Shown here piece by piece: positions 1 through 64,000 of a stretch of 64,000 nt of DNA (position 1 is the stretch's first letter; the number at the start of each line of letters is the position of its first letter). The position numbers and the translations under genes are program-made. The notes below the pieces were generated by a model. That model was given only the letters and a program-made list of their open reading frames with translations. It did not search any database and was not told the origin of the DNA. This DNA is from Candidatus Rokuibacteriota bacterium (GTDB lineage: Bacteria > Methylomirabilota > Methylomirabilia > Rokubacteriales > CSP1-6), in assembly GCA_023248995.1 (NCBI GenBank), contig JAHFDN010000010.1:1-64000 (forward strand), in the 5' to 3' direction.

Positions 1-65
1 GGCCAGCTCGCTTCAGCCAGCGGGCTGGCCCTGCTTCTCCTGCCTTAGTCGGTAAGGCAGCCGCG

Positions 66-1307
66 CTACGCCATCGCCCTCGCCCTTGCCGGCTCCGGGA
101 CCTGAGGACGCCTCGCGATGAGCTCCGAAGCTAGCGCGACTGCGCAGATGACACCCGCGGTGTAAAAGGCGACCTGATAGTCCTTGTAGATGTCGAACAA
201 CCGGCCGCCGATGATCGGTCCGATGACCCCCGCCACTCCCCACGCCGTGAAGAGGAGGCCGTAGTTTGCCCCCGCATTCTTGGGTCCCCAGAAATCCGCG
301 GCGCTGGACGCGTTCACCGAGAGCTGGGTGCCGTAGCAGTAGTACACCACGAATACCATCAGGTACAATGTCGTGATATTGTCACCCGCATGGTAGAGGA
401 TCGGCATCGCAATGATCGAAACCCCGATCATCAGCCGCAAGGTGTTGAGGCGGCCGATCGCGTCGGACAGCCAGCCCGAGAAGATCCGGCCAGAGGCGTT
501 CCCGAGGGCCCCGATGAAGATGGCCGTGGTGGCCAGTGCGAGCGAGATCCCTTTGCTCCTCGCAAACGGGACGAGCTGGCTGATCACCATGAGGCCCGCT
601 GACGTTCCGAGGGCATAGGCGATCCACATAAAGTACATGGCCGGCGTCCTGAGCGCCTCGCTGGGGGTGAACTCATAGGTCGTTGCCGCAGCCTTGGCTG
701 CGGGGGCCGGCGTCCATCCGGCAGGCTTATAGCCCACTGGCGGGTTCTTCAGCAGGAACGCCCCGATCAGCGTCATCACGAAGAAGATGATCCCGAAGAT
801 AAAGAAGGTGCTCCGCCACCCGTAGGTGGGGATCAGATAGTATCCTCCCAACGGCCCGAAGATGGCGGACCCACCACCATATCCCGCGACCGCAAGGCCA
901 ACCGCCAGGCCGCGCCTATCGGGAAACCACTTGGCCATCACGGGGATCGGGGTGGCGTAGCCAAAGCCTTGGCCAGTGGCGGCGACTATGCCCAGCCAGA
1001 AATACAGCCAACCCAGGTTGCTGGCGAACCCGGCCATGAAGAACCCGAGAGAATTCAGCACGACGGCGGTTATTGAGACCCAGAAAGGCCCCTTTTTGTC
1101 CTGGATGCGTCCGCCTATGATGAAAGTGAGGCCGAACACCAACACCAGGATGGTAAAGATCGTGGAGACCTCGCGCCGCGTCCATCCGAAGTCCTTCTCA
1201 AGGGGAGCCACAAATATGCTCCACCCATAGACGGCGCCGAGTGCGAGGTTCATGCAGAGCCCGCCCGCGATTCGCCACCACCGGCTTATCATCTGTTCCT
1301 CTGCCAT
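66..1307 (-). CDS. OFA-family MFS transporter (oxalate/formate antiporter-like)
   Basis: A 413-residue, 12-segment major facilitator of the OFA (OxlT-like) family, expected to exchange small carboxylates across the inner membrane. After a short tail with MISRWWRI, helix 1 contains GAVYGWSIF followed by the family-typical APLEKDFGWTRREVS stretch; a hydrophilic loop rich in Ala/Pro lies near residue 205 between the two six-helix halves. The ATG at 1307 has a strong Shine-Dalgarno (AGGAGGGAG) just upstream. Full length for the family. The substrate cannot be read from sequence. The next gene upstream on the same strand encodes a universal stress protein, 86 bp away, so they may be co-transcribed. 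Confidence 0.88.
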   Translation of the reverse strand: MAEEQMISRWWRIAGGLCMNLALGAVYGWSIFVAPLEKDFGWTRREVSTIFTILVLVFGLTFIIGGRIQDKKGPFWVSITAVVLNSLGFFMAGFASNLGWLYFWLGIVAATGQGFGYATPIPVMAKWFPDRRGLAVGLAVAGYGGGSAIFGPLGGYYLIPTYGWRSTFFIFGIIFFVMTLIGAFLLKNPPVGYKPAGWTPAPAAKAAATTYEFTPSEALRTPAMYFMWIAYALGTSAGLMVISQLVPFARSKGISLALATTAIFIGALGNASGRIFSGWLSDAIGRLNTLRLMIGVSIIAMPILYHAGDNITTLYLMVFVVYYCYGTQLSVNASSAADFWGPKNAGANYGLLFTAWGVAGVIGPIIGGRLFDIYKDYQVAFYTAGVICAVALASELIARRPQVPEPARARAMA

Positions 1308-1392
1308 GTCACTCCCTCCTCATCCGCCGGCGGATTCCCGCCGGCTCTGGCCAGACAGGATCTGGAACGCGCGGGGGCCGTTCACCCCCAGA

Positions 1393-1929
1393 TCACCGTA
1401 TTCCCGCATGCCCGAAGACCAGTGCGGCAGCGGGGTTGAGCAACAGCGCGCGGTGTACGAGGGCCGGCTCGAGATACTCCTCGCTCTGTTCCCTCCGGCC
1501 TGCAGGATCGTCGCCGGACGACGTCGGCTTGGCGACCAACACCGGCATCGCGGCCTTGCGGACGATGCTCGCTGTCACACTCCCCTTCGCCAGAGCCAGG
1601 CAGATCAGACCAGGCCGTAGGGTATCCGCCAGCTTGAGGATCTCCTGGTCGACCTCGGCCGCGCTCAGAGGCGAAAAATAGACCCTGGTGCTGACGTTCC
1701 AGCCCTGCGCTTGCAGGTCCTGGCCAACCTCCGATATATACACCGAGGCCTTCGCCAGGTCCTGCGCTGTATCCGGAAAGGCAGGCCAGGTAATCCAGAG
1801 CCGGGGGAGCTGGGGTACGACCTGCAATATGAGAACTTCGGTGGCCTTTGGAAGCAGGCCGTGCGCCATTTCCGCGGCATCGCGCGATGGCACTGAACCG
1901 TCGACGACGAACAACACCCTCTTGACCAT
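1393..1929 (-). CDS. Universal stress protein (UspA family)
   Basis: A 178-residue cytoplasmic Usp-fold protein. It begins VKRVLFVVDGS, the usual first strand with the nucleotide-contacting Asp, and near residue 120 has LALAKGSVTASIVRKAAMPV, which resembles the G-x(9)-G-(S/T) ATP-binding stretch of ATP-type Usps, though the first glycines are not fully canonical. It is about 30 residues longer than a minimal Usp, the extra being a polar C-terminal tail. The ATG at 1929 follows GGAGGGGAAGG. It lies between a carrier gene and a Crp/Fnr regulator on the same strand, suggesting a stress- or redox-controlled unit. Confidence 0.85.
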   Translation of the reverse strand: MVKRVLFVVDGSVPSRDAAEMAHGLLPKATEVLILQVVPQLPRLWITWPAFPDTAQDLAKASVYISEVGQDLQAQGWNVSTRVYFSPLSAAEVDQEILKLADTLRPGLICLALAKGSVTASIVRKAAMPVLVAKPTSSGDDPAGRREQSEEYLEPALVHRALLLNPAAALVFGHAGIR

Positions 1930-2017
1930 GGCCTTCCCCTCCTCGCCGTCCGCTTCGTGAAGGCTCTCCCTTCAGATCAATTGAAACGGAGCGGCGGAGC
2001 GGAGGCTATGATCGGGG

Positions 2018-2722
2018 TCACGTACTCAGTGTGAAGTCGGTCACGCTGCCAAGCGCGATGGCCCTCAGCCTCACCGGCCTCAGTATGCGGACGTATCCCC
2101 GGCCGGTTTCGATCAGCCCCATCTCTCGAAGCTTGGCCAACTGTTTGTTGACGGCCTCCCTGGTGGCCCCGACCATCTCCGCAAGCGCTTCCTGGCCGAC
2201 GTGGACCTCCGAGGCCGCCACCGATGTCCCTTGGCGGATATCCGCCAACTGACAGAGGCGCTTCGCGAGGCGACATAGGAGGTCGAGAAAAGCCATGTCC
2301 GCCAGGAGCTCCGTGACGTGCCGCAGGCGTAGGCACAGGGAAAGGGTTATTTGCAGCGCAACATCGCTATGATCCCGCAAGAATGCCACCAGCCTGTCGC
2401 GGTAGATCGCCAACACTTCCGTCGGTTCCTCGGCGACCGCGGTGACATAGCGAGGCCCGCCATCAAGGACCGCCAACTCCCCGAAGTGATCACCAGGCCG
2501 AACCAGCGCGACGATGACCTCGGAACCGGTCTCCGACGGCAGGGTCATCATGACCGACCCCCTGATAAGGATGTACATCGCGTTGCCAGGGTCTCCGCGG
2601 TAAAAGATAATCTGACCCTTGCGGTAATGTTGATGGTGCGTCATTTCTGCCACGGTAGCGAGATGCTTGGGCTCGAGCGTGGAGAAGATAGGTACCTTCA
2701 GCAGGGCGGGTGCCTTATCCAT
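2018..2722 (-). CDS. Crp/Fnr family transcriptional regulator
   Basis: A 234-residue regulator with an N-terminal cyclic-nucleotide-binding beta barrel (roughly residues 12-125, including GNAMYILIRGSV and PGDHFGELAVLDGG) and a C-terminal winged helix (VGQEALAEMVGATREAVNKQ as recognition region). The GELAVL stretch resembles the CRP phosphate-binding cassette, but the usual R-S/T-A-x-V is replaced by GPRYVTAV, so cAMP binding is uncertain. No Fnr-type N-terminal cysteine cluster is present. The ATG at 2722 was chosen because GGGAGGA precedes it and the cNMP domain starts at once; upstream in-frame sequence does not look like protein. It probably controls the adjacent stress and carrier genes. 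Confidence 0.88.
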   Translation of the reverse strand: MDKAPALLKVPIFSTLEPKHLATVAEMTHHQHYRKGQIIFYRGDPGNAMYILIRGSVMMTLPSETGSEVIVALVRPGDHFGELAVLDGGPRYVTAVAEEPTEVLAIYRDRLVAFLRDHSDVALQITLSLCLRLRHVTELLADMAFLDLLCRLAKRLCQLADIRQGTSVAASEVHVGQEALAEMVGATREAVNKQLAKLREMGLIETGRGYVRILRPVRLRAIALGSVTDFTLST

Positions 2723-2805
2723 GTCAAGATCCTCCCAGCCTAAGGATCGCCAGCTTCCTGTGTATAGTAGCCCAATAGCGGGAAGCGGCAAGCCGCTTCG
2801 CCTAC

Positions 2806-3020
2806 CCTTGACGGTTCCGCGGTCCCCGGCGTACGGTGTGGTCGGCGGCAGCTGCTCCCGGGCGCGCGCGGCGGTCGTCATGTTCGAGCGGCGCATCGGG
2901 AGCCTGCCGGTGGTCGCGGACGGCAAGCTGGTCGGGATCCTCACGGAGCGCGATTTGCTCCTCGCGCTGGCGCGGGAGTTCCCCGATACCGGGGCGGACC
3001 AGGAGGGCTTCCTTTGGTGA
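2806..3020 (+). pseudogene. Remnant of a CBS-domain protein
   Basis: The plus-strand frame ending at a TGA at 3018-3020 contains MFERRIGSLPVVADGKLVGI followed by LTERDLLLALARE and ends GFLW. This is the second half of a CBS domain as found in small CBS-pair proteins. The first CBS half and the start of the gene are missing, and sequence upstream of about 2870 is no longer recognisable. The fragment probably belongs to a deleted gene. A short intact protein starting at the internal ATG (2880) cannot be excluded, but it would hold only half a domain. Confidence 0.55.
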
Positions 3021-3026
3021 ACCGCG

Positions 3027-3167
3027 ATGTTCCGGGATCGCGCTGAAGCGGGACGGGCTCTGGTGGCGGAGCTGGCGCTCCTGATCGCGGAGCCGTGCGA
3101 CAAAGAAACGCTAGCCCGCGGACGGGGCTACCAGGACAGATGGGCCCGGCGGTGGCTTATTCCCTGA
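3027..3167 (+). pseudogene. Remnant resembling the N-terminus of a phosphoribosyltransferase
   Basis: An ATG eight bases after the CBS remnant opens a 46-codon frame starting MFRDRAEAGRALVAEL, a very common opening of phosphoribosyltransferase-domain proteins (M-F-x-D-R-x-x-A-G). Homology appears to end after about 20 residues; the rest (ETLARGRGYQDRWARR) is unrelated to that family as far as I can tell, and the frame stops at 3167. I read it as a truncated, possibly chimeric leftover. Together with the CBS piece it explains the 2723-3156 stretch, which otherwise has no intact gene. Confidence 0.4.
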
Positions 3168-3564
3168 TCCTCTCGTCAAGCTCGGCGATTCGGGCCTGCA
3201 GGGCCGCCACTTGACGCTTCAATTCTTCGAGACCCTGCTCCAGAATCTCCCGCCGGCCCCTCTCGTCGGCTAGCAGAGTCTCGATGCGCCGGAGTGCCTG
3301 GACAATCGCGTGATACTCCTGCTCCAGCCTTTCGAGGCGCCGGTACACCTCATCAAAGTGCCCCAAGATGTCCCGGAGTTGCTGCTCGACGGTGTCGAAC
3401 CGCGTCTCGAAGCGCTGGTCGATGGCCACAAAGCGTTGGTCCATGGCCACGAAGCTCTGGTCAACGGCCACGAAGCGCTGGTCGATGGCCACGAAGCGCT
3501 GGTCGATCTGGGCGAACTGGCGACCGAGGAAGTCGACGAGTTGCTCGTATTCCGTATTGGTCAT
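3157..3564 (-). CDS. Coiled-coil protein with seven-residue tandem repeats
   Basis: A 135-residue hypothetical protein that looks entirely helical and soluble. Residues about 18-54 are five near-identical heptads of the type QRFVAID, encoded by a 21-bp tandem DNA repeat; this is followed by typical coiled-coil sequence with regular Leu/Ile spacing (EQQLRDILGHFDEVYRRLERL and ALQARIAELDERI). It resembles short bacterial coiled-coil proteins described as tropomyosin- or t-SNARE-like, without known function. Heptad copy number probably varies between strains through slippage. The ATG at 3564 starts directly at the first non-repeat segment. Confidence 0.6.
   Translation of the reverse strand: MTNTEYEQLVDFLGRQFAQIDQRFVAIDQRFVAVDQSFVAMDQRFVAIDQRFETRFDTVEQQLRDILGHFDEVYRRLERLEQEYHAIVQALRRIETLLADERGRREILEQGLEELKRQVAALQARIAELDERIRE
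3418..3501. repeat. 21-bp tandem repeat, four units
   Basis: Four consecutive 21-bp units (starts 3418, 3439, 3460, 3481), each close to GTCGATGGCCACGAAGCGCTG on the plus strand, with diverging partial units on both sides. They encode, on the minus strand, the heptads of the coiled-coil protein. Unit length equals exactly seven codons, so gain or loss of units keeps the reading frame. Confidence 0.85.
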
Positions 3565-3770
3565 TGGAGTCCCTTACGTGTACCTCAGACCGAGACGCCT
3601 GGTCAAGTGTCCAGAAAAAGACGCACGAACTGACAGTCCGATGGCGGGGAGCGACAGCCTCAAGCGAGCCGTGGCGCGGGAGGAGTGCGCTGCTATCGCC
3701 TCCCGCCGCCCGCATCTTATCTTCTTCCGCCGTCCCGTGACATCCGTTATGCTAGAAATCTAGGTTCGAA

Positions 3771-5129
3771 ATGGAAAAAGAGCTCTTCGTGATCGCCGGC
3801 ACGATCGCAGCCTTTGTGGCCGCTCTCCTTTCGATCGTGCAACAACTGATCCACCTGCGAGATCACTTGCGTTCGGTCAAGGAACGCAGGAAGGCGGCTG
3901 TCCCTGATCCCTCGCATGCAGAGGAACCGCTGCGGACCGATCAAGGGGATTGGAAAGTACTCAACGTATCCGCATATCTCGTGTTGGATGAGATCGCGGT
4001 GATTGTCGCCGCAGGGATCCTGTTAAATTATCTCGGCCTGGTCCTGAGCCTTCGCCTTCAAAGCTTCCTGTACCTCGACATGACGGGTACTGCTCTGGCC
4101 GCGCTTCTCCTGGGGCCTTGGTGGGGGGCCATCGTTGCGCTCCTGTCGAATTCTCTGGTCAACTGGCTTCTCTATCCTGAACCGGGAGCTGATGTGATCG
4201 TTTTCCCTTGGTCCTTAGTGAACATCGCGGGAGCGTTCTTTTGGGGCTTCATGGCTCGTCGGGCCGGTTTCAGAAAGTACCTTCGTTCCGCTCCGGCTTC
4301 GATCCTATCGCACATCTGGTATTTGCTGAGTTTTGGCGTGCTCGGCGCTTGCGTGATGAGCGTGCCGGGCACCTTTGTGCTGGCCGCGCTCTCGAAGCAA
4401 ACGGCGCTCCCACTCAATCCAGATCTCGCACACGCCGTTCAAAAGTTTGTCGCCTACAGCCAAATGGCGCTTCAGGATCAACTCAAAGCCCTCTTCGGTG
4501 TCGCCTGGGCTGAGAGCTTGGGGTGGGCGTTCCAGAATTGGGTGCGAAACTGCCTTCGGTATATCCCGGATAAAACCATAAGCGTAGCCCTGGCTCTTGC
4601 CGTCCTGAAATGCGGGTTCCCCCTGTTCGAACGAGAACTGATTCTCAGAGGACCGGGCACGCCTCGGCCGCGCGACACCATGGCTGCCCCCTTGATCTTG
4701 GGCTGCTTGTATATTCCGTCATTCATCGCTTTTTTGCGGGCCGAGGAGTATAGGAGCGCGCAATACTGGCCTCTCTGGTCCGTGCCTTGGCTGATTATCG
4801 TGGGGGGCCTCGTGGCGCTAGGGCGCTGGGGTCCCTCGGACACTTCGGCGCGCCATTCATGCCTCAGTCGATACGAGCGCTACCGCCGGGCGTTGAAACC
4901 GGTCGAGGGAGAACCTGTTCACGATTTTTTGCGACGGCTGATGCTCGCCGCGCTTGTCGCGAGCACATTATTTGCCATTGGCATGATTTACCTGCTGGCG
5001 GACTTTTACCGGACCGCGTTTAATTTTTTCTCCCTGGTGTATGGCTCCCTGCTCGCCGTGCACCTCGCCCGCATCGCGATCTCTCAGAACCTCTCGGTGG
5101 TCCATCGGGATGCCCAGGCGCAGGAGTAG
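3771..5129 (+). CDS. Multi-span membrane protein, N-terminal half resembling an ECF-type substrate-binding subunit
   Basis: A 452-residue protein with about 10 hydrophobic segments. The first segment (residues 5-25) is followed by a charged stretch, then a block (about 65-170) with LDMTGTALAALLLGPWWGAI and VALLSNSLVNWLL, an arrangement resembling ECF/QueT-like small-molecule uptake subunits; no ECF ATPase genes are nearby. The C-terminal half has further segments and no motif I recognise. Base composition is visibly less GC-rich than its neighbours (for example TTAAATTATC near 4024), suggesting horizontal acquisition. The ATG at 3771 lacks a strong ribosome binding site. Function unknown. Confidence 0.65.
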   Translation: MEKELFVIAGTIAAFVAALLSIVQQLIHLRDHLRSVKERRKAAVPDPSHAEEPLRTDQGDWKVLNVSAYLVLDEIAVIVAAGILLNYLGLVLSLRLQSFLYLDMTGTALAALLLGPWWGAIVALLSNSLVNWLLYPEPGADVIVFPWSLVNIAGAFFWGFMARRAGFRKYLRSAPASILSHIWYLLSFGVLGACVMSVPGTFVLAALSKQTALPLNPDLAHAVQKFVAYSQMALQDQLKALFGVAWAESLGWAFQNWVRNCLRYIPDKTISVALALAVLKCGFPLFERELILRGPGTPRPRDTMAAPLILGCLYIPSFIAFLRAEEYRSAQYWPLWSVPWLIIVGGLVALGRWGPSDTSARHSCLSRYERYRRALKPVEGEPVHDFLRRLMLAALVASTLFAIGMIYLLADFYRTAFNFFSLVYGSLLAVHLARIAISQNLSVVHRDAQAQE

Positions 5130-5250
5130 TTGGATCGACAAGTCGGCTCCGGGGTCCGGCCGCACGAAGACCTCCGTAGCCGGAGAGCCCTGAGAACCAG
5201 CACGGCCGGGAACAGCGCGGGCTCCCGGCCGATCCGGCGGAGGGCGCCGG

Positions 5251-6060
5251 TCATCGGCTCGCGACGCCGAGCAGCGCCTCCGCCTCCATGACGAGCCGGC
5301 CGCCCGACTTGAAAGGCGCCATCCGCGCGCGAACCTCCTCGAGGACGGCTCGGCGCGCCTCGTCGGAGAGGCCCGCGTAGGCCTGGCCGAGCCGCGCGCC
5401 GCCCGACGCGACGGGCTCCCAGTAGTCCTCGAACGACGCCATGGCCAGCGTGCGGCGCTCGCGGGTGACCCGGACATTGTGGAAGCCGGCGCCCACGAGC
5501 AGCGCTTGGAGGCGGTCGGGCTCGCCCAGCGAGAAGCCGCGCATCAGGTCCGCGCGCAGCGCCGGCAGGTGGCGGACCAGGACCTCGGCCAAAATGCCAA
5601 CGAGCGGCGCCCGCTCCATCGCCGACCAGACCACCGCCGCCAGCCGACCGCCGGGGCGCAGGACGCGGAAGCACTCGGCGGCGGTCCGCGCGGGGTCGGG
5701 GATCAGCATGAGCCCGAGCTGGCAGATGACGGCGTCGAAGGCCTCATCGGGGCAGGCCAGCCCCATGCCGTCCATCGCGGCCAGCGTCACGGGCTGGCTC
5801 GCCAGCCGGGCGGCGGCGGCGCGCAGCATGGGCAGCGAGATGTCCACGCCGATGACCCGCCCCGTGGGCGCGACGCGCGCGGCGGCCTGAGCGGCCGCCT
5901 CGCCCGTACCCGTCGCAAGGTCGAGGACGCGCTGGCCGGGCCCGAGCCCGGCGGCGTCCAGCAGCGCCGGCACCCAAAGCCGCGACCACCGGCCCATGAA
6001 CCGCTCGTAGGCGTGCGCGCCAGCGTCGAAGGAGAGGGGCGCGGCCGTGCCGCCGCTCAT
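5251..6060 (-). CDS. Class I SAM-dependent methyltransferase
   Basis: A 269-residue methyltransferase of the UbiE/Methyltransf_11 type. Motif I is VLDLATGTGEAA near residue 45, the acidic end of strand 2 is VIGVDIS, and post-motif sequence is AFDAVICQLGLMLIPD followed by FRVLRPGGRLAAVVW. The substrate is unknown. Its ATG overlaps, as ATGA, the end of an upstream frame of only about 20 codons (LHRKRIVDRSIADVLNAKE, stop inside 6058-6061), and its own stop overlaps an ATG at 5254 opening a short frame that runs to 5084. The gene therefore looks cut out of a different operon and placed here with stubs of its former neighbours. Confidence 0.82.
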   Translation of the reverse strand: MSGGTAAPLSFDAGAHAYERFMGRWSRLWVPALLDAAGLGPGQRVLDLATGTGEAAAQAAARVAPTGRVIGVDISLPMLRAAAARLASQPVTLAAMDGMGLACPDEAFDAVICQLGLMLIPDPARTAAECFRVLRPGGRLAAVVWSAMERAPLVGILAEVLVRHLPALRADLMRGFSLGEPDRLQALLVGAGFHNVRVTRERRTLAMASFEDYWEPVASGGARLGQAYAGLSDEARRAVLEEVRARMAPFKSGGRLVMEAEALLGVASR

Positions 6061-6119
6061 TCCTTGGCGTTGAGCACGTCGGCGATGCTGCGGTCCACGA
6101 TGCGCTTACGGTGTAGCGT

Positions 6120-7292
6120 CTATTCGGCGATGATCAACGCCACGGACGGCTCCAGGATACGAACGAGTTCCGGCATTTCCTTTTTCGGTCTCGCCACGGT
6201 TTCGGGCTTCCACTTGTCCCCTAATTCCCACTTCAAGAGAGGCACGAGGTAATCCGACTTCACCGCGTAGTTCACGTTCTGGGGAATGACCCCAATCGTC
6301 TTTAACGTGTAGGTGGGGCTCAGGGTTTTTGTGATTACCCCGACCACTTCTCCTCGGCTGTTGATGAGTGGTCCCCCGGAGTTTCCCGGCTGAATGGGAA
6401 CATCCACCTGGAAGAAGCGGATATCTCCTGAAAGACCGCTCATGGAATTCACGCGGCCGAACGTCGCCTTTTGCTCCGTGCCCTGCAATTGAAGCAGCGG
6501 GTACCCGATGGTCAGGACGTCTTCGCCCTTCCAGACGCCGCTCCCCATGGACAATGGGATGGGGATGGATGGGGCGTCAATTTTGATGAGCGCCAGGTCG
6601 TTCGGAGGATCCGTCTTGATGATCCTTGCCTTGTGCTGTTTTCGGTCGGCCGTCATCACGGTAATCTCTGTCTTGCGCTCGACCACGTGATAATTCGTGA
6701 TCATGAAGCCGTCACTGGTGACGAAGAAACCCGTTCCGGCGCTCGCGCTTTTTTCTTCTTCTTCTTTTGGTTTGGCTTTCGTCGTGCCTTCCGGCTTTTC
6801 TCTCGGAAGGTCCGGTCGTTGAGCGGCTTTCGTCAGGGTCTCCTGGACAAAGCGGTTCGCTTCCTCTTCGCTCATGCCGTACGCGAAGCTGAACAGGTTC
6901 CCTACGTTGTCGGTGCCGCTGCCCGTTCCGGACGTGCAGGTATGTGCCGTGAACGCGGCGCGAATCCGCCTGCCGTCGTCGCAGGAAAGCTCCGCCTCGC
7001 CGCTGTGGCCGGTGCAGAGCGTCCCGGGGACCGGGCGGGTGACCCGTCCGGGACCTCGGCAGGTCATCTTCGTGACTTCGCCTCTGACGACGATGTAGCC
7101 GCTGGCGCCCATCAGGTCGTGCTCGATGGTGCCTCTGAAAACCTCGTTGTGCTTATCGAACTGCCCAACGAGCGGGTAGGTGGCGCACGCGGATTACACG
7201 ACGCCGACGACCGAGAGCGCGGCAAGACGACCTAAGAGGGCCGGACGACGTTGAGTGATCGAAAGCGCCGGCGCGATGCTCCGGCAGAACAT
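6120..7292 (-). CDS. Trypsin-like (S1C/HtrA-type) lipoprotein protease interrupted by an in-frame TAA
   Basis: The protease domain (about residues 155-340 of the long frame) has the catalytic His in ITNYHVV, Asp in NDLALIKI and Ser in PGNSGGPL; no PDZ domain follows. Reading upstream in the same frame to an ATG at 7292 gives a textbook lipoprotein signal: MFCRSIAPALSITQRRPALL, a hydrophobic run (LAALSVVGVV), one stop codon TAA at 7194-7196, then SAC. The stop falls where a lipobox Leu is expected, so a single TTA-to-TAA change would explain it. Translation from the internal ATG at 7112 would give a 330-residue protein without signal, probably mislocalised. The gene is therefore either newly inactivated or affected by an assembly error. 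Confidence 0.7.
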
Positions 7293-7535
7293 GGTTTAGT
7301 GTTGGCCATTTCGCCGCGAATTGTCAACATTCGTCGGCATCGTCGCCTTTGCCGACTGACGCCCGCCCGCCAAGTTGAGGCCGCGGGCGCCGCGCGCCGC
7401 CGCTCTGTACCGCGCTGGCTCTCGGGTCTGCTCCGGACATGGGGGCCGGCCATTGACAAGTCGGTTGTCCGCGCGTAGGGTCCGGTCGGGTGTGGTTGGG
7501 GCTCTGGGCTGAGCGCGGAGGCAGTGCGCTTCCGC

Positions 7536-9620
7536 TCAGTGCTTCTCGGCCTTCTCCTTCTCGGCCTTGGCGGCGGCGATGATCTTCTCGGCCAGGAAGG
7601 CGGGCACCTCCTCGTAGTGCGAGAACTCCATCGCGTAGGCGCCCCGGCCGCCGGTCATGGAGCGAAGGGCGGGCTCGAAGTTGAGCATCTCGGCCATCGG
7701 GACCTGGGCCTTCACCGTCCCGGTCTCCCCCGCCGGCTCCATCCCCACGATCCGGCCGCGCCGGCCGTTGAGGTCGCCGATCACGTCGCCGGTCTGGTCG
7801 GTCGGCAGCGTGACCTCCACGTTCATGATCGGCTCGAGGAGGATCGGGTGGGCCTCCTGGATTCCCTTCTGGAGCGCCAGGGAGCCGGCGATCTGGAAGG
7901 CCATGTCGGAAGAGTCCACCTCGTGGTAGGTGCCGTCGTAGAGGGTCACGCGCACGTCCACGACCGGGTATCCTGAGATCACGCCGCGCTTCATGGCCTC
8001 GCGCACGCCCTTCTCGACGGAAGGGATATAGTTCCTGGGCACCGAGCCGCCGAAGATGTCGTCCACGAACTCGAAGCCCGCGCTGCGCTGGACGGGCTCG
8101 AGCTTGAGCCAGACATCCCCGTACTGGCCGCGGCCGCCGGTCTGCTTCTTGTACTTGCCCTGGACTTCGGCCCGCCCCTTGATGGTCTCCTTGTAAGGGA
8201 TCCGCGGCGGGAGCAGGGTCACGTCCACGTTGTACTTCCGTTTCATCCGCTCCACGATCACCTCGACGTGGAGCTGCCCCACACCGGAAACCAGGAGCTG
8301 CTTGGTCTCCGCTTCGAAGTGGTAACGGATCGTGGGGTCCTCCTCGGCCATGCGCGCCAGAGCGTGACTGATCTTGTCCTCGTCGCCCCGCGTCTTGGGC
8401 TGGATCGCGTAGGAGATGGCGGGCTCGGGGAAGACGATGCGCGTCAGGAGGACGGGATTTACCTCATCGGTCAGCGTGTCTCCGGTCAGCGTCTCCTTCA
8501 ACTTGGCCACGACCCCGATCTCCCCCGGGCCCAGCGCCTGCGCCGGCTTCTGCGTCTTTCCCTGAAGCCAGGCCACCTGCCCCACCCGCTCGCGCGTCTC
8601 CTTCGAGACGTTCAAGACCTGGGAGTCCGACTTGAGCGTACCCGAGTACACGCGGAAGATGGAGAGCTTACCCACGTGGGGATCGCTCACGCTCTTGAAG
8701 ACCAAGGCCGCCATCGGGGCCTTGGGGTCCGGCGCGCGGCGGGCCGGCGCCTTGGAGCGGAGCTCGATCCCCTCCACCTCGCCCCGGTCGGCCGGCGAGG
8801 GGAAGGACTCGACCACCAAGTCCAGCAGCAGGTGGCTGCCGATGCTCTTGGTGGCCGACGCCGCGAGGACCGGGATGACCTTCCCCCCGGCCACGGCCAG
8901 GCGCAGGGCCTTGAGCATCTCGGCCTCCCCGATCGCGCCCTCCTCCAGGTACTTCGCGAGGAGCTCGTCGTCGGTCTCCGCCGCCGACTCGATGAGCTTG
9001 TCGCGGTACTCCCGCGCCTGCTCCCCGAGCTCCCCCGGGATCTCCCCTTCCTGGGGCTTGCCGTCCGCGTAGACGAGCGCCTTCATCTTGATCAGGTCCA
9101 CGACGCCCTTGAAGGCCGATTCGGCTCCGACCGGGATCTGGAGCAGCACCAGCTTCGCCTTGAGGCGCTTGCTCAACGATTCGAGCGTGCGCCAGAAATC
9201 GGCGCGCTCGCGATCCAACCGGTTCACCACGACCACGCGGGGGAGGTCGTACTCGCTGGCGAACTTCCAGACCTTCTCGGTCTGCACTTGCACGCCAGCC
9301 ACCGCGTCCACGACGACGACGGCGGCCTCCACGACCCGAAGGCCCGCGCGCGCGTCGGAGATGAAGTCGCCGTACCCGGGCGTGTCCACGAAGTTCAGCC
9401 GGTGACCCTTCCAGTCGCAGAACGCCACGGCCGTGTTGAGCGAGATCTTCCGCTTGATCTCGTCCGGGTCGAAGTCGGTGGTGGTCGAGCCGTCGTCCAC
9501 CTTGCCCAGGCGCGTGGTGGCCCCGGCGGCGAAGAGGAGCGCCTCCACCAGGGACGTTTTCCCGACTCCGCCGTGCCCGACGAAGGCGACGTTGCGAATC
9601 TTGGAGATCTCGATGGCCAT
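7536..9620 (-). CDS. Elongation factor G-like translational GTPase
   Basis: A 694-residue five-domain GTPase. G1 is GHGGVGKTS (residues 15-23), G3 is DTPGYGDF, and G4 is NRLD rather than NKMD, as in the divergent EF-G-like group that often accompanies a canonical fusA. Domain II (about 310-390), III/V and the domain IV region (GRGQYGDVWLKLEP) are present, so it is not truncated. Ribosome-dependent GTP hydrolysis is likely, but whether it acts in elongation, recycling or stress is open. The ATG at 9620 has AGGAGG upstream. It starts 10 bp after the threonine synthase stop, implying one transcript. Confidence 0.85.
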   Translation of the reverse strand: MAIEISKIRNVAFVGHGGVGKTSLVEALLFAAGATTRLGKVDDGSTTTDFDPDEIKRKISLNTAVAFCDWKGHRLNFVDTPGYGDFISDARAGLRVVEAAVVVVDAVAGVQVQTEKVWKFASEYDLPRVVVVNRLDRERADFWRTLESLSKRLKAKLVLLQIPVGAESAFKGVVDLIKMKALVYADGKPQEGEIPGELGEQAREYRDKLIESAAETDDELLAKYLEEGAIGEAEMLKALRLAVAGGKVIPVLAASATKSIGSHLLLDLVVESFPSPADRGEVEGIELRSKAPARRAPDPKAPMAALVFKSVSDPHVGKLSIFRVYSGTLKSDSQVLNVSKETRERVGQVAWLQGKTQKPAQALGPGEIGVVAKLKETLTGDTLTDEVNPVLLTRIVFPEPAISYAIQPKTRGDEDKISHALARMAEEDPTIRYHFEAETKQLLVSGVGQLHVEVIVERMKRKYNVDVTLLPPRIPYKETIKGRAEVQGKYKKQTGGRGQYGDVWLKLEPVQRSAGFEFVDDIFGGSVPRNYIPSVEKGVREAMKRGVISGYPVVDVRVTLYDGTYHEVDSSDMAFQIAGSLALQKGIQEAHPILLEPIMNVEVTLPTDQTGDVIGDLNGRRGRIVGMEPAGETGTVKAQVPMAEMLNFEPALRSMTGGRGAYAMEFSHYEEVPAFLAEKIIAAAKAEKEKAEKH

Positions 9621-9630
9621 CGGTGCCTCC

Positions 9631-10869
9631 TCAGGACGAGCCGAGCGCCGCTTTCACCCGCCGCAGGAGCGTGTCCGACGGTCCGGTGAGATCCTGCGGG
9701 AGGGGAAGGTGCGGCGGCGGGTTCTTGATGCCGGCCCCGGTCAGGAGAAGGACGATGCGCGCCTGCCGCTCCACGCGGCCCTCCTCCTTCAAGCGGAGCA
9801 AGGCCGCCAGCGTCGCGGCCGCCTCGGGGGCCGTCCAGATGCCTTCCGTGCGGGCCAGGAGCTTCTGGGCCTCGACGATGGCGGCTTCCGACACGGCGAC
9901 CGCGGCGCCGCCGGTGTCGCGCAGCACCTCGAGCATCTGGCGGCCAGCGAAGGGCGATGGCACGCGGAGGCCGGGGGCGTTGGTGACGGGATTTTCCCAC
10001 GGCGCGGTGACAGGGGATTTCTCCGCCCACGCCTTCACCACGGGCGCGCAGCCCTCGGCCTGGACGGCGACGAAGCGGGGAGGCCCTCCCTTCACCCAGC
10101 CGAGGGCGGCCAGCTCCGTGTAGGCCTTCCAGATGCCGACGAGCCCTGTGCCGCCCCCGGTCGGATAGATGAGGACGTCCGGGGCCGACCAGTCCAGTTG
10201 CTCGGCCAGCTCGAGCCCCATCGTCTTCTTGCCCTCGAGGCGATAGGGCTCTTTCAGCGTGGACAGGTCGAACCAGCCGAGCTCCCGGGCGACCGCCCCG
10301 ACGACCTTCCCGGCGGTCGCGATCGTCCCCTCGATCGTGAAGACGTGGGCGCCGGCGAGAAGCGCCTCGGCCACCGCCGCGTCAGGCGTGTCACGGGGCA
10401 CGACCACCGCCACCGGGAGCCCCGCGCGGGCCGCGTACACCGCCGCGGCGCCGCCGGCGTTGCCGGCCGACGGGATCACGAGCCCCCGAACCCCCAGCGT
10501 CCGCGCCTTCGTCACCGCCATGCCGAGCCCGCGGGCCTTGAAGGTGCCCGTCGGGTTCTGCCCCTCGTCCTTGGCCAGGAGGTGCGGCAGGCCGAGGTGG
10601 CTCCCCAGGCGCGGAAGCCGCAGCAGCGGGGTGCCGCCCTCGCCCAGGGTCACGGGCTCCTCGCCGTCCTCGAGCGGGGTCAGCTCCCTGAAGCGGTACA
10701 TGCCCGGCGGGCGCCGCGCCAGGTCCGCCTTGGTCACCGCCGCGGCCACCCGGTCCAGGTGATAGCGAGCGACCAGCATTTGCCCGCACTTGTCGCAGAC
10801 GGTCAGGAGCTGCTTGGGATCGTGAACGGCTCCGCAGATCGAGCACTCGACCCCGCTCAGGAAACCCAT
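9631..10869 (-). CDS. thrC: Threonine synthase (PLP-dependent)
   Basis: A 412-residue fold type II PLP enzyme converting O-phosphohomoserine to threonine. The N-terminus carries a rubredoxin-like knuckle (CSICGAVH...CDKCGQM), a feature of one threonine synthase class. The PLP lysine lies in NPTGTFKARGLGMA, and the glycine-rich phosphate loop is PTGGGTGLVG near residue 190. Length is normal. It lies directly upstream of the EF-G-like gene. Other members of this fold such as cysteate synthase or threonine dehydratase are less likely given the zinc knuckle and length. Confidence 0.85.
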   Translation of the reverse strand: MGFLSGVECSICGAVHDPKQLLTVCDKCGQMLVARYHLDRVAAAVTKADLARRPPGMYRFRELTPLEDGEEPVTLGEGGTPLLRLPRLGSHLGLPHLLAKDEGQNPTGTFKARGLGMAVTKARTLGVRGLVIPSAGNAGGAAAVYAARAGLPVAVVVPRDTPDAAVAEALLAGAHVFTIEGTIATAGKVVGAVARELGWFDLSTLKEPYRLEGKKTMGLELAEQLDWSAPDVLIYPTGGGTGLVGIWKAYTELAALGWVKGGPPRFVAVQAEGCAPVVKAWAEKSPVTAPWENPVTNAPGLRVPSPFAGRQMLEVLRDTGGAAVAVSEAAIVEAQKLLARTEGIWTAPEAAATLAALLRLKEEGRVERQARIVLLLTGAGIKNPPPHLPLPQDLTGPSDTLLRRVKAALGSS

Positions 10870-10927
10870 GGGCCCCCATCCTAGTCCTCCCGTGGCCCGC
10901 GGGCAAGGGGCCTACGGAGCGCGCCGC

Positions 10928-11719
10928 TCAGGGCGTGCCGACGCGCCCGACGCCGGGGAGCTTCAGCGCCGGATCCTTCACGTCAACGCCAAAGGTGAGG
11001 CCGAGCAGGTTGACCTCGATCCCTTCGTCCCAGCCGGCCAGGAGGCCCGCGAGACCGAAGAGGGAAAGCTGAACCCCCCGGCCGCTCGGACTGCTCGCGG
11101 CGAGGGCACCGCCGGGCAGGTAGTCTTTGCCGATCGCGGTGGGCGGCAGATGCAAGCGCAGCTCCCGCACGGCGCGGCCGACATAGGCGGTGAAGGTGTT
11201 GCTGTTGGGACCGGGCCAGGTGCGGTAGGCCGATGGATACGGATAGACCTTCACGGCCGCCTCGACCCTGGCGATGAGCGCATCCACCCCTTCCCCCCGG
11301 AGGTCCACCAGCAGCACGGGGCGGCTGCCGAACCAGTAGTTGTCGGGACCTGTCCGGTTGATCCGCACGGCGGGAACGCCGCGGTCAACACCCCAGCCGA
11401 TCACCTCATAACGGGTGTAGGAGACCGCTTCGCTCGGCTTCAGCGCGATCCAGGTATGGACGGCCAGGACGCCGCGCCATCCGACGGCACGAGCAGCGTA
11501 CACCTGGAGCACCGCCTCGGGCGTGACGGCCGGATCCGGCGCCTGGCCGGAAGGATCGCGGCGGGCTTGCCACCACTCCCCCTGACGCTGGAGCCCGGCG
11601 CAACCGACCAGGAGCGGAAGCAAGAGGAAGAGAAGGAAAAAAGGCCGCGCGGTCCGCCGGCTTGGCAGCGCCTTGAGGGCCTCGCGCGCGTTGTTCGGCA
11701 AGAGGGTCGTCTCGGTCAT
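10928..11719 (-). CDS. DUF3750-type lipoprotein
   Basis: A 263-residue predicted lipoprotein. From the ATG at 11719 there is a polar n-region, a hydrophobic core (FFLLFLLLPLLVGCAG) and a lipobox LVGC with Cys near residue 40. The mature part matches the DUF3750 pattern as I know it: GVLAVHTWIALKP, YTRYEVIGWG, WPGPNSNTFTAYVGR. The function of this family is not established; the conserved His and Asn could form a catalytic or ligand site. An upstream in-frame ATG would add 12 residues but weaken the signal peptide. It is a monocistronic minus-strand gene with its back to the methyltransferase gene. Confidence 0.7.
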   Translation of the reverse strand: MTETTLLPNNAREALKALPSRRTARPFFLLFLLLPLLVGCAGLQRQGEWWQARRDPSGQAPDPAVTPEAVLQVYAARAVGWRGVLAVHTWIALKPSEAVSYTRYEVIGWGVDRGVPAVRINRTGPDNYWFGSRPVLLVDLRGEGVDALIARVEAAVKVYPYPSAYRTWPGPNSNTFTAYVGRAVRELRLHLPPTAIGKDYLPGGALAASSPSGRGVQLSLFGLAGLLAGWDEGIEVNLLGLTFGVDVKDPALKLPGVGRVGTP

Positions 11720-11841
11720 CTTGTCAATCCTAGCCCCGCACCCCCCTGCGGGCAAGCCGCCCCAGGACCCGCCGGACCCGACTCTGCTGTTGACCGGCCT
11801 GGGGCCATGTGGTTACTATTGATAAAGACGATGAATAGTAG

Positions 11842-11851
11842 ATTGATCAAT
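11842..11851. promoter_or_regulatory. AT-rich leader with palindrome, possible promoter/operator
   Basis: The 60 bp upstream of the ArsM-like gene are strikingly AT-rich for this genome and contain the perfect palindrome ATTGATCAAT at these positions, with a nearby TTGATAAAG and a TATCAT about 20 bp before the start. This would suit a promoter with a dimeric repressor site, and ArsR-family operators are often AT-rich TTGAT/ATCAA dyads. No ArsR gene is adjacent, so the assignment is tentative. Confidence 0.3.
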
Positions 11852-11882
11852 CGGGTTATTCAATATCATTCTTGGAAGGGCA

Positions 11883-12641
11883 ATGGGGGTTGAATCGCTC
11901 GCACTGAGCCATGAAGTCCGGTCCCGGCTGCGCGATGCCGTTCGGCGCGTCTACTCGGCAGCTGGAGACCCACGGGTGAGACACCCGTTTCCGGTAGGAA
12001 GGGAATTCGCCAGGAGCCTGGGTTACCCTGCCGAGCTGCTCGCCTCGGTGCCGTCAGCGTGCGTGGACGCGTTCGCAGGCGTCTCGAACGTCGCGGTCTT
12101 CGCGGACATTCCCCCGGGCGCGCGCGTGCTGGACATGGGCTGCGGTGCGGGGCTCGACACGGTGGTTGCCGCTAGGAGGGTGGGGCCTCACGGCAGCGTG
12201 ATCGGCGTCGACTTCAGCGAGGAGATGTTGGCCTACGCGCGCCTAGGAGCCGCCGCGGTCGGCGGCCGCACGATCACCCTCTGCCGGGCTGACGCCGAGC
12301 GCCTGCCCCTCCCCGACGGCGCCGTGGACGTGGCGCTGGTCAACGGCATGTTCAACCTCAACCCCAGTCGCGAGGAGATTTTCAGAGAGCTCGCCCGGGT
12401 TGTGCGCGTGGGTGGCAGCGTGTTCGCCGCGGAACTCATCCTGCGCGAGCCCCTGCCCGCCACGACCGCGTTCAGCGAGGCGGACTGGTTCGCCTGAGTG
12501 GCCGGCGCCAAGGAAGGCGGAGCCTTCCTCGACGAGTTCCGAGCCGCCGGGTTTCGCAACGCCGTGATCCTTCGAACGAGCCGCAACGCGCGGACCAAGG
12601 ATCCCCGCGTCCTAGCCGCGGAGGTGCTGGCTCAAAGATAA
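11883..12641 (+). CDS. ArsM-like SAM methyltransferase, candidate selenoprotein (in-frame TGA at codon 205)
   Basis: Reading through one TGA (12495-12497) gives a 252-residue methyltransferase ending at TAA 12639-12641. Motif I is LDMGCGAGLDTVVAARRVGP, then GSVIGVDFSEEML and FNLNPSREE, closely matching arsenite methyltransferases. After the TGA the frame continues VAGAKEGGAFLDEFRAAGF, the normal C-terminal continuation, and the stop sits where ArsM proteins have the conserved arsenic-binding Cys (C-V/I-A-G-A). An 8-bp hairpin lies 13 nt after the TGA. Selenocysteine insertion is therefore plausible; a recent nonsense mutation is the alternative. The gene stands alone. GGAAGG precedes the ATG. 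Confidence 0.7.
12498..12529 (+). promoter_or_regulatory. Possible bacterial SECIS element
   Basis: Directly after the in-frame TGA come 13 nt, then AGGAAGGC (12511-12518), loop GGA (12519-12521) and GCCTTCCT (12522-12529), a perfect 8-bp stem. The apical loop starts 21 nt after the TGA and opens with two G residues. Both properties fit the usual description of bacterial SECIS hairpins (short loop with early G, some 16-37 nt from UGA). The stem lies within coding sequence, as expected in bacteria. Confidence 0.5.
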
Positions 12642-12665
12642 AAAAATGGCGGCGTTTCCGCCGCC
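12641..12665 (-). terminator. Rho-independent terminator of ispH
   Basis: On the minus strand a 7-bp GC stem (plus-strand GGCGGCG at 12648-12654 and CGCCGCC at 12659-12665, loop TTTC) is followed by a run of T (plus-strand A at 12640-12646). It lies 24 bp beyond the ispH stop and immediately behind the end of the convergent methyltransferase gene. Confidence 0.75.
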
Positions 12666-12688
12666 TCGAAGCCGGAGGGAACCGGCCT

Positions 12689-13687
12689 TCAGCGTCCCTG
12701 GGAGGACGCGGCCACGCGGGGCGGCAGCGTCTTGCCGGTCTCCTGGGCGATCTCTTCCAGCTCGCGGGGAAGACCGAAGCGGACGTCCTCGTCCACGACG
12801 TGAACCTCCCGCACCTCGCCGTCCCGCCGCCGGAGGGTCTCAACGGCTTCCGTCACGAGGACCTCGGGCGTCGAGGCCCCCGCGGTGATCCCCACGCGCG
12901 TGGCCCCCTCGAGCCACTCAGGCTTGACCTCGCGGATGTCGTTGATCAGATAGGCGCGCGTCCCGGTGGTTTCGGAGACCTCGCGGAGCCGGTTGGCGTT
13001 CGAGCTGTTGGCCGCGCCGATGACGAGGACCACGTCCACCTCCCCGGCCACCGCCTTCACCGCGGCCTGCCGGTTCTGCGTGGCGTAGCAGATGTCGTTC
13101 TTGGACGGCCCGACGATCCGCGGGAAGCGCCGGCGCAGCGCCTCGATGACCTCCCGCGTGTCGTCCACGGACAAGGTCGTCTGGGTCAGGTAAGCGACCT
13201 TGTCGGGATTGGGCAGGTCCAGCTTGTCCACCCCGTCCGGGTGAGCGATGACGTGGATCTTGTCCGGGGCCTCCCCGGTGGTCCCGATGACCTCGTCGTG
13301 GTCTGCGTGTCCCACGAGAATGATGGAGTACCCCTCCCGGGCGTAGCGGATGGCCTCCAGGTGGACTTTTGTGACGAGGGGGCAGGTGGCGTCAATCACC
13401 CGGAGCCCCCGGCGCCTGGCTTCCTCCCCGACCGCCGGCGAGATCCCGTGAGCGCTGAAGATCACTGTGGCCCCGTTGGGGACCTCGTCCAGCTCGTCCA
13501 CGAAGATCGCCCCTTTCTCGTGGAGGGCCTCGACCACGTTCCGGTTGTGCACGATCTCCTTGCGCACGTACACGGGCGGCGGGCAGACTTGGAGCGCCAG
13601 CTCCACGATGTCAATGGCCCGCTCGACACCCGCGCAGAACCCCCGCGGTCCGGCGAGGACGATCTCTTTCAGCGTTTCCAGGCTCAT
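12689..13687 (-). CDS. ispH: 4-hydroxy-3-methylbut-2-enyl diphosphate reductase (IspH/LytB)
   Basis: A 332-residue iron-sulfur enzyme of the MEP pathway that makes IPP and DMAPP. The three cluster cysteines are visible: GPRGFCAGVERAI near residue 18, DATCPLVTKVH near 100, and NDICYATQNRQ near 200. Catalytic/substrate residues HGISP, GHADHDEV and the SSNANRL and TAGASTPE motifs are present. Length is normal. It supplies isoprenoid precursors for the hopanoid cluster starting 3 kb further on. It ends at a good intrinsic terminator. Confidence 0.95.
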   Translation of the reverse strand: MSLETLKEIVLAGPRGFCAGVERAIDIVELALQVCPPPVYVRKEIVHNRNVVEALHEKGAIFVDELDEVPNGATVIFSAHGISPAVGEEARRRGLRVIDATCPLVTKVHLEAIRYAREGYSIILVGHADHDEVIGTTGEAPDKIHVIAHPDGVDKLDLPNPDKVAYLTQTTLSVDDTREVIEALRRRFPRIVGPSKNDICYATQNRQAAVKAVAGEVDVVLVIGAANSSNANRLREVSETTGTRAYLINDIREVKPEWLEGATRVGITAGASTPEVLVTEAVETLRRRDGEVREVHVVDEDVRFGLPRELEEIAQETGKTLPPRVAASSQGR

Positions 13688-13727
13688 GGCCCTCTCACGC
13701 GCGGCCCAGTATAGCCGAGTCGCGCGC

Positions 13728-14321
13728 TCAGTGGAAGAAGAATGAGACGCCGACGGTGCCGGTGTCCGAGTTGAACCCGCGGTTGGGCCTCGAGATATTG
13801 CCGTTCGAGATGTGCTGGAAGCGGTACCCGCCGGTCAGCGCCACACCCGGGGTCACGAAATAGCTGAGGCCCGCGCCGGCCTCCAGGACGAACGTGAAGC
13901 TCGAGCGGATCTCCAGCACCTTGAGGCTGGTGCCCCCGGCGCCCGCGGTCACCTCCGCGTAGGGAAAGATCGGTGAGGCGGAGAGGAAGTGGTACCGCAC
14001 CGCCGCCTTGAGCCCTTCCGCCGTCGCGGTCTCGGGCTCCAGGTAATACTGAAACCACGGCTCGAGCCCGGTCTCCACGGAGCCTTTGAAGAACCCGCTG
14101 CCGACGGGATCCAACGGGAGGAACGACAGCCGCGGCGTCAGGTTGACGAAGCTGATGTCGGAGAGCCGCCCGTGGTTCTCGACGTTGTTCTGCGCCCCAC
14201 CCCCCACCTGGATCGAGATGATCTTCGTGCCCCGCGCGAACTCTTCGGCCGGGTCCGCCGCCGCCGCGGGGACCGCCCACGAGGACAGCGCGAGAAGTGC
14301 CAGGAGCGCCAGGATGCTCAC
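13728..14321 (-). CDS. PagL-like outer-membrane lipid A deacylase / acyloxyacyl hydrolase
   Basis: A 197-residue secreted beta-barrel protein. From GTG 14321 it has a signal peptide (SILALLALLALSSWAVPAAAA). The mature part consists of alternating amphipathic strands and ends GVSFFFH, a typical outer-membrane terminal Phe-containing strand. Near the C-terminus GYRFQHISNGNISRPNRG matches the PagL active-site strand (catalytic His and Ser in H-x-S-N). Such enzymes remove an acyl chain from lipid A. The start overlaps the stop of the preceding dehydrogenase as GTGA, placing it in that operon. Pure structural barrel proteins remain an alternative. Confidence 0.75.
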   Translation of the reverse strand: MSILALLALLALSSWAVPAAAADPAEEFARGTKIISIQVGGGAQNNVENHGRLSDISFVNLTPRLSFLPLDPVGSGFFKGSVETGLEPWFQYYLEPETATAEGLKAAVRYHFLSASPIFPYAEVTAGAGGTSLKVLEIRSSFTFVLEAGAGLSYFVTPGVALTGGYRFQHISNGNISRPNRGFNSDTGTVGVSFFFH

Positions 14322-15340
14322 GTGATCAGCACCTTGAGCGCCTCGCCCCGGGCCATCAACGCCAGAGCGGCCGGGACCTCCGGGAGGCTCATGCGGTGCG
14401 TGATGAGACCGTCGGGCGTGAGCGCCTCGGACTCCAAGAGCTCGACGGCCCGGCGGATCAGCTCCGGCGTGTGATGGAAGGCTCCGGTCAAGGTCAGCTC
14501 CTCGTAGTGGGCCCTCCGCGTGTCCAGCCGCACCGTGGTGCCGGGGGCACACCCCCCGAAGAGTACTACAGTCCCCCCCCGGGCCACGGCGTCCACGGCC
14601 TGCTCCCAGACTTCGGGGCGGCCCGTCGCATCCACGGCCACGTCCACGCCCCGGCCGCCGGTCAGATCGCGGAGCGCGCCCACGACGCCGGAGGTCTCGT
14701 CGGTCGCGAGGCACTCGGCCAGGCCGAGACTCCGGGCACGCTCGAGGCGCCAGCCCGGCTTTCCGACGAGCAGCACGCGGGCCTTCCGGGCGGCCGCCGC
14801 CATCGCCAGGAGGCATCCGAGCGGCCCCGCGCCGAAGACCGCCACGGTCTGGCCGGCCTCCACCCGCCCCCGCTCGATGCCGCCGAGCGCGCAGGCCAAG
14901 GGCTCGGCGAACGCGGCGCGGGCCGGGGGGAGATTCGGGCCCAGGCGGACCAGGTTTCGCGCCACGAGCCGGGGAGGCAGCGCGATGTACTCGCCGTAGG
15001 CGCCGTTGACGAAGAGAAGGTCCTCGCAGAGGTTGGCGCGGCCCCCGCGGCAGGGCGGGCATTCCCCGCAGGGCGCCGAGTTGGCGGCCACGACGCGATC
15101 ACCCTCCCGAACGTTCTTCACGCCGCGGCCCACGGCCGCGACGCGCCCCGCCAGCTCGTGACCGAAGACCGTGGGCACCCGCGGAATCATCACCGGATGG
15201 CCCCGGCGGAGGGTCTTGACGTCGGTGCCGCAGGTCAACGCGGCCTCGATCTTGACCAGCACTTCGCCGGGCTCCGGGTCCGGGACGACAATCTCCTCGT
15301 AGCGGAGATCCCCGGGGCCATAGAAGACAATCGCCTTCAC
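14318..15340 (-). CDS. Zinc-dependent medium-chain alcohol/polyol dehydrogenase (first of two paralogues)
   Basis: A 340-residue MDR-family enzyme. Catalytic zinc ligands are Cys in TCGTDVKTL (about residue 37) and the GHE motif (VFGHELAGRV); structural zinc cysteines are in CGECPPCRGGRANLC. The Rossmann glycine motif is GAGPLGCLLA near 175. It resembles sorbitol/threonine dehydrogenases acting on a vicinal hydroxyl. The GTG start at 15340 overlaps the stop of the second paralogue. The substrate is unknown; context (sugar epimerase, inositol genes, hopanoid genes) suggests a polyol or sugar. Confidence 0.85.
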   Translation of the reverse strand: MKAIVFYGPGDLRYEEIVVPDPEPGEVLVKIEAALTCGTDVKTLRRGHPVMIPRVPTVFGHELAGRVAAVGRGVKNVREGDRVVAANSAPCGECPPCRGGRANLCEDLLFVNGAYGEYIALPPRLVARNLVRLGPNLPPARAAFAEPLACALGGIERGRVEAGQTVAVFGAGPLGCLLAMAAAARKARVLLVGKPGWRLERARSLGLAECLATDETSGVVGALRDLTGGRGVDVAVDATGRPEVWEQAVDAVARGGTVVLFGGCAPGTTVRLDTRRAHYEELTLTGAFHHTPELIRRAVELLESEALTPDGLITHRMSLPEVPAALALMARGEALKVLIT

Positions 15341-16356
15341 GAGGGCTCTCCGGTCACGAAGACCTTCACCGCCTGGCGCTCGACCATCAGGGCGACGCCC
15401 TCGGCGACGCGGGACAGCGGCAGGCGATGGGTCATGAGCCCGTCCACCTGGATCTGCCCCTTGGCCAGGAGGTCGAACGCCTCCGCCAGCTCGGCGGGGG
15501 ACGACGAGTAGGTGGCCGTCACCGTCAGCTCCCGGTGGTAGAGCTGATCGAGCGGGAGCGGTAGATCCTCCCCCTCGCCACCCGCGAAGTAATGGACGGC
15601 CCCGCCGTCTCTCACGACCGAGACGGCCCCAGGCAAAACCGACCTCCCCCCCGCCGTCACGAGGACCACGTCCACCCCCCGACCACCGGTGAGATCCCGG
15701 GCGCGCTCTCCGAGTGCCTCCTCGCTCCGGAACACCTCGGCACCGAAGCGTTTGCCGAGGGCCAGCCGCGCCGGCACCGGGTCCGAGGCCAGCACCGTCA
15801 CCCCGCACCGTCTGAGCAGCTGGACGAAGAGACAGCCGACGGAGCCGAGCCCGACGACCCAGGCCAGATCGCCGGCGATGACTTGGGCGCGCCTCACGGC
15901 CCGGAGACTGCAGGCGAGCGGCTCGGTGAACGACGCGGCTTCGTCGCTCAGCTCCTTGGGAACCCTGAAGGCGGCGTGCTGCACGTTGGGAGCGGGGACC
16001 CGGAGGTATTCGGCGAACCCTCCGGGATCCAGGTTCACCGTCTTGAAGCTCCGGCACATGGAGGGACTGCCGCGGCGGCAGTAGTGGCAGGCGAAGCACG
16101 GCACGTGGTGGGCCACCACGAGCCGGTCGCCGACCTCGAACGCGCTGACGCCAGGCCCGACCTCGCTCACGTCGCCGACCACCTCGTGGCCGAAGACCGC
16201 GGGCGGGGTCACCCGGCCCGAGCGGATTTTCGCGATGTCGGATCCGCACAGGCCGCAGCCGCGGACCTTCAGCAGGAGTTCCCCCGGCCCGGCGGACGGC
16301 CTCGGCCATTCGCGGAGCGCGACGACACCCGGACCCAGGTAGACGGCCGCGTTCAT
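15337..16356 (-). CDS. Zinc-dependent medium-chain alcohol/polyol dehydrogenase (second paralogue)
   Basis: A 339-residue MDR enzyme with the same layout as its downstream neighbour: CGLCGSDIAKI and FGHEVVGDV for catalytic zinc, CFACHYCRRGSPSMC for structural zinc, and VGLGSVGCLFVQ as dinucleotide motif. The two proteins share layout but differ widely in sequence, so this is an old pair rather than a recent duplication. The ATG at 16356 has its ribosome binding site GAGG supplied by a dispersed structured repeat lying directly upstream. It heads a three-gene operon: two dehydrogenases and the PagL-like protein. Confidence 0.85.
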   Translation of the reverse strand: MNAAVYLGPGVVALREWPRPSAGPGELLLKVRGCGLCGSDIAKIRSGRVTPPAVFGHEVVGDVSEVGPGVSAFEVGDRLVVAHHVPCFACHYCRRGSPSMCRSFKTVNLDPGGFAEYLRVPAPNVQHAAFRVPKELSDEAASFTEPLACSLRAVRRAQVIAGDLAWVVGLGSVGCLFVQLLRRCGVTVLASDPVPARLALGKRFGAEVFRSEEALGERARDLTGGRGVDVVLVTAGGRSVLPGAVSVVRDGGAVHYFAGGEGEDLPLPLDQLYHRELTVTATYSSSPAELAEAFDLLAKGQIQVDGLMTHRLPLSRVAEGVALMVERQAVKVFVTGEPS

Positions 16357-16357
16357 A

Positions 16358-16430
16358 CCTCGGAGGGGGGCTCCGCCCCCCTTCCGACTCCTCCCCCTCT
16401 AGGCTGCGCCGGCGAAGCCGGCGCTCGAAC
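16358..16430 (-). repeat. Dispersed structured 5'-leader repeat, copy A
   Basis: One of three copies of a roughly 73-bp element. On the minus strand it holds a stem GCGCCGGC / GCCGGCGC with a three-base loop, a purine-rich block (GGGGGAGGA), a second stem GGGGGGC / GCCCCCC, and ends in GAGG a few bases before the dehydrogenase ATG (16356). The remainder of the 16431-16582 gap carries no recognisable gene. Confidence 0.75.
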
Positions 16431-16582
16431 AAGCGCGGGCTCGAGCGGTGGCTGATCCCCCGGGCCGAGAACCGAGCAGCCCAAGGCCCGAGGAAGGAGC
16501 CGACCGGAGCGTACGCGGTTGTACGTGAGGATCGGCGACAACCGAGAACGCCGGGATGCGATGGTTATCGGGCCGGGCACGT

Positions 16583-17452
16583 TCACGCGACCTCTCGTCG
16601 AGCGGCGCCAGCCCCTAGGCGGGCCTGCGCCCAGCATCTGAGCGCGATGGCGAGCTTGGTCGCCACGGGGACGGAGATGTGCCCGTCGAACACCCGATAC
16701 CGCCGCGCCTCGATGGTCCGGAGGAGGGCGAAGTAGATCCGTCCCATGATTTCGGCGGCGAAGAGGCGCCGCGCGTCCGGCGCCGGCAAGGCCTCCCACG
16801 CGCGCCGATAAAACGCGCGCGCCCGCTCCGCCTCGAAGCCCATCAGCGCCACGAACTCGGGGGTGTAGCGGCCGAGCCTGAGATCCTCGACGCCGACCCC
16901 GAAACGCCGCAGGTCCTCCTGGGGGAGGTAGGTGCGCCCCCGCTGGGCGTCGGCCTGGAGGTCCCGGAGGATGTTGGTCAGCTGGAGCGCCACCCCGAGG
17001 TTCACCGCGTAGTCGCGGGCACGGGGATCGGTGTAGCCGAAGATCTCGATGCACGCGAGCCCCACCGCGCCGGCGACCCGGTAGCAGTACGGGTAGAGCT
17101 CGTCGAACGTCTCGTAGGTCGAACGCTCCAAGTCCATTTCGACGCCGTTGATGATCTCCTCGAGGACCGCCCGAGGGATCGGAAACGTGCGGACGACCTG
17201 GGCGAGGCGCTGGGTCACCGGCTCTTCCGGCGCACCCTCGAAGCAGCGCGCCACCTCCCGCCGCCAGTGAGCCAGCTCCTTGCGCTGGACCTCGGGATCC
17301 CGGCCCAGGTCCACGACGTCGTCCACGATCCGGCAGAAGGCGTAGACGGCGTAGATGGCCTCGCGCTGGCGCCTGGGCAGGAAGAGGAAGGCGTAGTAAA
17401 AGTTGGACCGGCTGTTGCGCGTGAGCGTCGAGCAGAATTCCGTCGCGTTCAC
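16583..17452 (-). CDS. hpnD: Presqualene diphosphate synthase (HpnD)
   Basis: A 289-residue trans-isoprenyl diphosphate synthase of the squalene/phytoene synthase family. The first Asp-rich motif is CRIVDDVVDLG near residue 43 and the second is QLTNILRDLQADAQRGRTYL near 170, both with intact Asp residues; YYAFLFLPRRQREAIYAVY and GRIYFALL are typical of HpnD. Product: presqualene diphosphate from two farnesyl diphosphates. The partner genes hpnC and hpnE are not in the window, so squalene completion must rely on genes elsewhere. GTG start at 17452 overlaps the stop of hpnA (GTGA). Confidence 0.88.
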   Translation of the reverse strand: MNATEFCSTLTRNSRSNFYYAFLFLPRRQREAIYAVYAFCRIVDDVVDLGRDPEVQRKELAHWRREVARCFEGAPEEPVTQRLAQVVRTFPIPRAVLEEIINGVEMDLERSTYETFDELYPYCYRVAGAVGLACIEIFGYTDPRARDYAVNLGVALQLTNILRDLQADAQRGRTYLPQEDLRRFGVGVEDLRLGRYTPEFVALMGFEAERARAFYRRAWEALPAPDARRLFAAEIMGRIYFALLRTIEARRYRVFDGHISVPVATKLAIALRCWAQARLGAGAARREVA

Positions 17453-18492
17453 GGACGAGGCCCCCGCCCCGCCCCGGCCAGGACCTCGCGGCGGCCCGGA
17501 AGGCTCGCGGCGGCGTAGCCCCGCGCTTGGAACCACTCGGCCGCCTCGGAGAGCGCCTCCTCGACCGGCGTCTGGGGCAGGCCGAGCTCCCTGACCGCCT
17601 TCTCCGGGTCGAAGAACATGCGCTTCCTCGCCATCCGCACCGCGGTGAGGGACACGCGGGGCTCCGCCCCGGCCACACGCGCCCAGCCTTCCATGGCGAG
17701 GGCGGCGAGCCAGGCACCCCAATACGGAACCCTCACGCGGGGCGCGGGCACCCCGGTCAGGCGCGCCAGCGTGGCGAAAATGTCCAGAAGCGCGAGGTTC
17801 CGATTCCCGAGGATGTATTTTTCGCCGACCCGCCCCCGCTCGGCGGCGAGAATATGCCCCCGCGCCACGTCCCTGACGTGGACCAGATTGAGCCCGGTAT
17901 CCAAGCTGGCGAACATCTTTCCGTTGAGGAAATCCACGATCATCCGCCCGGTGGGGGTCGGCTTCACGTCCCACGGCCCCACGGGCGCCGACGGGTTGAC
18001 GATGACCACGGGAAGACCGCGCCGACCCCACTCGAGAGCGACCTGCTCGGCCAGAAATTTGGACCGCTTGTACGGGCCCACCATGTCGGCGAGCGAGACC
18101 GGGGTGGTCTCGGTGCCCGGGCGCCCATCCTTCGGGATTCCGAGAGCGCCGACCGTCGAGGTGTAGACGACCCGGGTGGCGCCGGCCTCTGCTGCGACGG
18201 CCAGAAGCTGGCGCGTCCCTTCCACGTTCACCCGATAGAGCGTCTCAGGATCAGGCACCCAGAGCCGGTAGTCGGCGGCCACGTGATAGACGACGCGGAC
18301 GCCCGTCACGGCCCGCCTCAGGGAGCCAGGGTCGAGGAGGTCTCCGTCCACGAACTCGACGGCGCACCCCTCGAGCGCGCGGCGATCGCTTCGCGGCCTC
18401 GCGAGGACCCGCACGGCCGCTCCGTCCTTCAGGAGCTCACGAACGAGGTTGGCCCCCACGAAGCCGGTGCCGCCGGTGACGAGAACGTCCAT
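17449..18492 (-). CDS. hpnA: Hopanoid-associated sugar epimerase (HpnA)
   Basis: A 347-residue extended short-chain dehydrogenase. N-terminal GGTGFVGANLVREL binds NAD(P); the first acidic patch FVDGDLLDPGSL, the catalytic TSTVGALG and YKRSKFLAE (Y-x3-K) are intact. This sequence type is the hopanoid-associated epimerase found in most hpn clusters; its exact substrate is not established but it is thought to act on a nucleotide sugar. It lies between hpnG and hpnD on the minus strand, 18 bp after hpnG. Confidence 0.88.
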   Translation of the reverse strand: MDVLVTGGTGFVGANLVRELLKDGAAVRVLARPRSDRRALEGCAVEFVDGDLLDPGSLRRAVTGVRVVYHVAADYRLWVPDPETLYRVNVEGTRQLLAVAAEAGATRVVYTSTVGALGIPKDGRPGTETTPVSLADMVGPYKRSKFLAEQVALEWGRRGLPVVIVNPSAPVGPWDVKPTPTGRMIVDFLNGKMFASLDTGLNLVHVRDVARGHILAAERGRVGEKYILGNRNLALLDIFATLARLTGVPAPRVRVPYWGAWLAALAMEGWARVAGAEPRVSLTAVRMARKRMFFDPEKAVRELGLPQTPVEEALSEAAEWFQARGYAAASLPGRREVLAGAGRGPRP

Positions 18493-18510
18493 CGCCGAAT
18501 CGCTCGCGGG

Positions 18511-19227
18511 CTATTCCACCAGCGCGGCGATCACCCGGGCCACGGCTTTCAGCGCGCGCCCGACGCCGTGCCGGAGCACCAGGGCCTGCGCCATCGTGGC
18601 GGGGCGGGTGACCGCAAGGGCCAGGACCCGGGCGAGCGGGATCTTGCCTTCCGGGGTCACGAGCCCGACGAGTTCCGCGGGGAGGCACTGGCGCGCGGTG
18701 TCCGAGACGGCTCGAACGACGAGGGACGGGCACCCCGCGCGGGACGCCCGGACCAGGATCCGGGCGGATTCGAGGTCCACGGTGAGGGCGCCGGTCTCGC
18801 GAAAGCATCTCGCTTTCGCCTCCGGGGTCGCCACCACGTCGGCGGTGGTCAGCAGTAACCCGGTCCGCGCGTCGGGGGCGCAGCGGAGCGCGACCCCGTG
18901 AGCGCCGGGCGTCACGTTCAAGCGCTCGGCGGCGAGCCCGAGGACGCTCTCCGGGAGGACCAGGTCGCCGACGCCCAGCTCCGGAGCCAGCGCCCCGCAG
19001 GTCCCGGCCGAAATCACAAGTGGGTGCGAGAGGTCGCCCAGGAGGTCCGGCCACCGGGCCTCGAGCCCGGCGGCCCGCAGACCGACCGGAGCCAGCCTGA
19101 GTCGGTAGCCGGCCCGACGGCGCTCGAAGATGGGAAACGCCGCGCCGCCGAGACGCGGAAGCTCGAGCTCCCGGGCCAGGCGCCGGGCTTCAAGCTCGAC
19201 CGCGGTGAGGACGAGAACGTCGGTCAC
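18511..19227 (-). CDS. hpnG: Adenosylhopane nucleosidase/phosphorylase-family protein (HpnG)
   Basis: A 238-residue protein of the purine nucleoside phosphorylase / MTA-SAH nucleosidase fold. VLVLTAVELEARRLARELEL opens the fold; SAGTCGALAPELGVGDLVLP is the phosphate/ribose loop and TVDLESARILVRA carries the ribose-contacting Glu. HpnG removes adenine from adenosylhopane, giving ribosylhopane, the step after HpnH. GTG start at 19227 was preferred because it overlaps the stop of the 105-aa gene in GTGA form; a longer reading adds 13 residues of unlikely sequence. Confidence 0.85.
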   Translation of the reverse strand: MTDVLVLTAVELEARRLARELELPRLGGAAFPIFERRRAGYRLRLAPVGLRAAGLEARWPDLLGDLSHPLVISAGTCGALAPELGVGDLVLPESVLGLAAERLNVTPGAHGVALRCAPDARTGLLLTTADVVATPEAKARCFRETGALTVDLESARILVRASRAGCPSLVVRAVSDTARQCLPAELVGLVTPEGKIPLARVLALAVTRPATMAQALVLRHGVGRALKAVARVIAALVE

Positions 19228-19541
19228 GGGGTGCCCTTCTTTTCCTTCTCCCGGCGCTCGAGCCACGCCTGCCAGGAATTTCCCGCGGCCATGTCCTTGC
19301 CGGTGAACTTGACGTTGCGGATCTCGGCGTACGGGATCGTGAACGGCCCGTTGCCGGGCAGGTCGAACATCTGGATGAACGGCTCCCGCACGTCCCTGTT
19401 CCGGTTGAAGATGTACCCCTCCACCTCGGTCCCGTCCACCCTCAGGACGGTGACGTTGCCGCGGAAGTCGAAGGCGAAGTCGATCACCTCGGCGAGGGTC
19501 AGGTGTTCCCCCAGGACGGGCACCCAGCCTTCAAACGTCAT
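19224..19541 (-). CDS. Uncharacterised 105-aa protein in the hopanoid operon
   Basis: A small soluble protein with mixed strands, no signal peptide and no Cys. The opening LGEHLTLAEVIDFAFDFRG and FNRNRDVREPFIQMFD are distinctive. The pattern (beta-rich, several conserved Gly/Asp, RVDGTEVEGYIF) might suit a small ligand-binding or PilZ-like barrel, but I do not recognise a family. It sits precisely between hpnH and hpnG and overlaps hpnG by 4 bp, so it is probably co-translated and acts with the adenosylhopane steps. Its leader contains copy C of the dispersed repeat. Confidence 0.65.
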   Translation of the reverse strand: MTFEGWVPVLGEHLTLAEVIDFAFDFRGNVTVLRVDGTEVEGYIFNRNRDVREPFIQMFDLPGNGPFTIPYAEIRNVKFTGKDMAAGNSWQAWLERREKEKKGTP

Positions 19542-19547
19542 CCTGAG

Positions 19548-19621
19548 CCTCGGAAGGGAGTTCGCCCCCCTTCCGATTCCTCCCCCCTGGAACAGCTTGC
19601 GCGGGCAGAGCCCGCGCTCGA
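19548..19621 (-). repeat. Dispersed structured 5'-leader repeat, copy C
   Basis: This copy lies between hpnH and the 105-aa gene. On the minus strand the first stem is GCGCGGGC / GCCCGCGC, differing from copies A and B by paired substitutions; the second is GGAAGGG / CCCTTCC, and the element ends GAGG seven bases before the ATG at 19541. The conserved core TTCCGATTCCTCCCC (plus strand) is shared with copy B. Confidence 0.75.
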
Positions 19622-19634
19622 TTAGTCGGGTCCG

Positions 19635-20657
19635 CTAGAGCTTGCCCGTGAGGGTGGCGACGACGGTATCCCTGAAGCCCTTCCAGCTGCTGAAGGTCTC
19701 GTCCACCGCCGTGGCCTCGTAGCCGCAGTGGACCATGCAGTCCTGGCACTTCTCGTTGCCGCTCTTCCGACCGTAGCGCTCCCAGCGGGTGTCCTCCATC
19801 AGTTCCCGGAAGCTCCCGGCGTAGCCTTCCTGGAGGAGATAGCAGGGACGTTGCCAGCCGAAGATGTTGTAGGTGGGATTGCCCCAGGGGGTGCACTCGT
19901 AGTCGCGCTTGCCCATGAGGAATTGGAGGAACAGCGGCGACTGGTTGAACCTCCAGTGCTGCCTGGGCTCGGACAGCATCGTCGAGAACAGGTCGTGCGT
20001 CTTGCTCCGGCGGAGGAAATGCTCCTGGTCGGGGGCTTTGGAATAGCTATAGCCCGGCGACAGCATCATCCCCTCGACGCCGAGCTTCATCATCTCGTCG
20101 AAGAACTCGCGCATGCGGAGCGGGTTGGCGCCGTCGAAGAGCGTCGAGTTCGTCGTCACCCTGAATCCGCGCGTCAGCGCCTCTTTGATCCCCTCCACGG
20201 CCTTGTCGTAGATCCCGTCGCGGCAGACGGCTTCGTCGTGCTCCTCCCGAAGGCCGTCCATGTGGATGCTGAAGGTGAGGTACCTGGACGGCGTGAAGAC
20301 TCCCGCCTCCAGCTTCTCCTTCAGCAGAATCGCGTTGGTGCAGAGGTACACGTACTTCTTGCGCTTGACGAGGGCGTCCACCAGTTCGGCGATCTGGGGG
20401 TACATGAGCGGCTCGCCGCCCGGAATGCTCACGACCGGCGCGCCGCACTCCTCCACCGCGCTGAGGCAGGCTTCGACGCTCAGGTTGTTCTTCAGGATCT
20501 GCGCGGGGTACTGGATCTTGCCACACCCGGCGCACGTCAGGTTGCAGCGGAAGAGCGGCTCCAGCATCAAGACGAGCGGATAGCGCTTCCGCCCGCGCAG
20601 CTTCTGCTTGAGCACGTACGACGCCACGGCCCACATCTGAGAGATCGGCACGCTCAT
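19635..20657 (-). CDS. hpnH: Adenosylhopane synthase, radical SAM (HpnH)
   Basis: A 340-residue radical SAM enzyme that joins the adenosyl group to diploptene, starting the C35 hopanoid side chain. The cluster motif is CNLTCAGCGK (C-x3-C-x2-C) near residue 40; GGEPLMYP is the SAM-contacting GGE motif. A C-terminal cysteine set (CQDCMVHCGYEA) is typical of HpnH. Length is normal. ATG 20657 overlaps the stop of the CruF-like gene (ATGA), with GAGG from repeat copy B as ribosome binding site. Confidence 0.93.
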   Translation of the reverse strand: MSVPISQMWAVASYVLKQKLRGRKRYPLVLMLEPLFRCNLTCAGCGKIQYPAQILKNNLSVEACLSAVEECGAPVVSIPGGEPLMYPQIAELVDALVKRKKYVYLCTNAILLKEKLEAGVFTPSRYLTFSIHMDGLREEHDEAVCRDGIYDKAVEGIKEALTRGFRVTTNSTLFDGANPLRMREFFDEMMKLGVEGMMLSPGYSYSKAPDQEHFLRRSKTHDLFSTMLSEPRQHWRFNQSPLFLQFLMGKRDYECTPWGNPTYNIFGWQRPCYLLQEGYAGSFRELMEDTRWERYGRKSGNEKCQDCMVHCGYEATAVDETFSSWKGFRDTVVATLTGKL

Positions 20658-21451
20658 GATCTAACCTCGGAGGGGGGCGTTGCCCCCCTTCCGATTCCTC
20701 CCCCCAGGGTTGCGCCGGCAAAGCCGGGGCTCGAACGGAGCCAGAAGGCCCGAGCGATGGCGCCGTGGAGAAGAACCCCGAGCGCCAGGAGCAAGGGCTC
20801 GCCGATCCAGCCGGTGACGGCCAGGTTGAACGCCACAACGCCGTAGTAGAGCGCCGCCCCGGGTCTCGGCGCTTCGAGCCAACCGTCGCTGCCAGGCCGC
20901 GCCCGCTCGGCGAGCGGGAAGAAGGCGCAGAAGCCGCCGACGATCACCCCGCCGACGAGCGCCCAGCCGAGGAAGTTGGACACCGGCACCCCGAAGTACA
21001 CGCCGCCCTCGGCATAGTAGAAGATCCGGCCGAGGAACCACCGGTCCCCGCGGACCGCGATCGGGTCAATCACGACGTCCAGGAGCATCATCAACACCGC
21101 CGAAAGGAGGACGATCGCGGCGCCACGGCTCCGGCGGAGGCAGAGACGGGCGAGCGCGAACGAGGCGTACGCGAGAAACGTAAAGGAGAGCGAGTCCATG
21201 AACGGCACGTTGGCAAGGAACAGCTCCTGTCCGCGCGTGGCCTCGGTGTAGTGATAGAGCCCGAAGGGGAAGCCATTGCGCGTGGACGAGTACTCGGCGA
21301 CGAACGCGACCACCCACGCCCAGCCGGTAAAGGCCAGGGCGCGGCGGAGCCCCAGGTCGCGGCCGGCCGCCGCCAAATACACGGCGAGAAAGACAAACAC
21401 GTACGGCCTGAGGGTAATCGTCCCGGTGACAAGAGTCGTCAGGTCGCTCAT
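20654..21451 (-). CDS. CruF-like carotenoid biosynthesis membrane protein
   Basis: A 265-residue integral membrane protein with about seven segments, similar to the carotenoid 1',2'-hydratase CruF / DUF422 family: EYSSTRNGFPFGLYHYTEAT, LDVVIDPIAVRGDRWFLG and VPVSNFLGWALVG are typical. The last 27 residues or so are encoded by dispersed repeat copy B, so the natural C-terminus was probably shorter and the repeat inserted over the stop codon. Its place in a hopanoid operon rather than next to carotenoid genes suggests a role on a triterpenoid or linked isoprenoid, which is unproven. Confidence 0.8.
   Translation of the reverse strand: MSDLTTLVTGTITLRPYVFVFLAVYLAAAGRDLGLRRALAFTGWAWVVAFVAEYSSTRNGFPFGLYHYTEATRGQELFLANVPFMDSLSFTFLAYASFALARLCLRRSRGAAIVLLSAVLMMLLDVVIDPIAVRGDRWFLGRIFYYAEGGVYFGVPVSNFLGWALVGGVIVGGFCAFFPLAERARPGSDGWLEAPRPGAALYYGVVAFNLAVTGWIGEPLLLALGVLLHGAIARAFWLRSSPGFAGATLGGGIGRGATPPSEVRS
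20665..20736 (-). repeat. Dispersed structured 5'-leader repeat, copy B
   Basis: Copy B overlaps the 3' end of the CruF-like gene and lies 8 bp upstream of the hpnH ATG. On the minus strand it reads stem GCCCCGGC / GCCGGCGC (one non-pair), purine-rich block, stem GGGGGGC / GCCCCCC with loop AAC, then GAGG, the only plausible ribosome binding site of hpnH. Confidence 0.75.
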
Positions 21452-21571
21452 GGGGCTTCAGGAAGCCTCACCCACGATACTGAAACTCCCCCGGCTTTTC
21501 AAGGTTAAAGTCGGCGCCCGGGCGGCGGAAAGGGAGGTTGACGTTCGCGATTTTCCGCGCGCCGTGGTAGG

Positions 21572-23512
21572 ATGGGGAAACTTTTTCGGGACTCCATTCA
21601 AGGCGTTATGCCCAAGGCCATCGCCAACGTTTCCGCCGTAGACCGGGCCATCGACAAGGCCCGGGATTTCCTCCTCGGAGCCCAGGCACCAGAGGGGTAT
21701 TGGGTGGGCGAGCTCGAGGCCGACACCACGATCACCTCCGAATACCTCCTGTTCCGCCATCTGGCCGAGCGCGTGGACCGCGAGCGGGAGCGAAAGGCGT
21801 CCCGCTACCTCCGAGCGTGTCAGCTCCCGGACGGCGGCTGGCCCCTCTACGCGGGGGGACCCGCCGACCTGTCGGCGACGATCAAGGCCTATTTCGCCCT
21901 GAAACTCGCCGGCCTTTCGCCCGATGACCCGGCCATGGCCCAAGCGCGTGACCTGATCCGCCGACAGGGCGGGCCGGTGGCCGCCAACGTCTTCACGAAG
22001 ATCACGCTCGCCCTCTTCGGCGAGTACGACTGGGCCGGCATCCCGTCCATGCCGGCGGAGATCATGCTCCTGCCGCGCTGGTTCTACTTCAACATCTACG
22101 AGGTCTCCTACTGGTCCCGCACGGTCATCGTCCCCCTCCTGATCCTGATGGACCGGAAGCCGGTCAGGCGACTCCCCCCGGACCAGGGCCTGGCGGAGCT
22201 CTGGCCGGTCCCGCGGGAGCGCGCCAGGCTGCGCCTCAAGCGCACCCGTCGGCCCGTGTCGTGGAAGAACTTCTTCATCGCCGTGGACGACGTGCTGAAA
22301 CTCTGGGAGCGGCACAGCCCGCGCCCCGCCCGGGGCCGGGCGATCGAAGCGGCCCGGCGCTGGCTCGAGCTGCGGCTCGCCGCGCCCGGCGGACTCGGCG
22401 GGATTTACCCGGCCATGGCCAACGCCGTCCTCGCCCTGCGCTGCCTCGGGTATCCGGACGATCATCCGCTCATCCGCAACCAGCTCAAGGAGATCGAGGC
22501 GCTGGCCGTCGAAGGGCTCGAGACGCTACACTACCAACCCTGCCTCTCGCCGGTTTGGGACACCGCGCTGGCGGCCAACGCCCTCGTGGAGTCGGGACTC
22601 AAAGCGGATCACCCGGGTTTGCAAAAGGCCGCGCAGTGGATGCTGGACGAGCAGATCCTGGTGCCCGGCGACTGGCGCGTCAAGCGTCCCGACGCCGTCC
22701 CCGGCGGCTGGCCGTTCCAGTACAGCAACGACTTCTATCCGGACGTGGACGATAGCGCGATGGTGCTGATGGCGCTCCACAAGATCGAGACATCGGACCC
22801 CAAGCGCGCGCGGGCCGCCATGGATCGGGGGCTCCGCTGGGTCCTGGCCATGCAGGGGAAGGACGGCGGCTGGGGCTCGTTCGACGCCGACAACAATCGC
22901 CTCGTCCTGAACAACATCCCGTTCGCCGACCACGGGGCGCTCCTGGATCCGTCCACGGATGACCTCACCGGCCGGGCGCTGGAGCTGCTGGGCACCGTCG
23001 GGTACGGCCCGGAGTTTCCGCCCGCGCGCCGGGGCATCGAGTTCCTCAAGCGCGCGCAGCGGGACGACGGGTCGTGGTACGGTCGGTGGGGCGTGAACTA
23101 CATCTACGGCACGTGGTCGGTCCTCCGCGCACTCCGGGCGATCGGGGAGGACCTCTCCCAGGACTACGTGCAAAAGGCGATCGGCTGGCTCGAGTCGAGG
23201 CAGAATGCGGACGGAGGCTGGGGCGAGACCCTCGCCAGCTACGAGGACCCGGGGCTGGCCGGTGTCGGCGACTCCATTCCGAGCCAGACGGCCTGGGCGC
23301 TCCTCGGACTCTTTGCCGCCGGACAGAGCGCGGGCCCCGCTGTGGAGCGCGGGATCCAGTACCTCCTCGACACCCAGAAAGCCGACGGTTCCTGGGAGGA
23401 CCTCCTCTGGAACGCGGCGGGTTTCCCGCGCGCGTTCTTCCTGAAATACCACTTCTACGCGAAGTACTTTCCCCTGTGGGCGCTAGGGGTGTTTCGTCGC
23501 GCGCAGGGATGA
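21572..23512 (+). CDS. shc: Squalene-hopene cyclase (HpnF)
   Basis: A 646-residue class II triterpene cyclase converting squalene to hopene/hopanol at the inner membrane. The catalytic acid motif DVDD is at residues 391-394 (YPDVDDSAM). Several QW-type repeats are visible (DGGWPLYAG, DGGWGSFDADN, DGSWYGRWGVNYIYGTW, DGGWGETLASY, DGSWEDLLWN). Length fits bacterial SHC. The start could also be the in-frame ATG at 21608, where similarity to the family begins. It is the first plus-strand gene of an apparent operon running on through mla genes; its stop overlaps the mlaE start (ATGA). Confidence 0.95.
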   Translation: MGKLFRDSIQGVMPKAIANVSAVDRAIDKARDFLLGAQAPEGYWVGELEADTTITSEYLLFRHLAERVDRERERKASRYLRACQLPDGGWPLYAGGPADLSATIKAYFALKLAGLSPDDPAMAQARDLIRRQGGPVAANVFTKITLALFGEYDWAGIPSMPAEIMLLPRWFYFNIYEVSYWSRTVIVPLLILMDRKPVRRLPPDQGLAELWPVPRERARLRLKRTRRPVSWKNFFIAVDDVLKLWERHSPRPARGRAIEAARRWLELRLAAPGGLGGIYPAMANAVLALRCLGYPDDHPLIRNQLKEIEALAVEGLETLHYQPCLSPVWDTALAANALVESGLKADHPGLQKAAQWMLDEQILVPGDWRVKRPDAVPGGWPFQYSNDFYPDVDDSAMVLMALHKIETSDPKRARAAMDRGLRWVLAMQGKDGGWGSFDADNNRLVLNNIPFADHGALLDPSTDDLTGRALELLGTVGYGPEFPPARRGIEFLKRAQRDDGSWYGRWGVNYIYGTWSVLRALRAIGEDLSQDYVQKAIGWLESRQNADGGWGETLASYEDPGLAGVGDSIPSQTAWALLGLFAAGQSAGPAVERGIQYLLDTQKADGSWEDLLWNAAGFPRAFFLKYHFYAKYFPLWALGVFRRAQG

Positions 23513-24303
23513 ACCGCGAACCCGTGGAAACGCTCCTCCGCCCGGTCGAGTCCCTGGGGCGCGTGTCCCTGGACACGCTCGGGTCGCTCGGCCGCTTCGG
23601 CCGGTTCCTGGGCGAGGCGGTGGGCTGGGCTTTTGTCCCGCCATTCAAGGTTGGCAACTTCCTCGAGCGCGTCCACTTCATCGGCTTCCGCTCGCTCTCC
23701 GTCATCATCCTCACCGGCGCCTTCACGGGAATGGTGCTGGGGCTCCAGGTCTTTCTCACTCTGTCGCGCTTCGGGTCCGAGGCGTTCCTGGGTCCCGCCG
23801 TGGCGCTGTCCCTGATCCGCGAGCTCGGGCCGGTTCTCTCGGCGCTCATGGTCACCGGGCGCGCCGGCTCCGCGCTCACGGCGGAGATCGGGATCATGCG
23901 GATCACCGAGCAGATCGACGCGCTCACGGTCATGGCGCTGAACCCCATGCGCTACCTGATCGTCCCCGTGATCGTCGCCGGGGTCATCACGTTCCCCCTG
24001 ATGACGGCCCTCTTCGACGTCGTGGGGATCTTCGGCGGGTACCTGGTGGGCGTGAGACTCCTCGGCCTCTCGGAAGGCACCTACTTCGGCGAGATGCAAA
24101 CCTTCGTGGACATGGCCGACATCTGGACCGGCTTCTGGAAGTCGCTCTCCTTCGGGGTCATTGTGACCTGGGTCTGCGCCTACAAGGGGTACTACAGCGG
24201 GCACGGCGCCGAGGGCGTGTCGCGGGCCACCACGCACGCGGTCGTCCTCTCCTCGGTGCTGATTCTCGTGTGGGACTATTTTCTGGGCTCGGTCCTGCCG
24301 TGA
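23509..24303 (+). CDS. mlaE: MlaE-type ABC transporter permease
   Basis: A 264-residue permease of the phospholipid (MCE) transport system. Typical sequence includes GAFTGMVLGLQVFLTLSRFG, RELGPVLSALMVTGRAGSAL and EQIDALTVMALNPMRYL, with about five membrane segments. The ATG at 23509 overlaps the cyclase stop codon, showing translational coupling of hopanoid cyclisation and lipid transport genes. With mlaF, mlaD and mlaC downstream it completes a minimal Mla system for moving lipids between inner and outer membranes. Confidence 0.92.
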   Translation: MNREPVETLLRPVESLGRVSLDTLGSLGRFGRFLGEAVGWAFVPPFKVGNFLERVHFIGFRSLSVIILTGAFTGMVLGLQVFLTLSRFGSEAFLGPAVALSLIRELGPVLSALMVTGRAGSALTAEIGIMRITEQIDALTVMALNPMRYLIVPVIVAGVITFPLMTALFDVVGIFGGYLVGVRLLGLSEGTYFGEMQTFVDMADIWTGFWKSLSFGVIVTWVCAYKGYYSGHGAEGVSRATTHAVVLSSVLILVWDYFLGSVLP

Positions 24304-25046
24304 TCCGCATCGAGAACCTGCACAAGGCCTTCGGCGCTCAGCGCGTCCTCCAGGGCGTGACGCTGGAAGTGCTGAGCGGCGAGATCATGATCGTGATCGG
24401 CCGGAGCGGAGGCGGAAAGTCGGTGTTCCTGAAACACCTCCTGGGGCTGCTCCAGCCGGACGCGGGAGGGATCTGGGTGGACGGGGTGGACATCACCAGC
24501 CTCCGGGGCCGCGCGATGGACCGGGTGCGCGAGCGCTACGGCGTCGTCTTCCAGGGCGGGGCGCTGTTCGACTCCATGTCGGTGTTCGACAACGTGGCCT
24601 TTCCGCTCCGGGAGAAAACCGACCTGTCCGCCGAGGAGATCGCCGCCCGAGCCGAAGAGAAGCTGACCCAGGTCGGGCTCGGCGGCATGGGGCACAAGAA
24701 CCCCGCGGAGATCTCCGGGGGCATGAGGAAGCGCGTCGCCATCGCCCGGGCCCTGGTCACCGAACCCGAGATCGTCTTCTTCGACGAGCCCACTACCGGA
24801 CTGGACCCGGTGCTGGTCAACGCGATCCACCACCTCATCCTGGACCTGCACCGGAAGTTCCGCTTCACGGCGATCATGGTGAGCCACGAGATCCCGGAGA
24901 TCTTCGGGATCGCCCACCGGGTGGCGATGCTGCACGAGGGGGTCATCGTGGAAACGGGCGAACCACAGGCCATTCAGCGCTCCGCCAACCCCGTCGTCCA
25001 GCAGTTCATCCGGGGTGAGATCGAAGGGCCCATCCACGCCACGTAA
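24300..25046 (+). CDS. mlaF: MlaF-type ABC transporter ATPase
   Basis: A 248-residue ABC ATPase. Walker A is GRSGGGKSVFLKHL (residues about 38-51), the Q-loop is VVFQGGALFDSMSVFDNV, the signature is ISGGMRKRVAIARAL and Walker B is IVFFDEPTTGLDP; the switch His is in MVSHEIPE. The FDSMSVFDNVAFPLRE segment is specific to MCE-system ATPases. GTG start at 24300 overlaps the mlaE stop (GTGA). Complete. Confidence 0.93.
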   Translation: MIRIENLHKAFGAQRVLQGVTLEVLSGEIMIVIGRSGGGKSVFLKHLLGLLQPDAGGIWVDGVDITSLRGRAMDRVRERYGVVFQGGALFDSMSVFDNVAFPLREKTDLSAEEIAARAEEKLTQVGLGGMGHKNPAEISGGMRKRVAIARALVTEPEIVFFDEPTTGLDPVLVNAIHHLILDLHRKFRFTAIMVSHEIPEIFGIAHRVAMLHEGVIVETGEPQAIQRSANPVVQQFIRGEIEGPIHAT

Positions 25047-25058
25047 GGGGATACGCCA

Positions 25059-25499
25059 ATGCATCGGTCCGCGCTCGATCTGGGAGTTGGGTTCTTCGTC
25101 ATCGTCGGTATCTTGGCATTCGGATGGCTTTCGGTTAAACTCGGCAGGGTTGAATTCCTGGCAGGCCAGGGGTACGTCGTCACGGCCGACTTCCCCTCGG
25201 TCGGAGGCCTCAAGCCCGGGTCGACGGTGGAGATCGCCGGGGTCGAGATCGGCCGCGTCGAGGGTATTTCCCTCGTCGAGTACCAAGCCCGGATCCGCAT
25301 GCGGATCCGGAACGACGTGAAGCTCCAGGAAGACTCGATTGCCTCCATCAAGACCAAGGGGCTGATCGGGGAGAGGTATGTGCGGATCAACCCGGGCGGC
25401 TCGGACCGGCTGATCCCCCCGAACGGCCGCCTCCGCGAAGTGGAGGCACCGGTGGATTTCGAAGAATTGCTCTCGAAATACATTTTCGGCAAAGTGTAG
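25059..25499 (+). CDS. mlaD: MlaD-type MCE-domain protein
   Basis: A 146-residue protein with one N-terminal membrane anchor (LDLGVGFFVIVGILAFGWLS) followed by a single MCE domain (about residues 38-118; FPSVGGLKPGSTVEIAGVEIG and LIGERYVRINPG). Single-domain MlaD forms a hexameric ring in the periplasmic space of known systems. Length is close to other short MlaD proteins. It lies 12 bp behind mlaF. Confidence 0.92.
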   Translation: MHRSALDLGVGFFVIVGILAFGWLSVKLGRVEFLAGQGYVVTADFPSVGGLKPGSTVEIAGVEIGRVEGISLVEYQARIRMRIRNDVKLQEDSIASIKTKGLIGERYVRINPGGSDRLIPPNGRLREVEAPVDFEELLSKYIFGKV

Positions 25500-25515
25500 G
25501 CACGTGGAGGATTCC

Positions 25516-26157
25516 ATGATCCGCTACCGACAGATGGGCTTCGTCCTGGCCGCCTTCCTGCTCCTGGTCGTCGCCCGCGACGCGTGGGCAGGGCCCCCCA
25601 CCGAGCAGCTGAAGGGCTCCATCGACCGGGTCATCCAGATCCTGGACGACCCGGCCCTCAAGAGCGACGGCCGGGTCCGGGAGCGCCGAGCGGCGGTCCG
25701 CAAGGTCGCCAACGACATCTTCGATTTCGGCGAGACCGGCCGGCGCTCGCTGGCGCGCCACTGGGCGGCGCGCACGCCGCAGGAGCAGGAGGAATTCGTG
25801 GAACTTTTCGCGGACCTCCTGGAGCGCTCCTACATCTCCAAGATCGAGCTCTACGGCGGTGAGAAGATCCAGTACGCGCGCGAGCAGACGGATGGGGATT
25901 TCGCCATTGTCTACACGAAGATCATGGCGAAGCAGGGGCAGGAGGTCCCCGCGGACTACCGGATGCTCCGCCGGGGCGACCGCTGGTTGGTCTACGACAT
26001 CGTCATCGAGGGCGTCAGCTTGATCTCGAACTACCGGACGCAGTTCAACAAGATCATCCAGACCTCTTCCTACGGAGAGCTGGTGAAGAAGATGAAGACC
26101 AAGCAGGAGGAGTTTCTCGAGGAGGAGGCCAAGGGCAGGGGGAGCGCCAAGAATTGA
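25516..26157 (+). CDS. mlaC: MlaC-type periplasmic phospholipid-binding protein
   Basis: A 213-residue secreted protein. GGAGG precedes the ATG at 25516 by six bases, which is why this start was preferred to the GTG four codons earlier. The signal peptide is MIRYRQMGFVLAAFLLLVVA with cleavage near AWA-GP. The mature protein has the Tol_Ttg2 family pattern: DPALKSDGRVRERRAAVRKV, FDFGETGRRSLARHW, FADLLERSYISKIELY, VYDIVIEGVSLISNYRTQFN. It shuttles lipid between MlaD and an outer-membrane partner not seen in this window. Confidence 0.9.
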   Translation: MIRYRQMGFVLAAFLLLVVARDAWAGPPTEQLKGSIDRVIQILDDPALKSDGRVRERRAAVRKVANDIFDFGETGRRSLARHWAARTPQEQEEFVELFADLLERSYISKIELYGGEKIQYAREQTDGDFAIVYTKIMAKQGQEVPADYRMLRRGDRWLVYDIVIEGVSLISNYRTQFNKIIQTSSYGELVKKMKTKQEEFLEEEAKGRGSAKN

Positions 26158-26222
26158 CCGGAGGTGGCTCGACGTATACATCCGGCCTCCCAGAGTAGCC
26201 TCGCGCGCGCGCTGGCCCGACG

Positions 26223-27197
26223 ATGAACGCCGTCCGGCTGATCCTCCTGACCGTGGGTGTCCTCTTCCTCGGGTATCTCGTGGTCCACGTGGGACCCGAC
26301 GCGATCCTGACGTCCTTTCAGGCCCTCTCGTGGCGCCTCCTGCTGATCGTCGGGTTCCCCTTCGCGCTGATCACCGTGCTGGATACCCTGGGCTGGCATT
26401 TTGCTTTCCGGCGCAACCTGGCCTCCTTTCCCACCCTCCTGACGGTGAGGCTGGCGGGCGAAGCGTTCAACGCCACAACGCCGACCGCCTCGATGGGCGG
26501 CGAGCCGGTCAAGGCGTACCTCCTCCGGCCCCGGGTCCCGCTGGGCGAAGGGCTCGCCTCGGTGATCGTCGCCAAGACCACGGTGACACTGTCCCAGGGG
26601 CTCTTTCTGCTCGTGGGCATCGCCGTCGCGTTCACCACCCTGCCGCCGGCCGGCCCGCTGCTCAAGGGGATGACCTGGCTGGCCGGCGTGGAAGCCGTCG
26701 CCCTGGGCGCCTTCGTCTTCCTGCAGCAGCGCGGGCTCTTTCAGGGCGGCCTCCGGCTCCTCCGGGGACTCGGCCTCTCCGTGGGAGATCGGGGGGAGGA
26801 GGGCGTGCGTCACCTGGATCTGGCGTTGTCGGCGTTTTACCGGGAGCACCCGGGCCGCCTCGCGCTGTCGTTCCTGTTCCACTTCGTCGGCTGGGTGATG
26901 GGAAGCCTCGAGGTCTTTCTGATCCTCCACTTCATGGGGTTCCCGGTCTCCCTCAGCACGGCCCTGGTCATCGAGGCCTTCGCCGCCGCGATCAAGTCCG
27001 CGGCCTTCCTGATCCCGGCAGGACTCGGCGCCCTCGAGGGCGGGAACATGGCCGTCTTCGCGGCCTTCGGCCTCGGGGCGGGCGTGGGGCTCAGCATGAC
27101 CCTGGTTCGGCGCGTGAGGGAACTCGCCTGGGTGGCCGTCGGGCTCGTGGCGCTGTCCTCCTTTCGAGCCGCGGCGGCTGGCACCGACCCCGCATAG
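26223..27197 (+). CDS. HpnL-like membrane protein (lysylphosphatidylglycerol synthase TM region family)
   Basis: A 324-residue integral membrane protein with about eight segments, of the UPF0104 / LPG synthetase TM region family that includes the hopanoid-associated HpnL. Family-typical pieces are NATTPTASMGGEPVKAYLLR and AAAIKSAAFLIPAGLGALEGG. HpnL has been linked to hopanoid localisation or side-chain metabolism, but its function is unproven. It lies 65 bp after mlaC on the same strand, consistent with a shared transcript. Confidence 0.78.
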   Translation: MNAVRLILLTVGVLFLGYLVVHVGPDAILTSFQALSWRLLLIVGFPFALITVLDTLGWHFAFRRNLASFPTLLTVRLAGEAFNATTPTASMGGEPVKAYLLRPRVPLGEGLASVIVAKTTVTLSQGLFLLVGIAVAFTTLPPAGPLLKGMTWLAGVEAVALGAFVFLQQRGLFQGGLRLLRGLGLSVGDRGEEGVRHLDLALSAFYREHPGRLALSFLFHFVGWVMGSLEVFLILHFMGFPVSLSTALVIEAFAAAIKSAAFLIPAGLGALEGGNMAVFAAFGLGAGVGLSMTLVRRVRELAWVAVGLVALSSFRAAAAGTDPA

Positions 27198-27364
27198 CGT
27201 GCCGTGGAAAGCCTGATGCCGAGCGTGGAGGAGGCTGTCGCCGGTGCCGGCGAGCCCGTAATCTCGCCCCTCCCGGATGCCGGCCGACTGTGTTAGAGTA
27301 TCGGCGTTCGACAGCCCGCCGTTCACCGTCCGGCACGCACGTTCGCACATAAGGAGGCGCCCCC

Positions 27365-28438
27365 GTGACAGCCGTTCGCGTGGCCATCATCGGAGTCGGC
27401 AACTGCGCGTCAGCCCTGGTCCAGGGTGTCCACTACTACCGGAACGCCCCCGACGACGGCTTCATCCCCGGGCTCATGCACCCCAGGTTCGGCGGTTACC
27501 ACGTAGGGGACATCGAATTCTCCGCGGCCTTCGACATCGACGCCGGGAAAGTGGGCCGGGATCTCTCGGAGGCGATCTTCGCCCCTCCGAACAACACCGC
27601 GCGCTTCGCCGCGGTGCCCTCCCTCGGCGTGCCGGTCCACCGAGGCATGACCCACGACGGGCTGGGCCACTACCTCTCCCAGGTGATCACCAAGGCGCCC
27701 GGCGCCACGGCCGACATCGCCGGGATCCTGCGCGAGACCGGCACCCACGTGGTGGTCAACTTCCTGCCCGTGGGGAGCGAGATGGCGACCAAGTGGTACG
27801 TCGAGCAGGTGCTGGACGCCGGGTGCGGCTTCATCAACTGCATCCCGGTGTTCATCGCGCGCGAGGCCTACTGGGGACGGCGCTTCGAGGAGCGCGGCCT
27901 GCCGATGATCGGCGACGACATCAAATCGCAGGTGGGCGCCACGATCGTCCACCGGGTCCTCACCAAGCTCTTCATGGACCGCGGCGTCCGCCTGGAGCGG
28001 ACCAGCCAGCTCAACGTGGGGGGCAACATGGATTTCTACAACATGCTGGAGCGGGCGCGGCTCGAGTCGAAGAAGGTGTCCAAGACGGAGGCGGTGACCT
28101 CGCAGCTCGCCCACCCGCTGGCACCCGAGGCTGTCCACGTCGGCCCCAGCGACTACGTCCCGTGGCTGGAGGACCGGAAGTGGGCCCACATCCGCCTGGA
28201 AGGGAAGAGCTTCGGGGACCTGCCGCTGACCCTGGAGCTCAAGCTCGAGGTGTGGGACTCCCCGAACTCGGCCGGCGTCGTCATCGACGCCATCCGCTCC
28301 TGCAAGATCGCGCTCGACCGCGGGCTCAAGGGAGCGCTCCGGGCCCCGTCGGCCTACCTCATGAAGTCGCCCCCGGAGCAATGGTCGGACGAGGTCGCCC
28401 GCGAGCGGCTGGGGCGCTTCATCACGGGCGAGGAGTAG
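27365..28438 (+). CDS. ino1: Inositol-1(3)-phosphate synthase
   Basis: A 357-residue NAD-dependent isomerase turning glucose 6-phosphate into myo-inositol phosphate. Features: [16 protein letters not shown] at the N-terminus (dinucleotide binding), [29 protein letters not shown] with catalytic Lys, and GGNMDFYNM. This is the short prokaryotic (archaeal/actinobacterial) class. The GTG start at 27365 follows AAGGAGG at 27351. It converges on a minus-strand operon whose products look like inositol- or cyclitol-using enzymes, which gives it a likely role as supplier of the cyclitol. Confidence 0.92.
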
Positions 28439-28452
28439 CGGGCGGCTTCGAC

Positions 28453-30024
28453 TCAGCTCTCGCGGTAGAGGAGGAGCAGGAGCCCGACGAGCACAAGCCC
28501 GATCGCCCAGAACCGCCCGGGCAGGCGGTCCTCGGGCGCGGGCAGCCGCAGCTCGAGCCAGCGCGTCCAGCCGACGAACATCCCCAGGACCCCGAGCGGG
28601 GCGTGGGTCACCTCGACGAGAAACTCCTCCTTCAGGTTGAGCAGGGCGTGCGAATGCGTGAGGAGGAGCCCGCCTCCGACCGCGCACAGCACCGGGAACA
28701 GGAGCGCCCAGCCGGGCGAGCCGAGCCTGCCGGTCCGGACCATCCACTCGAAGATACCGAAGACGACGACCAAGAGCACGAACAGCCGGTGCTGGAACAC
28801 CGCGGGGGACGTCAGGCTTTCCCAGAATCCCCGCGGCCCAAGCGGCCAGGCCCCGGGGTCGTTTCTCACGAGCAGGAACGCGGCCAGCCCGAGGAAGAGG
28901 AGCGGCCAGTGCCGCGCCCAGGGAGCCCGCCCGCTTCCATAGAGGATCGCCAGGAGCCCCATCGCGAGGACGAACAGCCCGGCCATGTGGTGGTTGTACT
29001 CGGACCAGGCCCGATCGGCCGCCGTCCGCGGGGCGTCGGGGTCCGACACCGGCAGCTCTTCGATCGCCGGCGACTGGAGAGTCGGCCACTGGGGGGTGAA
29101 CCGGACGCCCACCTCGGCCAGCCCCGCCCGGTCGGCCACGACGTCCACGGCGGGCGGGAGCGAGGTCAGCGAGGCCGCGGCGAACAGGACGGTGATGCCC
29201 AGACCGACCTCGACCTCGACGAAGCGCCGCAGGCATCGGACCGGAGCCTCCGGGGATCGCCCGAGCCCGCGAACCGCCAGGAAATTCAACGCGCCCAGGA
29301 CGAGGAGCCCGACGAGGACGACGGCCTTGGTCAGCACCATGAACCCGTACGCGGTGCCGACGAGGGCGCCGACCCCGTCGATGTAAAAGAGCGAGAGCCC
29401 CAGACCCGCGGCGACAAGCGTGGCCACCGCCCCTAGAGCCAGGGCGGAGAAGCGCTGGAGCACGACGCCGGGCCACGGACGCTCGCCCCCGCCGGCGGCG
29501 GCCGCGGCGAGGTGAACCAAGCCTCCCACCCACACCGCCGCCGCGAGCTGGTGGAGCGCGTCGAGCGCCAGGAGAAGGCCCCGGTGCTCGAGCCGGGCGG
29601 CCGCGTGGCTCATCCACGCCGAGGTCAGGACAAGCCCGAGCCCGAATGCGAAGACGGCCCCCCACCATCCTCGGGCCCGTGGTCTCGCCCCGAGGGCCCG
29701 GCAGCCGACCACCAGCCCGAGGCACGAGACCAGCCTGCCGAGGCCCGCGCGGAAATAGGTCGTCGCCGCGAGCTCCCTCAGAGGCCAGCCCGCGTCACCG
29801 GCCAGCGAACCCACCTGAACGACGAACGACAGGCATTGGGCCAGTGCCAGACCGAGGGCACCGGCCGTGACGAGACCCAGCGAGCGACTCAGCGGAAGCG
29901 ACCAGCCCAGGCCGCCCGGCGCAAGCGGTCGCCCCACCAGGAACGCGAAGACGATTCCGCCCAGGGCCAGCGCCTGTCCCGACAGCGCGAGCCCGCGGAC
30001 CAGGACGCCGAGGAAGCCGGCCAC
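28453..30024 (-). CDS. CopD-domain multi-span membrane protein
   Basis: A 523-residue protein with about 13 membrane segments. The N-terminal half (about residues 1-290) resembles CopD/PcoD; LDALHQLAAAVWVGGLVHL is the typical His-containing stretch, and SAWMSHAAA adds another His. The C-terminal half contains YNHHMAGLFVLAMG and LLTHSHALLNLKEEFLVEV, His-rich membrane segments that could bind copper or heme. It is the last gene of the putative cyclitol operon, 6 bp after the phosphatidyltransferase gene (GTG start), although its function appears unrelated. A separate CopC gene lies at 59.6 kb. Confidence 0.72.
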   Translation of the reverse strand: MAGFLGVLVRGLALSGQALALGGIVFAFLVGRPLAPGGLGWSLPLSRSLGLVTAGALGLALAQCLSFVVQVGSLAGDAGWPLRELAATTYFRAGLGRLVSCLGLVVGCRALGARPRARGWWGAVFAFGLGLVLTSAWMSHAAARLEHRGLLLALDALHQLAAAVWVGGLVHLAAAAAGGGERPWPGVVLQRFSALALGAVATLVAAGLGLSLFYIDGVGALVGTAYGFMVLTKAVVLVGLLVLGALNFLAVRGLGRSPEAPVRCLRRFVEVEVGLGITVLFAAASLTSLPPAVDVVADRAGLAEVGVRFTPQWPTLQSPAIEELPVSDPDAPRTAADRAWSEYNHHMAGLFVLAMGLLAILYGSGRAPWARHWPLLFLGLAAFLLVRNDPGAWPLGPRGFWESLTSPAVFQHRLFVLLVVVFGIFEWMVRTGRLGSPGWALLFPVLCAVGGGLLLTHSHALLNLKEEFLVEVTHAPLGVLGMFVGWTRWLELRLPAPEDRLPGRFWAIGLVLVGLLLLLYRES

Positions 30025-30030
30025 GGGGGC

Positions 30031-31218
30031 TCACGGCCTCCTGCTGCCGTCCGGGTGGCGGGCGACCCAGATCAGCAGGGCTAAGAAGATCGGCGTCCCG
30101 ACCGCCACGAGGACGACAAACCAGGCCGCTTTCCCCACGGCCGCCAGCAGGACCACCAGGTAGATGAAGTCGCGGTTGGCCACGGAGTCCCGAACACGCG
30201 CCAGCCGGGAGGATTCGGCCTCGAGCCCGGCGGGCTCGAGCCACCGCCGGGACTCGCCCGCGGCGGAGAGCACGGTGCCGAGGACGGCCGCCGCCCCCAG
30301 GGCGAGCGGCCAGGCAGCGTGGACGCTCCAGCTCCAGCCGATCGCCATCGACCCGAAGACCGCCACGTGGACCACATTGTCACCCCAGAAATCGAGCAGC
30401 GCCCCGGCCCGCGACTCCTGAAACCGGAGACGGGCGAGCTCGCCGTCGCAGCCGTCCACGATGGAGTGGGCCACAAACAGGAGCGCGCCCACAAGCTGGT
30501 AGGCGGGTGCCGACGACAGAAAGAAGGGGGCGCCGGCGAGCCCGATGAGCAGGCTGACGAGGGTCACGGCGTTGGGCGTGATCCGGGTGGTCACCAGGCG
30601 GCGCGTGAGCGCGAGCGAAATCCGCCGCTCCACGTGACGGGACATGAAGCCCTCGTTCGCCTTGATGAGGCTTCGCAGCAGCCACTCCTCGGCCCTCTCG
30701 AGGTCCTCGGAGGTGGCGACGATCACCCGGCCCGACGGATCGAAAGCCCGTGGCTCCGTCCCGTAGGCCGCGCCCGCAGTCACCAGCAGATCCTCGACGC
30801 TCCGGGAGAGAGCCGCCGCGGACAGGAGCCGCCCGGGATCGGTCGCCTCGATGACGGCCGCGGACGATCCGTCCACGTACAGCCGGTCGCGCTCGACCGG
30901 AAGGGCGAGCAGCGCGACCAGCCATCGCGGGTGGGGCAGCACGTTCTCGGCGACGAGCACGAGTCGGCCGGGACGTGGCACCGGCGGCACTGAGCCCGGC
31001 GCCAGCAAGGTCGCCGGCGTACCGTCGAGGACGGAGCCGTCCTCCTTGCCACGAGCCCGCACGAGGATCTGCCCGAAGCCGGCGCGCACGCCGGCGACGA
31101 CGATCCGGCGCAGGAGGGGAATTCCACAGACCATAGTGCCCGCGGCCGCCGGGTGCTGTCCGTCCATCCCGGCGGGGACGATCAGCAGCACGGCGTCCGC
31201 GGAAGGCCTCGACGGCAC
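30031..31218 (-). CDS. CDP-alcohol phosphatidyltransferase with N-terminal nucleotidyltransferase-like domain
   Basis: A 395-residue two-part protein. The C-terminal membrane part carries the complete catalytic motif D-x2-D-G-x2-A-R-x8-G-x3-D-x3-D (DGCDGELAR ... GALLDFWGD, near residue 270) and about six membrane segments. The N-terminal 190 residues look like a degenerate NTP-transferase fold (MVCGIPLLRRIVVAGVRAGF) without the GxGxR signature. This layout resembles bifunctional inositol-1-phosphate cytidylyltransferase / di-myo-inositol-phosphate-phosphate synthase. It probably moves a CDP-activated group onto an alcohol, possibly inositol phosphate or a lipid. GTG 31218 was chosen to avoid a 50-bp overlap. 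Confidence 0.75.
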   Translation of the reverse strand: MPSRPSADAVLLIVPAGMDGQHPAAAGTMVCGIPLLRRIVVAGVRAGFGQILVRARGKEDGSVLDGTPATLLAPGSVPPVPRPGRLVLVAENVLPHPRWLVALLALPVERDRLYVDGSSAAVIEATDPGRLLSAAALSRSVEDLLVTAGAAYGTEPRAFDPSGRVIVATSEDLERAEEWLLRSLIKANEGFMSRHVERRISLALTRRLVTTRITPNAVTLVSLLIGLAGAPFFLSSAPAYQLVGALLFVAHSIVDGCDGELARLRFQESRAGALLDFWGDNVVHVAVFGSMAIGWSWSVHAAWPLALGAAAVLGTVLSAAGESRRWLEPAGLEAESSRLARVRDSVANRDFIYLVVLLAAVGKAAWFVVLVAVGTPIFLALLIWVARHPDGSRRP

Positions 31219-31229
31219 GCCGACCCTGC

Positions 31230-32288
31230 TCAGGGGAGCTTCGCCGAGGAAGCGGGCGGCGGCGGGACCCTGACCGGGCACGTCTGGCCCCCGTGCCGGC
31301 TCGACTCCTGGGCGAGCGTCAGGAGCACGGCGCAGACCGATGCCTCCCTGAGGTTGACGCCTCTGGGCGCCGCCTCCCTCACCTCATCCACGAACTCGCC
31401 GGCCACCCCGTGGAACCAGTCGGGATGGTGGGACCCGTCCGACAGGGGGGGCGGGCACGGCCATCTCTGCTCGCCACGATCGGGCCCCGCACGGGCGAGC
31501 ACCAGCGTGTCGCCCTCCACCCGGATCGTGCCGCGCGTCCCCAGGAGCGTGAGGGTGTTCTCCCGCCTGTCGGCCGCCCAGGTCAGGAAGATGTCCGCGG
31601 TCGCGTCGGGAAAGGCGAGCCGGATCTGGGCCGTGTCCTCGACCGCCCAGCGCTTGTGGCGCCGCGTCTCGAGCGTGGCGCCGATCGACGTCGGAGGCCC
31701 ACCCAGCCACCCCAGGACGAGGTAGAACACGTGCCAGCCGTGGTCCACCAGCACCCCGCCACCGGCCACGTCGGGATCCACGCGCCAGTTGCCGTTCGAC
31801 CCGTCGGCGGGCGCCGCCGGCTTCGTCCTCAAGGTCTGCCAGACGACGCGCGTGACCCGGCCGATCTCGCCACGGTCCAGCAGATCCTGGATCCGCCGGA
31901 TGACCGGCGCGTGATGCCAGTTGTGGACGGTATGGAGCACGCGACCCGTCGCGGAGGCCAGCCGGCGCACCGACTCCAGATCGTCGAGCGAGCACACCAG
32001 CGGCTTTTCGCAGAGGACGTGGAGACCGCGCCCGAGGGCCGCGCCGATCAACTCCGCGTGGGACGCGGGAGGCGTGCAGATGTCCACGAAGTCGAGCTGC
32101 TCCCGGGCGAGGAGCTCGGCGGCCGAATCGTACCACCGCGCGCGCGGGAGGCGGGCGGTGAGCTCCCCCCGTTGAGCCGGCCGCGCGTCGGCCGCGGCGA
32201 CGATCTCGATATGGTCATGGGCGAGCCAGCCGGGCAGATGGCCGTGCACCGCCACGTTCCCCAGGCCCAGGATCGCCCCGCGGAGCAT
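31230..32288 (-). CDS. Gfo/Idh/MocA family oxidoreductase
   Basis: A 352-residue NAD(P)-dependent dehydrogenase. ILGLGNVAVHGHLPGW binds the nucleotide; the catalytic motif is VLCEKPLV near residue 95, and VDHGWHVFYLVLGWLGG follows in the C-terminal sheet, matching the D-x-G-x-H region of this family. Members include inositol 2-dehydrogenase and sugar 3-dehydrogenases. It follows directly on the aminotransferase stop, so oxidation of a ring hydroxyl followed by amination is the natural reading of the pair. Confidence 0.85.
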   Translation of the reverse strand: MLRGAILGLGNVAVHGHLPGWLAHDHIEIVAAADARPAQRGELTARLPRARWYDSAAELLAREQLDFVDICTPPASHAELIGAALGRGLHVLCEKPLVCSLDDLESVRRLASATGRVLHTVHNWHHAPVIRRIQDLLDRGEIGRVTRVVWQTLRTKPAAPADGSNGNWRVDPDVAGGGVLVDHGWHVFYLVLGWLGGPPTSIGATLETRRHKRWAVEDTAQIRLAFPDATADIFLTWAADRRENTLTLLGTRGTIRVEGDTLVLARAGPDRGEQRWPCPPPLSDGSHHPDWFHGVAGEFVDEVREAAPRGVNLREASVCAVLLTLAQESSRHGGQTCPVRVPPPPASSAKLP

Positions 32289-33617
32289 CTACTGAAGCCC
32301 GTGCTCCCGCACCGTCGCGGCGAGGGCCTCCTCGAACCGGGCGAGTCCCTCCAGCGCCGTCTCCTCCTGGATCACCAGCGGCGGGTTGATGCGAATCGAG
32401 GGCGAGTAGCACATCGCGATCAACCCCCGCTTCAGGCACTCCTGGAAGAGGGTCTGGGTCGCCTCCTTGGCGAGGGGCTCCTTGGTCGTAGGGTCTCGGA
32501 CCAGCTCGATCCCGAGCATCAACCCCTTGCCCCGGACCTCGCCCACGCACCGAAAGCGCTCCCGGAGCCCTTCGAGCCTGGCCAGCATGACCGTCCCGAC
32601 CCGCTCGGCATTCTTGGCGAGGTTCTCCTTCAGGATGATCTCCAGGGACGCGAGGCCCGCGGCGGCCGCGAGCGGGTTGCCGCCGTAGCTGGAGGAACTG
32701 GCGCTCGGGTTCGCCCACGGCTTCCGGCTCGTCAGCCTGTCCGTGGAGACGACCCCGCTCAGCGGGAAGCCGCCGCCCATGCCCTTGCCAACCGTCATCA
32801 CGTCGGCAATCACCCCGTCGTGATCGCACCCCCACATGGACCCGGTCCGCCCGAACCCGGTCAGCATCTCGTCCACGATCAAGAGCGCGTCGTGTTCCTT
32901 CGCGATGGCCTGCACCGCCCGGAGGAAGCCGTCGGGGGGGATCACGTTCCCGGCCGTCCCCTGCATCGGCTCGACGATGATCGCCGCGACCTCGCCCGCC
33001 GTCTGGTAGCGGATGACGTCCTGGATGAACTCGGCACAGGCGATGCCGCAGTCCGGGTAGCGCAGCTTGAGGGGGCAGCGGTAGCAGTCGGCGTAGGGCG
33101 TCAGGTAGTGGCCCGGGACGAACGGTCCCAGGTGGTGCTTGAAGTCGCTGCCGAGCAGGCCCAGCACCCCGCCGGTCTTCCCGTGAAAGCCGCCCCAGAA
33201 GCCGATCACCTCGGTCTTGCCCGTCGCCGCCTTGGCCAGCCGCAGGGCCGCCTCCACCGCCTCCGCTCCGCCGGAGAAGAGCTGCACACGCGTGAGCCCC
33301 GGCGGGGTGACCGTCGCGAGGAGCTCGAGGAACCGGGCGCGCGTCTCCGTCGTAAAGCTGCCGAACGTCAACCGCTCGACCTGCCGCTTCAACGCCTCCA
33401 CGTAGTGGGGATGGCAATGACCGATGCTGCCGACGCCGATCCCCGCGATGAAATCGATGTACTCCTTTCCGTCCTCGTCGACGAGCGTCGTGCCGCTGCC
33501 CCGGGCCATGGCCAGCCCGGAGTAGAGCGCGATGGACTGGAGCCCCGGCGCGATGTAACGCTGCTCCCGCGCGACGACGCGCTGGGAGTTCGGGCCGGCG
33601 GGGCCGCCGGGCGTCAC
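32289..33617 (-). CDS. Class III PLP-dependent aminotransferase
   Basis: A 442-residue aminotransferase of the GABA/ornithine family. Features: GIGVGSIGHCHPHYVEAL, LFSGGAEAVEAALRLAKAAT, the cysteine-bearing insert ADCYRCPLKLRYPDCGIAC, LLIVDEMLTGFGRTG with the PLP-binding Asp, and the Schiff-base Lys in TVGKGMGGGFPLS. Complete. GTG 33617 overlaps the ATP-grasp stop. Specificity cannot be read, but the flanking dehydrogenase suggests that a keto-cyclitol or keto-sugar is aminated; an amino-acid-type substrate is possible. Confidence 0.85.
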   Translation of the reverse strand: MTPGGPAGPNSQRVVAREQRYIAPGLQSIALYSGLAMARGSGTTLVDEDGKEYIDFIAGIGVGSIGHCHPHYVEALKRQVERLTFGSFTTETRARFLELLATVTPPGLTRVQLFSGGAEAVEAALRLAKAATGKTEVIGFWGGFHGKTGGVLGLLGSDFKHHLGPFVPGHYLTPYADCYRCPLKLRYPDCGIACAEFIQDVIRYQTAGEVAAIIVEPMQGTAGNVIPPDGFLRAVQAIAKEHDALLIVDEMLTGFGRTGSMWGCDHDGVIADVMTVGKGMGGGFPLSGVVSTDRLTSRKPWANPSASSSSYGGNPLAAAAGLASLEIILKENLAKNAERVGTVMLARLEGLRERFRCVGEVRGKGLMLGIELVRDPTTKEPLAKEATQTLFQECLKRGLIAMCYSPSIRINPPLVIQEETALEGLARFEEALAATVREHGLQ

Positions 33618-34447
33618 GCGGAATCCCCCCGGAAACGGGTCGCCAGGTAGCGGGCGATGCGCGCCGCCGCCTCGTCCCGGTACAGCGCAAAGCTGGGCCA
33701 CGCGTTGAGATCGATCAGGACGAGCCTGCCCTCGCGCGTGGCGATGACATCGCCCCCGTACACTTCGAGCCCGAGGGCGGCCGCCGCCTTCCGCACCAGC
33801 ATCGCCAGCCGCTCCTGGTCGAACGGGTGACCGGCCAGCTGCTGGTCCTTGTGATAGAACCACCGAAACCACGCCGGCTGACCGGCGAGCCCTTCGCCGA
33901 TGCCGTAGAACTTGATGAGGTCTCCCTCGACGTGCTCCTGGAGCACCGCCCGCGGGATCCCGCGACCCGCCAGCCCGTCGAGCGCGCCCTGGATCTCGCC
34001 CTCGCTCGCGGCGAATACCACGTCGCCCTCCTGCGTGTTGTGGACGTCGCCGCGCTTCACCCAGACCGGGAGTCCCCGATGACCGTTCGGCTCCAGGGTC
34101 GAGACGAGACGGCTCGGGACGAACGGGACGTTCCCCTCCTCGAACTGGGCGATCATCCGGTCCCGGTAGGTGTTCAGGACGGCCGGGGGTGTATTGACCT
34201 GGCCGATCCCGCGCCCTGCCCAGTCGCGGAGCAGCCGCAGGACGGGCAGGCGCTCGCACATCAGGAAGACCCACCGCGGGGGCGGCTCCGTCGTGCCGAC
34301 GACCTCCTCGGCCGTCTTCAGCACCACGGTAAACCCCCGCGCCTCGAGATGCTTCGCGGTCAGGCGGAGAATCTCGGCGTCGTCGCACTCGCGACCCGGC
34401 GAATGTTCCCGCTCCCGAAAAATGCCCCAGCACTCGGCGTGACTCAC
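33614..34447 (-). CDS. ATP-grasp protein resembling inositol trisphosphate 5/6-kinase
   Basis: A 277-residue ATP-grasp enzyme. VWVKRGDVHNTQEGDVVF holds the first ATP-contacting Lys; LQEHVEGDLIKFYGIG is the hinge; VYGGDVIATREGRLVLIDLN with AWPSF gives the metal-binding Asp and Asn, close to the D-x-N-x-F/W-P motif of inositol polyphosphate kinases (ITPK). It may phosphorylate a cyclitol or ligate an amino acid to an amine. GTG 34447 is preceded at eight bases by GGAGGG. Confidence 0.72.
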   Translation of the reverse strand: MSHAECWGIFREREHSPGRECDDAEILRLTAKHLEARGFTVVLKTAEEVVGTTEPPPRWVFLMCERLPVLRLLRDWAGRGIGQVNTPPAVLNTYRDRMIAQFEEGNVPFVPSRLVSTLEPNGHRGLPVWVKRGDVHNTQEGDVVFAASEGEIQGALDGLAGRGIPRAVLQEHVEGDLIKFYGIGEGLAGQPAWFRWFYHKDQQLAGHPFDQERLAMLVRKAAAALGLEVYGGDVIATREGRLVLIDLNAWPSFALYRDEAAARIARYLATRFRGDSA

Positions 34448-34466
34448 AGGAGGACCCTCCAAAGAC

Positions 34467-35177
34467 TCAGGATTTCCGCGCGGCCGCGGCCAGCGCCTCC
34501 GCCAGGGCGACGTCCGCCGCGCGGTCCACGTCCACGACGGTCTGAACGACCTCGCCGTACAGCGGCTCTCCCCGGTGGTGAAGCCACGCAAGAAAGTCGC
34601 GGAGCCGCCCCAGCCCGGCCGGCGGGGCGATGCCCCTGACCTCCTCCGACAAGAGGTACATGCCCGCCGTCACCACATCCCCGTCGGTCCCGCCGAGCTG
34701 GATCACGCGCCCCGCCGCATCGAGCCTCACCCACAGCGGGCGCTCGTCGGCCACGAGGGGCGTGACGGCAAGCACGGTCGCCTCGTGCGGCCGGCGCATG
34801 GCCGCCTCGACGAACTTCACGAAGTCCCCTTCGGCGCACCAGGCATCAACCGTCGAGATGAGGAGCCGCCCGGGGCCGGGGTAGGCGGCGACCCGCGTGA
34901 AGCTCTCGAGGGACGAGGCGGTCGTCTCCACGATGAAATGGAGATCCAGAGCCGGAAAGCGCGAGCGCACCCAGTCGGCGCACTCGCGCTCACGCTCGTT
35001 GACGATGATGACCAGGGAGGTGATGCCCGCCGCGACGAAGTTGCGCACGACGGATTCGATCAGTGGGACGCCCGCGACCGGCACCAGGGGTTTGGGGGTC
35101 GTCCAGCCGGCCCGGCGCAGGCGACTGCCTTCCCCCGCCGCGATGATCCCGCCCCGGAGCGTCGGCCCGGCCGTCAC
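34467..35177 (-). CDS. NTP transferase (sugar/cyclitol-phosphate nucleotidyltransferase)
   Basis: A 236-residue nucleotidyltransferase with the signature IIAAGEGSRLRR...TTPKPLVPVAG at residues about 8-32, LIIST-type metal-binding Asp (LLISTVDAW), and GGTDGDVVTAGMYLLSEEV. Its short length and motif spacing resemble LicC or inositol-1-phosphate cytidylyltransferases more than glucose-1-phosphate enzymes. It could make the activated headgroup used by the phosphatidyltransferase downstream. GTG 35177 overlaps the HAD gene stop. Confidence 0.82.
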   Translation of the reverse strand: MTAGPTLRGGIIAAGEGSRLRRAGWTTPKPLVPVAGVPLIESVVRNFVAAGITSLVIIVNERERECADWVRSRFPALDLHFIVETTASSLESFTRVAAYPGPGRLLISTVDAWCAEGDFVKFVEAAMRRPHEATVLAVTPLVADERPLWVRLDAAGRVIQLGGTDGDVVTAGMYLLSEEVRGIAPPAGLGRLRDFLAWLHHRGEPLYGEVVQTVVDVDRAADVALAEALAAAARKS

Positions 35178-35848
35178 GGCAAGAGCCCCGTCAGCGCCTT
35201 GACGGACTCGCACACCTGGTCGCCGGGACAGCACGGCCCCTCCGGCGACGGCGGACCGGCCGAGAGCCAGATGTGCGGCATCCCGACAGCTCTGGCGCCG
35301 GCCATGTCCCGGGAGGGCGAATCGCCCACGAACGTCGCCTCGCCGGGCTGGACCCCCAGGGCCTCGACCGCGCACCGGAAGATCCGCGGGTCCGGCTTCT
35401 TGCACCCGACGCGGGCCGAATCCACGATGGCGCCGAAGAATCGTCGGATGCCGGTCTCCGCGCACACCGTCTCGAGGTTCCCGTAAAAGTTCGAGACGAT
35501 CCCGAGGTGATAGCGGGTGCCGAGCTCGGCCAGCGTGGGCGCATTGTCGCGAAGCTTGTCGAGGGCGTCGCTCAGGAAGCGGGCGGCGACGCGGTCGCTC
35601 AGGGCCACGTCCGAAAGCTCGAGACCCCGCGCGAGCCCCCTGACCAGCGCGAAGACGGTATCGCGCAGCGACAGCGTGATCGGCACCGCCCCGACCAGCG
35701 CATCATCCGCCTGGTAGAAGGCGCGGTCGAATCGGTCGGGCGGCAGCGCCACGCCTTCCGCCCGGTAGAGGCGGGCGATGCGCTCCTTCCACGGGACCCC
35801 ATCGGCATCGAGCGTGCCGCCGAAATCAAAGAGGACGGCGCGACTCAC
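35174..35848 (-). CDS. HAD-superfamily phosphatase
   Basis: A 224-residue haloacid-dehalogenase-like hydrolase with a small helical cap. Motif I is LFDFGGTLDADG (nucleophile Asp followed by Gly-Gly-Thr-Leu-Asp), motif II is GIVSNF, motif III is the Lys in CKKPDPRIF and motif IV is FVGDSPSRDMAGA. It is a likely phosphomonoesterase for a small metabolite and would fit removal of phosphate from an inositol or amino-cyclitol phosphate. GTG 35848 was chosen at the start of conserved sequence; a TTG ten codons upstream is possible. First gene of the minus-strand operon. Confidence 0.78.
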   Translation of the reverse strand: MSRAVLFDFGGTLDADGVPWKERIARLYRAEGVALPPDRFDRAFYQADDALVGAVPITLSLRDTVFALVRGLARGLELSDVALSDRVAARFLSDALDKLRDNAPTLAELGTRYHLGIVSNFYGNLETVCAETGIRRFFGAIVDSARVGCKKPDPRIFRCAVEALGVQPGEATFVGDSPSRDMAGARAVGMPHIWLSAGPPSPEGPCCPGDQVCESVKALTGLLP

Positions 35849-36116
35849 AACTCCACAGGACAACGCGTTCCCTTCCAAGTCTGAGGGCGACGAGTGCGGT
35901 CCCCGGAGCCGGGGACGGAGTGATCGCCGCCCGGTTAAGAAGCAGGGAGTGCCAATCTAGCACCCGGTGGGGGCCTCCTGTGAAGAACGGCCATCGTCGA
36001 AATCCCCGGGCCTCCCACACCACTCCTCGCAGTATGTAACTACAGGTCGGTATGCCGGTGCAAGGTTCCCTTTCCGGCCCCGTGGTAAACTATCAAAGTA
36101 TCTTCTCTTCCGCACC

Positions 36117-38855
36117 ATGATCGCAATTTCACGATCGGGACGGTTGCTCCGCCGGCTGGTTCGGGCGTCCTGCCGGCGCCCGCTCCTGACGGTCCTCCTC
36201 TCCCTCGCCCTCGCCGGCCTCGGGGTCACCTACACGCTCCAGAGGCTGACCTTCGAGACGTCCACCCGCGACCTCCTGCCGCCCGGCCAGCGGTACGCGA
36301 CCCTGTTCACCGAGTACTCGCAAGACTTCGGCGAGCTCGAGGACATCACGGTCGTGGTCGAGGGGCGCACGCTCGAGGAGTCCAAGGCGTACGCCAGTCG
36401 CCTCGTGCGCGAGATCCAGCGCGGCCCGGTCAAGTTCCGGCGGGTAGCCTACCGGATTGACCCCAAGCGCTTCGAGGGCCAGGGGCTCCTGTACGTGTCC
36501 ACGGAGAAGCTGAAGGAGATTCGCGACAAGATCTTCGACCACCAGGAGTTCATGGAGAACTTCGCGGCGACGCCGACCCTGGACCAGCTCATCACCGGCG
36601 TCAACACGCAGATCGCCTCGGCCTTCGTCTCGAACTTTTTCGACCTCGGCCTCCAGGAAGGCGGAGCGGTGGACCTGCGGTTCATCAAGGAGGTTGTGGG
36701 ACAGATCGCCGAGCGCCTCGACCACCCGACCCCGTACCGCTCGCCGTGGGGGGCGCTCTTCACGCTGGACCGGCACGAGGACAGCGACGCCGGCTACTTC
36801 CTCTCCGACGACAAGAGCCTCCTGTTCATCCTGGTGGAGCCCGCCAGCAAGACGGGCTCGTTCACCGGGGATCAGGAGGCCATCAGCGCGCTCCGACACA
36901 TCATCGCGACCCTGCGCCCCGAGTTCCCGCGCGTCCAGGTGGGGGTCACCGGCTCCCCGGCCCTGTCCAACGACGAGATGACGGCGGCCTTCCAGGACAG
37001 TAAGGTGGCCACGGTGCTGGCGTTCGCCCTGACCCTGGCCCTGCTGCTCCTGGCCTTCAGGCGCGCGGAAAAGCCGATCCTCATGCTGGTGGTGCTGGCG
37101 GTGAGCCTGGCCTGGTCCATGGGCGCCACCACGCTCGCCATCGGCCACCTCACGATCTTCTCGGTGATGTTCATCCCGATCGTGATCGGGATCGGCATCG
37201 ACTACGGCATCTACTTCCTGTTCCGCTACGAGGAAGAGCTCTTCCTGGGCCGACACCTGCAGGAAGCGATGGAGCTCACCGCGGGCCGGAGCGGCCCCGG
37301 GATCCTCCTCGGCGCGCTCACCGCCGCCGGGGCGTTCTACGTGCTGACGCTCACCCACTTCCGCGGCATCAAAGAACTGGGCTTCATCGCCGGGACCAGC
37401 ATCCTGCTCGCCTGGCTGGCCATGATGACCCTCTTCCCCGCCCTGCTGGTGCTCGTGGATCGCCGCCATGCCAAACGCCCGCTGGGGACGGTGCCCCGGG
37501 CGCTGGAGCTGGAGCAGATCCGGGTTCCCTTGCTGGAACGGCTCACGCGATACCCCAAGACCGTCCTGACGACGGCGGGGGTGTTCACGCTCTTTTCGCT
37601 CTGGGCGGTCGGCACCGTCGGCTTCGACTACAACCTCCTGAACCTCCAGGCAAAGGGCACCGAGTCGGTACTCTGGGAGCGGAAGATCCTGGCCAAGGCG
37701 GGACGGTCGGGGTTTGCCGGGCTGGCCAGCGCCAAGTCGCTCGAGGAGCTCCGGGGAAAGCACGAAGCCTTCGACAGGCTGCCGAGCGTCTCGGAAGTGG
37801 ACAGCGTGCTCCTCCTCATCCCCGACAACCAGACCGAGAAGATAAAACTCGTCCGGGACTTCGCGCCGCTGGTTGCGCCGGTCCGGGTCGGGATGGCCCA
37901 GCCTGTCGACCTCGAGCGCCTGGGAACGGCCCTCGAGACCCTCAAGCGGCGCTTCGACCTGGCCGCCGGCGAAGCCGCCTCGTCGCCGGCGGGGAAGGCC
38001 GTCGGCGACGTGCGGGACCAGATCGGGACCCTGCTCGAGAAGCTCCGCGGCAGCGACCCCGAGATGGCCGAGCCCGCGCTCACCCACCTTCAGGCCCAGG
38101 TTTACGGGGACTTCGTGGAGAAGTTCCACTCCCTCCAGCGGAACCTCCATCCCCGGCCCGTGAGCCTTCAGGACGTCCCCAAAGAACTTCGCCGGAAGTT
38201 CATCGGCCAGAGCGGTCGGTTCCTGCTTCAGATCCACCCCCGGGTGGACATTTGGGACCGCGAGGGGGCGCGCCAGTTCGTCAGCGACCTCCGGGGCGTG
38301 GATCCCGACGTGACCGGATCCCCCATCATCACGTACGAGGCGATCCGGCTCATGGAAAAGGCCTACCTCCAGGGGACGCTCTACGCGTTCTTCGTCGTCG
38401 GCGGCCTCGCCTTCCTCATGCTGAGGCTGATCCGGGAGACCTTCCTCGCGCTCGTCCCGCTTCTCCTCGGCATGCTCTGGACGGTGGGGCTCATGTACCT
38501 CTTCGGCCTGAAGTTCAACTTCGCCAACGTGTGGGGCATTCCGCTCATCGTGGGCACATCGGCCGAGTTCGGCCTGAACATGACCGTGCGGTACCTGGAA
38601 GGACGCCGCCACGGCGGCCCGCTCGTCGCGCGGAGCACGGTGATGGCCGTGATCGTGAACGGGCTCACCACGATCGCCGGGTTCGGGAGCCTGATGATCG
38701 CCCACCACCGGGGGATCTTCGGTCTCGGGCTCCTCCTGACCACCGGCATCAGCGCGAGCCTGGTGTCGTCCCTGCTCGTCCTGCCGGTCCTCCTCCGCCA
38801 CTTCGGCCACGCGGTCGAGGAGGAGCCCAAGGTCGCCCGCCTCCCCGCCGCCTGA
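36117..38855 (+). CDS. hpnN: Hopanoid-associated RND exporter (HpnN)
   Basis: A 912-residue RND protein with two similar halves, each one membrane helix, a large periplasmic domain (about 50-265 and 480-725), then a sterol-sensing-like bundle of five helices: FSVMFIPIVIGIGIDYGIYF in the first half, WGIPLIVGTSAEFGLNM in the second. This is the HpnN type that carries hopanoids to the outer membrane, lacking a HAE-type long loop pattern. The ATG at 36117 has no visible ribosome binding site, so the mRNA may be leaderless or start further upstream. It is divergent from the HAD-led operon, separated by a 268-bp shared promoter region. Confidence 0.88.
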   Translation: MIAISRSGRLLRRLVRASCRRPLLTVLLSLALAGLGVTYTLQRLTFETSTRDLLPPGQRYATLFTEYSQDFGELEDITVVVEGRTLEESKAYASRLVREIQRGPVKFRRVAYRIDPKRFEGQGLLYVSTEKLKEIRDKIFDHQEFMENFAATPTLDQLITGVNTQIASAFVSNFFDLGLQEGGAVDLRFIKEVVGQIAERLDHPTPYRSPWGALFTLDRHEDSDAGYFLSDDKSLLFILVEPASKTGSFTGDQEAISALRHIIATLRPEFPRVQVGVTGSPALSNDEMTAAFQDSKVATVLAFALTLALLLLAFRRAEKPILMLVVLAVSLAWSMGATTLAIGHLTIFSVMFIPIVIGIGIDYGIYFLFRYEEELFLGRHLQEAMELTAGRSGPGILLGALTAAGAFYVLTLTHFRGIKELGFIAGTSILLAWLAMMTLFPALLVLVDRRHAKRPLGTVPRALELEQIRVPLLERLTRYPKTVLTTAGVFTLFSLWAVGTVGFDYNLLNLQAKGTESVLWERKILAKAGRSGFAGLASAKSLEELRGKHEAFDRLPSVSEVDSVLLLIPDNQTEKIKLVRDFAPLVAPVRVGMAQPVDLERLGTALETLKRRFDLAAGEAASSPAGKAVGDVRDQIGTLLEKLRGSDPEMAEPALTHLQAQVYGDFVEKFHSLQRNLHPRPVSLQDVPKELRRKFIGQSGRFLLQIHPRVDIWDREGARQFVSDLRGVDPDVTGSPIITYEAIRLMEKAYLQGTLYAFFVVGGLAFLMLRLIRETFLALVPLLLGMLWTVGLMYLFGLKFNFANVWGIPLIVGTSAEFGLNMTVRYLEGRRHGGPLVARSTVMAVIVNGLTTIAGFGSLMIAHHRGIFGLGLLLTTGISASLVSSLLVLPVLLRHFGHAVEEEPKVARLPAA

Positions 38856-38875
38856 CATCCGGGAGGGGGCCCGCC

Positions 38876-40141
38876 ATGCTCCAGGCCACGCTGAAGATCT
38901 TCCGGGAGAACCCCGAAGCGCGCCGCCTCGCGGTGATCTTCGGGGTGGTCTACTTCGCCCAGGGGACGTGGTACCTGCCCAACCTCTCCATCACCTTCCT
39001 CCTGAAGGAGAAGATGGGCCTGAGCGCGGGGCAGACGGCGGCGTTTTTCTCGATCACGGTCATCCCGTGGCTGATCAAGCCGGCCTACGGGCTCATCTCG
39101 GACTTCGTTCCCCTCTTCGGACGACGGCGCAAGAGCTACTTCCTCCTCACGACCGCCCTGGCGGCGGCGATGGGCTACCTGCTCAGCATGCTCGGCGCCT
39201 ACACCTACTGGAAGCTGGCGATCTTCTTCACCCTCATGGGGCTCGGCCTGGCCTTCACCGACGTCCTCACCGACGCCCTCATGGTGGAGAACGGCCAGCG
39301 GCTCGGCCTGACCGGGCCGTTCCAGGCGGTCCAGTGGGCGGGAATCTCGGTCGCCTCCATCCTAGTGGGCGTCGGAGGCGGCTGGCTCGCCCAGCACGCG
39401 CCGCTGTCGGCCACCTTCATGATCTCCACGCTCTTTCCCGTGATCTCGTTCGCCATGGCGTTCTGGTGCATCCGCGAGCCGCGGGTGGAAGCGGGGGAGC
39501 GGCGGTTCCGGGAGACCTGGCTGGCCATCCGCGGCGCCATCGGCTCGCGCAACCTCTGGATCGTCGCGGGGTTCATCTTCTTTTACAACTTCAGCCCCTC
39601 CTTCGGCCCGGCGCTGGTGTACTACTCGACCGACGTCCTGCACTTCTCCAAGATGTTCCTGGGCGGCCTGGACTCGCTCTCGTACGCCTCCGGCATCGGG
39701 GGGGCGGCGCTCTACTTCGCCTTTTCCAAGTCCTTCCCGTTCCGCCGGCTGATCCACTTCGCCATCGGGGCCGGGGTGATCGCTACGCTGGCCTACCTGG
39801 GCTACGCGGGCCAGGTCTCCGCCGTCGCGCTCGCGCTGGCCTTCGGCGGCGTCGGCATGATCATCCAGCTCATCTTTCTGGACCTGGCGGCCAAGGCCTG
39901 CCCGAAGCAGGCGGAGGGGACGTTCTTCGCGCTCTTGATGTCGGTCTACAACGGGGGGGTCCAGCTCTCCCAGATCGCCGGCGGCTGGCTGTACGACTGG
40001 ATCGGCTTCACCAACCTCATCCTGATCAGCGCCGCCTTCACGGCGGCAGCCTGGCTCCTGCTCCCGTTCCTCAGGATCGAGGAGATCGAGGTGCGCGCCA
40101 CCGAGCAGGCCCTGGTCAGTCCCGCTCCGGCCGGCTCGTGA
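38876..40141 (+). CDS. BT1/folate-biopterin-like MFS transporter
   Basis: A 421-residue, 12-segment carrier. GVVYFAQGTWYLPNLSITFLL and WLIKPAYGLISDFVPLFGRRRKSY match BT1-type carriers (the D-x-x-P-x-x-G-x-R-R-x-x-Y loop), and LTDALMVENGQRLG resembles their fourth-segment motif. BT1 proteins move pteridines or similar compounds, but bacterial members are mostly uncharacterised. It starts 20 bp after hpnN with GGGAGGGGG as ribosome binding site, so it is probably co-expressed; a lipid-related substrate is possible but unsupported. Confidence 0.78.
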   Translation: MLQATLKIFRENPEARRLAVIFGVVYFAQGTWYLPNLSITFLLKEKMGLSAGQTAAFFSITVIPWLIKPAYGLISDFVPLFGRRRKSYFLLTTALAAAMGYLLSMLGAYTYWKLAIFFTLMGLGLAFTDVLTDALMVENGQRLGLTGPFQAVQWAGISVASILVGVGGGWLAQHAPLSATFMISTLFPVISFAMAFWCIREPRVEAGERRFRETWLAIRGAIGSRNLWIVAGFIFFYNFSPSFGPALVYYSTDVLHFSKMFLGGLDSLSYASGIGGAALYFAFSKSFPFRRLIHFAIGAGVIATLAYLGYAGQVSAVALALAFGGVGMIIQLIFLDLAAKACPKQAEGTFFALLMSVYNGGVQLSQIAGGWLYDWIGFTNLILISAAFTAAAWLLLPFLRIEEIEVRATEQALVSPAPAGS

Positions 40142-40511
40142 CCGATTCGTAAGCGCGACGGAGCCACCGGCGCGCGCGGGTGACATCCCCCGGGGATTCC
40201 ACCCGGCACTCGATCCACCCGCGCGCGCCGAACCGCCGGTGGGGCACGATGCCGGGCGTCTTGAGGGCGCGCGCCTGATCCGCGGGCTCTAGCCGCACCC
40301 AGAGATCGTGCTCCTTGGCCTTGAGCGGGAAGCAGCCGAAGAGGGTCTGCCCCACGAAGTACCCCCACCGCCCGAACATGGGCGTGATCTTCACCCCGGG
40401 CCAGCCGCCCAGCGCGTCGTTGAGCCGCTGGGCGACGCCGATCCCGCCCCGGGCGAGGATCCGCCGGGTCTTACGCCCCCGCCCCGTCCCCCGTATCCGC
40501 TTGCCGTCCAT
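40116..40511 (-). CDS. TfoX N-terminal-domain-like protein
   Basis: A 131-residue protein. After a basic tail (RIRGTGRGRKTRR) it has ITPMFGRWGYFVGQTLFGCF and HDLWVRLEP, the pattern of the TfoX N-terminal / YjbR-like fold (M-F-G-x-x-G, then L-x-x-R/K). No DNA-binding part is obvious apart from the basic N-terminus. Its 3' end overlaps the end of the BT1-like gene by 26 bp in convergent direction. Function unknown. Confidence 0.5.
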   Translation of the reverse strand: MDGKRIRGTGRGRKTRRILARGGIGVAQRLNDALGGWPGVKITPMFGRWGYFVGQTLFGCFPLKAKEHDLWVRLEPADQARALKTPGIVPHRRFGARGWIECRVESPGDVTRARRWLRRAYESVTSRPERD

Positions 40512-40517
40512 CAGCGC

Positions 40518-41240
40518 TCAGCGCTTCCGAATCCCGAAATCTCGCTTCCAGGTCTCGACATCCAGCTGCTGACCGGTGAGCGAGGCCGAGGCGTCCGAGG
40601 CCAGATAGACGAACAGCTCCACCACATCCTCGGCCTTCCCGCCCCGGTACTGGGTCATCTTGGTGGCCACGTACCCGGGACTCACCGAGTTCACGCGGAC
40701 CCTGGCGCTCTTGAGCTCCAGCGCGAGGTAGCGGGTGAGCCCCTCGAGGCCCCACTTGGACACCCCGTAGGCTCCGTACCCGACCAGGGCGTCGCGGCCG
40801 AGCCACGAGGAGACGTTGATCACGCTCCCGCACCGCTGCCTGACCATGTGCGGGATCACCGCCCGCGCCAGGAGCCAAGCGCCTCGGAGGTTCGTGGCAA
40901 GCACGTCGTCCCATTCATCATGCGAGAGCTCCAGGAGCGAGGCCGCGCGATGGGCCACACCGGCGTTGTTCACGAGCACATCCACCCGTCCCAAGGTTCC
41001 GATCGCGCGCGTCACGAAGGCCTCGACGTCCCCGGCGCGGCTGACGTCGCACGTCTGGAACACCGTCGTGACGCCCAGGTCCGCCGCGGCCTTCTCCGTC
41101 TCCAGGAGCTCCTTTGAGGTCCGGGAGCAGAGCGCGAGGCTCGCGCCCTCGCGGGCGAAGGCCAGGGCCACCGCCCGGCCGATCCCGCGCCCCGCCCCGG
41201 TAATCAACGCGACCTTCCCCTCGAGCACACCCTGAGTCAT
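40518..41240 (-). CDS. Short-chain dehydrogenase/reductase
   Basis: A 240-residue classical SDR. Cofactor motif TGAGRGIGRAVALAFA at residues 15-30, NNAGVAHR, catalytic Ser in NVSSWLGRDALVGYGAYGVS with Tyr-x3-Lys (YGVSK), and PGYVATKM. It resembles 3-oxoacyl-ACP reductase-like enzymes; no fatty acid genes are adjacent. Only 6 bp separate it from the TfoX-like gene downstream, so they may be co-transcribed. Confidence 0.88.
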   Translation of the reverse strand: MTQGVLEGKVALITGAGRGIGRAVALAFAREGASLALCSRTSKELLETEKAAADLGVTTVFQTCDVSRAGDVEAFVTRAIGTLGRVDVLVNNAGVAHRAASLLELSHDEWDDVLATNLRGAWLLARAVIPHMVRQRCGSVINVSSWLGRDALVGYGAYGVSKWGLEGLTRYLALELKSARVRVNSVSPGYVATKMTQYRGGKAEDVVELFVYLASDASASLTGQQLDVETWKRDFGIRKR

Positions 41241-41256
41241 CTTTTGAACTCTAGCA

Positions 41257-42519
41257 CTACCGTTTCCCGCCTGCCATGCGGCGACTCTCAGGGAGCGCCC
41301 GGAGCCATGCGGTCGCGATCACCCCGAGCAGAGCGCCGACCCCCAGCACGCTGAACGCCCATCCCCAGACCGGATAGCGCGGGGCGCTCCCCACCGGATT
41401 GGTGAGATCCAGAATGGTCCCGAAGGTCAGCGAGGCCAGCGCCCCCGCCCCGAAGCCCGCGAGCGAGCGGACGGCCAGGGCGGAGCCCAGGATGCGAGAG
41501 TCTACCACTTCGGTAAAGCCCGTCGAAAAGACGGGAGAGTCCCCGATCGCCGAGAACGCGTAGATCACCCCGACCGCCAAGAGGACCAGCAGCGGGGCGG
41601 TCGTGAGCCAGCCGAAGGTGAACGAGCAGGCGGAGGAGATCGTCAGCATCATCAGGATCACGGTCGTGCGACCCCACCGGTCCGAGAGCCACCCGCCCGT
41701 GCTCGTGGCGACGAGCCCCATCAGATGAAACACCGCCGAGAGGCCGGCGCCGAGGCCCGTGGCGCTGGCCAGCTCGCGTCCCTGGAGGGCCAGGACGGCC
41801 GCCAGGAAGGCCGGCGTCCACATCCACATGCCGAGGACCTCCCAGGCGTGGAAGGTATAGCCGGTCATCATGAGAAGCGCCGCGCGATTTTTGAAGAAGC
41901 CCTCGGCGAGGGAGAGCCGGCCGATCCCCGAGGCCACGCTGGCCTCCCGAGTTCCGCGGAGCGTCCAGGCCGAGACCAGCGTGGCCAGCAGGGGGCCCAA
42001 GGTCAGCACCCAGAACGTCCCTCGCCAGCCGGCCACCCTCACCAGGAGGCCGGTCACGGTGAGCGAGACGGCATAGCCGAGCGAGGCCGCGGCCAGGAAC
42101 CACCCGATGGCGTTGCCCCGGCGCCCCGGGGGAAACCGCTCCGCGACGAGCATGAGTCCGGGCGTGTAGGTGCCGCCGTTGACCAGAGCCAGGAGGGTGA
42201 AGAGGGCCAGGCCCGAACCGTAGCCCCGCGCCAGAAGCGGGATCAGGCCGGTCGCGACGGCGGTCGCCGCGGTGGACCAGAGGAAGATCCGGCGGGCCCC
42301 CAACCGGTCCGCCAGGGTCGAGAGGACGACCAGCGAGACCGCGTAGCCGACCTGGAAGGCCGAGGCGATCGAGCCGGCGGCGGTCGCCGACATCGCCCAC
42401 TCGGCCTGGAGGAGCGGGAGGACCCCGGCGTAGGCCAGATAGGAGACGGACGACCCCACGCGGGCGGCAAAGATCCCGGCGAGCCACAGCGTGTCGGAGC
42501 GGAGGGTCGGACGGCGCAC
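41257..42519 (-). CDS. MFS transporter
   Basis: A 420-residue, 12-segment major facilitator. The loop between helices 2 and 3 (LADRLGARRIFLWS) has the MFS signature G/A-D-R-x-G-x-R-R; the second copy is WLSDRWGRTTVIL near residue 285. It resembles nitrate/cyanate-type or aromatic acid MFS carriers, but the substrate is unknown. The GTG at 42519 is at the beginning of conserved sequence; longer in-frame readings run into non-protein-like sequence upstream of the divergent malate synthase gene. Confidence 0.8.
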   Translation of the reverse strand: MRRPTLRSDTLWLAGIFAARVGSSVSYLAYAGVLPLLQAEWAMSATAAGSIASAFQVGYAVSLVVLSTLADRLGARRIFLWSTAATAVATGLIPLLARGYGSGLALFTLLALVNGGTYTPGLMLVAERFPPGRRGNAIGWFLAAASLGYAVSLTVTGLLVRVAGWRGTFWVLTLGPLLATLVSAWTLRGTREASVASGIGRLSLAEGFFKNRAALLMMTGYTFHAWEVLGMWMWTPAFLAAVLALQGRELASATGLGAGLSAVFHLMGLVATSTGGWLSDRWGRTTVILMMLTISSACSFTFGWLTTAPLLVLLAVGVIYAFSAIGDSPVFSTGFTEVVDSRILGSALAVRSLAGFGAGALASLTFGTILDLTNPVGSAPRYPVWGWAFSVLGVGALLGVIATAWLRALPESRRMAGGKR

Positions 42520-42677
42520 GTGGACGGTCCCCTGAGCGACCCCGCCATTGTCCCACAACCACGCGACCGAAGTGGATTTTCCCCTTGACAGCCGGGGCCT
42601 CCCATGCGAAAAACAACCGCGCTTTCGTCGGGTCCGCGTGGGGTCCCCCCATATACCCCGAAGCCAAGGAGACGACC

Positions 42678-45044
42678 ATGAGTCGAGGCACGGAGCGTTC
42701 GCCATCGGCACCAGCTCGTTCCGCCGAGGCCATGATCCGCGAGGACATTGTCCAGAAGTTCCCGGAGATCTTCGGGACCAAGAAAATCAACGGCCGAGAA
42801 GTCCATGTCGAACAGTTGATCGCCACACTCACCCGAGAGCTGGGTCCCGAGATCGCCGCGGCCCTCACTAGGCGCCGGGCGCTCCTCGGATCCCCCGCGC
42901 CGGTCAGGGAGAAATATGCCTGGCCGAAGTGGGACGACACGTTCGAGGATCCTGTCACGGGGAAGTTCTGGACATTTCGCCAGATCGTCCAGGGCCTGGT
43001 TGATAACTTTCTCGGTCGGGACAGCCAGTGGCGCTGGCGGCTCAACGACGAGGTGCCCGTCCCGAAGGATGCCCACCCGCTGGCGAATCCCGGCTTGGAG
43101 CTCACCGGGCCGTGGCATCCGCTGGACATGGCCTTCAACGCGTTGAACAGCCCGGCGCCGATGAATATGCCGGACTTCGAAGACGCCTCGCCGCCCCATT
43201 TCCAGCCCAACGGCACGCCCAGAAATGAGCCCGTGGGGATTTTTGCGGCCATGCAGAACGCCAAAGAGATTTTGGAAGGCCGCTGGGCCGACCGCCCCTA
43301 CGAGGTGGTGAAAAAAGGCAAGGTGCGCGCGTACAAGATCAAAACGTCCCCGGCCCAGTGGCCGACCCGGTTTGCCCGACCTCCCGGGATCCACGTGCAG
43401 TATGACCACGTCACAGTGGACGGCCACCCCGTGCCCGGCGTGATCCCCATCATCCTCCTCTGGGCCGTCAACAACTACGAGGCCCTCACGCGCGCCGGCA
43501 CCGGCGTTTACTACTATATCCCGAAGATTCAGACCCCTCAGGAAGCCCTCATTGTCGAGAAGCTCCTGGCGCGGGTGGAAGACGCGATCGGCGTCCGGCC
43601 CGGCACCTTCAAGATCAAAGTCCTCTATGAGGAGGGCAATGCGGGCCGGTTCTTGCCCGCGATCGCCTGGGTCTTGCGGCGCCGGCTGCTTGGGACGAAC
43701 GTCGGTCGCTGGGACTACCTGGGCAGCGTCATCGAGATGTGGAAGGCCGACCCGCAGGGCGTCTTTCCGGATCCGCAGTCGATCGGCATGGCCTCCCCGA
43801 GCATGATTGCGTATCAGCGGTATAACGCGCTGATGATGCTCATGGCCGGCATGAAGAACGGCGAGCTCAGCCAGGGGGCCCCCATCGGCGGGATGGCGGC
43901 GGTTATGATCTACCAGCCCAGCGATCCCTATGGCCGGTCGAGGTATAACCCGCTGGCCCTGCGTGCGATGGTCATCGACAAGCTGCGAGAGCGCCTGCTG
44001 GGTCTCATGTTTGTGCCCGAGGCGCCGCTGTCTCGAGAGCCCACCCTGGAAGACATCCTCCTAAGCCGGGTGAAGGGACGACTCTATGATGCCTATCGGC
44101 AAAGCTGGGTCGCCAGCCCAGAACCGGCCTACGTCGCTGCTGGCAATGACCCCTTGCGGGCTTCTGTGAAAGATCTCCAGGCGATCCTCGATGCGCCGCG
44201 TGAGACTCACGACGTGAAAGGCAAACCGTTGCCGACGGTCGCCAGCGGTCTCGTGGACGCGGAGCGGCTCGTGTTGCAATCCCGCGGCTTGTTGAACCCG
44301 CAGGGCAAGATCACGCCCCTGGTCATCACCAAGGACATGTTCAACACGCCGGAGAAACTCTTCACGCAAGAACTCTGGGACAGCATCTACGGGGTGCCGA
44401 AGGGTGAGATCACCATTGAGCGTATCCAACACGCGTTCTACATGGCGGCGAACTACGGCTTCCAGATCCTCAACGGTAACTTCGCGGCCGCCATCGACGA
44501 CTACGAGCTTTTGCTGCGCTTCATGAATGACCTCGCCACCTACCGGATCGATGTGTCCTGGCTGTGGAGCCTCATCTATCACCAGGCCGCCATCACCAAG
44601 GACGGCTACCTCAAACGGCCGGCGCTCACCGAGGATGGGGTCGTGCCGGCCGTGAACGCCCTTCCGGTCAAGGCCGGGACCCGCTTCACCAAGGAGCTGT
44701 TCGAGAAGTTGTGGGACTACCACAACGAATGGACCTCCGAGTTCTTCGCCGAGCTGGACCGCCGCGGCGATCCGGGCCGCTTTGACCGCGCCAAAGCGCC
44801 CGTCATCATGGAGCTCTTGAAGCGCCAGCTGCTCTCGCCCCGCTACATCCAGCACAGCGCCCGCGTGCTCTTCGTGGTAGGGGCGGCCAACGCGCAGGAG
44901 CGCGCACAGATTCTCCAGGCGATCTTCGACCTCTCCCGCGAGGAAATCGTCAAGCGCGTTCACGCAGGCGCCCTGAACAAGATCGCCCTGGGTGCCCACG
45001 ACTACGTCTATGACATCTTTCCAGGCGTCGAAGGAGGTGCGTAG
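42678..45044 (+). CDS. Malate synthase, long divergent form
   Basis: A 788-residue protein with the malate synthase fold, against about 530 (A type) or 720 (G type) normally. GIHVQYDHVTVDGHPVPG and TRAGTGVYYYIPKIQ hold the conserved Arg (R272); VGRWDYLGSVIEM and GAPIGGMAAVMI match the barrel core; FMNDLATYRIDVSWLW holds the expected catalytic base Asp (D618). It should condense glyoxylate and acetyl-CoA to malate. Extra length lies in a 170-residue N-terminal region and an insertion after IGGMAAV. AAGGAGA precedes the ATG. No isocitrate lyase is in the window. Its 3' end is partly duplicated at 48.3 and 51.1 kb. Confidence 0.75.
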   Translation: MSRGTERSPSAPARSAEAMIREDIVQKFPEIFGTKKINGREVHVEQLIATLTRELGPEIAAALTRRRALLGSPAPVREKYAWPKWDDTFEDPVTGKFWTFRQIVQGLVDNFLGRDSQWRWRLNDEVPVPKDAHPLANPGLELTGPWHPLDMAFNALNSPAPMNMPDFEDASPPHFQPNGTPRNEPVGIFAAMQNAKEILEGRWADRPYEVVKKGKVRAYKIKTSPAQWPTRFARPPGIHVQYDHVTVDGHPVPGVIPIILLWAVNNYEALTRAGTGVYYYIPKIQTPQEALIVEKLLARVEDAIGVRPGTFKIKVLYEEGNAGRFLPAIAWVLRRRLLGTNVGRWDYLGSVIEMWKADPQGVFPDPQSIGMASPSMIAYQRYNALMMLMAGMKNGELSQGAPIGGMAAVMIYQPSDPYGRSRYNPLALRAMVIDKLRERLLGLMFVPEAPLSREPTLEDILLSRVKGRLYDAYRQSWVASPEPAYVAAGNDPLRASVKDLQAILDAPRETHDVKGKPLPTVASGLVDAERLVLQSRGLLNPQGKITPLVITKDMFNTPEKLFTQELWDSIYGVPKGEITIERIQHAFYMAANYGFQILNGNFAAAIDDYELLLRFMNDLATYRIDVSWLWSLIYHQAAITKDGYLKRPALTEDGVVPAVNALPVKAGTRFTKELFEKLWDYHNEWTSEFFAELDRRGDPGRFDRAKAPVIMELLKRQLLSPRYIQHSARVLFVVGAANAQERAQILQAIFDLSREEIVKRVHAGALNKIALGAHDYVYDIFPGVEGGA

Positions 45045-45142
45045 CCAACAGAATCGGGTGTTATCGGGCGCTCGGCCCCTGGGGCCGAGGGCGAACCCGA
45101 GCCCGGCGGCCCCCCGGCTGTCCGGAGCAGCCTGCACGGCCC
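45036..45142 (+). repeat. 107-bp direct repeat, copy 1
   Basis: Starts in the last two codons of the malate synthase gene and covers its 3' flank. The first 52 bp or so are identical to copy 2 at 48294-48400; the middle diverges and the last 30 bp are again nearly identical. It contains a 9-bp hairpin (CTCGGCCCC / GGGGCCGAG) that may end transcription of the malate synthase gene. The rest of the gap to 45276 shows no gene. Confidence 0.85.
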
Positions 45143-45276
45143 TGGTCCTCCTCACCCTGCTCGTGAAACGCCGCTGAACCGGCCGACACCCTGGTAACGC
45201 GGAGGCCCACTGAGCATACCCAGGGCGAGTCGTCTCGTAAGAACCTCGGTTTCAACACAGCGGTTGTTCTGGTAAG

Positions 45277-45594
45277 ATGTATTTAATGCTTCGCCTCGCC
45301 CTTTTGCTCAGCCTGTTCGCGCTGCTGGACGTCGCCACCCCCATCGTCCCCACGGGCCAAGCGTTCGAATGGGACGATGAGGAAGAGGTCACCGAACCGC
45401 GCAGGCCGGTAACCCGCCGGCAGCGCACCAGGGTTGCTCCGGTCTCCCGGCCTCCCGATCCGCGCGCGATCCGAACCCACCGCTTCCCAATACCTCTCGT
45501 CTCCGCAAGCAGGCCGCTCACCGCGTGGCTCATCCCGCTGACCCGGTCCCACGTGGCATCGACCGATTCCCTCTCTCCGACCGAAGACCACTAA
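45277..45594 (+). CDS. Small secreted hypothetical protein
   Basis: A 105-residue frame with a clear signal peptide (MLRLALLLSLFALLDVATPI, cleavage perhaps near GQA-FEW) followed by an acidic patch (EWDDEEE) and an Arg/Pro-rich, apparently disordered tail. No family recognised. The ribosome binding site is weak (GGTAAG). Coding status is supported mainly by the signal peptide and by position before two membrane protein genes on the same strand. Confidence 0.4.
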   Translation: MYLMLRLALLLSLFALLDVATPIVPTGQAFEWDDEEEVTEPRRPVTRRQRTRVAPVSRPPDPRAIRTHRFPIPLVSASRPLTAWLIPLTRSHVASTDSLSPTEDH

Positions 45595-45680
45595 ACTCCC
45601 TCATCTTCCGTTCTCCTAACCGTCTGCCGCCTCCAGGCAGCAGGCACACGTTTCCATTCTGCAATTCAGGAGAAGAAGAG

Positions 45681-45872
45681 ATGACACCCTGGAGTGTTCA
45701 CAAAAAAGATTCTCCTTCGGACCGCGTCGACGAGGACGAAGAGTACCAGTCCGAGGAAGTCATGCTCGAGCGCCGCATGATCAGGAAGATGATCGGTGTT
45801 ATAACGCTCGTCCTTGGCTTGGGACTCGTGTTCAATGCGCTCCTCACGATCCTCGGTCGCCTGAACGAGTAA
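45681..45872 (+). CDS. Small single-span membrane protein
   Basis: A 63-residue protein: an acidic N-terminal half (DRVDEDEEYQSEE), a basic patch (ERRMIRKM) and one C-terminal membrane helix (IGVITLVLGLGLVFNALLTI). AGGAGAAGAAG lies directly before the ATG. It ends 4 bp before the TerC-family gene and is probably co-translated with it, possibly as an accessory subunit. No known family recognised. Confidence 0.6.
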   Translation: MTPWSVHKKDSPSDRVDEDEEYQSEEVMLERRMIRKMIGVITLVLGLGLVFNALLTILGRLNE

Positions 45873-45876
45873 CGTC

Positions 45877-46683
45877 ATGGTGCTCCCCACGGACTTGGAG
45901 TTCTGGGGTCGCGTGCTCGCGATCATTGTCATCGACCTGATGCTCGCCGGTGACAATGCCCTGATCATCGCCCTCGCCGTTCGCTCGCTGCCCAGACGCC
46001 AGCAGCGCTGGGGAATGATCTGGGGGACGATCGGTGCCGTCGGCTTGCGCCTCGCTCTCATCACCGTCGCGACGCTGCTGTTGAAAATCTCCTTCCTGCA
46101 ATTGGCGGGCGGGGGGCTCCTTCTCTGGATCGCGATAAAGCTCGCACGTCAATCCGTCGGGGCCGAAAAAGAAGTGCGCCAAGGGATCTCTCTGCGGAAC
46201 GCGATCTGGATCATCGTTGCGGCCGATGCGGTAATGAGCCTCGATAATGTGGTGGGGGTGGCCGGGGCGGCGCGCGGGGACCTCCGGCTCGTCATCTTTG
46301 GTATCGGGCTTTCACTGCCCCTTGTCGTGTGGGGGAGCGGAATCCTCGCCCGGTTGATGAATCGCTTCGAGTGGATCATATGGCTCGGGGGAGGGGTGAT
46401 CGGCTACGTGGCCGGGGAAATGATCCTCGCCGACCAAGCCGTTCGTCGATGGCTCAGCAGCGACATGGTGGCGCTCGACGCCCTCTTTTCGCTGGGGCTC
46501 GGCCTAGTGGTCATCGCCCTCGGCTGGTGGTCCTGGCGCGCCCGACGGGCAGGAATTCCCCGTTCCGTTCCCACGCCCACGTCGCAGGGCGCAAACTCCC
46601 CGCCGGCCAAGCCCAGCACCCATCCCGAAGGCCGGGAGCCCGCCCCGTTGGAAGACCGAGGGAGCGGTAGCGGTCAGCGCTGA
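45877..46683 (+). CDS. TerC/YjbE-family integral membrane protein
   Basis: A 268-residue protein with about seven membrane segments of the TerC/Alx/YjbE family. The typical acidic intramembrane motifs are IVIDLMLAGDNALIIALAVR near residue 20 and IWIIVAADAVMSLDNVVGVAG near residue 115. Members act in manganese or calcium export and tellurite or pH stress. The C-terminal 45 residues are Pro-rich and disordered. It follows a 63-residue membrane protein by 4 bp. Confidence 0.88.
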   Translation: MVLPTDLEFWGRVLAIIVIDLMLAGDNALIIALAVRSLPRRQQRWGMIWGTIGAVGLRLALITVATLLLKISFLQLAGGGLLLWIAIKLARQSVGAEKEVRQGISLRNAIWIIVAADAVMSLDNVVGVAGAARGDLRLVIFGIGLSLPLVVWGSGILARLMNRFEWIIWLGGGVIGYVAGEMILADQAVRRWLSSDMVALDALFSLGLGLVVIALGWWSWRARRAGIPRSVPTPTSQGANSPPAKPSTHPEGREPAPLEDRGSGSGQR

Positions 46684-46763
46684 CCCGCATGTGCAGACGG
46701 TCGTAAGAGGGAACAAGGCTCACAGGCGGGGAAGTCCTGCTGATCGGAGCTCTTGGAGATGGC

Positions 46764-46806
46764 TGGAGCTGGCGGTGGGACTCGAACCCACGACCTGCAT
46801 CGCGAA
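46764..46806 (-). other. tRNA 3'-half fragment (T-arm, acceptor strand and CCA)
   Basis: On the minus strand this reads from a TTCGCGA anticodon-loop-like start, through a 5-bp T-stem GTGGG / CCCAC with loop TTCGAGT, to an acceptor strand CGCCAGC, discriminator T and CCA. The 5' half of the tRNA (acceptor 5' strand, D-arm) is absent upstream. This is the usual shape of an integrase attachment site left in tRNA-derived sequence. 25 bp (46774-46798) are identical to the fragment at 48180-48204. Confidence 0.6.
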
Positions 46807-46893
46807 CTGGCCCAGCCACCTCGAGGCTACTCGGGGAGTAACCTGACTGCTCCCGCCCTTTCCGCAACCCCGCAGTTGTTTCTTTGCTGAGGT

Positions 46894-48114
46894 ATGAGCG
46901 ATAATCCATTCAAACATCGGATTCACCACCCCCCCATGACAGCCGATCCCCTCGTCTTCCGCGATCTCGCCTATGTCTTCGGCGCAGCCGTACTCGGCGG
47001 TATCGTGGCATGGTTCGCCCGTCAGCCGTTAATCCTCGGCTACGTCGCCGGTGGTATCCTGATCGGTCCGTTTACGCCCGGCCCTACCGTCTCTGACCTC
47101 CACACCTTCGAGCTGTTCGCCGAGATTGGTGTCGTTCTCCTCATGTTCTCCATCGGCATTGAGTTCTCGATCCAGGACCTCCTAGGGGTGAGGTGGGTGG
47201 CGCTCGTCGGCGGTCCGCTCGGCATCCTGCTCTCCATGGGGCTGGGTGCCGTGGTCGGCAGCCTGATAGGGTGGAGCATCCTTCAGGGGCTCGTCATCGG
47301 AGCGGTTGTGTCGGTGGCCAGCACGATGGTGCTGGCCCGTCTTCTCTTGGACCAAGGAGCGCTGCAGTCCCGTCACGGCCGCGTCATGATAGGCATCACC
47401 CTGATGGAGGATCTGTGCGTCGTCGTCCTAACGGTCCTCCTCCCGGCCCTGAGCGTCTGGGAATCGGCGCGGCTCATCGCGATCGGGCTGGGATTAGGAA
47501 AGGCTGCACTCATCCTCGTCCCCTTCGCCTATCTCGCGGCAAAGGGGATCCCGCGGCTCTTGACGGGAGTCGCCAGAACCAACAACGACGAACTCTTCTT
47601 GCTAGTGGCGCTCACCATTGGCCTGGGCACCGCGGCACTCACCCAGTCGCTCGGTCTCTCTCTCGCCCTGGGCGCATTCCTGGCAGGACTCATCATTAGC
47701 GGATCCGACTATGCCCACGAAACGCTGGCGAGACTCCTCCCCCTCCGGGATGCCTTCGCCGCGCTCTTCTTCGTCACCATCGGCACGCTAATCAATCCTG
47801 CGACCATCGCTGCAAACCTGCCGCTTCTGGGTGCGATGATCGGCCTCATCGTGATCGGGAAGCTCGCGATCTGGACCGTCATCGTGTGGCTCTTCCGTCA
47901 TCCGCTCTCAACCGCTTTCCTGGTCGCCGTTGGTCTGACCCAGATCGGGGAGTTCTCCTTCGTGCTAGTTCAGGTTGCTCGCCAGGCAGGCCACATCGGC
48001 AGCGAGGTGTACAACGCGACTCTCGCCGCCTCTCTGGTCAGCATCCTGCTGAACGGCCTATTGGTACGCCATGCGCCCTCATGGATACCCGCCCGCCGGC
48101 GACCTTCCAACTGA
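46894..48114 (+). CDS. CPA2-type cation/proton antiporter (KefB-like, membrane domain only)
   Basis: A 406-residue membrane protein with about 12-13 segments. GYVAGGILIGPFTPGP, FSIGIEFSIQDLLGVRWVAL, GSLIGWSILQGLVIGAVVSVAST and LALGAFLAGLIISGSDYAHE match the Kef/CPA2 family. No RCK/TrkA-N domain follows, unlike KefB/KefC, so gating by NAD or glutathione adducts is unlikely. The start may instead be the ATG at 46936, where conserved sequence begins. It is bracketed by two tRNA 3' fragments and lies inside the 107-bp direct repeats. Confidence 0.85.
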   Translation: MSDNPFKHRIHHPPMTADPLVFRDLAYVFGAAVLGGIVAWFARQPLILGYVAGGILIGPFTPGPTVSDLHTFELFAEIGVVLLMFSIGIEFSIQDLLGVRWVALVGGPLGILLSMGLGAVVGSLIGWSILQGLVIGAVVSVASTMVLARLLLDQGALQSRHGRVMIGITLMEDLCVVVLTVLLPALSVWESARLIAIGLGLGKAALILVPFAYLAAKGIPRLLTGVARTNNDELFLLVALTIGLGTAALTQSLGLSLALGAFLAGLIISGSDYAHETLARLLPLRDAFAALFFVTIGTLINPATIAANLPLLGAMIGLIVIGKLAIWTVIVWLFRHPLSTAFLVAVGLTQIGEFSFVLVQVARQAGHIGSEVYNATLAASLVSILLNGLLVRHAPSWIPARRRPSN

Positions 48115-48169
48115 CAGATCTGTGCGCATCCACAGTGGATCTGGCGTCGCGGAGGAGCCTCAAATTGGC

Positions 48170-48214
48170 TGGGGCCCGGGGTGGGACTCGAACCCACGAC
48201 CTGCTGATTACGAA
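48170..48214 (-). other. tRNA 3'-half fragment, Thr(CGT)-like
   Basis: On the minus strand it reads TTCGTAA (a normal anticodon loop with anticodon CGT) then the variable region, a T-stem GTGGG / CCCAC with TTCGAGT loop, acceptor strand CCCGGGC, discriminator C and CCA. The sequence before the loop (GGGGGA) does not pair with the 3' anticodon strand, so the 5' half is missing or replaced. Likely an attachment-site remnant. Confidence 0.6.
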
Positions 48215-48293
48215 TCCCCCAGAAACAGAACTCTAAGCCTGGGTGCTTCTAGGTCAGGTGGGTTGGTAGCAGCGTCGCAGCAAATCCAGGGGC

Positions 48294-48400
48294 GGTGCGT
48301 AGCCAACAGAATCGGGTGTTATCGGGCGCTCGGCCCCTGGGGCCGGGGGGGACCCCGCGCGCGGCGGTCCCCCGGCGGTCCGGAGCAGCCTGCACGGCCC
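48294..48400 (+). repeat. 107-bp direct repeat, copy 2
   Basis: Second copy of the sequence at 45036-45142, including the last two codons and stop of malate synthase out of context. The two copies bracket 3.15 kb that carries the small proteins, TerC, CPA2 antiporter and tRNA fragments. Confidence 0.85.
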
Positions 48401-48514
48401 GATCGGCACGCGGCAGTGCGACATCGACAAGCTCATATTAGCCAGAGACCACGAACCTGAGTACCGGTTGAACCCGGTTCTCGGCAGAGTTAACAGACCC
48501 GATAGTCCCGCCGC

Positions 48515-48892
48515 CTAGTTCTTCACATGCTGTTCGACGTACTCAATCAACTTTTTGGGATCAAGAGGCTTGGCAAGAAACGGCCGGCCGCCGATGCTGC
48601 GGCCCTGGCTCCCGATCTCTTTATTGCTCACCAGGGCGGTCAAGAACACCACCGGGATATCCTTCAGGGCGGCATCCGCGTTGAGCTGAGCCGCGACCGT
48701 GCCCCCATCAATATCCGGCATGACGACATCGAGGAGAACCAGATTCGGCCGGAACTCGCGGGCAGCCGGGAGAGCCCGCCGGCCCTGGTTCTCGGTCCGG
48801 ACCTCGTACGCCCCGGTGGCTTCCAGATACAACTTCAACGTCCGAGTAATGCCGGCCTCGTCGTCAACGATCAGGATGCGCTTTTTGTCCAT
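48515..48892 (-). CDS. Single-domain response regulator (CheY-like)
   Basis: A 125-residue receiver domain without output domain. ILIVDDEAGITRTLK holds the acidic pair, the phosphoacceptor Asp lies in LVLLDVVMPDIDGG (about residue 55), the switch Thr in VVFLTAL, and the Lys in FLAKPLDPKKL. ATG 48892 was preferred over 48898 because GGAG then lies seven bases upstream. Its start lies inside the 3' end of the upstream histidine kinase gene (29-bp overlap), so the two are translationally coupled and presumably form a pair. Confidence 0.88.
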   Translation of the reverse strand: MDKKRILIVDDEAGITRTLKLYLEATGAYEVRTENQGRRALPAAREFRPNLVLLDVVMPDIDGGTVAAQLNADAALKDIPVVFLTALVSNKEIGSQGRSIGGRPFLAKPLDPKKLIEYVEQHVKN

Positions 48893-50597
48893 TATCATTC
48901 TCCTCTTCGTAGGGCTCAAACACCAGCGTCGCCCTAACCCCGCCTTCGTCCCGGTTTCGGATTTCGATCCTCCCGCGCTGCATCTCGATGAGTTGCCTCG
49001 CAACGGACAACCCCAATCCGGTGCCCTTCCCGGTCGGCTTCGTGGTGAAAAAGGGGTCGAAAATCTTCTCGATCTTGTCCTTGGGAATGCCGGTGCCCGT
49101 ATCGTCCACCTCCACGACGACCGCCCGCTTATGGTTCCCCGCAGCACCGCCAGCCACAGGGCGCAGGCCGGTCTTCACCGTCAGCATCCCGCCATCGGGC
49201 ATCGCGTGAATGGCATTCGTAAAGAGATTCACGAGGACTTGCTCGGTCTTAAACCGGTCCAGCATGAGCGGAGGCAGTGTGTCCGCAAACTTCTTGACGA
49301 GGGTGATGCGAGACTTGTCCAACTCATGCTTGACCAGCAACAGCGACTGCTCCACCATGGGATTCACATCCTGGGCTTTCGTATCCAGTTCACGCGGGGC
49401 CGCCAGTTCCAACAGTCCAATGATGACGGAATCGGCCCGTTTGACCGCCTGCCGCATATCCTCTAAGAGCAGCGCGATATTCTCATCCGCGATGGGGAGA
49501 TGTTCTGAGAGATACCGGACCCCGGTCAGGAGGATCATCAGAGGATTCTTCACCTCGTGCGCCACGCCCGCGGCCAATCGGCCGACGGATTCCGCTTTCT
49601 CGGCCTGGAGCATCTGCTGCTGGGCGACCGTCAATCGGAGTCGCTGATCCTCCACCACTTCCTGGAGCTGCTTAGCCGACTGGAGGGCCTCCTCCAGTAG
49701 CCGCGCGTTGTCGAGAGCGTAGGCCACGTAGGTCATGAGGGCGTTCAGGAACTGGAGGTCGGGCGGGGAGAAGACCCGCGAGTCGGGCGGGTCAACTACA
49801 CCGTATTCCCGCTTGGCCAGGTTGACGACCCCGATGACCCGGTCTCCCGCGCGAACAGGCAAGCAGATGAAGGAGCCGCCCCCGTAGGCCGCGTGAGTGA
49901 CTTTGGCGAAGCGGGGATCGCGTTCGATGTCATCCACCATGATCGCATCCCCGCTTTGGACCACCTTTCCGGCGATGCCGCTGCCCACCCGGAGCTCCAG
50001 GTCCGCGAGGAGATCGTCCGCCACCCCCCGGACGGCGACGATCCGAAGCGTCTGGTAGTCCCGATCAAGGAGCATGATGGACCCGACGGCGGCCCGCACG
50101 GTCCGCATGGTCCGCTCCAGGACCAAGGCCAGGAGACCGTGCATCTCCGGGATCCTCGCGGCCACTTCCACCATCTCGTTGAGCGTCCCAAGCTTGAACA
50201 CCAGATCCTCGAGCCGCTCCGTGGAAGTGCGCAGATCCATGACGAGGTGCCTCAACAGATCGCCCATCTGGCCGATCTCGTCGACCGGGCCGAGGCCGGG
50301 GATCGAGGTTGCCGCGCCTTCGGCCCAAGGCCCGTCCGAGTCCGCTATCTTCGACGACACCAGAGCTTTGACCAGGGTCGAGATCCGGTCGACCAGTTTC
50401 CGGAAAACCAGGAATCCGGAGACCGCGATCGCGAGTGCCAGGAAGAGGATGACCTGAGCGTCCAGACTGGTGAGCAGTTGGTGGCGGGACAAGAGCCAAA
50501 CGACCAGCAGAAGGGGGAGGACCGCGCTGAGGCCAAAGATCATGGACGCTGCAACGCGGAGATTGGTCCCCCTGGAACCTGAGCGCCCCAGCTTCAT
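48864..50597 (-). CDS. Membrane histidine kinase with GAF domain
   Basis: A 577-residue sensor kinase. Two membrane helices lie near residues 18-36 and 46-65 with almost no periplasmic loop, followed by a HAMP-like linker, a GAF domain (about 145-300), a coiled coil, the H-box GVAHEVKNPLMILL (phospho-His near residue 347) and an ATPase domain with N-box LVNLFTNAIHA, DDTGTGIPKDKI and GKGTGLGLSVARQLI. The absence of a periplasmic sensor implies that the signal is membrane-state or a cytoplasmic ligand of the GAF domain. It is partnered with the overlapping single-domain receiver. Confidence 0.9.
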   Translation of the reverse strand: MKLGRSGSRGTNLRVAASMIFGLSAVLPLLLVVWLLSRHQLLTSLDAQVILFLALAIAVSGFLVFRKLVDRISTLVKALVSSKIADSDGPWAEGAATSIPGLGPVDEIGQMGDLLRHLVMDLRTSTERLEDLVFKLGTLNEMVEVAARIPEMHGLLALVLERTMRTVRAAVGSIMLLDRDYQTLRIVAVRGVADDLLADLELRVGSGIAGKVVQSGDAIMVDDIERDPRFAKVTHAAYGGGSFICLPVRAGDRVIGVVNLAKREYGVVDPPDSRVFSPPDLQFLNALMTYVAYALDNARLLEEALQSAKQLQEVVEDQRLRLTVAQQQMLQAEKAESVGRLAAGVAHEVKNPLMILLTGVRYLSEHLPIADENIALLLEDMRQAVKRADSVIIGLLELAAPRELDTKAQDVNPMVEQSLLLVKHELDKSRITLVKKFADTLPPLMLDRFKTEQVLVNLFTNAIHAMPDGGMLTVKTGLRPVAGGAAGNHKRAVVVEVDDTGTGIPKDKIEKIFDPFFTTKPTGKGTGLGLSVARQLIEMQRGRIEIRNRDEGGVRATLVFEPYEEENDNGQKAHPDR

Positions 50598-51372
50598 AAG
50601 CCCCTCCTAAAGGTCCCCGCCTCCGACGCGCGGCCAGGGTTCATCCCGGGCACGTCTAGCAGCAGGATGGATGCCAGGAAGGGCAAACAGGGGCAATCTG
50701 CTTGTTTCCTTGTTCTTTCGGCCGGGGCCTCCCCCGGGTGTCATGGAATTTTCCCGTCATAGTGACACCCTGCTGACAGGCTGTCCCATCTCCGCCTGGG
50801 TTCGAAAACAGCGCGTGGCCGGCAGAGGCTGGCGGCCCTCCGAACTGAAGGCTCAGGCATGACGCCGCTGGGGCGCGGCCGACGGCAACCACGGTCGACG
50901 CCGCCATGACGAGACCCGCCACCAGCGCGAGCGGGTCCGTGCAGGCTGCTCCGGACAGCCGGGGGTGACCCTGCGCACGGCGGCCCCCGGGCGGTCCGGA
51001 GCCTCCCCGGCCAGAGCCTGCACGGGGGCGGATAAAGCCAGGTCCACCGGGAGCGATACTCCTCCGGCCATAGCGGCAGGCGAACAGGCAGGAGCGCGCG
51101 CAGATCTTCGAGGCGATCTTCGACCTCTCGCGCGAGGAAATCGTCAAGCGCGTTCACGCAGGCTCCCTGAACAAGATCGCCTTGGGTGCCCACGACTACG
51201 TCTATGACATCTTTCCGGGCGTCGAAGGAAACCACCGATCGGCGAGCTGAACTTCCGGAGCGTCGGCTCCTACACGCGCGCCGACCACGACAGGATCGCC
51301 GCGGCCCCCGACGCGTTCTAGCGGTTGCGCTCCCACGGAACATCGTGGCAGAATCAGAGCGGGGACAAGACG
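50598..51372. other. Mosaic gene-free stretch with inverted repeat copy and gene fragments
   Basis: No intact gene is seen in 775 bp. It contains, at 50937-50965, an exact inverted 29-bp match to the end of the 107-bp repeat (45111-45139), a related forward stretch at about 50979-51035, a malate synthase 3' fragment (51088-51231) and a short frame 51246-51321 (NFRSVGSYTRADHDRIAAAP then a stop), probably another coding remnant. Confidence 0.6.
51088..51231 (+). pseudogene. Partial duplicate of the malate synthase 3' end
   Basis: In frame it reads QERAQIFEAIFDLSREEIVK ... ALGAHDYVYDIFPGVEG, matching the last 48 codons of the gene at 42678-45044 with a handful of mostly silent changes (about 90 percent identity by eye). 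It has no start and breaks off upstream into unrelated sequence. The retained silent substitutions suggest either an older duplication or the remains of a second, diverged full-length gene. Confidence 0.85.
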
Positions 51373-51729
51373 GTGGGACAGTTCAGGGTGTCTATATCTT
51401 TATACCCCCGCAACGGCGGCTCACCCCGGAGCCTGGAGGCGTTAGTAGATACAGGCGCCGGCTATTCGGTGGTCCCGCGATCAATCCTCGAATCGCTGGG
51501 ATGCCAGCCGCTTCGGACACAGCGGGTTGTCATGGCCGACGGTCGAACCGAGGAGTGGACGCTGACTCAGGTTGACGTCGAGTGCGAAGGCCGGCGCGCC
51601 ACCATTCCCGTCTTAGTGGGACCGCCCCAAGGCCCGGCCCTTCTTGGCGCCACAACTCTCGAAGTGCTCGGCCTCGGTATCGACCCGCTGAATCGCCGCC
51701 TCATCCCCGTCGACCTGTACCTCGCCTGA
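51373..51729 (+). CDS. Retropepsin-like (clan AA) aspartic protease
   Basis: A 118-residue single-domain protein. The active-site motif ALVDTGAGYSVVP (D-T-G-A) lies near residue 30, followed by RTQRVVMADGR (flap-like) and near the C-terminus PALLGATTLEVLGLGID, the typical hydrophobic-hydrophobic-Gly element of retroviral-type proteases. It should be active as a homodimer. The GTG at 51373 has GGGGAC upstream; a longer reading to 51325 adds 16 unlikely residues. Such small bacterial proteases are common but their substrates are unknown. It lies in a rearranged region without clear operon partners. Confidence 0.72.
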   Translation: MGQFRVSISLYPRNGGSPRSLEALVDTGAGYSVVPRSILESLGCQPLRTQRVVMADGRTEEWTLTQVDVECEGRRATIPVLVGPPQGPALLGATTLEVLGLGIDPLNRRLIPVDLYLA

Positions 51730-51804
51730 CTCCTCCGGGCTCCTAAGCGCCCTCGCCTACAAAGAGCAGGCGTGGCGGACTTCCAGATCTTGCGAGGAAC
51801 GGGC

Positions 51805-51882
51805 TCAGTCGAAGCGGCTCACGTGGAGGTGGACGCCGTGGCTCGAGCCCGGTCGCCTTGGGATCGGAGGAGGCGATCACGG
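51805..51882 (-). pseudogene. Decayed fragment of a VOC/methylmalonyl-CoA epimerase-like gene
   Basis: On the minus strand, VIASSDPKAT is joined almost directly to SSHGVHLHVSRFD and a TGA. In the intact gene at 56933-57703 the same two pieces are separated by about 80 codons. The fragment is therefore a second copy that lost its 5' part and suffered an internal deletion. Confidence 0.75.
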
Positions 51883-52656
51883 CTACCTTCCAAACACCTT
51901 CTTCATCTTCTCCTGCATCCCCTCAGCGCCTCCCCTGAGGGTTTTCTCGGCACCGCCAGTACCTTCCCTGAGCGCATCCTGTATCGCACCTATGTTAAGC
52001 GTACCGACCGCGCTCTTTGCGTTGCTGCCAATCGAGGCGATTACCGTTTCTGCGACTTCGGCGGCCGACGCGCCCGCGTTCTTGCCATCCTTCTTGCCGA
52101 TGTCCTTCAGATGGATGGTCGGAAGCGATGCACCGACCTTCTCGCCCTTCAGGAAATCCGCGCTCACGTCGATGCGGCCATCGCGGATGTACAGATTGTC
52201 AATGACGAGTTTCGGCCCCGTCTTCTCGCCTGGGGCCGCCGGCTTATCCTTTTCGGTGCCGGCATAGGCCTGCACATTCTTCCTCAGGGTCTCGATGTTG
52301 CTGCCGGCCGCTGCGAATTCGTAGGTGATCCTCGGAGCGCCAATGACGATCTCCCTGATCACGATCACGTCGCTCCTGACCGTGCTGACGTCCAGGTCAA
52401 CGCTGATATCCGCAAACTTTAGGGCGCTGTCCGTCCTGAATCCACCTGGGTTGCCCACCGTCAATCCGCGCAGCGAGCCCTTGCCGGACGTGACAGACAC
52501 ATCGGCCTTATCAAGCGTGACCTTGGCCTTCGTGGCCTCCGAGCCGACCTTCTCTACCACCGTCTTGACAATCGAGCCGAGGTTCGCGAGCAGGAAGAAG
52601 ACGACGGCGACGACAATAACCAGAACAACACCACCGATAATTAGCGCACGTTTCAT
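51883..52656 (-). CDS. AsmA-like membrane-anchored protein
   Basis: A 257-residue protein with one N-terminal membrane helix (ALIIGGVVLVIVVAVVFFLL) and a beta-rich periplasmic part: KADVSVTSGKGSLRGLTVGN and DVIVIREIVIGAPRITYEF, patterns seen in AsmA/DUF748-type proteins involved in lipid movement in the envelope. The C-terminal 60 residues are Gly/Ala-rich with a basic amphipathic end. It is shorter than AsmA itself. It lies 21 bp after the MscS-type channel gene, so they probably share a transcript. Confidence 0.65.
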   Translation of the reverse strand: MKRALIIGGVVLVIVVAVVFFLLANLGSIVKTVVEKVGSEATKAKVTLDKADVSVTSGKGSLRGLTVGNPGGFRTDSALKFADISVDLDVSTVRSDVIVIREIVIGAPRITYEFAAAGSNIETLRKNVQAYAGTEKDKPAAPGEKTGPKLVIDNLYIRDGRIDVSADFLKGEKVGASLPTIHLKDIGKKDGKNAGASAAEVAETVIASIGSNAKSAVGTLNIGAIQDALREGTGGAEKTLRGGAEGMQEKMKKVFGR

Positions 52657-52677
52657 GACATGGACCCCCTTTTACGC

Positions 52678-53478
52678 TCATGCTGCGGGCAGTAGGCGGA
52701 CGTCACGCTGGGGGAACGGGATCTCAATCCGGTCCTCCCGGAACCGCGCGACCACTGCCCGGTAGATCTCGGCCTGAACATCCCCGTAGTCGGCCACCGC
52801 AACCCAGGGCTGTATGGCCACGGTAATGGCAGAATCGGCCAGGGCGCTGATGCCTACGCCCGCTGCTGGATCCTTCAGGACGCGCGGGTTGTTCGCGAGC
52901 ACGTCACGAATGATCGCAAGCACCCGATCCACATCACCGCTGTAAGCGATTCCTACAACGAGGCGTAGTTGTCGAATCGCGCCGTAGTTGTGCAAAATTT
53001 CGCCTACGATCTTGCGGTTGGGGATGACAACCCGCGAGCGGTCCGGATGGACGAGCGTCGTGGAGAAAAGCTCTATCCTGTCGACCTGCCCCTCCACCCC
53101 CACGAGCTGGACGTACTCGCCCGCCCGGAACGGCTTGGTGAGGATGATGGAGAGCCCTGCAACCACATTGCTCAGAACCCCCTGCAACGCGATACCGATG
53201 CCGAGACCGGCCACGCCGATGCCGGCGACCAGGGGAGCGATCTGGAAGCCAAACTTGTCGAGCGCCGCCACAATGGTGAACAGGAGCACAAGTGCCTTGA
53301 CTAGCCTGACCAGGAGGATGCGCACCGGTGGCTCCATCGCCTTCCGCTCCAGCGCGTGTTGCGTGATGCTGCCAAGCCAGCGCGCAACCACAGCACCGAT
53401 GGTCAGGATGATCACGGCTCCGAGAATCTGAAAGCCGTACCGGACGAGCAGATCTAAAGTGAGGTCTCTTGCGGACAT
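52678..53478 (-). CDS. Small-conductance mechanosensitive channel (MscS family)
   Basis: A 266-residue MscS-type channel. Two membrane helices precede the pore helix LVAGIGVAGLGIGIALQGVL with its Gly/Ala periodicity, then the beta domain (AGEYVQLVGVEGQVDRIELF and VVIPNRKIVGEILHNYG). Length fits a minimal MscS. ATG 53478 is preceded by GGAGGAGAGG; an extended reading upstream is not protein-like. It protects against hypo-osmotic shock. Confidence 0.9.
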   Translation of the reverse strand: MSARDLTLDLLVRYGFQILGAVIILTIGAVVARWLGSITQHALERKAMEPPVRILLVRLVKALVLLFTIVAALDKFGFQIAPLVAGIGVAGLGIGIALQGVLSNVVAGLSIILTKPFRAGEYVQLVGVEGQVDRIELFSTTLVHPDRSRVVIPNRKIVGEILHNYGAIRQLRLVVGIAYSGDVDRVLAIIRDVLANNPRVLKDPAAGVGISALADSAITVAIQPWVAVADYGDVQAEIYRAVVARFREDRIEIPFPQRDVRLLPAA

Positions 53479-53947
53479 GTCCTCTCCTCCTCGGTCGCAG
53501 GGATTTGTCTCGAATTGCGGATGTTGGCACGCATGGCGTAGAGATGTCAAGATCCGGGACGATTGCTGAAGAAAGAGGAATGGAACGTGTTGGTGGAGCT
53601 GATCCGCTCGGGCCAGCTCACCCAACTCCAACCACCTTCTCCTCTGCGCCCCGGGGGCCGCCGGCCCCCGGGGCTGGAGTCATCCAGTACGGCCTAGGAA
53701 GCCCCATTCTCAATTTCTTACATCCGCTGCACAAGATGAGGAGGTGACCATCCATCGATCGCATTGTCGCCAGTGAAGCAAGAAGTCGCGGACGCTGCAA
53801 CGAAGTGCAATGAAATCTCAGGCTTGCACTCTGATCCGAGTCTCTGAGCATCTGTCGTGCCAGTGGTGGCACAAAGTGTGCCCGTCAAATCGACGGCATA
53901 GTGCGCTCCTGCGAATAACCGTCCCAACTGGTGGAGGCAGTGGGAAA
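53479..53947. other. Intergenic region with strong GC hairpin
   Basis: A 469-bp divergent intergenic stretch between mscS and the GspE-like gene. The only structure seen is a long palindrome at about 53649-53674 (CCCCGGGGGCC / GGCCCCCGGGG around a three-base spacer) without a following T run. Promoters for both flanking genes should lie here. No intact gene was found. Confidence 0.5.
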
Positions 53948-55813
53948 ATGCGCCGCAGATCCCGTCGGCCAACCTTCCATCCTCAAGAGAGGACTCCCGT
54001 GGCTCGTCATCTCGAGCGAGTGTCCGACACCTCAGTGGGTGAGGGTTCTGACCCGCGGAGGCCAGCTAACGGTGAAGGCGCCAAGGACAGGGAGGGCCAG
54101 CGGCCGGTCGGACGACATATTGGAGACCTCCTCGTCGCCCAAGGGTTGATCGCCCAGAGGCAACTCGAAGAGGCCTTGGCCCAGCAGAAGCGGACCAATG
54201 AGAAGCTCGGCACTATCCTCGTGCGGCTCGGCTTCATCGGCGAAGAGCAGCTCGTTCAGATCTTGTCGAGCCAGTACGGGGTCCCCATCGTCAGGCTCTC
54301 CGAGATGACCGTCGATCCTGAGATCTTCCGGCTGGTCCCAGCCTGGGTCGCCAAGCGGTACGAGCTGATCCCGGTCCAGCGGGCGAACGGCGCGCTGACC
54401 CTTGCCATGGCGGACCCGATCAACCTCTCCGCGCTGGACGAGGTAGCCTTCACGACAGGCTTACAGGTGGTCGCGGCCATCGCGCCGCTCTCGGAGATTC
54501 GCAAGGCCATCGAGCAGTTCTACGAGACTTCGCCTTCGCCCATGGCCGATCTGCTCACGGAAGTGGCGGCCGAAGTCGGCGAGCTTGACGTCGCGCTGCG
54601 CGGAGAGGGCGAAAGACCGATCGATGCCGTGGAGCTGCGGGCCTCGGCTGAGAGGGCTCCGGTGGTTCGGTTCGTGGACATGATCCTTGACGATGCGATT
54701 CGCCGTGGCGCCTCCGATATTCATTTGGAGCCCCACCAGAACGGCCTCTGCGTCCGGCTTCGCCTCGACGGCATCCTTCATGAGGCCATGAACGTTGCTA
54801 AGCGCCTTGAACCCGCCATCACGTCCCGCATCAAGATCATGGCCGACTTGGATATCGCCGAGCGCCGGCTCCCCCAGGACGGCAGCATCAAGTTTCGCTA
54901 CCAGTCTCGAGAGATCGACCTCCGAGTCTCAGTCCTGCCGGCGATTTTCGGAGAGGGCGTCTCCATACGGATCCTTGACCGGGAGACCGTGAAGCTGGAC
55001 CTGACGCATCTCGGGTTCGATCCCTGGAGCCTCGAACAGCTCCAGACGGCCGTTCACAGTCCCTACGGAATCATACTGATCACGGGCCCCACAGGGTCCG
55101 GGAAGACCACCACGCTCTACTCGGCCATCAGCACGGTGAACTCGGGGCAGATCAACATCATGACGGTCGAGGATCCGGTGGAGTACATCCTCAAGGGGGT
55201 GAACCAGATCCAGGTCAATGAGGAGATCGGGCGAACCTTCGCTGCGGTCCTCCGCTCGTTCCTTCGCCATGACCCGGACGTGATTCTGGTCGGCGAGATG
55301 CGCGATCTGGAGACGGCCCAGGTCGCCGTCCGGGCCGCCCTCACTGGCCACCTGGTTCTGAGCACCCTGCATACCAACGACTGCCCCTCGACGATAGACC
55401 GGCTCCTGGATATGGGCATCCCCTCATTCCTCGTCTCCTCGTCGCTCCGCCTGATCCTCGCCCAGCGTCTGGTCCGGAAGGTCTGCACGGAGTGTCGCGA
55501 GCTCTACGAGGTCGACGAGGAGAGCCTGATTCCTTTCGGGCACATTCCCCAGGGGCGGGGGAAGTGCACGATGTACCGGGGCAAAGGGTGCCAGACGTGC
55601 AACCTTACCGGGATGAAGGGGCGTGTCGCCATTTCCGAGGTGATGCCGATTACCAAGGAGCTGCGCGAGCGGATCATGCACCACGCACCGACCGTGGAGA
55701 TCAGGGAGGTTGCGCGGCGACAGGGGATGAAGACGCTGCGGGAGGCCGGTCTCCTCAAGGCGATCGAGGGAATTACCACCGTCGCTGAGGTACTCCGGGC
55801 GACCGCCGAGTAA
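53948..55813 (+). CDS. GspE/PilB-type secretion ATPase, solitary
   Basis: A 621-residue type II secretion/type IV pilus assembly ATPase. An N-terminal MshEN domain (about residues 60-165; IGDLLVAQGLIAQRQLEEAL and LSSQYGVPIVRLSE) is followed by the ATPase with Walker A GPTGSGKTTTLYSAI, Asp box MTVEDPVEY, Walker B DPDVILVGEMRD, His box LSTLHTNDCPSTIDRL and the zinc cysteines (CTEC...CQTC). The ATG at 53948 has GGAGG ten bases upstream; GTG 53999 is an alternative. No pilin, PilC or GspF gene is nearby, so it serves a system encoded elsewhere. Confidence 0.85.
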   Translation: MRRRSRRPTFHPQERTPVARHLERVSDTSVGEGSDPRRPANGEGAKDREGQRPVGRHIGDLLVAQGLIAQRQLEEALAQQKRTNEKLGTILVRLGFIGEEQLVQILSSQYGVPIVRLSEMTVDPEIFRLVPAWVAKRYELIPVQRANGALTLAMADPINLSALDEVAFTTGLQVVAAIAPLSEIRKAIEQFYETSPSPMADLLTEVAAEVGELDVALRGEGERPIDAVELRASAERAPVVRFVDMILDDAIRRGASDIHLEPHQNGLCVRLRLDGILHEAMNVAKRLEPAITSRIKIMADLDIAERRLPQDGSIKFRYQSREIDLRVSVLPAIFGEGVSIRILDRETVKLDLTHLGFDPWSLEQLQTAVHSPYGIILITGPTGSGKTTTLYSAISTVNSGQINIMTVEDPVEYILKGVNQIQVNEEIGRTFAAVLRSFLRHDPDVILVGEMRDLETAQVAVRAALTGHLVLSTLHTNDCPSTIDRLLDMGIPSFLVSSSLRLILAQRLVRKVCTECRELYEVDEESLIPFGHIPQGRGKCTMYRGKGCQTCNLTGMKGRVAISEVMPITKELRERIMHHAPTVEIREVARRQGMKTLREAGLLKAIEGITTVAEVLRATAE

Positions 55814-55838
55814 CCAGCCAGTCCTTCAGGGAGGCAGG

Positions 55839-56798
55839 ATGATCCTGGATCAGGTTCCCCAGCCGAAAGCTCAAAGCGGGGAGGTTGCCCTGCAGCCGGC
55901 GCAGGTCGCCCGGATCGGATATCTCTCGCCGCGCTCCGGACCCTCGCAGATCGACGAGGCGTTCGGTCAATGTCTGCACGAGTTCGGCCGCGTGCAGGGC
56001 CAGGCCATCGCCATCGAGTATAGATGGGGAGGAGGGAGCGCCGAACGGCTTCCCGACCTGGCGGCGGAACTGGTTCGGCTCAAGGTCGACGTGCTCTTTG
56101 CGGACAGTATGCCGGCAGCCCTGGCCGCCAAGAATGCCACCAAGACCATCCCCATCGTCTTCGCCGTCGGTGGCCATCCCGTTTCGACCGGGCTCGTCCC
56201 CAGCCTGGCGCGCCCAGGCGGGAACATCACGGGAATGGCCCTCATATTCCTTGATGTCGGCGTGAAGAGACTGGAGCTGATCAAGGAAGCCATCCCTAGG
56301 GTCTCGCGCGTCGGCGTCCTGTGGAATCCGACCCAACCCGGCCAGGGGACTTTGCTGAAAGAGATCCAGGGAGCGGCCTCCTCGTTGCAGGTGCAGGTTC
56401 ACCCGCTGGAAGCACGAGGTCCCAAGGATTTCGAGGGCGCCTTCTCCTGGATGATCAGGTGGCGCCCCGGCGCGCTCCTGGTGTTCGATGACCCCGTGCT
56501 CGTTGAACAACGACGACGTATCGTCGATTTCGCCTTCCAGCAGGGCCTGCCGACGATTTCCGGGATGAGGAGCTTTGTGCACGCGGGGGGCCTCATGGCT
56601 TATGGGCCGAGCCTGGGTGACATGTCCCGGCGCGCGGCCCTCTACGTGGGCAAGATCCTGCAAGGCGCCCACCCCGCCGACCTTCCGGTGGAAAAGTCCA
56701 CCCGATTCGAGCTGGCCATCAACCTCAAGACCGCCAAGTCCCTTCGCCTCGACATTCCCGAATCCGTTCTGGTCCGGGCAGACGAGGTGGTCCAGTAA
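55839..56798 (+). CDS. ABC transporter substrate-binding-like protein lacking a signal peptide
   Basis: A 319-residue protein of the ABC_sub_bind (TrpX-like) family: RIGYLSPRSG, IEYRWGGGSAERLPDLAAEL, IPIVFAVGGHPVSTGLVPSLARPGGNITG, and the ending IPESVLVRADEVVQ. Members normally begin with a Tat- or Sec-type signal; here a polar MILDQVPQPKAQSGEVALQP replaces it, so the protein may be cytoplasmic or a decayed copy. GGGAGG precedes the ATG. It begins 25 bp after the GspE-like gene. No cognate permease or ATPase is adjacent. Confidence 0.78.
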   Translation: MILDQVPQPKAQSGEVALQPAQVARIGYLSPRSGPSQIDEAFGQCLHEFGRVQGQAIAIEYRWGGGSAERLPDLAAELVRLKVDVLFADSMPAALAAKNATKTIPIVFAVGGHPVSTGLVPSLARPGGNITGMALIFLDVGVKRLELIKEAIPRVSRVGVLWNPTQPGQGTLLKEIQGAASSLQVQVHPLEARGPKDFEGAFSWMIRWRPGALLVFDDPVLVEQRRRIVDFAFQQGLPTISGMRSFVHAGGLMAYGPSLGDMSRRAALYVGKILQGAHPADLPVEKSTRFELAINLKTAKSLRLDIPESVLVRADEVVQ

Positions 56799-56932
56799 GC
56801 CGATCGTGTAGCTCCCCGCAGTAGCCCCTCACGGCCCCGCCCCTTCCTGTTCTGTCTCAGCCTGCACGGCCATCGGTCCCGGGGGGCGATGCTGACGCCG
56901 AGAGGGGGAGGACCCCCAGGACGCGGCCGACT

Positions 56933-57703
56933 CTAGTCGAAGCGGCTGATGTGCAGATGGACGCCGTGGCTCGAGCGCGGCTCCACGGTCAACTCCCCTG
57001 CCCCGCTCAGCATGGCGGCCCCCGCGTCGCGGAGGCGCTCGCTGACCGTCGCCAGGTCCTCGGCGACGACCGACAGGGCCACCATTCCCTCCAGGCCTCC
57101 GACCTCCTCGGCGGGGACGAAGAGCAACGCGCCCCGACCCACCCCCAGCATCGTGCGGGGGCCGCCGTTCATGAACTGCTCGGGCAGGGCGAAGAGGCGC
57201 TGGAAGATCTCGGCGGTCGCCTTGGGATCGGAGGAGGCGATCACGACGCGCTTGACGCGGAGGGGCGAGCTCTCGGGATGGGGCGGAGCGTTCGGCGGGG
57301 TGGCGAGCTCGACGAGGACACCGGCGCACGCGCGCGGGTGGAGAAAGCCGATGCGCCCCGCCAGGCCCTGCCGCGGCGTCTCGTCGATCAGGAGGACGCC
57401 GGTGGCCTTGAGGCGGCGGAGGCTCGAGTCCACGTCCTCGGTTTCGAAGCAGAGGTGGTGCAGCCCCTCGCCGCGCTTTTCCAGGAATCGGGCCACGCCC
57501 GTCCCCGCTTGCACTGGCTCGAGGAGCTCGATCTCGCTTTCCCGGGCCCCGAGCAGCGCCGCGCGGACTCCCTGGTCTCGGATCTCGAGCTCTTTCAGAA
57601 GCGGCAGGCCGAGCGTGTCGCGGTAGAAGCCGTAGGCGACCGTCAGTTTTTCGACCACAATGCCGACGTGGTGGATCCCGCGCACCATGGACGCGCTCGC
57701 CAC
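56933..57703 (-). CDS. Two-domain VOC protein, methylmalonyl-CoA epimerase/glyoxalase-like
   Basis: A 256-residue protein with two vicinal-oxygen-chelate modules. The first (residues 8-135; GIHHVGIVVEKLTVAYGFYR, EIELLEPVQAGTGVARFLEK, GLHHLCFETED) closely resembles methylmalonyl-CoA epimerase with its metal-binding His and Glu. The second (about 148-256; RVKRVVIASSDPKATAEIF, ending HLHISRFD) is more divergent. The GTG at 57703 gives the best start. A decayed copy of its 3' part lies at 51.8 kb. No mutase genes are nearby, so the precise reaction is uncertain. Confidence 0.75.
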   Translation of the reverse strand: MASASMVRGIHHVGIVVEKLTVAYGFYRDTLGLPLLKELEIRDQGVRAALLGARESEIELLEPVQAGTGVARFLEKRGEGLHHLCFETEDVDSSLRRLKATGVLLIDETPRQGLAGRIGFLHPRACAGVLVELATPPNAPPHPESSPLRVKRVVIASSDPKATAEIFQRLFALPEQFMNGGPRTMLGVGRGALLFVPAEEVGGLEGMVALSVVAEDLATVSERLRDAGAAMLSGAGELTVEPRSSHGVHLHISRFD

Positions 57704-57746
57704 GGCTCCCTACCCTAGCCCACACCCGGGGGAAATTCAACCCTCT

Positions 57747-58478
57747 TCATCGTCCAGCCGGAGCCACAACCGCGGCCTCGTCCGTGAGGACGACGCAGCG
57801 CGGGTGGCGCCGGAGCACCGAGGCGGGCAGCTCCGGCGTGATCGGCCCGTACAGCATCCGGGCGAGCGGCTCGCGCTTGCCGGCGCCGCTGACCAGCACG
57901 ACGACCTCGCGCGCGTCCAGAAGAGTCGCGATCCCGAGCGTAACCGCCCGGTCGGACACCTCGCCCTGGGTGACCGCGTCGGTCAGGATGTACTGCACGG
58001 TCGAAGCCAGCAGGCGGACCGGGCGACAGCGCGAGTCGAAGGCGCTCCCGGGCTCATTGGAGGCGACGTGCCCGTTGGGCCCGAGCCCGAGCATGACGAG
58101 ATCGAGCCCGCCGACCGCGGCGATGGTCTCCTCGTACTCGCCGCACATTCGAGCGAGGTCGGGCCGCTCCACGCCGAACGGATGCCGCCGCTCCGGCGGC
58201 ACCTCGGCCCAGGCGAGGAACTCCGCGCGGATCTGCCGCCAGAAGTAGCCGTCCGGCGGCGCCGGCGGGCCCAGCTCGTCCACGGAGAACACCCTCATGC
58301 GCGAAAAATCCACGCGCCCCTGGCGGTGCTCTTCGGCCAGGAGCTCGTACATCAGCCGCGGCGTGCGTCCCGCGGGGACAGCCATGTTCAGCTCCGGCTT
58401 GACGCGGACGCGGTCCAGGAAGCAGTCGGCCGCCCGCCGGGCCAGGGCGGCGGCGTCCCGGCAGACCACGAGCTGCAT
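57747..58478 (-). CDS. Glucosamine-6-phosphate deaminase / 6-phosphogluconolactonase-family protein
   Basis: A 243-residue protein of the NagB/RpiA/PGL fold. NMAVPAGRTPRLMYELL is the phosphate loop, MRVFSVDELG carries the conserved Asp-Glu, and DLVMLGLGPNGHVASNEPGSAF matches the G-x-D/G-G-H-x-A-F/N region of NagB-like enzymes. DELGPP in place of the 6PGL pattern favours a deaminase/isomerase. Its ATG overlaps the aldo/keto reductase stop. Substrate is probably a sugar or amino-sugar phosphate. Confidence 0.75.
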   Translation of the reverse strand: MQLVVCRDAAALARRAADCFLDRVRVKPELNMAVPAGRTPRLMYELLAEEHRQGRVDFSRMRVFSVDELGPPAPPDGYFWRQIRAEFLAWAEVPPERRHPFGVERPDLARMCGEYEETIAAVGGLDLVMLGLGPNGHVASNEPGSAFDSRCRPVRLLASTVQYILTDAVTQGEVSDRAVTLGIATLLDAREVVVLVSGAGKREPLARMLYGPITPELPASVLRRHPRCVVLTDEAAVVAPAGR

Positions 58479-59581
58479 CAGGGTTCCTTGAAGAGAACCC
58501 GGAATTTCTCCCAGGGCACCGGGGAGACCCTCACGAGCGCGGCGTTCTCCTCCACGTGGGCCGCGCGCTTCATCCCCACGAGCGCCGTCCCGGCGCCCGG
58601 CGTGGAACGCACGAACTGGATCGCGCGCTGGGCGTCCGTGCTGAGTCCGGGCAGCTGCGCGGCCAGAACCGGCGGGAGGTTCCGGGTGAGCTGGCCCTGG
58701 TGGATGGTCGCGGAGGTCATGACGTAGATCTGGAGCCGGCGCGCGGCTTCGATGAGCGAGACCGTCTCGCCGTCCACGGTCTGATTCCCCAGCGTGAACG
58801 CCTCGGCCATCGCCAGGTTATAGGGGAGCTGGACCACCCTGAAGTGGTGGCGTTCTCCGCCCACTTCCCGGGCGATCTTGTCGAGCTCGGCCAGCGAGAG
58901 ATACTCCCGCGCGCTCGGGGGCTGGCGGTAGCCGTTCCAAGTGGCCGTGCCGTAGAGGGCGATCCTGCCATCGGCGACGGCCGACTCCAGGAAGCCGAAG
59001 GCCGCGCGGATCCGCTCCAGAACCTTGGGCCTTGGGACCTCGCCGAGCTGGGTTTCGGGGTTGTGGATGTAGTAGACGTCGAGCGTCTCGAGCCCCAGGT
59101 TGTGCCGGCTCCGATCCAGCTGATCCGCCAAGTAGCGCGGGGTCATGCAGTGGCAGCCCGCCACCACGTCGTCCGGGCCGATGATGCCGGGACGGAGGTA
59201 GGTCTCGGTGAAGTAGCCCCCGGGATCCCGCGGCACCGCCCCGTCGAAGGGAATGAAGCCGCCTTTGGTCGCGACGACGACCTCCTCCCGGCGGAGGGCG
59301 CCCTTGCCGATGAGCGCCGAGAGCGCCTGGCCGATGGCCCGCTCGCTCCGCTGGTGGCGATAGTTCACCGCGGTGTCCACGACGTTCAGGCCGAGCTCGA
59401 GCGCTCTGATCACCGCGTCGCGGTACGCCTCGTCGGTCGCCGGGTCTTCGGCGCCGAGGTAGGTCCCGATGCCCAGCGACGAGAGCCAAGAGCCGACGAA
59501 GGCGCGAAAGTGCTCGGGCGCCGCGGCCGTTCGGCGGCGGTAGGCGTCGGTCCCGTCGGGCGTCGCGCGACCCGGGATCAT
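58478..59581 (-). CDS. Aldo/keto reductase
   Basis: A 367-residue TIM-barrel oxidoreductase. NVVDTAVNYRHQRSERAIGQ contains the catalytic Asp and Tyr, VVATKGGF the Lys and LDVYYIHNPETQ stands where the catalytic His normally is. It is about 40 residues longer than standard AKRs owing to insertions such as the FTETYLRPGIIG loop. NADPH specificity is expected. Third gene of a compact minus-strand operon between CopC-like and NagB-like genes. Confidence 0.85.
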   Translation of the reverse strand: MIPGRATPDGTDAYRRRTAAAPEHFRAFVGSWLSSLGIGTYLGAEDPATDEAYRDAVIRALELGLNVVDTAVNYRHQRSERAIGQALSALIGKGALRREEVVVATKGGFIPFDGAVPRDPGGYFTETYLRPGIIGPDDVVAGCHCMTPRYLADQLDRSRHNLGLETLDVYYIHNPETQLGEVPRPKVLERIRAAFGFLESAVADGRIALYGTATWNGYRQPPSAREYLSLAELDKIAREVGGERHHFRVVQLPYNLAMAEAFTLGNQTVDGETVSLIEAARRLQIYVMTSATIHQGQLTRNLPPVLAAQLPGLSTDAQRAIQFVRSTPGAGTALVGMKRAAHVEENAALVRVSPVPWEKFRVLFKEP

Positions 59582-59596
59582 GGCGTCGTCACGGCG

Positions 59597-59974
59597 TCAG
59601 TGAGCGGGCGCTACCGTGAAACGAAAGGCGCGCTCCGTCACGTGGCCGTCGGCGCTCAGAACCTTCCAGCGAACGACGTACCGACCGGGCTCGAGCGGGG
59701 GGACGGGGACGACCAGATGGTTGGGGGACGGATCAGCCGCCGCGACGGGGAGCGGGATGGGACGGCCCGTCGGGCCGGTGAGGGTGACCATCGAGAGTCC
59801 CTTCTCGAGGCGGCTGTTGAAGCGGAGGAGGATCCGCCCGGGGGAGGAAGGCAACACCTCGTCGGCGCGGGGCGAGGATTCCAGAACCAGCGCGTGGGCC
59901 TCGGCCGGGCGGGGAGCGGCCGCCAGGAGAGCGAGAGACACAAGCGCGGCAGCGAGCGCCCGCCTTGGGAGCAT
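59597..59974 (-). CDS. CopC-domain copper-binding protein
   Basis: A 125-residue secreted cupredoxin-like protein. Signal peptide MLPRRALAAALVSLALLAAA with cleavage before HALVLESSP, so the mature protein begins with His, which in CopC is the N-terminal copper ligand. The C-terminal YVVRWKVLSADGHVTERAFRF holds the conserved Asp and His of the same site. Methionine-rich Cu(I) sequence is absent. The CopD-like membrane partner is 29 kb away, in the cyclitol operon. Confidence 0.88.
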   Translation of the reverse strand: MLPRRALAAALVSLALLAAAPRPAEAHALVLESSPRADEVLPSSPGRILLRFNSRLEKGLSMVTLTGPTGRPIPLPVAAADPSPNHLVVPVPPLEPGRYVVRWKVLSADGHVTERAFRFTVAPAH

Positions 59975-59982
59975 CGGCAGGT

Positions 59983-61011
59983 TCAGCGCCAGTCGTCCAG
60001 CACCAGGTCTATCGGCCGCTCGTACTCCTCGAGCTTCCCCCGCTTCATCCGGACCATGGTGAAGTCGATCGAGTAGCCCCGCTCCAGGAGCCCTTGGTAC
60101 GCGGTCCAGTACCAGGTGTAGACCGGCGCGATCACCCGCTGGAGGCCGGCGCCGTGGGCGAGTTCCTCCAGCGCGGCCAGGAGCGCGTGGAAGTACTCGA
60201 CCTTCCGGTGGCGGGAGTCGATGGTCAGAAACTTGATGTAGAGGGAGCCCTGGGGCGCCTCGCTCACGCCCGGCATGTGGTAGATGGCGAACCCGATCAG
60301 CTCGCGCCCCCGCTCCAGGAGGAGGGTGTCGCCGAGCGCCAAGCCGTCCACGATCTCCACCTCTTTGTTCAGGTCCAGACCGCGGTAGATCGAGTTCGTC
60401 ATCCGCCGGAGCTTCTGGACGACGGTCTTCTTCTTCGCCTCCTCGAGCATGGAGAAGCGGCGGACGGAGAAGGCGGGCTTGCCGGACTGGGTGGCCTGGA
60501 TGATCTCGCGACGGTCCAGGGGCTTGGAGGTGACGGCGACCAGGCCCTTGGGCTTGTAGCCGAACTTCTGGAAGAGGAGCAGGTGCTTGGGGCTCGACGG
60601 GTAGGTCGCGAGCCCCTGGAGCGTCACGCTGTTCTCCTCGAAGAATCCCTGGGTCGCCTTGACGAGCTGCTGGCCGATGTCCTGGTTCTGGTACGTGGTG
60701 AGGACCGCGACGGGGCCGACCAGCCCGACGCTCCCCCAGATCACCGCCACGGCGGCTCCGACGATCTTTCCGTCCCCTTCCTCGGCGACGAAGCACCCCC
60801 ACGGCTCCATGAGCCAGCGGTGATGCACATACTGGGCCCCGCCGAACACCTGGCGCGGGCGGGTGCCGAGCTGCCGCTCGTAGAAGTCGCCGAAGGCCTG
60901 CTCGATAACGTCGCGAACTTTGGAGAGGTCGCCCTTGCGGACGCGGCGGATCTTGATGACGGGCGCGCGCCCCTGGGAATCCAGCCCGGTCCGGTCAACG
61001 CTCGCCCTCAT
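59983..61011 (-). CDS. GNAT-family acetyltransferase with C-terminal extension
   Basis: A 342-residue protein. The N-terminal half (about 18-160) is a GNAT fold: KIRRVRKGDLSKVRDVIEQA, GCFVAEEGDGKIVGAAVAV and VLTTYQNQDIGQQLVKA, the last being the acetyl-CoA loop (Q-x-x-G/D-I-G). The second half, with LIGFAIYHMPG and YFHALLAALEELAHGAG, looks like a degenerate second GNAT domain. ATG 61011 overlaps the stop of the upstream reductase gene. The acceptor is unknown. Confidence 0.75.
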   Translation of the reverse strand: MRASVDRTGLDSQGRAPVIKIRRVRKGDLSKVRDVIEQAFGDFYERQLGTRPRQVFGGAQYVHHRWLMEPWGCFVAEEGDGKIVGAAVAVIWGSVGLVGPVAVLTTYQNQDIGQQLVKATQGFFEENSVTLQGLATYPSSPKHLLLFQKFGYKPKGLVAVTSKPLDRREIIQATQSGKPAFSVRRFSMLEEAKKKTVVQKLRRMTNSIYRGLDLNKEVEIVDGLALGDTLLLERGRELIGFAIYHMPGVSEAPQGSLYIKFLTIDSRHRKVEYFHALLAALEELAHGAGLQRVIAPVYTWYWTAYQGLLERGYSIDFTMVRMKRGKLEEYERPIDLVLDDWR

Positions 61012-61904
61012 TGTTTGGCCTTCACTTCGACGCCGGCCAGCTCCTCCAGGAGCGTGATGACCCCGGAATGGTCGAGCCCGCCCCGCCCCTTGACCCGGAG
61101 CGCGTTGAAGAGCTCCTGCACCACCGCGGTGGTCGGCAGCGGAACGCCGAGCGCGCGCGCGGCCTCCATGATGAGCCCGAGGTCCTTGTAGTGGAGGTCG
61201 ATCTTGAAGCCCGGGTTGAAGGTGTGGGCGAGGTAGTTGGGGGTCTTCTGGTCCAGGCACCGGCTCCCCGCGAGCCCCCCGCCGAGCGCCTTGAGGGTCA
61301 GCTCGATGTTCAGGCCGGCCTTGGCCGCGAGCGTCAGCGCCTCCCCGAGTGCCGTCAGGTTCACCGCGACGATGATCTGGTTGGCGAGCTTCGTGAAGCC
61401 CCCCGCCCCCAGCGGGCCCAGGTGGGTGATCGTCTTCCCCATGGCCTGGAAGACCGGCAACACGGTGTCGAAGACAGCCTTGTCGCCGCCCACCATGATC
61501 GAGAGCGTGGCCTCGATCGCCCCCTTCTCCCCGCCCGAAACCGGCGCGTCCAGCATCCGGACGCCCTTGGGCTCCAGCGCCTTGGCGACCTTCTGCGAGA
61601 CGATGGGCGAGATCGTGGACATGTCCACGAAGATCAGCCGCCGGTTGTCGGCCTCGATGATCCCGTTCTTCCCGAGCGCCACGAGCTCGACGTCGGGGGA
61701 GTTGGGAAGCATCGCGATCAGGATCTCCGCCTGCTCGGCCACGGCCTTGGGGGCGTGGGCTTCCTTGGCGCCCTGGCCAACCAGTTCCTTCACCGGTCCC
61801 TGGCTCCGGCTGTGGACAATCAGTGGATATCCGGCCATGAGGAGGTTTCGGGCCATCGGCCGGCCCATGATGCCGAGTCCAATAAAACCAATGGTTTGTT
61901 TCAC
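61008..61904 (-). CDS. Beta-hydroxyacid dehydrogenase (tartronate semialdehyde reductase / 3-hydroxyisobutyrate dehydrogenase family)
   Basis: A 298-residue NAD(P)-dependent reductase. IGFIGLGIMGRPMARNLLMA is the cofactor motif, DAPVSGGEKGAIEATL the substrate-binding motif, and the catalytic Lys lies in GGFTKLANQIIVAVN. Best matches in pattern are GarR/GlxR. With malate synthase in the same window, glyoxylate/tartronate semialdehyde metabolism is conceivable but not shown. The start is GTG 61904. It is the first gene of the five-gene operon running down to the NagB-like gene. Confidence 0.85.
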   Translation of the reverse strand: MKQTIGFIGLGIMGRPMARNLLMAGYPLIVHSRSQGPVKELVGQGAKEAHAPKAVAEQAEILIAMLPNSPDVELVALGKNGIIEADNRRLIFVDMSTISPIVSQKVAKALEPKGVRMLDAPVSGGEKGAIEATLSIMVGGDKAVFDTVLPVFQAMGKTITHLGPLGAGGFTKLANQIIVAVNLTALGEALTLAAKAGLNIELTLKALGGGLAGSRCLDQKTPNYLAHTFNPGFKIDLHYKDLGLIMEAARALGVPLPTTAVVQELFNALRVKGRGGLDHSGVITLLEELAGVEVKAKQ

Positions 61905-62067
61905 GGTAACTCTCGCGGTGAATGCTCGTGCTCAATTAGCACGAGGGCCTCGGAGCGGTCAAGGCAATTCGCTGATCTCAAAAAATACCTTTCCCGTCAA
62001 CTAGTTGAAAGAGGCCCGCCAGTGGCCTTCCTGTCTTGTCAGCTTGGCCTAAACGTGGTTTCTCAGC

Positions 62068-62094
62068 CTGAGCTCCTTGGGGAGGAGCTCAGGC
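62068..62094 (-). terminator. Strong hairpin over the 72-aa gene stop
   Basis: CCTGAGCTCCT and AGGAGCTCAGG form a perfect 11-bp stem with a five-base loop. On the minus strand it begins at the stop codon of the 72-aa gene, the last of the AOR operon. No T run follows, so it may stabilise the mRNA 3' end or pause transcription rather than act as a classic terminator. Confidence 0.45.
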
Positions 62095-62307
62095 TTCCTC
62101 CTTGAGCAGGCGCTTGAGCTCCTCCAGGTGGGCGAGGAGGCCGTAGCAGAGGCCGGTGATCTTCCCGGAGAGGGACCGATCCCAGTGGGCGGCCACCCGG
62201 GAGGCCCGGTAGACGCGCTCGGTCAGCTCGGTGATGCGGCCCTGGAGCTCGAGGGCCTCCTTCTCAGATTCGGCGAGCTCGCGAAGCAGGTCGTCGTAGG
62301 TGGTCAT
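62089..62307 (-). CDS. Small helical protein downstream of AOR and MoaD-like genes
   Basis: A 72-residue, apparently all-helical, charged protein (LRELAESEKEALELQGRITE then a segment with one Cys, LSGKITGLCYGLLAHLEELK). GGAGG lies seven bases before the ATG at 62307. It follows the MoaD-like gene by 18 bp and so is the third gene of the aldehyde:ferredoxin oxidoreductase operon. No family recognised; it may be an accessory or chaperone for that enzyme. Confidence 0.6.
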   Translation of the reverse strand: MTTYDDLLRELAESEKEALELQGRITELTERVYRASRVAAHWDRSLSGKITGLCYGLLAHLEELKRLLKEEA

Positions 62308-62325
62308 GACCACACCTCCGGGGTC

Positions 62326-62613
62326 TTATCCGCCCATGTACTGGCCGAGCAGCGTGATCCGATCTCCCGCCTTGAGAGGGGTGTCGAGCGTGTGGCTGAG
62401 GCCGAGCACGGCGTCGTTGACCATGACCTCGATGTGCTCGCCCAGCGCTTTCTTCGAGGCGTCCCAGAGCGCCGTGTCCAGCTCGGGGTAACGCGCGGAA
62501 AAGCGCCCCAGGACGTCGCCCACGGTCTCCCCGGGGACGAAGGCCTCTTCGAACTCCTTCCGCCCCGTGCCGGGCCCCCCGATGAACTTGGTGATCCAGG
62601 ACAGAACCTCCAC
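62326..62613 (-). CDS. MoaD/ThiS-like ubiquitin-fold protein
   Basis: A 95-residue beta-grasp protein ending in the diagnostic Gly-Gly (GQYMGG). VEVMVNDAVLGLSHTLDTPL then LKAGDRITLLG matches the C-terminal half of MoaD-like sulfur carriers; a roughly 15-residue insertion (KFIGGPGTGRKEF) sits where MoaD has its first turn. It directly follows an AOR gene, as typical for proteins that supply sulfur to tungstopterin cofactor. GTG 62613 was preferred because the conserved VEVL strand starts there. Confidence 0.78.
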   Translation of the reverse strand: MEVLSWITKFIGGPGTGRKEFEEAFVPGETVGDVLGRFSARYPELDTALWDASKKALGEHIEVMVNDAVLGLSHTLDTPLKAGDRITLLGQYMGG

Positions 62614-62639
62614 CGTCGCGCGGAGGGTCTCGAACGGGC

Positions 62640-64000
62640 TCAGCGCTTCTTCCCCCAGAGATCCTTGCGGAGCCAGTCGAGGCCGAGCTTCCGGAGGGTC
62701 TCGGGCGTCGGCCTGCCGGTCTTCCGGTCGTACCCGACCCCCGCGTACCAGCTGTCGAGCATCTTCTCCCACTGGTCCATGATCGCCTGCCCCTTGGCCG
62801 GTCCGTCCAGCGGCGCCGAGCCGTAGCGCGCCGAGGGTCGCTCGGTCTCGGGCCCGATCCCGCACCGGAGGTTGAAGGCTCTCAGGATCGCCGCCGTGCG
62901 GCGCCCGAAGCGGACGCACTCGTCCACCGTGTAGAGCCACCCGGTCGCCGCGGAGAGGGCCCGGCACACGTTCTCGAGCCGCGTCCGGGTGGTGAAACTG
63001 CAGATGCCGAGCGAGTCCTCGAAGTGCCGGCGCCCGAGGATCCCGGCGACCTGCCGCGCCACCTCCTCCCCGCTGAACGGGTTGATCCGCGCCGGCAGCC
63101 CGACCTCTGTCACGTGAGCCGGGACGCCGCTCTCGAGCGTGCCGGTCGAGGCGGTGCAGGTGTCGAGCATCTCCTCCCAGCGGCCGCGGTGGTCGTGACC
63201 GCGGGGCGAGGCGCCCTTCAGCGTGTAGATGGCGGCCTCCTGGGCCGCCCCGCCCAGCTTCTCTGCGGCGACCTTCACGCCCTCCGCGAGGAGATTTCCG
63301 AAGCCCTTCCGGTGGCTGATCATGTCGAGCAGGCGGGCCGCGCCCTCGAGGTCCCCCCAGCGGAGCTCGAAGCCGAGCTGCGCCTTCGTGATGTACCCCT
63401 TCTCCATCCCCTCCATCACCCAGCCGCAGACCCAGCCGAACTCGTTGACGTCCACCGAGGCGCGGTCGATCCGGGTGTTGAGCCAGGCGATGGACTCCTT
63501 GTCCAGGAGGCCGATCTGCCAGCCCGCGCCCGACCAGCCTTCGTACTCCGGCTCGTCCACGAGCTCGCCCTTGTGCTTGCCCCGCGGGATGACCTGCATG
63601 TGGCAGTGGTGCATGCCGCAGGCCGAGCACTGGTGACCGCGGTGATCGAAGCCGTGACGCAACTTGGGAGCCTCCCAGTCGGCCATCTCCACGCCGGCGG
63701 GGGCCACGTTGGTGGTGTAGTTCTTGATGGGCAGCACGCCCATCTTGTAGAGGTTCACCACCGCGGGGAGCGTCCCCCACTCGTAGAGGGAGCGCGCGGA
63801 GGGATCGGTCTTGAGGTCGTGGGCGATGTCGTCCGCCGCCTGGACCACCCCGCGGGGATCCGCCGCGTCGAGCGCCCGCGTCCCCCGCACGATCGAGACC
63901 GCCTTGAGGCGCTTCTTCCCCATCACGGCGCCGCAGCCGTTCTTGGAAGCGACGTGGCCATAGTCGCCCTGGATCGCCGCGAACCGGACGAGATTCTCTC
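62640..64000 (-). CDS. Aldehyde:ferredoxin oxidoreductase (tungsten-type), C-terminal part
   Basis: At least 453 residues of an AOR, with the start beyond the window end. Reading at the edge gives ENLVRFAAIQGDYGHVASKN then GCGAVMGKKRLKAV, the domain 1/2 boundary region. QCSACGMHHCHM holds three of the four cluster cysteines (C-x2-C-x3-C), and LRCGIGPE near the C-terminus could supply the fourth, as in AORs. The enzyme oxidises aldehydes to acids with ferredoxin using a W-bispterin. It heads an operon with MoaD-like and 72-aa genes. Substrate unknown. Confidence 0.9.
   Translation of the reverse strand, partial: ENLVRFAAIQGDYGHVASKNGCGAVMGKKRLKAVSIVRGTRALDAADPRGVVQAADDIAHDLKTDPSARSLYEWGTLPAVVNLYKMGVLPIKNYTTNVAPAGVEMADWEAPKLRHGFDHRGHQCSACGMHHCHMQVIPRGKHKGELVDEPEYEGWSGAGWQIGLLDKESIAWLNTRIDRASVDVNEFGWVCGWVMEGMEKGYITKAQLGFELRWGDLEGAARLLDMISHRKGFGNLLAEGVKVAAEKLGGAAQEAAIYTLKGASPRGHDHRGRWEEMLDTCTASTGTLESGVPAHVTEVGLPARINPFSGEEVARQVAGILGRRHFEDSLGICSFTTRTRLENVCRALSAATGWLYTVDECVRFGRRTAAILRAFNLRCGIGPETERPSARYGSAPLDGPAKGQAIMDQWEKMLDSWYAGVGYDRKTGRPTPETLRKLGLDWLRKDLWGKKR

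Follow-up and report, generated by a model that had tools for sequence, protein, structure and literature searches.

A predicted standalone selenocysteine methyltransferase of the ArsM superfamily in Candidatus Rokuibacteriota that retains one of three arsenic-ligand positions

The 64 000-nucleotide stretch of DNA analysed here (the window; contig C35 of genome G000, 2.34 Mb, 97% complete, from a soil-type bacterium) carries at 11883-12641 on the plus strand one SAM methyltransferase gene with a single in-frame TGA (12495-12497). The UGA is almost certainly read as selenocysteine (Sec). On balance, we favour an overall reading in which the product is a standalone Sec methyltransferase that acts on a soft, thiol-seeking substrate and uses Sec as a ligand. 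Among selenoproteins, most of which are regarded as oxidoreductases, methyltransferases form a small minority.

Results

One methyltransferase gene with an in-frame TGA

The frame opens with ATG at 11883 and runs for 47 codons beyond the TGA to a TAA at 12639-12641. Its features are as follows; the NG clade is the branch of homologues with an NGxxNL motif that is described below.

11883-12641, plus strand: coding sequence, predicted 252-residue Sec-containing SAM methyltransferase made by TGA readthrough (full-length homologue alignment)
12495-12497, plus strand: in-frame TGA, putative Sec205, in the column of CmArsM Cys224 (TGA in 17/17 closest homologues; Cys in canonical ArsM)
12498-12641, plus strand: the 47 post-TGA codons and TAA, with the conserved VAGAKEGGAFLDEFRAAGF... 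tail (full-length alignment, codon-position bias)
12126-12158, plus strand: SAM-binding motif I, VLDMGCGAGLD, residues 82-92 (Pfam Methyltransf_31/25/11, alignment)
12081-12083, plus strand: Val67 at the position of the CmArsM As ligand Cys72, ligand lost (PDB alignment; lost in the NG clade)
12345-12347, plus strand: Gly155 in NGMFNL, at the position of the CmArsM As ligand Cys174, ligand lost (PDB alignment; clade-wide NGxxNL versus NCxxNL)
11874-11879, plus strand: Shine-Dalgarno-like GGAAGG, 3 nt 5' of the ATG (sequence)
11790-11819, plus strand: sigma-70-like promoter match TTGACC-18-TACTAT (consensus match only)

The read-through protein matches Pfam Methyltransf_31 (9.6e-22) and its homologues align over their full length. 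Against the nearest relative (L107), the 47 codons after the TGA show 6, 3 and 17 differences at codon positions 1, 2 and 3 respectively, and the upstream part likewise differs mainly at third positions; judged by such comparisons, the codons 3' of the TGA are under purifying selection. A first-pass annotation had placed this TGA inside a single methyltransferase and had taken the downstream 47 codons as a continuation of the family sequence; both points hold, and its coordinates are all correct. No flanking gene checked on either side shares the strand of this gene, which thus appears to form a transcription unit by itself.

The TGA is conserved among relatives

Close relatives were sought with peptide patterns in 84 980 species genomes; one pattern held Cys at the Sec position, so the scan was unbiased towards TGA. 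It yielded 17 genes with 48-68% identity (best segment), among whose titles are Candidatus Rokuibacteriota, Deltaproteobacteria, Chloroflexota, Solibacteraceae/Bryobacterales, Planctomycetota, Nitrospira and Myxococcales. The exact TGA stands at the Sec codon in every one. Further genes were collected from the window phylum (95 genomes) and from the phylum (396 genomes) of G102, in which the Bryobacteraceae locus L016 lies. TGA is found in 27 of 27 window-clade genes with a readable codon, from several phyla. The comparison of TGA and Cys in this column, proposed in the first-pass annotation, gives TGA in all readable window-clade genes, mostly Cys in canonical ArsM, and two Cys forms (L148 and L156) in the NG clade.

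It is very improbable that the TGA is an ordinary stop, whether as the end of a protein truncated to 204 residues, with the 3' part of the gene decaying, or as a sequencing error for TGC/TGT. The same TGA occurs in independent genomes of several phyla, the downstream codons and the hairpin described below bear signs of selection, and the genome has the full Sec machinery. A locus of another NG subclade speaks for a stop: L115 (G004:C265) has TAA in place of TGA, in a genome that is 76% complete and in which selA was not detected. That gene was possibly inactivated after losing Sec decoding, or the TAA is possibly an assembly error. For the window gene, an ordinary stop, a pseudogene, a frameshift and a sequencing error are rejected on the basis of the conserved TGA together with the downstream selection.

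Sec machinery of the genome

G000 carries all four genes of Sec synthesis and decoding that the first-pass annotation had named for a search. On C51, selB (42802-44682) lies beside selA (44713-46083), and selC, a tRNA-Sec with anticodon tca (47447-47540), is nearby. A Sec-type selD (G000:C22:271492-272433) has an in-frame TGA of its own in CAGUASKMGPGEL and so probably is itself a selenoprotein. UGA is otherwise an ordinary stop, ending 8 of the 11 neighbouring genes checked. No support was found for a host that reads UGA as one of the standard amino acids, and the probability of this is negligible, given these stops and a true tRNA-Sec; genome-wide reassignment is rejected because TGA is the normal stop of neighbouring genes.

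Among the 95 window-phylum genomes, selA occurs in 83, including all those with a complete window-clade gene. SelB scores above its cut-off in 15 of 18 homologue genomes and was not found at that level in G105, G107 and G110, all draft MAGs; SelB fragments are visible in G105 and G110. The machinery, the conserved TGA, the conserved hairpin and the use of UGA as a stop elsewhere make Sec about as certain as sequence allows. These lines and the Cys homologues all agree with the selenoprotein proposed at the outset.

A conserved hairpin follows the TGA

12511-12529, plus strand: bSECIS-like hairpin AGGAAGGC / GGA / GCCTTCCT (8-bp stem)
12511-12518 with 12522-12529, plus strand: the two arms of the stem; loop GGA at 12519-12521

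The loop starts 21 nt after the TGA and its first two bases are G, as bSECIS requires; stem length, loop, positions and spacing are as first annotated. We assessed the hairpin by shuffling synonymous codons, with weights taken from the codon use of the gene in question. All 8 pairs are present in 24 of 27 window-clade genes, against 4.8 expected by shuffling (P ~2e-16 if the genes are independent). For the window gene alone, all 8 pairs have P = 0.29 and the folding energy has P = 0.24, i.e. it is not stronger than the peptide predicts; the significance comes from conservation over the 27 genes, the single-gene evidence being weak. The best stem has a median of 8 in Sec genes versus 4 in Cys homologues (P = 4e-14). 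On these comparisons the conservation of the hairpin reflects selection, and such a hairpin is absent from the Cys homologues. The encoded peptide EGGAFL hardly varies in the window clade, so column-wise covariation there is weak, with one compensatory pair; shuffling and the comparison with Cys homologues are thus the informative tests. Other NG subclades have differently sequenced hairpins, GCTCTGCT-GGA-AGCAGAGC and GCCAGAAGC-GGG-GCTTCTGGC, at a similar distance, and in other Sec subclades the loop lies 16-23 nt after the Sec codon. An Rfam search with the hairpin gave no meaningful match.

ArsM fold with two of three arsenic ligands lost

The AF2 model of the protein (pLDDT 88.6) has the SAM-binding Rossmann methyltransferase fold of ArsM, in agreement with the Pfam and structure matches. 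Its ten best PDB matches are ArsM, CrArsM or CmArsM structures; later matches are methyltransferases of other small molecules, AtmM and RebM among them. Aligned to CmArsM, the protein has Val67, Gly155 and Sec205 at the positions of Cys72, Cys174 and Cys224. The TGA does lie in an As(III)-binding Cys column, as first annotated, and the three-ligand As(III) site is missing, with Cys72 and Cys174 lost both in this protein and clade-wide. In CmArsM, the first methylation step requires all three Cys and the second requires Cys174 and Cys224; C174A and C224A are inactive and C72A loses the first step (PMC3877260).

The profile scores place the protein outside the curated families. Its best NCBIfam match is NF041537, at 173.7 bits versus a cut-off of 510 and over positions 3-229 of 345 only, and it does not have the C-terminal AhpD domain of a full-length match. 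NF047649 gives 170 bits (cut-off 460) and the ArsM model NF008823 gives 142.5-148.8 bits, below the curated cut-off of 263; the protein reaches no NCBIfam ArsM cut-off. G000 has a separate canonical Cys-ArsM (C17:33545-34378, 348 bits).

We consider it quite unlikely that the protein is a true arsenite methyltransferase in which Sec is simply one of three As ligands. The structural matches, the Sec in the Cys224 column, the listing of Sec-ArsM as a prokaryotic selenoprotein family (PMC13188914) and an ArsR/SmtB-type regulator upstream of one homologue (L021, see below) are in its favour. However, the equivalents of Cys72 and Cys174 are Val and Gly, a loss shared by the whole clade, and CmArsM C174A is reported to be inactive on both As(III) and MAs(III) (PMC3877260). 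The NF008823 score (149 of 263 bits), the lack of an ars operon and the canonical Cys-ArsM already in the genome also argue against it. As worded, the earlier proposal of an action on arsenic finds no support, in view of the two absent ligands, the profile score, the separate Cys-ArsM and the gene context, which is not an ars neighbourhood.

The NG clade

A tree of 78 sequences has a single split (support 98) between a canonical side with NCxxNL (25 Cys, 1 Sec) and a clade with NGxxNL (50 Sec, 2 Cys). With 20 sequences found by NF041537 added (tree of 94 rows), the NG clade has 70 Sec and 2 Cys. These counts hold for the sampled sequences only, and the canonical side is undersampled because NG-type profiles were used for sampling. 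The standalone genes of the window clade are monophyletic (100), and the NC or canonical side has 98-99. The window protein has NGxxNL, lacks Cys72, has Sec at the third ligand and groups within the NG clade. Double selenoproteins are also NG-type, both those above the NF041537 cut-off (L171-L174) and one just below it (L175).

On G117:C123, in the phylum of G102, the Cys-type L148 and the Sec-type L169 lie ~1.2 kb apart in divergent orientation; the Cys copy is within a 562-codon open frame. In a Tissierellia MAG, L030 encodes a canonical ArsM above the NF008823 cut-off that keeps the other two As-ligand Cys and has TGA at the third. On this sequence evidence, Cys and Sec were exchanged independently within the canonical branch, at L030.

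Gene neighbourhood

The 17 loci have no conserved partner gene: any given neighbour recurs at a few of them at most, and no ars operon or conserved ars neighbours occur around the methyltransferase loci examined. Pfam scans of the adjacent genes gave unrelated families, apart from LysR genes. A divergent LysR-type gene adjoins the methyltransferase at L019, L023, L107/L192 and L147, the last from another NG subclade. The three LysR proteins tested match best the selenium-metabolism-associated LysR model NF040786, with 205-242 of 250 bits, below its cut-off.

At L021, from a Nitrospira MAG in which SelB above the cut-off was not found, the ArsR/SmtB-type regulator lies upstream of the methyltransferase and a GRDB-like selenoprotein B fragment (2721-3194) lies ~650 nt downstream of it. 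The window-clade gene and selA are ~8 kb apart in both G010 and G014; in G010 a FetAB-like metal-efflux ABC transporter pair (L191 9857-11502) is directly upstream of the window-clade gene. An OsmC-like gene is directly upstream at L012 and an AhpC/TSA gene is downstream at L023.

These last two genes, and the second Sec that NG-type fused relatives have in an AhpD-like (CxxU) domain (NF041537), are consistent with a Sec that serves redox control or partner docking. A selenylsulfide would then join Sec to a thiol or a redox partner, and the methyl acceptor would be an ordinary small molecule. We regard this as rather unlikely, since Sec sits exactly at the ArsM substrate-ligand position, the window protein has neither CxxU nor UxxC, and the neighbours vary between loci.

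Discussion

Proposed function

We propose a SAM-dependent methyltransferase with one domain, a member of the ArsM superfamily, as the product of the gene; the UGA would be decoded by SelB and tRNA-Sec under the direction of the hairpin at 12511-12529. By homology and fold, Sec205 would replace the As-ligand Cys224 beside the SAM pocket. Because the other As(III) ligands are lost clade-wide, the window clade would have no conserved soft ligand but the selenolate, setting aside the Cys in SAM motif I. The selenolate may bind or activate a soft, thiol-seeking substrate for methyl transfer. Candidates are an organometalloid such as a thiol-bound or already methylated arsenical, a species of Se, Te or Hg, and small thiols or selenols; the protein is probably not a canonical inorganic-arsenite methyltransferase. 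The substrate is suggested by superfamily membership alone, and a lone selenolate in a methyltransferase could instead have a redox-regulatory or structural role.

More tentatively, with confidence somewhat short of even, we speculate that the NG clade arose from ArsM or is its sister and became near-obligately Sec-dependent as two As ligands were lost. It may form a Sec-dependent methyltransferase class with a different substrate, such as an organoarsenical or a species of selenium or mercury. Its members would be standalone in Rokubacteria-like bacteria, Acidobacteria, Myxococcota and Planctomycetota, and elsewhere fused to second selenoprotein domains.

Nearly all sampled members of the clade (70 Sec against 2 Cys) have Sec at a position known to hold arsenic, with the partner ligands gone. 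The clade therefore offers a clear test of what a lone active-site selenolate does in a SAM methyltransferase and of which soft element is handled. Such genes are easily missed, because standard gene calling stops at the UGA, 48 residues short. In the accessible literature, whose coverage of these families is incomplete, we found no description linking the loss of the two As-binding Cys to a near-fixed Sec.

Comparison with known systems

Sec-containing ArsM is already known and is listed as UxxG (PMC13188914; GOS survey, PMC2398784), and fused relatives are already modelled by NCBI; the window gene is a variant of these. Like Sec-ArsM (NF008823/PRK11873), its product would be a SAM methyltransferase with Sec in place of the third As-ligand Cys, in U-x-x-G. 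Sec-ArsM L030 (275 bits) keeps Cys in GLGCGNP and NCVINL, whereas the window clade lacks both. The ArsM/AhpD double selenoproteins of NF041537 (L171-L175) share the NG-type domain with Sec in the same column. However, NF041537, NF041536 and NF047649 describe fusion proteins in which a second domain is present and, as a rule, a second Sec, whereas the window protein is standalone with one. CmArsM, CrArsM and human AS3MT (PDB 4fr0, 6cx6, 5evj, 8xt7) have the same fold and the Cys224 position, in chains of 321-387 residues compared with 252 here. Of their three-Cys As(III) site, the window protein keeps one position, as a predicted Sec.
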